DNA of 32,833 bases from Candidatus Kaiserbacteria bacterium. Its GTDB lineage: Bacteria > Patescibacteriota > Minisyncoccia > Phycocordibacterales > UBA2100. The DNA lies in NCBI GenBank assembly GCA_016217935.1, contig JACRFJ010000020.1, positions 1 to 32,833 on the forward strand, given 5' to 3'. Within the stretch, counting starts at the first letter, position 1. The number at the start of each line of letters is the position of its first letter. The notes under the pieces are model-generated. The model was not told the DNA's origin. It did no database searches and saw nothing but the letters and a program-made list of their open reading frames with translations. Shown in pieces: positions 1 to 32,833 of the stretch. The translations under genes were made by a program, and so were the position numbers.

Positions 1-656
1 ACGGAAGCTTTCCCAAGTGGCGTTCCGGCCCGTTGTGCAACTCCATGCTCGGCCAAAAACTGCGCCATTGATACCAGCGTGTACGTTCCTTTGGCATATT
101 CGTGATATGCGCGCACGATCACTTTAGATTTGACCGGATCAGGCTCGATATTCCGCGTGCGCGGATTATTTACATAGCCAAAGGGTGCGCGGGTCAACCA
201 CTCACCTCGGCGCAGTTTTTGCCTCATACCGCGTTCAACATTTTGTTTGAGATTGTCCGAATAGTATTTCGACTGGCCGAACGCCACTTGCAACATAAAG
301 AGGCCTTGCGGAGTTGGTTCAAACCAAAAGGTCGGGAAGCGCAAAGAGACTATCTGCGAAGTGTCTACCGCATAGATGATGCGCCCACCGTCAATCGAAT
401 TGCGCGCCAAGCGATCGGGATGCCACGCAATCACTCCATTTGCCTCGTCGCGCTCAATGCGCATCATCATCGTATTGAACACTTCGCGCCCCGGACTCTT
501 TGCGCTTTTCGACTCTTGAAATTCCTCAAGAATTTCAAGATTTTCTCTGCGCGCATACTCGCGTAACTCGAAAAGTTGCGCCTCGATGGACATCACTTGC
601 TTGTCATCGTCCTCGGTGCTTTTGCGCGCGTAGAGAAAATATTTTGGTTTGGACAT
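1..656 (-). CDS. Large serine recombinase (resolvase/recombinase family), C-terminus cut by window edge
   Basis: Own reverse-strand translation, absent from the ORF track because it has no stop in the window: MSKPKYFLYARKSTEDDDKQVMSIEAQLFELREYARRENLEILEEFQESKSAKSPGREVFNTMMMRIERDEANGVIAWHPDRLARNSIDGG... Matches the serine recombinase N-terminus (YxRKS, SIExQ, DRLARN) followed by a recombinase domain. Confidence 0.93.
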   Translation of the reverse strand, partial: MSKPKYFLYARKSTEDDDKQVMSIEAQLFELREYARRENLEILEEFQESKSAKSPGREVFNTMMMRIERDEANGVIAWHPDRLARNSIDGGRIIYAVDTSQIVSLRFPTFWFEPTPQGLFMLQVAFGQSKYYSDNLKQNVERGMRQKLRRGEWLTRAPFGYVNNPRTRNIEPDPVKSKVIVRAYHEYAKGTYTLVSMAQFLAEHGVAQRAGTPLGKAS

Positions 657-850
657 ATAGATTGCTTTTGGATTCAAAACATATGACTAGAGTATCACGA
701 TTTTATTTCTTGCACCCATGCCCGCCCTCCCAATTCGCCCGCACCCGCATGCAGGAATTCGCCCTCGCCCACACTCGCGCGCCTGCGGCGCGCGAAAATT
801 TTGCCCTCTCCGCTACCGAGGTTTCTATTTGTGATCTAATTCTAACCTTT

Positions 851-1044
851 GCGCGAACCTTTTTCGAGCAACGGTAGCCGCGCGCTCCGCGCGCGTGGTG
901 GCTTTGTACTCCGCATCACGATTCGATTGCGTGGTGACTCTCTCGGGCGCGCGAGTACGCCGCGCCCTCGGCCCCGCCCCGCCGCACACTCCTCCATTCT
1001 CATCTATTTCGCGGGTTTTTTAAAAATTGAATGGGCGGCGGGGC
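851..1044 (-). repeat. Multi-hairpin element R, copy A
   Basis: About 194 nt, closely similar on the minus strand to plus-strand 4657-4848. Shared pattern: GCCCCGCCGC..CATTC..GAATG..GCGGCGGGGC, GGGCGCGCG/TACT/CGCGCGCCC hairpin, GAGAGAGTCACCACG, CCACCACGCGCGCGGAGCGCGCG, AGGTTCG.GC. Confidence 0.85.
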
Positions 1045-1063
1045 GAGATTTAAACTTGCAATT

Positions 1064-1114
1064 TACCTTTCGTCCTTTTGGACTCATCAGTCGGGATACG
1101 CATCCTGAGAGGTA
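1064..1114 (-). ncRNA. Type III hammerhead ribozyme
   Basis: Minus strand: TACCTC^TCAGGATGCGTATCCCGACTGATGAGTCCAAAAGGACGAAAGGTA. Core CTGATGA - GTCC/AAAA/GGAC stem II - GAAA; stem III TACCT/AGGTA; CTC cleavage triplet; stem I TC-a-GGAT/GCGT/ATCC-c-GA. Confidence 0.9.
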
Positions 1115-1137
1115 GCGAGAGTCCGTGGACTCTCGCT
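1114..1137 (-). other. Perfect 11-bp hairpin abutting hammerhead stem III
   Basis: AGCGAGAGTCC-AC-GGACTCTCGCT on the minus strand. Confidence 0.85.
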
Positions 1138-1180
1138 GGTTGAAGAACGACCCACCTACACGGACAGGTGGTGAGTATTG

Positions 1181-1495
1181 CTACTCGGCGATCTTAGTGC
1201 CGCGATGGAGACCGAGCCGTTGGAGTGCGGCATCGACCTCTTTCGCGTAGTTGTATTTGCTTTTCGTCCCGATTCCTGGGACCCGAGTAAAGTCCTGGGT
1301 CAGGAGATCACGGACGGTGGCAAATCCCGCAGCCCGCAGAGTCTTACGGGGCTGCGTGCGGAGTCCCAGGGACTCGACCGTGTGGTCGAGCCTCGGGTCG
1401 TTGGAGGGCACCTCGCCTGCGAGCCAGCCGCTCGCGGAGAGGAGCTTCACTTCCTCGTCCACACGGACGAGGAGGCCGAGAATTTCAAAGTTCAT
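1181..1495 (-). CDS. Small protein with RNA polymerase alpha-CTD-like helix-hairpin-helix domain
   Basis: MNFEILGLLVRVDEEVKLLSASGW...TVESLGLRTQPRKTLRAAGFATVRDLLTQDFTRVPGIGTKSKYNYAKEVDAALQRLGLHRG resembles the alpha-CTD pattern. Internal ATG chosen because GGGAGGAGACA precedes it. Confidence 0.7.
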   Translation of the reverse strand: MNFEILGLLVRVDEEVKLLSASGWLAGEVPSNDPRLDHTVESLGLRTQPRKTLRAAGFATVRDLLTQDFTRVPGIGTKSKYNYAKEVDAALQRLGLHRGTKIAE

Positions 1496-1505
1496 TGTCT
1501 CCTCC

Positions 1506-1982
1506 CTACTTGCAATGCTGGTCGACGACAGCGGCGACTTCGCTGCGGTAGGCACCCGCGTTCGGGGCGGGGTGGCCCCTCACGCCGATATCATAGACTG
1601 CGGCGTCGATCAGCTGGGAGAACGCCGCCACCAGCGCCTCCTTACCGCCGACCGGCACGAACTCGACTTTCTCTCGCGGCAGAGCCGCGAGAAACCTGCC
1701 GAGCACCTCCGCGACATAGAGATGTTGACAGTACGCAACATGGGACGCGTTATTGTCCCAGCCGGTCACGTCGGCCGCGAGATCGGCGACATCACGCATG
1801 GCCGCGGCGAGAGGCTCGTTGTCGCCTGCCGCATTAGTCGCTTGGCCGAGGAGGAGGTCGCGCAAGCGCGCGACCTCACTCTCCAACCAAGAAATTCGGC
1901 CGTCGGCCCGATCGGCCGATGCTGCGGCTGCTGTTGCCGCCTGCTCTTGCAGACGGCGGAGCTTCTTTCTTGTCACGAACAT
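1506..1982 (-). CDS. Hypothetical protein with N-terminal coiled coil
   Basis: MFVTRKKLRRLQEQAATAAAASADRADGRISWLESEVARLRDLLL...; GGAG upstream of this ATG; about 10 nt upstream of the next gene on the same strand. Confidence 0.7.
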   Translation of the reverse strand: MFVTRKKLRRLQEQAATAAAASADRADGRISWLESEVARLRDLLLGQATNAAGDNEPLAAAMRDVADLAADVTGWDNNASHVAYCQHLYVAEVLGRFLAALPREKVEFVPVGGKEALVAAFSQLIDAAVYDIGVRGHPAPNAGAYRSEVAAVVDQHCK

Positions 1983-2079
1983 GGATGTTTCTCCTATCCA
2001 TGCAGCGCCGGTCCCCACTTCTCAAGCGTGAGGTAAACGACGACTTCCGTACTTGAGTGGTGTACGGCAAACCGACCGT

Positions 2080-2108
2080 ATTCTACATACTATATTTACT
2101 TTTGTCAA
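2080..2108 (-). promoter_or_regulatory. Sigma70-type promoter for the minus-strand operon
   Basis: Minus strand TTGACA - 17 nt - TAGAAT. Confidence 0.85.
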
Positions 2109-2153
2109 ATTTTTGTATCAACACTCGACCACACGGAATTAAAATATGTAGCA

Positions 2154-2159
2154 TATAAT
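2154..2159 (+). promoter_or_regulatory. -10 element TATAAT 6 nt upstream of ATG (leaderless-type)
   Basis: TATAAT-CTGATT-ATG at 2154-2168. Confidence 0.65.
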
Positions 2160-2165
2160 CTGATT

Positions 2166-4034
2166 ATGGATTTAAGAGAGAAATGGCAAACAACGCGATC
2201 TGCACCAGGAGAAGAATCAGGCGCAGACGATGGAACTGAAGAAGGGATAGAAAGTAAAGAATCATCCGAAAAACTTCGGAGAGGAAAAATTACCCGTTGG
2301 ATCAAGGATAGGGGCTTTGGTTTTCTGCGATTGGACAAGCCACTTCCGGATGGCAAAAGGGAGGTATTTGTTCATGTTACTAACCTTTCCGATAAAGCGC
2401 GCACTGCTATCGAGTCGGGTAACACAGAAATTGAATTGTTCCTCAACCCCGTAAAAGGAGAGCGGGGCTGGCAAGCTGATATTCAAGGTGTTATCGATTC
2501 CGAAGAGAAGTCTCGTCGAGAACTTGTCACGTTAAGAGAAGGAGCGCAGACGATTTTTGAACGGGCGATGGGAGCAGAGTGGGTGAATAAACATGGATTA
2601 TTGCTTGGCAGCTACGCATTCTCAAAAGCAAACGGTGCAACGGAAGCGGAAATTATCGCGAGCGCATTGAAGGAGTCTGGTTCGTATTCTTTTCCGCGAT
2701 TCAACGATGAAGAAGCGAAGAGATTCGCTGCGGGTGTCACTTCTGCAGATATTGGATCGATCACAGAGTTTCAGAAAAATGTTAGTGATTACCAAGCTGA
2801 ACAGCAAAGAATCGGTCAGGAGGCGGAGAAGGCGAGAGAGCTTGCTTTTGAAGAAGGTATCAAGCGTCAGGAAGATTACTCGAGGACGGAAGAATGGGCA
2901 GAAGCAAAAGCGGCAGCCACTCGACAATGGTTCGCGGGTTCCGGAATCGATCCGGCGTATTTCTCGTTGTCGGTCGTCGAAAGGATTATCATGGGGGGCG
3001 GCCCGAATCCTTCTTACTTTAACGAAGATCGATATGAATCTTGGGTGATCGGAACCGCCTACGCTATTATTGCGCACGACGCACGAAAAGCGGATAAAGA
3101 AGTAAGAGGGACGTCTCAAGAATTCGAAATTGATCTTCGGGATCAACTCCTCAATGACAAGTTTTTCCAAGAAACTGATTTTCCAATGGAGAAAGGTGCT
3201 CTCTTTGAGGGTTTCGTAAGGAAAGAAGGTGCGGCAGGTGCTCGGGATGGTATTGCAGCACTCTTGCCGGATATATATGCACAGCAGGAGGAGAGAATCA
3301 GCGAACAGTATTCGGAAGCTCTTGCACTCAAACAGGTAGTAGAAGAGTACTTGGAAAAACGCGAGGGGCTGAGAGCCGTCATTGGAGAAGCGTACAGGTA
3401 TGGTCTGAGGTCATACGATATTGTCCCAGAGTACGGTAAGGGGGATGTTGATCGCTACGACGAGCAGAAACTGCGTGACGGAATGAGAGAAATGGATGAG
3501 CGAGAGGCTCGAATACGAGAGCTTATGGCTCCGGTGGTTGCTGAACGTACGCGACAAGAGCAAGAATACAAGGGGCGTATTGAAGCCAAACAAGAAGCAT
3601 TACAGAACGAAAAGGATCAAAGTGCTGCTGATGAGGAAAAATATGGCGTATCTGGAGGAGATTTGGATGTAGCCCGTGCGTTAGCCGAGTCGGCACGTCA
3701 AAAACTCGGCCTTGAAAGAGCAATAGCACTGTTCGACAAAAATGCGAATGCTGAGTATGGGCGACAACGAAGACAGGACGATATTAGACGGTCGCTTGGT
3801 AATGATCTCTCGGATGTAATAGGCCGATTCTTTGATTTAACGAAATCTGGCGATGTCGCGGCAATTTTAGAGGCAGGGTTGATAGTATTACGGGAAAGCA
3901 ATGAACGTGGCCCGAATAGAAAAGCAGGAGAGAAACTTCAGAATCCTCAAGGGCAGCCTGAGGCAGAAATTGATCCGAACAGCCCGTTCGCTAAACTTGC
4001 TGCACTCAGAAACAAATCGGAAGGTAATAAATGA
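2166..4034 (+). CDS. Cold-shock-domain protein with long charged coiled-coil C-terminus
   Basis: RGKITRWIKDRGFGFLRLDKPLPDGKREVFVHVTNLSD is a CSD/OB-fold RNA-binding motif (GFGF, VFVH). The remainder is helical and rich in E, R, Q and K. Confidence 0.85.
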   Translation: MDLREKWQTTRSAPGEESGADDGTEEGIESKESSEKLRRGKITRWIKDRGFGFLRLDKPLPDGKREVFVHVTNLSDKARTAIESGNTEIELFLNPVKGERGWQADIQGVIDSEEKSRRELVTLREGAQTIFERAMGAEWVNKHGLLLGSYAFSKANGATEAEIIASALKESGSYSFPRFNDEEAKRFAAGVTSADIGSITEFQKNVSDYQAEQQRIGQEAEKARELAFEEGIKRQEDYSRTEEWAEAKAAATRQWFAGSGIDPAYFSLSVVERIIMGGGPNPSYFNEDRYESWVIGTAYAIIAHDARKADKEVRGTSQEFEIDLRDQLLNDKFFQETDFPMEKGALFEGFVRKEGAAGARDGIAALLPDIYAQQEERISEQYSEALALKQVVEEYLEKREGLRAVIGEAYRYGLRSYDIVPEYGKGDVDRYDEQKLRDGMREMDEREARIRELMAPVVAERTRQEQEYKGRIEAKQEALQNEKDQSAADEEKYGVSGGDLDVARALAESARQKLGLERAIALFDKNANAEYGRQRRQDDIRRSLGNDLSDVIGRFFDLTKSGDVAAILEAGLIVLRESNERGPNRKAGEKLQNPQGQPEAEIDPNSPFAKLAALRNKSEGNK

Positions 4035-4107
4035 GTTTTGAGAAGAAAGAACTTGGGAGCCCGCCGTACTTTGACTCTGCCACGGCGGGGATTCTGCGCG
4101 CGCATGG

Positions 4108-4141
4108 GTGGGAGAGCCCGCGCGTATTCGCGCGGGCTCTG
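4108..4141 (+). other. Strong 12-bp hairpin in the 3' UTR
   Basis: AGAGCCCGCGCG-TATT-CGCGCGGGCTCT; no T tract after it. Confidence 0.75.
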
Positions 4142-4163
4142 GGGGCAAGCGCATTTGCATTTG

Positions 4164-4533
4164 CGCCTCGGGCATTTTCGCTAGGGCGGCCAGGCCGACG
4201 GATGAGCGCCGCCGTTCTCTTGCAACATTTGAATCCAAAAGCGGAAGCGACACCACGAAAGAAATATTGAAAACGAGGATAGGGGTTGTGCGATGGGCGG
4301 ACGCTGAAGGCCCGTACATGCGAGGCACAAAGGAAAGCAAACAAAGAAAGTCCAATATAGCCGTGGCGTTAGGTGACAGCTGCGAAGCGGAGACCGAGCT
4401 GGGGGAAGGATGCCTTCCTTCCCCCAATCAGAGGCGCTGCCCGCGCTACCGCCGAGCACGGCGGGAGTAGCGCGGAATAGCAGCGCACCGAGGCATCTAG
4501 GCGCGAGTAGCCCTAGCGAAAATGCCCGAGGCG
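4164..4533 (+). ncRNA. Large structured RNA candidate closed by a perfect 24-bp long-range stem
   Basis: CGCCTCGGGCATTTTCGCTAGGGC (4164-4187) pairs with GCCCTAGCGAAAATGCCCGAGGCG (4510-4533). Nested hairpins inside: GGGGGAAGGA/TCCTTCCCCC and GCGCTGC-CCGCGCTA-CCGCC/GGCGG-TAGCGCGG-GCAGCGC. Confidence 0.7.
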
Positions 4534-4656
4534 GATGCCGAGGGTGACACCCCGTGGCTCTGGCCGACCGCTAGCGACAATAGAATGCACGAGGCTCAAT
4601 ATTGCATTTGTATCTAACGGCTCACACAAAGGGAATGTTGAGCCGTTCGGGTTTGC

Positions 4657-4848
4657 GCCCCGCCGCCATTCAATTTTGCATTCCCCCGCGAAAAATAAAA
4701 AAGAATGGAAAGCGGCGGGGCGGGGGTTCGAGGGCGCGCGTACTCGCGCGCCCAAGAGAGTCACCACGAAACCGAATCGTACGATCCGGTACTGTGCCAC
4801 CACGCGCGCGGAGCGCGCGAGTCAGTTCCGTTCAAAATAGGTTCGAGC
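4657..4848 (+). repeat. Multi-hairpin element R, copy B
   Basis: Stem 4657-4666/4712-4721 (10 bp), CCATTC/GAATGG, hairpin 4732-4753 (9 bp, TACT loop), hairpin 4803-4819 (7 bp). Similar to the reverse complement of 851-1044. Confidence 0.85.
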
Positions 4849-4883
4849 GAATGATATGATTACTCCACAACAGGAAACGCGAC

Positions 4884-4909
4884 GGCCCAAAGTAATCCTT
4901 TGGGCCTTT
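4884..4909 (+). terminator. Rho-independent terminator of the CSD/structured-RNA transcript
   Basis: GGCCCAAAG-TAATC-CTTTGGGCC-TTT. Confidence 0.75.
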
Positions 4910-4964
4910 CGTGTACGGCTTTGAGCGAGTTCCAATTGTTCTCGTCCTCAGAGAGAGGGTAAGA

Positions 4965-5609
4965 CTAATGAGAATCCCCCTTAATTGCAATGTAATAGTG
5001 CGAGAGGTTGTATTCTTCTTTTTCCGGATGTGAGTCCGGATATTGCACAAGTTTCAATTCACGAAAGCCCGCACGTTTTGCCATTTCTTCGAGCGCCTGA
5101 TGCTCACGTTCCATGCGCCACTCTTTATAGGCATCACTTTTCTTGTCCGGCGCCGCTGCGCTTCCTCGCTGCAACTCTTGTTCATCAAGCAATGTGTCTG
5201 TGAAGCGGAATTGTCCATCGGGCTTCAATACACGACATGCCTCACGAAGCGCATCTTCGACATAGTTCAGATATTTTTCTTCGTAGCCGTTTTCTATATA
5301 GTTCATGACAGACATATGCGCCAGCGCATAATCAAATGATTCATCCTTGAACGGCAGCTTCGTGGCATTCGCGACGACAAATCGACTATCGGTCGGCGGC
5401 GCGTATTCGCCATCATCGAGTCCTTTATCCAGAGAAATGACATTGATTCCTCGTCGACGAGCCGCGTTTTCAAATTCAGCGCTCATCGCTCCTACGTCGA
5501 GTATTCTTTTTCCTTGGAGTTCTCCCCATGACAGACCGAGGTTCGAGAGATAACGGTTTCCCGCCGCTTCTGCAGCCTCTCTGTTGTGCGTATGGGATCG
5601 CTCGATCAT
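4965..5609 (-). CDS. SAM-dependent class I methyltransferase
   Basis: GKRILDVGAMSAEFENAARRRG...NATKLPFKDESFDYALAHMSVMNYI...LREACRVLKPDGQFRFTD. Confidence 0.85.
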   Translation of the reverse strand: MIERSHTHNREAAEAAGNRYLSNLGLSWGELQGKRILDVGAMSAEFENAARRRGINVISLDKGLDDGEYAPPTDSRFVVANATKLPFKDESFDYALAHMSVMNYIENGYEEKYLNYVEDALREACRVLKPDGQFRFTDTLLDEQELQRGSAAAPDKKSDAYKEWRMEREHQALEEMAKRAGFRELKLVQYPDSHPEKEEYNLSHYYIAIKGDSH

Positions 5610-5644
5610 ATGTATTCAATATAGCTCAGCGGAGGAGTTGAACG

Positions 5645-5677
5645 GGGCGTCGCGGAGTTTTCACCTCCGCGACGCCC
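5645..5677 (-). terminator. 13-bp GC-rich hairpin downstream of the next minus-strand gene
   Basis: GGGCGTCGCGGAG/CTCCGCGACGCCC; weak T tract. Confidence 0.5.
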
Positions 5678-5700
5678 GATGCTTTTGTTGCAGATGAAAC

Positions 5701-6210
5701 TTAGAGCTCGATACCTGCGGTTACCGCAACCATTCCCTCAGCACCTGGCACGATATAAACAGCCATCACGCGCGTGTCCTTGCGCGCCGAGAGCGCTGTC
5801 GTACCGTTGGCATTGAATGTACCCTCGATTTTCCAGCCTTTTGAAGCAAGCTCTGATTTGTAGTAATTGAGCACATCAGTCGACGATCCGCGCGCCGTGT
5901 AGACGACCGCTGCGCCAGATTTACCTGTCTGCGGATTTGAATTACCCGAATACTGAATGGAAGCACCTGCATAATTTGCCGGTGCGTCCGACGGCCAGTT
6001 ATCCGGCATACTGCCCCCGCCGACAGTGACCGAGCCTTCGCCGTTCGAATACGTGGTTGAGCCATCCATGTGCTGATCGACATTGGCGCCTGCCATACGC
6101 GCTGCGCCGTAGCTCATGCCACGCGTCGCAAGCCAGCCGATCAAAAGTACGGCTACGATCGCGCCGATAACGTACCATATCTTGTTACTCATTCCCTTTG
6201 GGGTCGGCAT
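5701..6210 (-). CDS. Membrane-anchored hypothetical protein
   Basis: MPTPKGMSNKIWYVIGAIVAVLLIGWLATRG... then an extracytoplasmic domain. Start chosen after GGAGGA; the ORF extends to 6225. Confidence 0.7.
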   Translation of the reverse strand: MPTPKGMSNKIWYVIGAIVAVLLIGWLATRGMSYGAARMAGANVDQHMDGSTTYSNGEGSVTVGGGSMPDNWPSDAPANYAGASIQYSGNSNPQTGKSGAAVVYTARGSSTDVLNYYKSELASKGWKIEGTFNANGTTALSARKDTRVMAVYIVPGAEGMVAVTAGIEL

Positions 6211-6272
6211 TTGAGCGTCCTCCATAATCGCGTTTGATACTTAATGAATATGTGAGCAGTGTGTCGGAGCTT

Positions 6273-6953
6273 TTATTTTCGTGCAAATGAAACCTCTGGC
6301 ACGCCTGCAGTATACGGCGCAACCTGATACGGCTGAAAGATAAAAGTGACCCTCTCCTTTTCTATGAGAAATGTCTCATAGTTTTCTGCTTTCGGATCCG
6401 CTCCTTCAGGTGCGATTACGTCGGATCCGAGCTTTTGGTCGAGTTGCGCTTTGGCACCAACTGCAACCTGCGGGAGTGTGCGACCGATCATACCGAGCGC
6501 TTGATTCAAAGTGATTCCCTGTCCGTTTTTGCGGTCGAAATTGAATGTTGTGATGATTGGGAGCGGATGTGCGCCGCCAAAATCTTGTCCGAATGTAATG
6601 CGCGCGCTTACCACGTCGTCACCTATATATGCGCGATCAAATCCACCGAGAAGTTCGTACTTGCGAAAACCCTCCGCAGCCGGTCTATCTTTCTTGGCCT
6701 CTTCTTTTACCGAAGTTACCATGGATTCGACCGAAGAGCGGATCCGTGCATCGATTTCTGCGATGCCAAATTGCGGATACTCGACGTCGATTGCATAATC
6801 GGTTGACTCTTCTTTGACCTGAGCTGTTGAAACTGACGCCGCTTGAGCATTTTGATTTTGCGTGATGATCGGCTGTGGTCGATATTTCGCATAGATGCCA
6901 AAGCCGATCCCTGCGAGCACCAATGCGATCAGTGCAAGTACAAATGTTTTCAT
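6273..6953 (-). CDS. Exported protein resembling DUF3298/RsiV-like proteins
   Basis: N-terminal TM/signal segment; YAIDVEYPQFG...FGQDFGGAHPLPIITTFNFDRKNGQGITLNQAL...FIFQPYQVAPYTAGVPEVSF. Confidence 0.75.
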   Translation of the reverse strand: MKTFVLALIALVLAGIGFGIYAKYRPQPIITQNQNAQAASVSTAQVKEESTDYAIDVEYPQFGIAEIDARIRSSVESMVTSVKEEAKKDRPAAEGFRKYELLGGFDRAYIGDDVVSARITFGQDFGGAHPLPIITTFNFDRKNGQGITLNQALGMIGRTLPQVAVGAKAQLDQKLGSDVIAPEGADPKAENYETFLIEKERVTFIFQPYQVAPYTAGVPEVSFARK

Positions 6954-6986
6954 GGATACACCTTAGCACGGGATGCTCGACGCGAG

Positions 6987-7008
6987 AGAGCCGCCTCACG
7001 GCGGCTCT
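6987..7008. terminator. 9-bp hairpin AGAGCCGCC/GGCGGCTCT
   Basis: Intergenic inverted repeat, loop TCAC. Confidence 0.5.
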
Positions 7009-7024
7009 TGCTACGTGTTTTTTC

Positions 7025-7276
7025 TTAGTAGCCGGTTGACCCGCCAGGAGACCCACCTGGGCTTGTTCCGCCGCTACTTCCTCCCCCATCGCCACCGGTA
7101 TTTGGGATGGTGACATTGATATTGGAGGTACTACCGCTCGGTGCCGGAGTTGCGTTTCGGTACCAGAGAACCGCCGCGACAATGACCGCGAGCAACACGA
7201 TGAGTACGACGACCCAGCCGAGTGCCGAGCCCTCATCGCGATTTGCGCCTGGTGTATTAACGATTGTATCCGCCAT
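7025..7276 (-). CDS. Small single-TM protein with Gly/Ser-rich tail
   Basis: ALGWVVVLIVLLAVIVAAVLWYRN...GGDGGGSSGGTSPGGSPGGSTGY. Confidence 0.65.
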   Translation of the reverse strand: MADTIVNTPGANRDEGSALGWVVVLIVLLAVIVAAVLWYRNATPAPSGSTSNINVTIPNTGGDGGGSSGGTSPGGSPGGSTGY

Positions 7277-7374
7277 AGATGTTTTTTAAGAGTAAAGTCG
7301 GAGGCGTACCTCCAGACCCAAAAAGCGTAGCTCCCTTCTGGTGAACCGCGGGTGAAGGTCTCCTCAGGATTTTC

Positions 7375-8682
7375 TTAGGCAACTTCTCCGAGATACGGTA
7401 TGCCGATTCTCTGGCGCATGTTTTCTCCCCGGAAGAGTGCGTCGGTGCGCTCTGCATGTTCGCCCCTCGTACCAGAGTGCCCTGCATGTGTCATCGCGTA
7501 GAAGCTGCTTCCGAGGAAAATCGCATGTTTGCCAAAACGCTCACAGAGCGCGTCGACCGATGTAAATACGTGTTGGAGTCCTTCCGATTTTCTCACCGCT
7601 CCAAAAAGATCAAGCTGCCTTGTATCGGCGTCTTGTAAATGCATGAGAGTTATCCCGGTTGCGCGATATTCCACTCCACTTCGAAATACAGAAAGGTAGT
7701 GATCTTTGACCGCACGGAGCATGTCCTGAGGCACGTTCGTCGGATGCGGTAGCTTGATCTCACAGCCGTGGTACTTAAATTCCTGCGTCTTAAGGAAGAA
7801 AAAGATATGCGAAGATGAGAGGTTCCACCGCCGCGCCTTGAGACACGCGTTCTCAATATTTTTTGAAAGCTGCGAGAAAATTGCAGTGCGGCTTCGACTC
7901 GGTGGCGTGAAGGTTTTTGTTTTTGAAATCGATTGGTACGTCTCGCGACTTTCCCCATCGACCGCGAGCACCGATTCGCCATTGAGCTCCTTCCACAATT
8001 CGTATCCGGGTTTCGAAAGCTTTTCAGAGACCCACGCTTCTGAGCGTATCGTAAAATCGTATGCTGTCTGAATACCAAATTTCTGTAGGTACGCGGAAGT
8101 GTTAGGCCCGATTCCCCAAATCTTGCCGATCGGTGTGGTCTCGAGATATTTTCTGGTGTCCGAGAGCGGGATCAACGTGAGCCCTGCGGGCTTTTGCCAC
8201 TTTGATCCGAGTTTCGCGAGCACTTTTGTTGCTGAGAGTCCGATGGAAAATGTCATCCCGAGCTCCTGCTCTAAATCGCGCTTGATCGACGCGACTATTC
8301 TGGGGTACGGCATCCGGAGCGTCCGGCGAAGTCCCGTGAGATCGGCAAAGCATTCATCTATCGAGTACTCTTCGACCACGGGTGTGTAGCGGCGAACGAT
8401 TTCATACATGCGATGAGAAAAAATGCTGTAGGTTTCGTAGTCGGAAGGCAAGATAATTACTTCCGGGAATTTCCTTTTAATTTCATGGAGCGACATTGCA
8501 CGGCGAACACCGAGAGCTCGCGCCTCATACGTCATCGACGAGACGATACCGCGTTCCTGTCCGGTAATGACTGGTTTGCCACGGAGCTGTGGATTTTTGG
8601 CCACCTCACACGAAGCGAAGAATGAGTCCCCATCGATGTGCAGGATCGCTCGCGGAAACGATCGCGGAGCATTCCAGGCCAT
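7375..8682 (-). CDS. dinB: DNA polymerase IV (Y family)
   Basis: ILHIDGDSFFASCEVAKNPQLRGKPV...YSIDECFADLTG...GIGPNTSAYLQKFGI. Confidence 0.95.
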   Translation of the reverse strand: MAWNAPRSFPRAILHIDGDSFFASCEVAKNPQLRGKPVITGQERGIVSSMTYEARALGVRRAMSLHEIKRKFPEVIILPSDYETYSIFSHRMYEIVRRYTPVVEEYSIDECFADLTGLRRTLRMPYPRIVASIKRDLEQELGMTFSIGLSATKVLAKLGSKWQKPAGLTLIPLSDTRKYLETTPIGKIWGIGPNTSAYLQKFGIQTAYDFTIRSEAWVSEKLSKPGYELWKELNGESVLAVDGESRETYQSISKTKTFTPPSRSRTAIFSQLSKNIENACLKARRWNLSSSHIFFFLKTQEFKYHGCEIKLPHPTNVPQDMLRAVKDHYLSVFRSGVEYRATGITLMHLQDADTRQLDLFGAVRKSEGLQHVFTSVDALCERFGKHAIFLGSSFYAMTHAGHSGTRGEHAERTDALFRGENMRQRIGIPYLGEVA

Positions 8683-8687
8683 CGTAT

Positions 8688-8852
8688 TTAGCGCAGTCGG
8701 CGCCTCGTAAACCAGTTGCGCTTCGTCGGTTTCCGGATCGGATCAATGCGCGCAAGAAATTCAACGTCCACGAGAATCGTCGAAACCGGTGTGCTCCCCG
8801 ACGCATCGCGCACGTAATTCTGGATATTGAGCCACGTATCTACTTTTTTCAT
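8688..8852 (-). CDS. 54-aa small ORF between lexA and dinB
   Basis: Own translation, below the ORF-track cutoff: MKKVDTWLNIQNYVRDASGSTPVSTILVDVEFLARIDPIRKPTKRNWFTRRRLR*. Confidence 0.5.
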   Translation of the reverse strand: MKKVDTWLNIQNYVRDASGSTPVSTILVDVEFLARIDPIRKPTKRNWFTRRRLR

Positions 8853-8869
8853 TGTGAGTAATCTAGCTA

Positions 8870-9475
8870 TTAATATTTCCTTACGACGGCGGTCACTACT
8901 GCCTCAATTCGGAACGACTCTTTCGGGTAGATTGGTTGGTATTTGTTGTTTGCAGGTTCCAAATAGTATTCACCTTCTTTCTTGCCTGTCGTGAGCGACC
9001 TATCCTGAGTCTTGTCGAAGGAAGTCGAACGGCGCAGGTACTTCATCGTGTACTCGTTATCCACTGATGCGACGACGATCTGCCCCGGCTTGTATGTCGC
9101 ACGGCGCTCGACGATGACCATATCTCCTTCTTGGATACCCGCATCGATCATTGAATCCCCTTTAACCTTGAGAATGTACGTTGACTCTTTGTTGGGCGTG
9201 AGGTAATCATCGAAACTCATGACGTCGAGAAGCTCCTCCTCAGCGGGCGACGGAAAGCCTGCTTCGACGAGCCCGAGGAGTGGAACGCCAGCCATGCGGT
9301 CGGGGATGAGGTGGCCACCCTCCTTTCGGACAATTCCCGCATCAATGAGTTGCTCGAGTCGGTAATTAACGGCACTTTTGGTCTTGTAACTCCAGAGCTT
9401 CATCAACTCAGAAAACGACGGCATGCGATGATGCTTTTCGTAGAAACGGGTCAGAGATTCGCGGTAATTCTCCAT
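8870..9475 (-). CDS. lexA: LexA-like SOS repressor (S24 peptidase)
   Basis: MPSFSELMKLWSYKTKSAVNYRLEQLIDAG...VPLLGLVEAGFPSPAEEE...ILKVKGDSMIDAGIQEGDMVIVERR...QIVVASVDNEYTMKYL. Confidence 0.92.
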   Translation of the reverse strand: MENYRESLTRFYEKHHRMPSFSELMKLWSYKTKSAVNYRLEQLIDAGIVRKEGGHLIPDRMAGVPLLGLVEAGFPSPAEEELLDVMSFDDYLTPNKESTYILKVKGDSMIDAGIQEGDMVIVERRATYKPGQIVVASVDNEYTMKYLRRSTSFDKTQDRSLTTGKKEGEYYLEPANNKYQPIYPKESFRIEAVVTAVVRKY

Positions 9476-9481
9476 GTCTCA

Positions 9482-9511
9482 AGTATATTAGAACGATCGT
9501 TCTGTAGTCAA
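9482..9511 (-). promoter_or_regulatory. lexA promoter with embedded LexA box
   Basis: Minus strand TTGACT-18 nt-TATACT-6 nt-ATG. Spacer contains the palindrome AGAACGATCGTTCT (9490-9503), matching the GAAC-N4-GTTC SOS box. Confidence 0.85.
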
Positions 9512-9512
9512 T

Positions 9513-9701
9513 ATGAAGCCTGTGGATAGCACGTACCGCTACGGGAGCTATGCTGTCGGCATGGACACGTTGTTCGCACCGCTCAAATACCTGGTCGCCC
9601 AAGAGGACGGAGTCGCATTTCTCATCACCATGGGTGGTGTGATCTATTTCTTCGGAGCAGTCGCGTGGGATCAGTACAAAAAACGAGCCGATCGCACATG
9701 A
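9513..9701 (+). CDS. 62-aa membrane protein
   Basis: VAFLITMGGVIYFFGAVAWDQYKKRADRT; stop overlaps the next start (ATGA). Confidence 0.6.
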   Translation: MKPVDSTYRYGSYAVGMDTLFAPLKYLVAQEDGVAFLITMGGVIYFFGAVAWDQYKKRADRT

Positions 9702-10267
9702 TGTCGCGACGTGCCCTTGTCACATGTACGCTCATCGCGCTCATCGCGATCGGGTATTTCCTCGGCGGCGAAGTCCGTTTCGTCAAAGAGAGCTCATTAG
9801 CTACATCAACGCCGACGGCACTCGATCCGAAAGAGTGGTATCCGGTTGTTCGCGTCGTGGATGGCGACACGATCATTGTCTCAATCGAAGGAAAAGGTGT
9901 GCGTGTGCGACTGATCGGGCTCGATACGCCAGAGTCTGTAGATCCTCGTGTACCGGTCGAATGTTTTGGACATGAAGCATCCGACCAGATGAAACGCATC
10001 CTGACCACACAATACGTGCGTGTCCAAGAGGATCCTTCACAAGGTCGCTTCGACAAGTACGGAAGACTCCTCGCCTATATCTACGCGCCGCTCGACAGCA
10101 CACAAGAAGGACTGCTCATGAATGAATATATGATTCGCGAAGGATACGGACACGAGTACACGTACAATCTCCCCTACAAATACCAAGCTACATTCAGAGC
10201 TGCCGAACGCGAGGCACGCGAACAGAAAAAAGGATTATGGGCCGCTGATGCGTGCAAGGATTTCTAA
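9698..10267 (+). CDS. Secreted thermonuclease-like (SNase) protein
   Basis: WYPVVRVVDGDTIIVSIEGKGVRVRLIGLDTPES...GRFDKYGRLLAYIY...EGYGHEYTYN...REQKKGLW. Confidence 0.92.
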   Translation: MMSRRALVTCTLIALIAIGYFLGGEVRFVKESSLATSTPTALDPKEWYPVVRVVDGDTIIVSIEGKGVRVRLIGLDTPESVDPRVPVECFGHEASDQMKRILTTQYVRVQEDPSQGRFDKYGRLLAYIYAPLDSTQEGLLMNEYMIREGYGHEYTYNLPYKYQATFRAAEREAREQKKGLWAADACKDF

Positions 10268-10315
10268 TCCCCACTGCACAAACGAAAGATGGTCTTTGGC
10301 CGCTATACTTCGTGC

Positions 10316-11722
10316 ATGTACGCTCGTTCAATAACTGTATTCGTGCTCGTATCTTTTGTATGGATATCATACGTTTCGGCACAAACCCTCAGCCCCGGTT
10401 GTCATGTAATAACCCCTGAAGAAATAGCAGGACTCAAAGCATCAGGTGTTGCGGAGGCGGAGACCGTGCTGAAGAGTGGACAATTTTGCGATAAAGACAA
10501 ACCACTTTTAAACGGCAATTGCCCTGAGAGTCCGTACCCGTACCTACAGACCAAGAATAAAACAGGGCGTCCCGACAGCGTAAGCGGATTGAATTCCGAT
10601 TTTGCATGTCGTGCGTATAAATTCACTAAGGCTGCTGAAGCGGCAGGACAAGATATAACGATCGGATCTGGATACCGGTCGGTGGACCTCCAAAAGAAAC
10701 TCTATGCTGAGTACGAAGCCAAAGGTAAAGCGGGTGCTCCGGTCGCGCCTCCCGGGAGATCAAAACATAATTTCGGGCTCGCGATTGATTTTCGATATAG
10801 TGGTCAGCATTCGAACTTTGGAGCCGGACAGCGAAATACTGAGATCTGCATTCAAAGACTTTCCGCCTGCAAGTGGGCGCACGCGAATGCAGCACAATTT
10901 GGACTTCGATATCCGATGCTCGTAGAGCCCTGGCATATCGAGCCAAGTGGCAATGTAAGCGGTACTCAGCAGCCGCAAATCCCCTCTGGAGGCTGGCTCT
11001 CAGACGATACAGGAACTCCATACCAGAATCCCTCACCATTTGGAAATCCCCTCACGAGCTTTATGCAGCCGCAACTCGCAGCTCCACCCCTGCAGCCTTC
11101 TGTACCAACGTCACAAACTCTCATACCGGCACAACCTGTCACTTCGCAACCGATACCAAGCGCGACGCCCTCATCAGTTCCTGTGTCGACATCTGCAATT
11201 AATCCATCACAAATAGATACCGTACTTCCGACCCCAAGGCCAATTTCGGATCTCCTCTCAAAGCTGCCGACGAGTACACCGATTTCTACGAAAGCGACCT
11301 CGACAAAAGCGACCAGTACTCCTCAATCGGCATTCGACATCATTTCTCTCATTGCAGGTGAACAATCGAATCCCAGTGCATCAATCGATACGTCAAAATC
11401 CATACCGGTTACGCTGAATACAAACCTCGGTGATATCACCAGGGATGACAGCACGAGACAGCATCCGCTCCCTGATACGACAGGTCCACTTCCGACCTCT
11501 ATCACTGGCGGCCAGATCGCGCTGCAGCAAACGTTTGCGACACCGGATTTTGGCGGAACGAGCATTGCGGGATCGATTTTCCAGAATCAATCACTGTACA
11601 TCTCGATGCTCACCACATTCCGCGATGCACTCCTATCGATCCGCGATTTCCTTAAATACAAAGCGTACATTCCGACCCCAGGGTCTCCGCAGCCGTGGAC
11701 CTACATGCGCGACAACAAATAA
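10316..11722 (+). CDS. Peptidase M15/VanY-like D-alanyl-D-alanine carboxypeptidase with Pro/Ser/Thr-rich C-terminus
   Basis: Signal peptide; SGYRSVDLQKKLYAEYE...APPGRSKHNFGLAIDF...EPWHIEPSG. TATACT-N6-ATG precedes this start. Confidence 0.88.
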   Translation: MYARSITVFVLVSFVWISYVSAQTLSPGCHVITPEEIAGLKASGVAEAETVLKSGQFCDKDKPLLNGNCPESPYPYLQTKNKTGRPDSVSGLNSDFACRAYKFTKAAEAAGQDITIGSGYRSVDLQKKLYAEYEAKGKAGAPVAPPGRSKHNFGLAIDFRYSGQHSNFGAGQRNTEICIQRLSACKWAHANAAQFGLRYPMLVEPWHIEPSGNVSGTQQPQIPSGGWLSDDTGTPYQNPSPFGNPLTSFMQPQLAAPPLQPSVPTSQTLIPAQPVTSQPIPSATPSSVPVSTSAINPSQIDTVLPTPRPISDLLSKLPTSTPISTKATSTKATSTPQSAFDIISLIAGEQSNPSASIDTSKSIPVTLNTNLGDITRDDSTRQHPLPDTTGPLPTSITGGQIALQQTFATPDFGGTSIAGSIFQNQSLYISMLTTFRDALLSIRDFLKYKAYIPTPGSPQPWTYMRDNK

Positions 11723-11773
11723 TTTCTTTTGTCTTTCAAAATACGAGTGCGAGTGGTATAGTTCTGCGCACAA

Positions 11774-12403
11774 ATGGGATTTACCAAATATACATCGCAA
11801 GCGGAAAAAGCTCAGGTCCGCATGAACGAGGGCATACGCGCAAAAGAAGTGCGCTGCCTCGGACCCGAGGGTGAAAACCTCGGTGTCTTGCCGATTCGCG
11901 AAGCGCTCGAAAAAGCGCAGTCCCTCGGACTCGACTTGATCGAAGTGTCGCCGAACGCCAATCCCCCGGTGTGCAAAATCACCGACTACGGCAAATTCAA
12001 ATACGAGCAAAAAAAGAAAGATAAGGAAGTGAAGTCGAAAGCGCGTATCACGGAGACGAAAGAGGCGCAGGTCAAAATAGGGACATCGACGAACGACATG
12101 AATATCAAAGCTTCAAAAATTGCACTGTGGCTTCGTGAAGGACACCGCGTCAAAATCGATCTCTTCCTCTGGGGTCGCTACAAGTATATGGAATTCAACT
12201 TCCTCAAGGAGCGGCTCGAGCGCTTCCTCGCGATCATCCCCGAAGGATTTAAGATCGCAGACGATATCAAGAAGAGTCCCAAGGGCCTTTCCGTCGCGAT
12301 TGAGCGCGATGCCTCGAGGAAAGCTCCGCCGAGAACGCCAAAGCCGGTCGCGGAAAACGCCCCTGATTCTCCCGCTCCAGGATCCCAAGAAACCCTTGAT
12401 TAA
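11774..12403 (+). CDS. infC: Translation initiation factor IF-3
   Basis: MNEGIRAKEVRCLGPEGENLGVLPIREALEKAQSLGLDLIEVSPNANPPVCKITDYGKFKYEQKKK. The start could be 11822. Confidence 0.96.
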   Translation: MGFTKYTSQAEKAQVRMNEGIRAKEVRCLGPEGENLGVLPIREALEKAQSLGLDLIEVSPNANPPVCKITDYGKFKYEQKKKDKEVKSKARITETKEAQVKIGTSTNDMNIKASKIALWLREGHRVKIDLFLWGRYKYMEFNFLKERLERFLAIIPEGFKIADDIKKSPKGLSVAIERDASRKAPPRTPKPVAENAPDSPAPGSQETLD

Positions 12404-12519
12404 TGGATAAAAAAGAGTATATTTGTGCCCAAGGCCGCAGAGGCCTCTCTTTCATCCATGAAAACGAACTCCAGTACCACAGCGCTACGCGCTGGCTACG
12501 GGGCAGGCAAATCAACCCT

Positions 12520-12699
12520 ATGAAAACAAATAAATCGTTTCTTAAACGACTTCGGGTCACGAAAAAGGGCAAGATCATTGCTCGCGCTCCCGGCCATAAC
12601 CATTTCAATGCAAAGCGCTCTGGCTCCGAGCGTCAGCGCAAACACCGTGTCCGCGGTATGGAAATGACGCAGCAAAACCGCAGTCGATTTCTCTCATGA
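12520..12699 (+). CDS. rpmI: 50S ribosomal protein L35
   Basis: MKTNKSFLKRLRVTKKGKIIARAPGHNHFNAKRSGSERQRKHRVRG. Confidence 0.9.
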   Translation: MKTNKSFLKRLRVTKKGKIIARAPGHNHFNAKRSGSERQRKHRVRGMEMTQQNRSRFLS

Positions 12700-12747
12700 T
12701 GAACAACCCATTCGACAAGCTCAGGGTAAAATTTCAGTAAAAATTTT

Positions 12748-13095
12748 ATGTCACGAGTAAAAAGAGGAACGATGAAGTCGAAGCATCGCCGGTACATCTT
12801 GGCGCAGACCAAGGGGTACCGTTTTGGTCGCAAATCGAAAGAGCGCGTTGCAAAAGAAGCGATCAAGCATGCGGGCAGCTATGCGTTCCGCCACCGCAAA
12901 GCAAAAAAGCGCGAGTATCGCAATCTCTGGACGCTCCGTATCAACGCCGCGGCCCGTGAAGCAGGGTTTTCGTATTCAAAATTGATCGGCGCGATGAAAA
13001 AAGCGAATATTGCAATCGATCGCAAAGTATTGGCCGAACTTGCCAAAAACCACCCCGAAACATTCACGCGGTTTGCCGAGCAACTCGCAAAGTAA
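12748..13095 (+). CDS. rplT: 50S ribosomal protein L20
   Basis: MSRVKRGTMKSKHRRYILAQTKGYRFGRKSKERVAKEAIKHAGSYAFRHRKAKKREYRNLW. Confidence 0.97.
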   Translation: MSRVKRGTMKSKHRRYILAQTKGYRFGRKSKERVAKEAIKHAGSYAFRHRKAKKREYRNLWTLRINAAAREAGFSYSKLIGAMKKANIAIDRKVLAELAKNHPETFTRFAEQLAK

Positions 13096-13123
13096 AAGTC
13101 CCGAACGAAGAGAGACTTTTACT
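13091..13123 (+). terminator. Terminator-like hairpin at the rplT stop
   Basis: AGTAAAAGTC/GACTTTTACT, 10 bp. Confidence 0.5.
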
Positions 13124-13139
13124 TCTAACCTCTTTCTCT

Positions 13140-13250
13140 TATAGAGCAGGCGAAGTGCGTAAGAAAAGCTGCGCAAGACCGTTGAGGTCGAGCCGCAGGG
13201 CGGCTCAGCAGAGCCGACCCGTTTTTCGAGCGCACTTCGCCTGCTCTATA
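13140..13250. repeat. 111-nt element with perfect 20-bp terminal inverted repeats and internal hairpins
   Basis: TATAGAGCAGGCGAAGTGCG (13140-13159) and CGCACTTCGCCTGCTCTATA (13231-13250); inside GAGCCGC-AGG-GCGGCTC and GACC/GGTC. Confidence 0.85.
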
Positions 13251-13926
13251 GTATTACCTCCGCCCCCTTCCCAGTCGCCGACCACCCATCGTGGTTGTTG
13301 TACGCAAGCTGCAGTTCTTCTTTTTGTTTGCCGACCATTTCGATGAGTTGCTCTACAATCGCCTTGGGGTCCGTCTCGAAAATAATGTTTGGGTTCGGAC
13401 GATGCGCAGCGTCGATGATGAGATCGAGAAGCTCATCGGTGTCCGAGCTCCCGCGCAAGATTCCTATCGGCCGACGATCTTCGTAGGCGACGACGAATTC
13501 GTTGATCGTACCGATACGGCCCGGGCCGATGATCATCGCATCGGAGGAGCGCACGAAGAGAATATCGCGGCCCGAGTATCCAAAGCCGGTGTAGATCACA
13601 ACATCCATATATTCGAGTGGGAGCTTGTACGTATCGACATGCTCGCGCTCCGTCGCTGCCGGAGAGAGGCCGATTGAGAAACCGCACTCGTCTTTTGCTC
13701 CCATTGCTGCGTAGAGCGGAAAACCCGTTGTGGCGCCGGTCGTGATAATCGCACCTTGCCGTGCGATCTCGCGCCCGATCTCTTTTGCCTTTTCAAATGC
13801 ATCGAGTCCTGCGTAGGTGGTATCAGCGGCACCGGAGACGCCGATTTTCACGACACCGTAGCCGTCGGGCAGGCGGCAGAAGTTGAGCGGTACCGCCGAG
13901 TGATTCGGGTGTAACATCTTCCTCAT
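13246..13926 (-). CDS. LOG/DprA-like Rossmann-fold protein
   Basis: VVKIGVSGAADT...AREIARQGAIITTGATTGFPLYAAMGAK...DAMIIGPGRIGTINEFVVAYEDRRPIGIL. Confidence 0.8.
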   Translation of the reverse strand: MRKMLHPNHSAVPLNFCRLPDGYGVVKIGVSGAADTTYAGLDAFEKAKEIGREIARQGAIITTGATTGFPLYAAMGAKDECGFSIGLSPAATEREHVDTYKLPLEYMDVVIYTGFGYSGRDILFVRSSDAMIIGPGRIGTINEFVVAYEDRRPIGILRGSSDTDELLDLIIDAAHRPNPNIIFETDPKAIVEQLIEMVGKQKEELQLAYNNHDGWSATGKGAEVIL

Positions 13927-14075
13927 TTGAGCTTATTGTAACATTGAATTACAGAAATTACAGAGTCGAAGCGAGTATTTTTTGCCAGCGACCGAGCGCT
14001 GAGCGAGGAAGTACTGAGGCCAGCAGGCCGAATGTGATTGCGATGGAGAAAATCACATGGCTTCGAGCCCTTTTA

Positions 14076-15479
14076 TCACCACGCAAGTATCACCTCGTCT
14101 CCTTTCTGGGGAACAGCGCTCTCAACACCGAGAAAATCCTTCACGCGTTGCGCAAGAAAAAGAGACGAGCCGGTTTCACCCATGACAACAAAGACTTTTT
14201 CGAGGCGCTCTCCCGCTTTCTCGACAAAATCGAGGAGTTGATTGCGATCCGCATGCCCCGAGTAGCCGCTCACCGTCTCGACACGCGCATGCACCTTTAT
14301 ATATTCTCCGTCGATGCGTACCTTTTTCTCACCATCTTGAATGCGACGCCCAAGCGTGCCTGGGGCTTGGTAGCCAACAAAGAGAACGGTTGCTTTCCGA
14401 TCGCCTAAATAGAACTTCTCGTGTGCTCGCACGCGCCCGCCACCCGACATGCCAGCACCCGCGATGATGATTTTAGGGCTTGGGCTTCGATGAATCATTT
14501 CGGATTCACTCTTGTTTTTTACAACTTTGAGTCCCGCACATGCGAATAGATTGTCCCCGTCTTGTATCCGCTCTTGCGCGGCACTGTTGAAAAGTCCTGC
14601 GTAACGTTTGAAAACTTCGGTGATGCGGATCGCCAAAGGAGAGTCGACGTAGATCGGGATCGACGCCATTGCACCATCTTCGACCATGGCGTTTAGTTCA
14701 TAGAGCAACACTTGGGTGCGCTCGATCGAAAATGATGGAATGATCAGTACACCGCCTCTCTCGCGCGTTTCATCAACAATCTCCAGAAGGTGCGTGCGTC
14801 TCTCAGTTCGGCCTTCGTGCACTCGATCTCCATAGACGCTCTCCATTACAATGTAGTTGGCACCCTCCGGACTCTCGGTATCGCGCAGGAGCGGTTCAGG
14901 AGAATTGCCCAGATCTCCTGTAAAAAGAATCACTCTTCCCTTGCGCGAGAGCTTCACCAATGCGGATCCGAGAATGTGTCCCGCGTCGAGAAGCGAAAAC
15001 GAGAAATCATCTATCGAGACTCTCTGGTGGTAGTCGACTCCCTGCCAGAGACTGAGTGCAAGCTCGACATCTTTGTGGTCATAGAGTAGATCGCAGCCAA
15101 CTTCTTCTGCTTTTGTTTCCATGATCCCGATCGCATCGTCAAACATGATTTCCGAGAGATCCTTGGTCGGCGGCGTCGAATAGATGATGCCTCGAAATCC
15201 ATCTTTCACGAGTTTCGGAATGCGCCCGATATGATCCGCATGTGCGTGTGTCACGATGAGCACATCTATACTTTTTGGATCGTACGGAAACTGTGCAGCG
15301 TTTACCGTATCGAATTGATCAAGATATTCTTGCTGGAGCGCACCGCAATCGATCAGAATCTTTTTTCCCTGTTCCGAGTGTCCCGAAGGGGATCCTACCT
15401 GCTCAGCCAAGGTATTGAGAAGAAAATTTGCTCCGGTCACGGTACCAACGCCGCCGTAGAATATTATTTTTGCACTCAT
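14076..15479 (-). CDS. Beta-CASP metallo-beta-lactamase-fold RNA-processing exonuclease
   Basis: GGVGTVTGANFLL...VLIVTHAHADHIGRIPKLV...LDAGHILGSALVKL...FTGDLGNSPEPLL...GYSGHADRNQLLDFV. Confidence 0.93.
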   Translation of the reverse strand: MSAKIIFYGGVGTVTGANFLLNTLAEQVGSPSGHSEQGKKILIDCGALQQEYLDQFDTVNAAQFPYDPKSIDVLIVTHAHADHIGRIPKLVKDGFRGIIYSTPPTKDLSEIMFDDAIGIMETKAEEVGCDLLYDHKDVELALSLWQGVDYHQRVSIDDFSFSLLDAGHILGSALVKLSRKGRVILFTGDLGNSPEPLLRDTESPEGANYIVMESVYGDRVHEGRTERRTHLLEIVDETRERGGVLIIPSFSIERTQVLLYELNAMVEDGAMASIPIYVDSPLAIRITEVFKRYAGLFNSAAQERIQDGDNLFACAGLKVVKNKSESEMIHRSPSPKIIIAGAGMSGGGRVRAHEKFYLGDRKATVLFVGYQAPGTLGRRIQDGEKKVRIDGEYIKVHARVETVSGYSGHADRNQLLDFVEKAGERLEKVFVVMGETGSSLFLAQRVKDFLGVESAVPQKGDEVILAW

Positions 15480-15492
15480 GCCGAAATCCTAC

Positions 15493-15528
15493 CACCCAAA
15501 AAACCGCCTTTCGGCGGTTTTTTGGGTG
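15493..15528. terminator. Bidirectional terminator, perfect 16-bp hairpin
   Basis: CACCCAAAAAACCGCC-TTTC-GGCGGTTTTTTGGGTG. Confidence 0.85.
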
Positions 15529-15685
15529 CGGCGGTACGGCAAGCCTGGGTTGGAATACCAGGTGGGTGTCCGCAGAACTAAAGCGCAATGCTTCAGACGA
15601 TATGAGACTCCCTTACTTGAACCAAGCAGGTTTAAGTACGCGCCGCTACCAGAAAGTATACACCCGATTCCCGAAGTATAGATGA

Positions 15686-15752
15686 ATCCCGCTAGAAATA
15701 GCTCATCCGAGCCCTTCGGGCGCGCAAGCGCGTGCGCAATTTCTAACGGGAT
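15686..15752. repeat. Palindromic repeat-like element
   Basis: ATCCCGCTAGAAAT...ATTTCTAACGGGAT (13 of 14 paired) with inner GCCC/GGGC. Confidence 0.6.
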
Positions 15753-15757
15753 GAACT

Positions 15758-16051
15758 TTACGGGTGCGGCTTTATTTCAAAGGTGTGAGCCGATGGATTG
15801 TGCTCGGGGTGGTGCATCGTCGTATGCACTTTATCGCCCCGGATCTCAAAAAGCGCGTGGGGGCTTGCCCCATCTGGATGGAATGCAGTTTTGTACACCC
15901 TGCTCCCATCAACTCTGTAGATGGGATTGTTTACATCGGGGCGCCCATTTTTAATGTCGTAGATGTGTCCCGTGTCCATCGCGAGCATCGGCTTTGCCGT
16001 GTGGAAACCGCCCGCATGTCCGTACGTACTCTGATGGAGATACTGCATCAT
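15758..16051 (-). CDS. Conserved-type hypothetical protein
   Basis: MMQYLHQSTYGHAGGFHTAKPMLAMDTGHIYDIKNGRPDVNNPIYRVDGSRVYKTAFHPDG...; overlaps the end of ndk, suggesting an operon. Confidence 0.6.
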   Translation of the reverse strand: MMQYLHQSTYGHAGGFHTAKPMLAMDTGHIYDIKNGRPDVNNPIYRVDGSRVYKTAFHPDGASPHALFEIRGDKVHTTMHHPEHNPSAHTFEIKPHP

Positions 16052-16656
16052 TCGTCGAGAATTCCTTTCAGCTCTTTCGAATACAGGATGTCTTCGTGTG
16101 TCACCTTATAGTCGGTCAATTCTTCTGGCTTGAACCAGTGCGGTATTTCCATCTCTGCTTCTTCGACCGACCCGGATCCGTGAATGAGATTTCGCACAGC
16201 GCGATCGTCTTGATCAGACATCACGTACGAGTCTGGCACGAAATCTCCGCGGATCGTTCCGACCGCAGCGCCTCGCGGCTCGGTGCCACCGGTTATCTTG
16301 CGAACGAGCTCAACTGCATGCGCGCCCTGCCATATCATCGCGATCACCGGACCGGCGGTCAAGTATTTTTTGAGGCCCTTCAGAATCTTCGCAGTGATTT
16401 CGAGCGGATCTTCGGAAGGCGGCGTGAGGCCGCGATCGCGATAGCCCTTGATCGTTTTCTCACCAGTTACTCGGCGCCAATTGGGATCAAGTGTGTAATG
16501 CCCTTCCACCTGCTCTTCGGTCGGGACCATGAGCTTGAGAGCGACGAGCTTGAGACCGAGCCGCTCATAGCGGCGGATGATTTCTCCGATGAGCGCGCGT
16601 TGAATGCCATCAGGCTTGATGATTACGAGAGTTCTTTCTTGTGAGGGATGTTCCAT
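16048..16656 (-). CDS. ndk: Nucleoside diphosphate kinase
   Basis: RTLVIIKPDGIQRALIGEIIRRYERLGLKLVALK...AVELVRKITGGTEPRGAAVGTIRGDF...RNLIHGSGSVEEAEMEI. Confidence 0.95.
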   Translation of the reverse strand: MEHPSQERTLVIIKPDGIQRALIGEIIRRYERLGLKLVALKLMVPTEEQVEGHYTLDPNWRRVTGEKTIKGYRDRGLTPPSEDPLEITAKILKGLKKYLTAGPVIAMIWQGAHAVELVRKITGGTEPRGAAVGTIRGDFVPDSYVMSDQDDRAVRNLIHGSGSVEEAEMEIPHWFKPEELTDYKVTHEDILYSKELKGILDE

Positions 16657-16694
16657 GCGCGGTACTGTATCACACTTCGGAGTTCGATGAAATC

Positions 16695-19511
16695 TTACCG
16701 AAGAAGTTGCGTCGAATCTGAAATACCTGTTGCTGCACGTTCTTCTGCTTGGCCGAATTTGCGCCGGATTTCGGCTTCGACTTCTTCGCGCGCCTTGCCG
16801 TACGTGCGGTACGAGAGCTCTTTGAGCGGATCGATACGGGTATGATCGAATTTCGGCAACTCGACCGTGTTGATCGTAAAGGGTCGCGCGGGCACTCCCT
16901 GAACGAGAAGCGACGCGACGCCGGTACGATTTGGCAGATTCTCCAAATCTTTGGCACTGAATACCGGAGCGAACTGCTTCTCGAGAAATTCTGCATCAGT
17001 GGTACCAATGCGCATCGAGATCTTGGTGCCGACGTTCCCTATCACTGCATCGCGAATGTTTTCTTCGAGCTGTGCGATGAATTGGTGCGCGACCGTAAGT
17101 GCGAGCTTGTATTTTCGAGCTTCCGAGAGGATTGTCGAGATGGATGGCGTCGCGAAGTTCTGGAATTCGTCGATGTAGAGGTAGAAGACGGGCAAATCTC
17201 CCTTCGAATCCACGCGTGAGAATGCCGCTTGCAAGAATTTCGAGACGAGGACGAGACCAAGGAGCGCGGTATTCCTGTCGCCGAGGCGACCTTTTGAGAG
17301 ATTGGCGAGGAAAATCTTCTTGCCGTCCATAATCTCGCGGAAATTGAATGCAGATTTTTCCTGCGCCACGATCGGACGCATGATGTCGTTGGCCAAAAAG
17401 ACGTCAAACTTGCTCGTGATGTACGGTGCGACGTTCTCAAGCGATGGGTCGCCCTGCGCCTGCTCGGCAATCTTGCGCCAAAACTGTACGATGATGGGGT
17501 TCGGACAATGCGCGAGTTTGAGATTACGAAATGACGTGTCGGCAAACACACGTGGGATTTCGACGAATGTCGAGCCGGATTCGGGATGTTCGACAACCAG
17601 CTGCACGGCATTGCGATAATACTGCTCAAACATCGGACCGAATGCTTCGGGCACGTCGGAGTAGAGCTTGCGGAAAATGCCATACACTTCATCGACAACA
17701 AACGTCTTCATCTCAGGTTTCGAGCGGTCGTACTCGAGCATGTTGAGGCCCATCGGGCGCGCCGTGTACGCAGGGTCGAAATAGATGACGTCTTTTGCGC
17801 GCTCCGGTGGTATTGCCGCGAGCACATCTTCGATATCGTTGCCGTGCGGATCGATAAAGGCGATGCCCTCACCGTTTTTAATATCCTGAATGATCATGTT
17901 CTTAATGAGTCCTGTCTTACCAGTGCCCGTCTGCCCGATCACATAGCAGTGACGCAAGCGATCTGCGGGAGCGAAGTGTACCGGCGTCTCGTCGGCGCCG
18001 TAATGATTGATACCGATCGTGATGCCCTCTCCTCCGATTTCCACCGGCGCAGGTGCTTGCTTACCGAAGCTTCGCTTTAATTCGCGTGACGTGGTGACGC
18101 GCTCCGCCGTGAAATGGAAAATCGATGTGATTTCAGCGAGCGAGAGTGGCATCGCAATATCGTGATCAAAGGTGCGATACGTGAAATCGCGCAAAAAATT
18201 GGCGATACTCCAACTTCCGACACGCTTGAATTCAAAATGATTGCCTTTCGGATCGTCGTACTGGTTGAACGGTGCAATCAAATTGCTCAAGAGCTCCTCT
18301 GCGCGCGTCGAGTCTTTTGCAGACGAGACAAGACGGATGGACGTTGGCGCGATGCGTGTCTTGATTTTGCGTGTAATTTCTTCGGTCGATACCTGATCAG
18401 AGGTACGACGATATTCATTTTGCTGTTCACGTTCGTGCTCTTCTGGAGCAAATACCATTTTTGCCGCATCCCATAGCACTTCCGCAACCTCACTTTCAGG
18501 AACCTTGAGCGCCTGGTGAATATTTTTCCCTTTTTCAAGCTCACGGAGAATCTTTTTGTAATGCTTGTTGTATCGGTCGCCCTCGGTACCGACCGTAATC
18601 TGTAGCGCAGCACCTTCGCCGTGTTTCAAAATCTTGGCAAATGCCGCGAGTAAAATATTCATCGGATCGTGCTCAAACATGTCGGGTGTTTTGAGTGGAA
18701 ATGCCGCATGTTTGGCAAGCGTCCCGTATGCAGCCGCATGTGACCCCTCATAATTAAAAATATTGTAGTCGCCGCGACTCTCTGAAATGCGTGCGTTGGG
18801 AAATACCGACGACATGAGGCGCTCGGCAAGTGTTTTCTTGGCTCGTGGAATCGCGAGGTAAAGCGATGCACTTTCAGATCCTTCTGGCACCGCAATTTCA
18901 AGCGAAAAACCTTCGTGCGTTTCGATCAGCGGCAAAAGACCGGCATACAATTGCTCTGACGACGCGAGCAGTTGTTCGAGTTTGTTTTGGCGCATTTCAT
19001 CTTCCTTGCCCTCGCCGTGTGCTTGCGGTTGCACTTCGAAAAGCACCATGTGGAGGGCGCGATTCACTTTTTCCAGAGGCTTCATGCCTTTTTCGGGCAG
19101 GCCTTCCGCTATGTAGCGCACGAGCGCGCGATGAAAATCATCTTCAAGGTGCGGGTTTTTCATCCGTGCCGCGACAGAGAGCGCATTCCGGATTCCCTGC
19201 TGCGCAACGATCGCGAGGAGCCCATCGAGTTGTTTGTCGTGCACTTCGGGCTCGAGTTTGAGCATGTGGCGCACGGTATCATGCTCAGGCATCACCACTG
19301 TCTCATGCAAAATGGTCGCCGCAGGCGTCTCGGCATACGCGGCAATTTCCCGCTTTGCGATACGCTCGCTCTCGATCGGGCTTGGCTGTACATCGAGCGC
19401 CTTTTCTTGCTCGCGCACGCGCTCGCGCAAGTAGGCGAGCTCCTCTTCGGGAGATTTAAATTTTCCTTGTGCCGCAACACGCGGTCGCTCTGCGATGGAG
19501 CGCGGAGACAT
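16695..19511 (-). CDS. TraD/VirB4-like type IV secretion ATPase
   Basis: CYVIGQTGTGKTGLIKNMIIQDIKNGEGIAFIDPHGNDIEDVL...FYLYIDEFQNFATPSISTILSEARKYKLALTVAHQFIAQL. Confidence 0.9.
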   Translation of the reverse strand: MSPRSIAERPRVAAQGKFKSPEEELAYLRERVREQEKALDVQPSPIESERIAKREIAAYAETPAATILHETVVMPEHDTVRHMLKLEPEVHDKQLDGLLAIVAQQGIRNALSVAARMKNPHLEDDFHRALVRYIAEGLPEKGMKPLEKVNRALHMVLFEVQPQAHGEGKEDEMRQNKLEQLLASSEQLYAGLLPLIETHEGFSLEIAVPEGSESASLYLAIPRAKKTLAERLMSSVFPNARISESRGDYNIFNYEGSHAAAYGTLAKHAAFPLKTPDMFEHDPMNILLAAFAKILKHGEGAALQITVGTEGDRYNKHYKKILRELEKGKNIHQALKVPESEVAEVLWDAAKMVFAPEEHEREQQNEYRRTSDQVSTEEITRKIKTRIAPTSIRLVSSAKDSTRAEELLSNLIAPFNQYDDPKGNHFEFKRVGSWSIANFLRDFTYRTFDHDIAMPLSLAEITSIFHFTAERVTTSRELKRSFGKQAPAPVEIGGEGITIGINHYGADETPVHFAPADRLRHCYVIGQTGTGKTGLIKNMIIQDIKNGEGIAFIDPHGNDIEDVLAAIPPERAKDVIYFDPAYTARPMGLNMLEYDRSKPEMKTFVVDEVYGIFRKLYSDVPEAFGPMFEQYYRNAVQLVVEHPESGSTFVEIPRVFADTSFRNLKLAHCPNPIIVQFWRKIAEQAQGDPSLENVAPYITSKFDVFLANDIMRPIVAQEKSAFNFREIMDGKKIFLANLSKGRLGDRNTALLGLVLVSKFLQAAFSRVDSKGDLPVFYLYIDEFQNFATPSISTILSEARKYKLALTVAHQFIAQLEENIRDAVIGNVGTKISMRIGTTDAEFLEKQFAPVFSAKDLENLPNRTGVASLLVQGVPARPFTINTVELPKFDHTRIDPLKELSYRTYGKAREEVEAEIRRKFGQAEERAATGISDSTQLLR

Positions 19512-19527
19512 GCAAAAAGTATATCAC

Positions 19528-20850
19528 TTAGCGAAGTACCTTCGCGCCGATGTCGCGGCGCAGGTACTTGCCTTCGAATTGGATTTTGTCCGCTGCCTCG
19601 TACGCGCGGTCGAGTGCTTCTTTGAGCGATGCGCCCATCGCAGTGACTGCGAGGACCCGACCGCCGTTGGTAACGACTTGGCCATTACCGATCTTTGTTC
19701 CCGAGTGAAAAACGACGACACCCGGAATCTTTTCTGCCTCTTCAATTCCCGTAATCCGAAGATCCTTTTTATATTCGTCGGGATATCCTCCAGAGCAGAG
19801 GATGAGATTCGCGCATCCGAGAGATTCGGATTCGAGAGACAAGCCTGCGAGACTACCCGCTACGGAACCTTGCAGGATGGACAGTATGTCGCCTTTCAAA
19901 AGGCGCATATAGACCTCGCATTCGGGATCGCCAAAACGCGAATTGTATTCGAGCACTTTCGGTCCACTCTTTGTGAGAATGAGTCCCGGATACAAGAGTC
20001 CGGAGAACGGCGTGCCATTTTCCTCAAGTGCAATGAGAATCCTCTGCACGATCGTCTCTCCTATTTCTTCGATAAGCGCAGGTGTGACAAATGGTAGCGG
20101 ATGAATCACGCCGATACCGCCCGTCATCTTGCCGGTATCACCTTCACCAATCGTTTTGTGATCCTGAGACACCGGGAAAAGAAGAAAATCCGTGCCTGCG
20201 CAGATCGCATGAATGGACATCTCCGGCCCTTCCAGGAAATCTTCGATCACGACCTGTTTGCTGTCGTGCGAGAAGATTTCGTGGAGCGTCTCTTCCGCGT
20301 CTTGGAGTGTGCGGCAAATCGTGACACCTTTGCCAAACACAAGACCGCTGTCTTTCACCACGATGGGAACCCCGTGCGAGCGTACGTATTCGATTGCAGA
20401 TGGTTCATCTGCGAATGTTTTAAACGTGGCGGTCGGTACACCGGCTCTCTCCATTAGTGTTTTCGAAAATGCTTTGGACGATTCGATCTGTGCGGCAGCT
20501 TTCGACGGACCAAAAATCGCCAATCCTTTTGCTCTGAATGTGTCGACGATTCCTAGCTCGAGCGGATTTTCTGGACCAACGACCGTGAGACCGATCTTCT
20601 TGTCGAGCGCAAATTGGAGAAGTTTCTCTATGTCGATCGCGGCGATACCAACGTTCTCTCCCACTCGGCTCGTTCCTCCATTCCCCGGAGCTATATAGAT
20701 CTTTCCCACCTGGGGCGATTGTTTCAGCTTCCATGCGAGTGAGTGCTCACGCCCGCCGCTTCCAATTATTAGGACGTTGACGCCTCCCTCTTCGAGGTTT
20801 TCCCTCTTTGAGGTTCTTGCTGTAGATGTGCTTGGCGATGTATGTACCAT
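19528..20850 (-). CDS. purD: Phosphoribosylamine-glycine ligase
   Basis: NVLIIGSGGREHSLAWKLKQSPQVGKIYIAPGNGGT...VGPENPLELGIVD...GDTGKMTGGIGVIHP...EYNSRFGDPECEVYMRLL. Start set at 20850. Confidence 0.95.
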   Translation of the reverse strand: MVHTSPSTSTARTSKRENLEEGGVNVLIIGSGGREHSLAWKLKQSPQVGKIYIAPGNGGTSRVGENVGIAAIDIEKLLQFALDKKIGLTVVGPENPLELGIVDTFRAKGLAIFGPSKAAAQIESSKAFSKTLMERAGVPTATFKTFADEPSAIEYVRSHGVPIVVKDSGLVFGKGVTICRTLQDAEETLHEIFSHDSKQVVIEDFLEGPEMSIHAICAGTDFLLFPVSQDHKTIGEGDTGKMTGGIGVIHPLPFVTPALIEEIGETIVQRILIALEENGTPFSGLLYPGLILTKSGPKVLEYNSRFGDPECEVYMRLLKGDILSILQGSVAGSLAGLSLESESLGCANLILCSGGYPDEYKKDLRITGIEEAEKIPGVVVFHSGTKIGNGQVVTNGGRVLAVTAMGASLKEALDRAYEAADKIQFEGKYLRRDIGAKVLR

Positions 20851-20880
20851 CAAAATAATATATATCCCCACCACGCATTA

Positions 20881-20905
20881 TATAGGGTTTCGTAAACTCT
20901 ATATA
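20881..20905. repeat. REP-like palindrome left of RAYT
   Basis: TATAGGGTTTCGTAAACTCTATATA, near-identical to 21580-21604. Confidence 0.8.
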
Positions 20906-20913
20906 ATCACGTT

Positions 20914-21579
20914 ATGGAACTATTTCATGCCCTCAATCGCGGAGTTGATAAGCGAACAATATTTATGGACGAACGTGACAATACACGATTTGTGCACGAT
21001 TTATATGAGTTCAACGATGCGTCCCCTGCAATCAACATGAAGTACCATATTGCAGGAAAGAAATCGCAATCGGGGCCGGGCCGACGACCCGCCACAAAAA
21101 AACGCATCGTTGATATTCATGGGTGGTGCCTGATGAAAAATCACTATCACCTGTTACTCTCAGAAGTCATAGAAGGAGGAATGTCATTGTTTTTGAGAAA
21201 ACTGAATGTCGGGTACGCCAACTACTTCAATGAGCGTCACAAACGAACAGGCACTCTTTTCCAGGGCCGCACGAAAAAGGTCCTGATCGAGCACGATTCC
21301 CATTTTCTCTATATCCTTCATTATATCCACCTGAATCCTCTCGATTTCCGAACAGGTGCGCGCAAATGGCGCGAAGGTACCATTGATGATATCGCTTCGG
21401 CTCTCACCCATTTGAAAAAGTATCGCTGGAGCAGTTATTTAGATTACTGTGGTGAACATAACTTTCCTTCGGTGGTCACCATGGACCTCTTTAGCGATGT
21501 TTTCAAGAATTACGAGAGCGATCTTCGTAAATATGTGGGAAGTTTCAAAATATCAGAAGCACCCAATAACCTTGAATAA
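20914..21579 (+). CDS. REP-associated tyrosine transposase (Y1/IS200-like, RAYT)
   Basis: LFHALNRGVDKRTIFMDERDNTRFVHDL...IHGWCLMKNHYHLLLSEVIEGGMSLFLRKLNVGYANYFNERHKRTGTLFQGRTKKVLIEHDSHFLYILHYIHLNPL. Confidence 0.93.
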   Translation: MELFHALNRGVDKRTIFMDERDNTRFVHDLYEFNDASPAINMKYHIAGKKSQSGPGRRPATKKRIVDIHGWCLMKNHYHLLLSEVIEGGMSLFLRKLNVGYANYFNERHKRTGTLFQGRTKKVLIEHDSHFLYILHYIHLNPLDFRTGARKWREGTIDDIASALTHLKKYRWSSYLDYCGEHNFPSVVTMDLFSDVFKNYESDLRKYVGSFKISEAPNNLE

Positions 21580-21604
21580 TATAGGGTTTCGTAAATCCTA
21601 TATA
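21579..21604. repeat. REP-like palindrome right of RAYT
   Basis: ATATAGG-GTTTCGTAAAT-CCTATAT. Confidence 0.8.
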
Positions 21605-21611
21605 GCTGCGA

Positions 21612-22166
21612 TTAGAATTTTCCGCGCCGCAGAGGTGGTACATAATTTGTAATGTACTCGATGACTTCATTCGGCGTATCGGCAAAATGTATGAGTTCCA
21701 CAAGAGGCACGTGCAGAAAGTCTTCCTCGTGCATGCGCTCAAGCTGCGTCTTCAGTCCCGCGTAAAAATCATTGGTATTCAGGGCAATAATTGCTTTGTT
21801 GTGCATTTCAAATACTTTTAGTTCGATTACTTCGGTTATTTCATCGAGCGTGCCTGTACCGCCGGGAAGCATGACAATCGCATCGGAACGCGCGAGGAGA
21901 GTCGCCTTTCGTGTATTGAGGTCCTTTTCAACGATCATTTCTGTTGCCTCTTTTCGAGCTCGTTCGCGCAAAAGTTCAAAAGAAACTCCGATGAGTTTGC
22001 CTCCATTTTCCTGCACCGCATCAGCGATTACTTTCATCATGCCGCGATTCGATCCTCCCCAGACGAGATTATGACCACCTTCGGCGATACGCTTGCCAAG
22101 CTCACGCACAGGTTCCATGTACTTTTCCGATACCTCTTTTGAAGAGCAACAGACACAGATGTTCAT
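21612..22166 (-). CDS. LOG family protein
   Basis: GKRIAEGGHNLVWGGSNRGMMKVIADAVQENGGKLIGV...MLPGGTGTLDEITEVIE. Confidence 0.9.
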   Translation of the reverse strand: MNICVCCSSKEVSEKYMEPVRELGKRIAEGGHNLVWGGSNRGMMKVIADAVQENGGKLIGVSFELLRERARKEATEMIVEKDLNTRKATLLARSDAIVMLPGGTGTLDEITEVIELKVFEMHNKAIIALNTNDFYAGLKTQLERMHEEDFLHVPLVELIHFADTPNEVIEYITNYVPPLRRGKF

Positions 22167-22167
22167 A

Positions 22168-22938
22168 CTATTCTTTTGTGAGAATTTCAGGGCCGTCAGC
22201 GAGAATAATCACGGTGTGTTCCGCATGTGCAGTGCGTGAGCCGTCTTTGGTGCGGTATGAATAGCCATCACTATCGACGAAGAGTTCGCCCGAGCCGAGC
22301 GCAAACATCGGCTCGATTGCAATTACGAGGCCTTCGACGAGTTTCTCGCCTGATCCTGGAGCGCCGAAATTGGCGACATGCGGTTCTTCGTGGACCTTCA
22401 GTCCCACACCATGTCCCGAAAGATTCTTGGGGTATCCAAATGCATTTTTCTTGGCGAATCGCTCCACCGCATGGCCAATATCTCCCGTCGTATTTCCGAC
22501 TTTCGCCTCACCAATGCCAAGGAGTAGCGCCTCGTGCGCACCACGCACAAGGCGGAGGTCTTCTGGGTCGTGCTTTGTACCGGCGATCACAGTCGTCGCG
22601 TGATCGGTATAGAGTCCTTTGTGTTTGATTCCAAAATCGAGGCATACCACATCACCATCTCGTATCGTCATTTTGTTCTCGCTTGCAGGAGAGTGCACGA
22701 TCACATCGTTTATGGAGACGCACAGAGCGGATGGATATGGTTGCTGGTCTTTGCGATCTCTATGACCGAGAAATGCCGGCTCATCGCCATCTTTCTCAAC
22801 CATTGTTCGAGCAATTTTTTCGAGCTTGGCTGATGTAATGCCCGGTGCGACCTTCTCCGCAAGCATATGCACATGCCGTGCGAGCCTGCGTCCGCCTTCA
22901 CGCAGTATCTCAATATCCTCTTTTGTCTTGGCTATCAT
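22168..22938 (-). CDS. map: Methionine aminopeptidase type I
   Basis: MIAKTKEDIEILREGGRRLARHV...CVSINDVIVHSPASE...DGDVVCLDFGIKHKGLYTDHATTV...GHGVGLKVHEEPHVANFG. Confidence 0.96.
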   Translation of the reverse strand: MIAKTKEDIEILREGGRRLARHVHMLAEKVAPGITSAKLEKIARTMVEKDGDEPAFLGHRDRKDQQPYPSALCVSINDVIVHSPASENKMTIRDGDVVCLDFGIKHKGLYTDHATTVIAGTKHDPEDLRLVRGAHEALLLGIGEAKVGNTTGDIGHAVERFAKKNAFGYPKNLSGHGVGLKVHEEPHVANFGAPGSGEKLVEGLVIAIEPMFALGSGELFVDSDGYSYRTKDGSRTAHAEHTVIILADGPEILTKE

Positions 22939-23528
22939 TGCGCCAAGCCTAGCACAGACAAAATATTCTTGTGAATTGTCTCGACATCGGGCTCACCATC
23001 GATTTCGATGACCTGGCGACCACGACTCTTCAAGAGTTCGAGCTGCGGGAGAACGTCGGTTTTGGTCCATGCGAGTCGTTTCCGTATCGCCTCTTCGGTA
23101 TCGTCGTTCCGACCGCGCGCGAGAAGCCTTTTTACTGCAGTATCGTCGTTGATAACGAGATTCACGATCTTGAACTCTCGATCGCGGCCGTAAAATTTCA
23201 TCATGTCGTCGTAGGCTGCAGTCTGCTCGGGCCCGCGCGCGAGGCCATCGGCAACGATGTGCTCCTCGCCTGAGAAATTATCGACAAGCTTCTTGGTTTG
23301 TAAGAAAATGGCCATAAAATCCGGCATGCGGCGACCCTCGTCGATCACCGCGCCGGTGAGTTTGCCACTGTGCGAGCCGCTGTCCCGCAAATTGCGGAGC
23401 TCCTGTCCCATGTCGATGTGCAGGACAGAGCGATCGGATTTTGTCTTCAAGAATTCGATCAGCATTTTGACCTGCGTGCCTTTGCCTGCGCCTTGGGAGC
23501 CAAAAAAGAGTACGGTAATCGGATTCAT
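22935..23528 (-). CDS. adk: Adenylate kinase
   Basis: ITVLFFGSQGAGKGTQVKMLIEFLKT...LLARGRNDDTEEAIRKRLAWTK. Confidence 0.88.
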   Translation of the reverse strand: MNPITVLFFGSQGAGKGTQVKMLIEFLKTKSDRSVLHIDMGQELRNLRDSGSHSGKLTGAVIDEGRRMPDFMAIFLQTKKLVDNFSGEEHIVADGLARGPEQTAAYDDMMKFYGRDREFKIVNLVINDDTAVKRLLARGRNDDTEEAIRKRLAWTKTDVLPQLELLKSRGRQVIEIDGEPDVETIHKNILSVLGLAQ

Positions 23529-23531
23529 GAC

Positions 23532-24107
23532 TCAAAGATTGTATCCTTCTTTACGAAGAATTTCTATCACTTTCTCGATGGTCTCCGCGAGTGCACCATC
23601 GGCATTGACCACGCGATAATCGTACTGCGGGGCATGCACACGCAGTTCGTTTTCCGTAATTCTCATACGCGTGTCGAATTCTCTTTCTGTCCATTCCGGA
23701 TTGCGAGCACGCAGGCGGGAACGAAACTGCTCAACCGATTCGGGCATGATGAAAATCGTGGTCGCGCCATAACGCTCTTTGAGGAACTGCGCGCCCTCGA
23801 TGTCGACTTGGGCGAATACGATATGGCCATCTTTCATTCGTTGTTCAACATCCGGGATGTATGTGCCATAGTAGGTGCCAAGACTCGGAACAAAACGGTG
23901 TTCGGGAATGTTTCCGGCTGCGAGCTCCTCGTCGAAACGCTCTTGCGAAAAAAAATGGTAGTCGATCCCATCAGCTTCCCCGGGGCGCATGAGGCGCGTC
24001 GTCGCGGTCACCAATCGCTCGCAGTGGGGGAATCGCGCGATGATTCCATTGATGATCGCATTTTTGCCGCTCCCGCTTGGCCCTGCGATGACAACCACTT
24101 GTTTCAT
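23532..24107 (-). CDS. gmk: Guanylate kinase
   Basis: MKQVVVIAGPSGSGKNAIINGIIARFPHCERLVTATTRLMRPGEADGIDYHFFSQERFDEELAAG. Confidence 0.94.
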   Translation of the reverse strand: MKQVVVIAGPSGSGKNAIINGIIARFPHCERLVTATTRLMRPGEADGIDYHFFSQERFDEELAAGNIPEHRFVPSLGTYYGTYIPDVEQRMKDGHIVFAQVDIEGAQFLKERYGATTIFIMPESVEQFRSRLRARNPEWTEREFDTRMRITENELRVHAPQYDYRVVNADGALAETIEKVIEILRKEGYNL

Positions 24108-24150
24108 GTACGGAGACTAGCACATCCGCCGCAATAAAAAACGGTCGATT

Positions 24151-25425
24151 CTAGTATTCCCTAATCGACGTTTGCGCGTCAATCTTCTTGACCAGATCAA
24201 GTACAACAGAGACGACGATGAGGAGCGCAGTACCTCCGATTGTAATCGCGGTGATACCCGTCACGCCCTGGAGGGCGATTGGAAGCACCGCCAGAAGACC
24301 GAGAAAGAGTGCGCCGACGAGTGTAATGCGTGTGATGATGTTACCGAGGTAGTCCGCGGTCGTTTGCCCTGGGCGAACTCCGGGAATAAATGCCCCATTT
24401 TTCTGCAAATTCTTGGCAACCTGGTGGGGCTCGAAGGTGATCGCAGTGTAGAAGTATGTGAATACGAAAACCAAGAGGAAGTAGAGCGAACCATACACCC
24501 ATTGATTGGCGAGGAAGGAGACGACAGCCTGTGCGCCGACCGCAAGCCAGGTAATCGATACCTTCGAGAGGAACGTCGCGATCATCTGCGGGAAGAGGAG
24601 GAACGAGAGCGCAAAGATAATTGGGATTACTCCTGCTTGATTCACGCGAAGCGGCAGGTACGTAGAAATACCACCGAGAACTTTCATCCCGCGTACACGG
24701 CGCGCGTAGGTCACCGGGATGGGACGTTCGGCTTCAGTGATGTAGACAACACCCGCAGTAATCACGATCGCCGCAATCGCAAACCCCAGGTATGCGGGTA
24801 CCTGTGCGATGTCGAAGCTGAAGATGGTGCGTGCAATGTCCGACGGGATACGAGCGACGATGCCCGCAAAGATGATGAGTGAAACGCCGTTGCCAACACC
24901 GAATTCAGAGATGAGTTCGCCGATCCACATCACGAGCATCGAGCCCGCCGCGATGACGAAGATGTTGGTGAAGAACGCGAGTGTGGAGAGCTGCGGGACG
25001 ACGCCATTTTGCTGCAAGAGGAGCAGGAATCCAAACGCCTGCACGAACGAAAGTGGAATCGTGAGGTAGCGAGAATACTGCATGAAACGCTGGCGTCCCG
25101 CATCACCTTCTTCCTGATACATCTGCTTCAGCGTCGGGATAAGAATTGTCATCAGCTGCATCACGATCGATGCGGTGATGTAGGGCGAGACCCCGAGCAT
25201 TACGATGGAGAAGTTCGAGAATCCGCCTCCGGAAAAGAGGTTCAGCAGCCCAAAGAATTGGCTTTGATTCACGAACGCTGCGAGCTCGGCCGCATTGATG
25301 CCGGGAATCGGGATCGCAGCGAGGAGGCGAAAGACGACGAGTGCACCGAGTACAAAAAGAATGCGCGTGCGCAACGTCTCGTCCTCAAAGACGAGTCGAA
25401 TTTTGCGTATGAATGTTTCAAACAT
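24151..25425 (-). CDS. secY: Preprotein translocase subunit SecY
   Basis: LAAIPIPGINAAELA...GGGFSNFSIVMLGVSPYITASIVMQLMTILIP...RVRGMKVLGGISTYLPLRVNQAGVIPIIFA. Confidence 0.97.
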   Translation of the reverse strand: MFETFIRKIRLVFEDETLRTRILFVLGALVVFRLLAAIPIPGINAAELAAFVNQSQFFGLLNLFSGGGFSNFSIVMLGVSPYITASIVMQLMTILIPTLKQMYQEEGDAGRQRFMQYSRYLTIPLSFVQAFGFLLLLQQNGVVPQLSTLAFFTNIFVIAAGSMLVMWIGELISEFGVGNGVSLIIFAGIVARIPSDIARTIFSFDIAQVPAYLGFAIAAIVITAGVVYITEAERPIPVTYARRVRGMKVLGGISTYLPLRVNQAGVIPIIFALSFLLFPQMIATFLSKVSITWLAVGAQAVVSFLANQWVYGSLYFLLVFVFTYFYTAITFEPHQVAKNLQKNGAFIPGVRPGQTTADYLGNIITRITLVGALFLGLLAVLPIALQGVTGITAITIGGTALLIVVSVVLDLVKKIDAQTSIREY

Positions 25426-25428
25426 ACG

Positions 25429-25869
25429 TTAGCTAAGCGTGCCTCCCGCTTTCTCGATTGCTGCACGTGCAGTCGCAGTCGCTGGGATCCCCTTGACCGT
25501 AAACTTCTTCGTCACATTTCCCCCGACGAGTTTCACTTTTTGATTTCGTCTTCCGGTAATGCCTGCCGCAACGAGTGATTTAAACGTGATCTCTGCACCA
25601 TTTTCCATACGTGCATCAACGCGACTCACCGAAACTGCGAGCGGAGCGATTCCGGCTACGACCGTACGTCCACGATTCTTGCCGTAGCCGCGGCGCTTCG
25701 GAAGCTTCTTGATGATATCGCGAAACGCAGGGCGAATTTTGTGACCCGCGCGCGCTGTCTGCCCCTTGCCGCCTCGGCCCGACTGTTTGCCGCGGGAAGA
25801 GCCCTGCCCGCGGCCAATGCGGCGGTATGCGCGTTTACCCGTTCGTTTGAGTTGTCCAAGGTGGGCCAT
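25429..25869 (-). CDS. rplO: 50S ribosomal protein L15
   Basis: MAHLGQLKRTGKRAYRRIGRGQGSSRGKQSGRGGKGQTARAGHKIRPAF. Confidence 0.94.
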   Translation of the reverse strand: MAHLGQLKRTGKRAYRRIGRGQGSSRGKQSGRGGKGQTARAGHKIRPAFRDIIKKLPKRRGYGKNRGRTVVAGIAPLAVSVSRVDARMENGAEITFKSLVAAGITGRRNQKVKLVGGNVTKKFTVKGIPATATARAAIEKAGGTLS

Positions 25870-25870
25870 A

Positions 25871-26488
25871 TTATTTTTTGAGTGCAATACGCTTCAGTGC
25901 CTCCATTGCTGCGCGCGCGTTGTTGATCGGATTCTTGCTGCGAGAAAGAAGCTTCGCGGTCACATCGGAGACTCCTGCGAGCTCAAGTACTGTGCGGACG
26001 GAAGAACCTGCTACGAGTCCGCGGCCAGCAGAAGGTCGGATTTCGACGACCGAAGCGCAGTATTTGGCGCCGACGTTGTGTGGGATGCTGCGAGTTTTGG
26101 TGAGATTGATAGAAATCATTGCGCGTTTTGCAGCGCGTGTGGCTTTCTCGATCGCAAGCTGCGTATCTGCCGCCTTGCCGATGCCCACACCAACGCGACC
26201 CTTTTTATCACCGAGGACGAGCGCCGCAGAGAAATTGAAGCGACGGCCTCCTGCCATAACACGCGCAACGCGGCGAATGCCGATCATTTTCTGTGCAAAT
26301 TCGCTCCGAACACGATCGTCTCGCGGGCCGCCTCGACGTGGGCCGCGACCACGGCGATCCCCTCCACGCCCTCGATCACTCTGCGTGCGCGGCGAACGAT
26401 CGGACTTTTCTTCCACGACAGGCGGCGCCGCCGCATTGACTGCGCCCCCCGTCACCGCTTCTTCGTTCACAATTGTTTCTTCAGCCAT
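25871..26488 (-). CDS. rpsE: 30S ribosomal protein S5
   Basis: RRVARVMAGGRRFNFSAALVLGDKKGRVGVGIGKAADTQLAIEKATRAAKRAMI. Confidence 0.96.
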   Translation of the reverse strand: MAEETIVNEEAVTGGAVNAAAPPVVEEKSDRSPRTQSDRGRGGDRRGRGPRRGGPRDDRVRSEFAQKMIGIRRVARVMAGGRRFNFSAALVLGDKKGRVGVGIGKAADTQLAIEKATRAAKRAMISINLTKTRSIPHNVGAKYCASVVEIRPSAGRGLVAGSSVRTVLELAGVSDVTAKLLSRSKNPINNARAAMEALKRIALKK

Positions 26489-26496
26489 AATATGAT

Positions 26497-26841
26497 TTAA
26501 AATTCTAATCCTGCCGCGCGTGCCGCATCCGCAAACGCCTTGATAGTACCCGCATAGAGAAATCCTCCGCGATCAAAGACCACCTTCTTGATCCCTTTTT
26601 CTACTGCACGTTTGGCAATCGACTGAGCCGCCAACTCTGCGCGCGCTCGCGGCGTCTTTCCCTTCTCATCCGACGATGAGACTGCGGTGATCGTGACACT
26701 CCTCTCGTCATCGATGAGCTGCGCGACGACGCGCGTGTTCGATTTGAAGATCGAGAGTCGCGGGCGCGTCGCAGTACCCACGACGCGTGCACGAACACGA
26801 CTGTGACGACGCTGTCTTCGATTGTATTTTGTAAGTTCCAT
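26497..26841 (-). CDS. rplR: 50S ribosomal protein L18
   Basis: [34 protein letters not shown]...[30 protein letters not shown]. Confidence 0.95.
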
Positions 26842-26867
26842 ACATTACGTGTGATGAGCCTGTTGAA

Positions 26868-27404
26868 TTAGCCAGCGACTTTCTTACCCTGCTTCTCGCG
26901 TACACGCTCACCTTCGTAGCGAATGCCCTTGCCCTTGTACGGCTCTGGCTTCTTGACCGCGCGCACCGATGCTGCAAATTCTCCGACCTGCTCTTTGTTG
27001 GCACCGGAGATCGTGACGATATTTTTATCAACCGCGACCACGACACCTTCGGGAATACTGACCATAACCGGATGCGAGAATCCGACCGAGAGCTTGAGCT
27101 GCTTGCCCGCGAGCTCGACTCGGTAACCGATGCCTTCTACCTGCAGACGCTTCATAAATGGAGTGTTGACACCTGCGAGCATATTGCGTACATGCGCCGC
27201 GTAAGTACCCCAGAGGGCGCGCGCAAGGCGGGTTTTGTTGGCTGGATGTACTTCCACCTTGCCGTCTGTGACAGCAATCGTGATCGCAGGATGGAGCGCG
27301 CGCTTGAGTGTGCCGCCTTTCCCTTTGACAGTGATTTCATTCGAAGCGACCGAGACGTCGGTGCCTATGGGGATCAGTATTTCTTTTTTTCCTACTCGTG
27401 ACAT
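26868..27404 (-). CDS. rplF: 50S ribosomal protein L6
   Basis: MSRVGKKEILIPIGTDVSVASNEITVKGKGGTLKR...PEPYKGKGIRYEGERVREKQGKKV. Confidence 0.97.
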   Translation of the reverse strand: MSRVGKKEILIPIGTDVSVASNEITVKGKGGTLKRALHPAITIAVTDGKVEVHPANKTRLARALWGTYAAHVRNMLAGVNTPFMKRLQVEGIGYRVELAGKQLKLSVGFSHPVMVSIPEGVVVAVDKNIVTISGANKEQVGEFAASVRAVKKPEPYKGKGIRYEGERVREKQGKKVAG

Positions 27405-27444
27405 AAAAATTAGTGTGTCGTACGTAGAACGTAGTTCGTAGTGA

Positions 27445-27840
27445 TTACCATATCTCGAAAAGGGCTTCCCCGCCGACTTTTTCTTTGCGTGCTTCTTTGT
27501 CTGTCATGATGCCGCGCGGAGTTGAGAGAATGAGGCATCCGTGTCCGTAGCGAACGGGCCGGATTTCAATCACGCTTTTATACATCCGACGACCGGGCTT
27601 CGAGACACGCTTCACACCTTGAATCACTGGTGTGCCTTCAGTGCTGTATTTGAGCATGATGTCGAGCGTCTTTTTCACCTTCTTGCCTTTCTTTTCAACT
27701 GCCTGCACATAGCCCGCATCTTTCAATTTTTCTGCAATCGCCATTTTAAAATTTGAAAATGGAATAGACACATTCGCGTGCTTGACCGCACCTGCATTGG
27801 TGAGGCGAACGATGAGGTCTGAGACAGGATCGGAAACCAT
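27445..27840 (-). CDS. rpsH: 30S ribosomal protein S8
   Basis: [45 protein letters not shown]...[33 protein letters not shown]. Start trimmed to 27840. Confidence 0.96.
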
Positions 27841-27874
27841 AGTCAGTAGTTTAGTAGAAAGTAGTGAGTAGTAA

Positions 27875-28060
27875 TTACCAAGAGGACTTCTTAACTCCGG
27901 GAATGTTGCCCTCGAGCGCTTCTTCGCGGAAGCAAATGCGGCAGAGGTTGAAATCACGCATAAAACCGCGCGGACGTCCGCACTTGAAGCAACGGCGCAC
28001 CGTGCGCGAAGAAAACTTCGGCTTGCGGTTTGCCTTTACGATCATTGATTTTTTCGCCAT
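27875..28060 (-). CDS. rpsN: 30S ribosomal protein S14, zinc-binding (type Z)
   Basis: [43 protein letters not shown]; CxxC...CxxC. Confidence 0.95.
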
Positions 28061-28291
28061 GTGATGGTGTTTACCCTGAGCGCGTCGAGGGGCCTAAAAG
28101 GAGAAGCTGGGAGACCTGCACCCTACCTTTCGGCTTGGGTTAGAGCTCTTCCCTGCGTGACTCGTATTCTTCCGATATCTTTCCCCTTCGACAAGCTCAG
28201 GGTCACGATCAGGCAAAAAATAGAGCCCCTGCGAGGCTCGCCAAATATACGCGATGGAAAGAGTGAAGTCAAACGTTGGCTTTCCATCACT

Positions 28292-28987
28292 CTATATCTT
28301 TTGTAGATACGCAGAGAATGTACGCCGCTTCCCTGCCCGACCACGGATGACGTGTTTGTGCGATTTGTAGATTTTATGGACTTCGAAATCTTTTGAGAAA
28401 AAATCGTGCACTGCGTCAGCGGTCCATACGTATTCATAGACACCGAGGATCGGATGGATGTATGCATTCTCTTCATCGGCCGGATGCTCACGAAGCAGTC
28501 GCTTCACATTCAAATCTTCGTCGGCTAGGTGTGATTTGAAAAAGAGCCACCCGCCGGGGCGCAGCACGCGGACTATTTCTCGCAGAAGAGAATCTCGTTC
28601 TGCTTTTTTGAGAAAGTGCGAGGTCATCATGTCGAGCACGAATGTCTGCGACTCGTCCGGGAGCGGGAGCGGCTGAGCGATCGAGCGCGCATCGTACTCA
28701 ATGGGCAAATCGCCGGATTCACGTCGTGCGTGCTCGATCGCGACGTCGGAAATATCGTAGCCGATCCCGTGCATACCGAAATTCTCGGCGAGAAAAATCA
28801 GATTGCGGCCGTTGCCGCATCCGAGATCAAGCACTTTTGCGTAGGGGTTGAGAAATTCGCGCTTGTAGTGGCGCTCCTGCCATCGCACGAATTTCTCGAG
28901 ATCTTCGGATTGCGTGGTCGAGAGTACGAGGTGCTCGCCTGTTTTGTATTCTCTATTCCAAAACTCCCTGTGCGTGTTCATATGCAA
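28292..28987 (-). CDS. SAM-dependent class I methyltransferase
   Basis: AKVLDLGCGNGRNLIFLAENFGMHGIGYDISDVAIEHARRE...VRVLRPGGWLFFKSH. Confidence 0.88.
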   Translation of the reverse strand: MHMNTHREFWNREYKTGEHLVLSTTQSEDLEKFVRWQERHYKREFLNPYAKVLDLGCGNGRNLIFLAENFGMHGIGYDISDVAIEHARRESGDLPIEYDARSIAQPLPLPDESQTFVLDMMTSHFLKKAERDSLLREIVRVLRPGGWLFFKSHLADEDLNVKRLLREHPADEENAYIHPILGVYEYVWTADAVHDFFSKDFEVHKIYKSHKHVIRGRAGKRRTFSAYLQKI

Positions 28988-29036
28988 CCGATGCTTCCAA
29001 ACAATACCTCAAACTCCCCATGTGTGTACATATTTC

Positions 29037-29060
29037 ATATTCCAAATCAGTGGCGATAGC
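29037..29060. repeat. 24-nt direct repeat, copy 1, upstream of PaaX/Cas2-like gene
   Basis: ATATTCCAAATCAGTGGCGATAGC; differs at one base from 29657-29680. Confidence 0.85.
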
Positions 29061-29074
29061 GTACAATTTGAAAT

Positions 29075-29656
29075 ATGGGATTGATTGAAGAAAAAGGAAG
29101 AAAAAGCAGGAAAAACAAAAATATTCAAAGGACAGTGCTCTCTGTGGTCGGCATCGCCGGCATACTTGCGGTTACTGCAATGGCTCCCACTGTGTTTCAA
29201 GCACTGCCGCAGATTATGGGCAAGAAGCGCTACAAACTTGCATTTGAAGCCCGGAATGCAGTCGACCGCCTCGTCATCAAAGGGTACGTCAGACGCGTTC
29301 GAAGAGACGGCAAGACGTATCTCGAGATAACAGATCGCGGCAGACAGCATCTGAGAGTCGAAGAAGCGCGCACGCGCTCCCCTGCCCGCGCAAAACGAAA
29401 ATGGGATGGCCGCTACCGACTCGTGATGTTTGATATACCCGAACAAAGAAAAAGCACGCGGGAGCGGCTGCGGCGTCTCATGATCGAATTTGGGTTCATG
29501 CGACTCCAAAACAGCGTATGGATTTCTCCCTATGACTGCGAAGAGCTTATCGCGCTCGTAAAAGCGGAACTGCGCATCGGCTCCGCCGTGCTCTATGCTC
29601 TCGTCGATCAAATTGAACAAGAATACCGTATCAAAGAGCATTTTGGTCTGTCCTGA
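29075..29656 (+). CDS. PaaX-like / Cas2-like protein with N-terminal TM segment
   Basis: RTVLSVVGIAGILAVTAMAPTVF (TM), winged-helix-like middle, then YRLVMFDIPEQRKSTRERLRRLMIEFGFMRLQNSVWISPYDCEELIALVKAEL (Cas2/PaaX-C fold pattern). Confidence 0.75.
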   Translation: MGLIEEKGRKSRKNKNIQRTVLSVVGIAGILAVTAMAPTVFQALPQIMGKKRYKLAFEARNAVDRLVIKGYVRRVRRDGKTYLEITDRGRQHLRVEEARTRSPARAKRKWDGRYRLVMFDIPEQRKSTRERLRRLMIEFGFMRLQNSVWISPYDCEELIALVKAELRIGSAVLYALVDQIEQEYRIKEHFGLS

Positions 29657-29700
29657 ATATTCCAAATCAGTGGCGACAGCAACTGATTTGGAATATTCAG
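29653..29700. repeat. Perfect 18-bp palindrome overlapping the stop of the PaaX/Cas2-like gene
   Basis: CTGAATATTCCAAATCAG-TGGCGACAGCAA-CTGATTTGGAATATTCAG. Confidence 0.9.
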
Positions 29701-29755
29701 GCACTGTCTCTTTTTCACCTGAGTCAGACTGATCCTGCCGCTCGGTTATAGGCGC

Positions 29756-29998
29756 TTAACAAAAAAGACAGGCGCCAGGCTGCCATGGGCCCATGCACAA
29801 ATTACCGGCCACTCGAAGCAAAACCAGTGCGCCTAATATCACAACCCATACTATTAACGGAAGGCCACCGTATGACCTGAAATAGATGCTCTCTAGTTTT
29901 TCCGGACTGCTACGTTTAACCCAGAAAAAACTCCAGGCTCCCGCAACGAATACGATCGCGATGATATAGAGTATGGGATCTTGGATGAGTCTCACCAT
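29756..29998 (-). CDS. Small two-TM hypothetical protein
   Basis: MVRLIQDPILYIIAIVFVAGAWSFFWVKR...LPLIVWVVILGALVLLRVAG. Confidence 0.5.
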   Translation of the reverse strand: MVRLIQDPILYIIAIVFVAGAWSFFWVKRSSPEKLESIYFRSYGGLPLIVWVVILGALVLLRVAGNLCMGPWQPGACLFC

Positions 29999-30026
29999 GT
30001 AAACTATACGTGGAACCAGACTCCGC

Positions 30027-30563
30027 CTATTTATTCTCTTGCAGCGGGAGCCCAATGTGTCGCAAGAACCGCTCTGCTTCTTTCTTGCTCTTGGCCGACG
30101 TCACGATTGTGATCGCGAGTCCGAAAATATCTTTCGCGTCTTCGTCGGAAGTCTCTGGAAATACAGTATGCTCTTTAAAACCAATCGAGATGTTGCCCAT
30201 TTCGTCGATCGAGGTCGGTTTGAGCCCGCGGAAATCTTTGACGCGTGGCAGCACGACATGCACAAGTTTGTCGAGGAAGGATTGTGCGCGTGCACCGCGA
30301 AGCGTTACCTGGTAACCAGAGAGGTCGCCGACGCGAGTCTTGAAATTGGCGATGGATTTCTTGGTCGGACGCGCGGCTGGGGCTTGGCCTGTCATGCGCG
30401 CGAGACGATCGACGATGAGTTCGGTCTTTTTCTTGTCCTTCATCGATCCGACACCGGTCGAGATAACGATCTTGCTCACCTTCGGTGCCTGCATCGTACT
30501 CGTGTAACCAAACTCACCCTTCAGCGCATCGAATGTATTCTTTTGTACAGTTGTTGCGTGCAT
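30027..30563 (-). CDS. rplE: 50S ribosomal protein L5
   Basis: YTSTMQAPKVSKIVISTGVGSMKDKK...FKTRVGDLSGYQVTLRGARAQSFLDKLVHVVLPRVKDFRGL. Confidence 0.96.
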   Translation of the reverse strand: MHATTVQKNTFDALKGEFGYTSTMQAPKVSKIVISTGVGSMKDKKKTELIVDRLARMTGQAPAARPTKKSIANFKTRVGDLSGYQVTLRGARAQSFLDKLVHVVLPRVKDFRGLKPTSIDEMGNISIGFKEHTVFPETSDEDAKDIFGLAITIVTSAKSKKEAERFLRHIGLPLQENK

Positions 30564-30564
30564 A

Positions 30565-30873
30565 TTATTTGAGTGTCTGACCGCTCTTTATAGCAACGCG
30601 CGTGCGCTCTCCTCCATCTCGGACGATCTGAATGCGTGTTGGCTTTCCCGTTTTCGGATCAACGAGCTGGACGTTTGACACATGCAGCGGTACCGGCTTT
30701 TGGATGATCTGTCCTTTGCGGGCCTGGCCGGTACGACGCATGTGACGTGTAACGAGATTCACCCCATCGATGAGCACTGTGCTCTCTTTGGGGAATACAC
30801 GAGCAATGCTTCCCGTCTGTCCGCGAGATTTTCCTGCGATAACGACCACTTTATCTCCTTTTCGTATTTTCAT
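30565..30873 (-). CDS. rplX: 50S ribosomal protein L24
   Basis: MKIRKGDKVVVIAGKSRGQTGSIARVFPKESTVLIDGVNLVTRHMR. Confidence 0.95.
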   Translation of the reverse strand: MKIRKGDKVVVIAGKSRGQTGSIARVFPKESTVLIDGVNLVTRHMRRTGQARKGQIIQKPVPLHVSNVQLVDPKTGKPTRIQIVRDGGERTRVAIKSGQTLK

Positions 30874-30878
30874 ATTGA

Positions 30879-31250
30879 TTAGAGTATTTCGGGTGCGAGC
30901 GATGCAATCTTTTGGTAGCCACGCTCCACGATCTCGCGCGGGATCGGACCGAACACACGATTAGCCTTGGGTTCTTTCTTGTCTTTCTCGACGAGCACAA
31001 CCGCATTTTCATCAAAGCGGATGTAGCTCCCGTCTTTGCGGCGGAACGGCTTGGTCTGGCGGACCACGACCGCACGGTGCACATCCTTTTTCTTGACTGC
31101 TTTGCGCGGCTGCGCGGTCTGAATCGAAATCACGATTTCATCACCGATTTCGGCATAGCGTTTTTTCGATCCACCCAAAATCTTAAAGACACGGCCGATC
31201 TGACCGCCCGAGTTATCCGCAATTTTCACGATGGATCGATCTTGCAACAT
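30879..31250 (-). CDS. rplN: 50S ribosomal protein L14
   Basis: MLQDRSIVKIADNSGGQIGRVFKILGGSKKRYAEIGDEIVISIQTAQPR...GPIPREIVERGYQKIASLAPEIL. Confidence 0.97.
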   Translation of the reverse strand: MLQDRSIVKIADNSGGQIGRVFKILGGSKKRYAEIGDEIVISIQTAQPRKAVKKKDVHRAVVVRQTKPFRRKDGSYIRFDENAVVLVEKDKKEPKANRVFGPIPREIVERGYQKIASLAPEIL

Positions 31251-31254
31251 ACGG

Positions 31255-31494
31255 TTATTTCACTATCACGAAGCGCTTTCTTTTGGAAATCGGTCGCGTC
31301 TCTCGGATGGTTACTTTTGTCCCTACCTCGACGGTGTTCCCCGGATCGTGCGCAAGAAATTTCTTTGAACGACGCATATACTTGCCGTATTTCGGATGTT
31401 TAACGTAGCGCGAGACGAGCACGGTTGCGGTGTCTTTCATCGCCGATTTCACGACGACGCCTTCAAATGTTTTACCTGTGGTCTTTGATTCCAT
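31255..31494 (-). CDS. rpsQ: 30S ribosomal protein S17
   Basis: MESKTTGKTFEGVVVKSAMKDTATVLVSRYVKHPKYGKYMRRSKKFLAHDPGN. Start trimmed from 31533. Confidence 0.93.
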   Translation of the reverse strand: MESKTTGKTFEGVVVKSAMKDTATVLVSRYVKHPKYGKYMRRSKKFLAHDPGNTVEVGTKVTIRETRPISKRKRFVIVK

Positions 31495-31516
31495 AAGAAT
31501 GTGTACTCTACGCGGT

Positions 31517-31711
31517 TTACTTCTTCGCGGCAAGTTCGCGGGCCCTAAGCTCCGTCATAATCTGTGCGATCTCCCTTCGGAGCGTGCGGCCCTCGCGGAC
31601 ATTGCGCGAGCGCGATCCCGCGGCACCAAATCGGAATGCGCGCAAACCCTCGCGCTTATCGCCGAGTGCTTTGTGCAAATCTTCTACTGTCATGTCTTTT
31701 ATCTGTACCAT
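31517..31711 (-). CDS. rpmC: 50S ribosomal protein L29
   Basis: MTVEDLHKALGDKREGLRAFRFGAAGSRSRNVREGRTLRREIAQIMTELRARE. Confidence 0.92.
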   Translation of the reverse strand: MVQIKDMTVEDLHKALGDKREGLRAFRFGAAGSRSRNVREGRTLRREIAQIMTELRARELAAKK

Positions 31712-31734
31712 AGGTCGTGTGGTAAACGAGTGAA

Positions 31735-32157
31735 CTACGCACGCGTGACAACGCGAACCTTGAGTGGGAGCTTCGTACCCGCTTTTCTCAAAGCTTCACG
31801 AGCCATCTCCTCAGATGCGCCATCGACTTCGAAAATGATGCGACCAGGGCGCACATCCATGACAAACCCTGCCGGGTCCCCCTTACCGGAACCCATGCGT
31901 ACCTCCGAAGGCTTTCGCGTGAACGGTCGGTCCGGAAAGATGCGAATCCAGACTTTTGCGGTCTTCCCGGCCGCACGAGTGAGCGCACGACGAGCGGCTT
32001 CGATCTGATTCGAGGTCACGCGGGCCTGCGTCATCGCTTTGAGCCCAAAGCCCCCAAATGCAACATCGATGCCACGCGTTTCTGGATTGGTGCGTCTGTC
32101 CCCGCGACGTCGTCCCGTCTGCCATTTGCGGTATTTTGATTTCTTTGGTGCCAACAT
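31735..32157 (-). CDS. rplP: 50S ribosomal protein L16
   Basis: MLAPKKSKYRKWQTGRRRG...DVAFGGFGLKAMTQARVTSNQIEAARRALTRA...KVWIRIFPDRPFTRKPSEVRMGSGKGDPAGFV. Confidence 0.97.
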   Translation of the reverse strand: MLAPKKSKYRKWQTGRRRGDRRTNPETRGIDVAFGGFGLKAMTQARVTSNQIEAARRALTRAAGKTAKVWIRIFPDRPFTRKPSEVRMGSGKGDPAGFVMDVRPGRIIFEVDGASEEMAREALRKAGTKLPLKVRVVTRA

Positions 32158-32199
32158 AAGTTAGTTCGTAGTTTGTAGAACGTCAGGTAGTGAAATGCG

Positions 32200-32833
32200 T
32201 TACGCGTTGTCTTTCTCGTCAAAAATTTCCCCGCGATAGATCCAGACTTTGACACCAATCACGCCGTACGGAAGGTAGGCCTGCTCGCGCGCAAAATCGA
32301 TATCTGCCCGCAGTGTCTGGAGCGGCACGCGACCGCGTTTGATCTCTTCGGAGCGACTCATCTCGGCCCCACCGAGACGGCCAGCGATACCGATGCGGAC
32401 TCCCTGTACGTCGCGGTTTGCCATCACCTTCTCGACCGTTTGCTTGAGCACGCGGCGAAATGTTTGGCGTTTCTCGAGACCTTCGGCAACCATATACGCA
32501 ACAACCGGTGCCTGACTCTCAGGTGAACGCACCTCTTCGATATCGAGTCGCACTCTCATTTTGGGTGCGCCTTTTACCGTGCGGACGATTTCTTCGATTT
32601 CTTTCGTGAGCTTCTGACTCCCTTCTCCGCCGCGGCCAATCACAAGTCCTGGGCGAGAGGTCTTCACGATGACGCGAATCGTATTTTGACTCCGCTCAAT
32701 TTCGAGCGAAGTCACATACATCCCGCGCAGGCGCTTCTTGAGGAAGCGACGAATCGCCGCATCGATCATCACATTGGTGCGATACTCTGCCGGCGTCTTC
32801 GAGAACCAGCGCGACTTCCAGTCGCGAATGATG
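32200..32833 (-). CDS. rpsC: 30S ribosomal protein S3, N-terminus cut by window edge
   Basis: The frame continues beyond the ORF-track start as ...IIRDWKSRWFSKTPAEYRTNVMIDAAIRRFLKK...TSRPGLVIGRGGEGSQKL; WxSRWF is the S3 N-terminal motif. Confidence 0.96.
   Translation of the reverse strand, partial: IIRDWKSRWFSKTPAEYRTNVMIDAAIRRFLKKRLRGMYVTSLEIERSQNTIRVIVKTSRPGLVIGRGGEGSQKLTKEIEEIVRTVKGAPKMRVRLDIEEVRSPESQAPVVAYMVAEGLEKRQTFRRVLKQTVEKVMANRDVQGVRIGIAGRLGGAEMSRSEEIKRGRVPLQTLRADIDFAREQAYLPYGVIGVKVWIYRGEIFDEKDNA

Follow-up and report, generated by a model that had tools for sequence, protein, structure and literature searches.

The minus strand of a 32,833-nucleotide stretch of DNA from Candidatus Kaiserbacteria bacterium, hereafter the window, carries at positions 1114-1064 a complete type III hammerhead ribozyme that is with little doubt genuine and very probably active, its activity being inferred in the absence of cleavage data. 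The ribozyme belongs to a class spread through the Patescibacteria, and the best explanation overall, which is moderately favoured over its rivals, is that hammerheads of this class end the mRNAs of expression cassettes with a defined, structure-capped 3' end. The sequence, the covariation, the placement behind genes, the abutting hairpins, the composition and the flanks shared around unrelated genes are shown, and from these are inferred cleavage in the cell, message stability and exchange of cargo.

An earlier note, made from the sequence alone, had claimed a complete type III hammerhead at 1064-1114 with a cut between 1109 and 1108; its letters match the sequence exactly, the ribozyme held on both sequence and class model, and the cut site is supported as a prediction (by RF00008, the class model and class covariation), without cleavage data. 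Along the minus strand the parts are an open stem III of 5 bp (1114-1110/1068-1064), U16.1 and H17, which is C17 at 1109, stem I of six positions with one A.C mismatch (1108-1091), the CUGAUGA core (1090-1084), stem II GUCC-AAAA-GGAC (1083-1072), and the GAA core (1071-1069) followed by A15.1. The requirements of the type III form, that is, the invariant core CUGANGA...GAA, A15.1-U16.1, H17, three helices and an open stem III, are all met. The default Rfam scan of the window is empty because the ribozyme scores below the gathering score of RF00008 (48.5), as do nearly all of its relatives; without this cut-off, RF00008 is the best match of all families in a 1-kb scan (26.8 bits, E=0.0028), and when the whole genome is scanned it finds the ribozyme with 30.4 bits (E=5e-5). 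The cut-off is regarded here as a curation threshold and not as a functional feature. A covariance model built from 46 relatives, from which the window was left out to avoid circularity, gives the ribozyme 68.7 bits (E=4.3e-21), the next match in the window having E=0.69; the calibration of this model was short and its E-values are therefore rough. No second hammerhead is found in the genome, where the ribozyme is a single copy. Thermodynamic folding of 66 nt returns a minimum-energy form that is not the hammerhead, which is expected because its short stems are held by tertiary contacts. Two outcomes named beforehand as refutations were the lack of a covariance-model hit and substitutions at invariant core nucleotides in related loci: the Rfam cut-off was indeed missed, yet the E-values are significant and the class model is decisive, and related loci retain every invariant core base.

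The class is concentrated in one lineage. RF00008 at E<=1 has matches in 52 of 380 Patescibacteria genomes, the gathering score being passed in only 1, and the 51-nt form is recovered by the class model R1 at E<=0.01 in 47 of the 380, about one in eight sampled; the same model at E<=1e-4 finds it in none of 248 and none of 199 genomes of two other phyla, once the seed genomes, picked because they had a match, are excluded. An exact core-plus-stem-II pattern searched over 85,462 species occurs in at least 117 stretches, most of those listed being labelled Patescibacteria, and complete stems I and III, neither of which the pattern required, are present in 109 of 122 matches away from contig edges. 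The same 51-nt form is also present on two contigs with the labels Phycisphaerales and Polynucleobacter, which may be misbinned. In the dominant form (106 of 172) stem-loop I is 18 nt and stem-loop II 12 nt long; in 90 relatives of this form 98.4% of stem cells pair, a figure raised by the choice of loci partly by pairing, compensatory changes on both sides are found in 13 of 15 pairs, and covariation reaches a score of 0.88, compared with 0.19 when shuffled and at most 0.12 when slid. The core bases are invariant in 105 sequences except for position 7 (U/C), H17 is never G across the class, and the loops usually read UGYGUR (loop I) and RAAA (loop II). Stem covariation together with invariant catalytic bases points to selection on RNA folding and catalysis.

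These ribozymes generally follow genes. At 67 of 105 loci an ORF of >=110 codons, read in the same direction, ends 10-200 nt upstream, against 17 with an antisense ORF, and the median distance from stop to ribozyme is 81 nt. The last 120 nt before the ribozyme are strongly folded (mean z=-3.41), and a perfect stem of >=7 bp ends <=4 nt from stem III more often than at control positions (17%), namely at 56% of the 172 cellular and at 70% of the 30 viral loci of type III. An H-type pseudoknot is possible in 13 of 45 hairpins with an A-rich 3' loop (1.7 expected), a subset picked after examples had been seen; the two copies in L044 form S1 through differing pairings, CGAG/CUCG and CAAG/CUUG. Kissing-loop pairing of the 3' UTR hairpins was rejected as a feature of the class, since over 110 loci it did not exceed shuffles, and the A-rich-loop pseudoknots were the only subset to pass. 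Downstream, a boxA-like TTCTTT[AG]A lies within the first 6 nt after the ribozyme at 14 loci, where chance gives 1.4 for the whole 100-nt stretch, and boxA-like motifs are also enriched before genes (12/118 vs 10/728, p=6e-6); the two counts overlap where the next gene of an array follows. A terminator-like site after the ribozyme is found in only 27%, compared with 15% of shuffles. The cargo genes exceed the GC content of their surroundings by 8.3 points on average, and by >5 points in 69% against 16% of control ORFs, the choice of the longest ORF as the gene favouring GC-rich ORFs somewhat; they also fold better than control ORFs beyond what dinucleotide composition explains (z -1.20 vs -0.59, p=6e-6).

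The window locus meets this anatomy, with the stop of a co-directional gene upstream and a hairpin abutting stem III. A small minus-strand operon is preceded by the best promoter of the region, TTGACA-17-TAGAAT at 2080-2108 (11 of 12 consensus bases), and comprises a gene of 158 aa read from the ATG at 1982 (1506-1982), without a Pfam match, and a second of 104 aa (1181-1495), whose helix-hairpin-helix product is weakly alpha-CTD-like (Pfam RNA_pol_A_CTD, E=0.0079, below cut-off). The operon genes have 62-63% GC against about 51%, gene 2 in particular having a GC of 62 and a GC3 of 74, and no homologue of gene 2 is found in 59 relatives; the window thus fulfils a criterion of the class, GC-rich cargo missing from close relatives. 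A phage origin of the window gene was rejected, there being no match in 50,697 phage records. On the minus strand between stop codon and ribozyme lies a 9-bp hairpin, GCGAGAGUC-CACG-GACUCUCGC, at 1115-1136, which abuts stem III and is supported by the fold z and by the class-wide enrichment of such hairpins; the 3' UTR (1186-1109) has a fold z of -4.49. A second hairpin on the same strand (1152-1171) exposes the loop UCCGUG, complementary to CACGGA of the abutting hairpin, and a kissing pair between the two is possible, though statistically unsupported (p about 0.1). The window has no boxA.

The placement in the 3' UTR of a small accessory operon, claimed by the earlier note, is thus supported on both counts, the distance from the alpha-CTD-like gene being corrected from 67 nt to 66 nt (stop codon 1183-1181). 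The role suggested there, separation of the upstream mRNA from a downstream element R, fits where the class is placed but covers only part of the picture: the Patescibacteria-wide class, the hairpin abutting stem III in the window and most relatives, and the flanks common to unrelated genes were all outside its sight.

Element R, the 3' flank that follows the ribozyme on the minus strand (879-1060), has an inverted copy at 4656-4819 which lies beyond a divergent plus-strand unit and has no ribozyme. The two are copies of a GC-rich element, about 80-93% in the arms, set beyond two divergent transcription units, and outside them is located a minus-strand serine recombinase truncated by the contig end (1-653; PF00239, E=1.6e-22). 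Three readings are possible, namely a 3' flank common to both units, a terminal repeat, and an invertible segment; no partner for this flank was found in other genomes, only the inverted copy inside the window. The array setting of prophage hammerheads is not met here, the genome holding a single hammerhead whose neighbours are the recombinase and an orphan gene.

Elsewhere in the class, 31 of 130 loci can be matched with another locus whose 3' flank is homologous beyond the ribozyme itself but whose gene is unrelated, and 10 pairs with unrelated genes have both flanks in common. L054 and L058, from different families, are 85% identical over the stretch from -47 to +247 relative to the ribozyme. 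Their 5' flanks, which hold a TTGACA/TATA-type promoter and a boxA, are 77-82% identical, but there is no relationship between their genes (132 and 336 aa). In L037 both flanks are similar too, though more distantly. L058 adjoins mraZ and rsmH, and in the stretches fetched from 13 relatives with mraZ there is neither the L058 gene nor a ribozyme. Since unrelated genes share 3' and sometimes 5' flanks, the loci look like expression cassettes with swapped cargo. Homologous recombination between the flanks would be the simplest way of exchange, the mode being inferred. As regards the window, the cassette reading rests on its relatives, because it lacks both a boxA and a clear homologue of the flanks shared elsewhere. 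Other sources of likeness were rejected, namely a cargo family common to the loci (homology joins only 13 pairs of the 118 proteins, and family hits are scattered), an apparent 40% identity of cargo with L116, which was based on 5 residues, and an rRNA leader as source of the shared 5' flank, to which there is no homology.

On viral contigs, many of them 38-63 kb long, the same form of ribozyme scores up to 73.7 bits and is arrayed between small genes, where a hairpin of the same kind abuts it and the order is gene-hairpin-hammerhead. Five of these contigs (L195, L208, L225, L227, L241) are related and alike in gene content; they carry such arrays, and a hairpin around GTGTCTTCAAAGACAC recurs among them, abutting the ribozyme. 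In a cellular array (L078, 2473-6528) 8 hammerheads lie in about 4 kb, all copies having the stem III CTGTTC/AACAG in common; several segments between its ribozymes are apparently non-coding, with a repeated three-hairpin RNA (z=-3.3).

In the proposed role, a cassette would comprise a promoter and leader, a variable GC-rich and strongly folded coding sequence, a hairpin or pseudoknot, the hammerhead, and often a terminator-like site or boxA; the putative order in the window is promoter, two GC-rich genes, structured 3' UTR and ribozyme. Transcription would run through genes, hairpin and ribozyme, which would fold co-transcriptionally and cut 5-9 nt beyond the hairpin across the class, in the window after C1109, where the 9-bp hairpin would sit 6 nt from the new 3' end. 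Hammerhead cleavage leaves a 2',3'-cyclic phosphate end. The cleaved mRNA would be freed from downstream RNA and have a structured 3' end from the outset, and the inferred benefit is resistance to 3' exonucleases, hence a long-lived independent message even if transcription runs on; the folded GC-rich coding sequence and the structured 3' end may both slow decay. Against a stability role, a plain terminator hairpin would also protect the 3' end, and the advantage of a ribozyme is not explained. A bolder reading, somewhat less likely than not, is that Patescibacteria and some phages carry undescribed expression cassettes with ribozyme-made protected 3' ends, providing long-lived messages in ultra-small cells; as part of it, unrelated cargo would be exchanged between a common promoter/boxA leader on one side and, on the other, a common 3' module of a hammerhead with its pseudoknot or hairpin, and the mRNA 3' end would come from cleavage by the ribozyme, not from termination.

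Among the rival explanations, the closest is phage-style operon processing, in which transcripts of phages or mobile elements are cut into single-gene mRNAs, the hairpin only insulates the ribozyme or aids its folding, and stability is not the point. This is possible: the same ribozyme and abutting hairpin occur in the viral arrays, arrays exist in cells too (the 8 copies of L078), and clustered hammerheads flanking genes in prophages were described by Perreault et al. 2011 (PMC3088659). However, most cellular loci hold one ribozyme, several adjoin the core genes mraZ/rsmH, ppsA or uvrB, and only 25 PHROG families match, as scattered hits among the 118 cargo proteins. Since the gene-hairpin-hammerhead order of the viral arrays favours the cutting of run-on transcripts into single messages, the stability and phage-processing readings overlap. 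That the window ribozyme is a decayed or chance match without activity is all but excluded; the unreached gathering score and the differing minimum-energy fold speak for it, but E=4e-21 in a model made without this ribozyme and the retention of all invariant bases speak against it.

Two further rivals concern mobile DNA and circular RNA. It is unlikely that the conserved flanks, ribozyme included, are the ends of mobile DNA, such as an integron-like cassette or a non-autonomous transposon, with the ribozyme serving movement and not mRNA maturation. The flanks common to unrelated genes on both sides, the lack of the unit at mraZ in 13 relatives, and the serine recombinase and inverted flanks beside the window ribozyme are in its favour; against it, the covarying stems and unvarying catalytic bases show that RNA folding and catalysis are under selection, no end sequence common to the shared flanks is obvious, and upstream of the ribozyme L037 is divergent. 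Still less credible is a circular RNA, in which two successive type III hammerheads would release a unit, its stem III halves would pair and the ribozyme would religate the circle. The array copies of L078 share stem III, and so the ends of a released unit could re-form the active site; however, a unit with two ends cannot form where there is only one ribozyme, as in the window genome and most others, and published tests of tandem bacterial hammerheads gave no circles (PMC3088659).

The class stands close to several known systems. With Hammerhead_3 (RF00008), known from viroids, satellite RNAs and plant genomes, it shares the core, three stems, open stem III and NUH cut site, and differs in that its loops are short and uniform (stem I UGYGUR, stem II RAAA), its scores reach the gathering cut-off in only 1 of 380 genomes, and a viroid or retroelement context is lacking. 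Bacterial and prophage hammerheads are found near small non-conserved genes, are sometimes clustered and phage-linked, and cleave polycistronic RNA (PMC3088659; de la Pena review, PMC6155905). The class has this gene-adjacent, sometimes clustered, phage-linked setting in common with them; in contrast, its ribozymes are of a single uniform type III form, found at the 3' ends of genes and chiefly in Patescibacteria, and the abutting hairpin or pseudoknot, the boxA after some ribozymes, the GC-rich cargo and the shared flanks are undescribed in the relevant sections of these papers. Integron gene cassettes with attC combine varied single genes with a structured 3' element that they have in common, and some stand in arrays; the class is alike in these respects, whereas it has its own promoter and leader and its element is a catalytic RNA under base-pair covariation. 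Plant retrozymes, non-autonomous retroelements that spread by non-coding circular RNA (PMC6155905), also have type III hammerheads in genomic elements, while those of the class are single ribozymes following protein genes.

Bacterial hammerheads are thus already known, and it is the class-wide setting that provisionally looks new: no paper linking hammerheads or other self-cleaving ribozymes to Patescibacteria was found in the open-access literature searched, and novelty remains provisional because subscription papers and preprints were outside the scope of the search. The function of bacterial hammerheads is still called an open question in the reviews of the field, and a large, uniform, lineage-concentrated set with consistent anatomy makes testable whether cleavage makes stable mRNA 3' ends. 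The class also points to cassette-like gene exchange in Patescibacteria, and its covariance model finds ribozymes missed by the default Rfam cut-off.

Some structured elements accompany the ribozymes at particular loci. A conserved 3' UTR motif around GAGCCUAGAGGAAGCAGAGCCUC lies upstream of the hammerhead in different lineages (L049, L081, L101, L139, L148), and a conserved long hairpin, UAUGGCAAG...CUUGUCAUA, precedes a stem III of the UUCGCUC type in L102, L119, L122 and L170, some of which are labelled Saccharibacteria. L148, whose locus holds five hammerheads, also has a DUF3800-IX RNA at 4909-4977 (RF02968, 43.1 bits). In the window, a perfect 24-bp inverted repeat at 4164-4533 surrounds 322 nt of apparently non-coding, structured sequence, which has no Rfam match at gathering and is a candidate large ncRNA.
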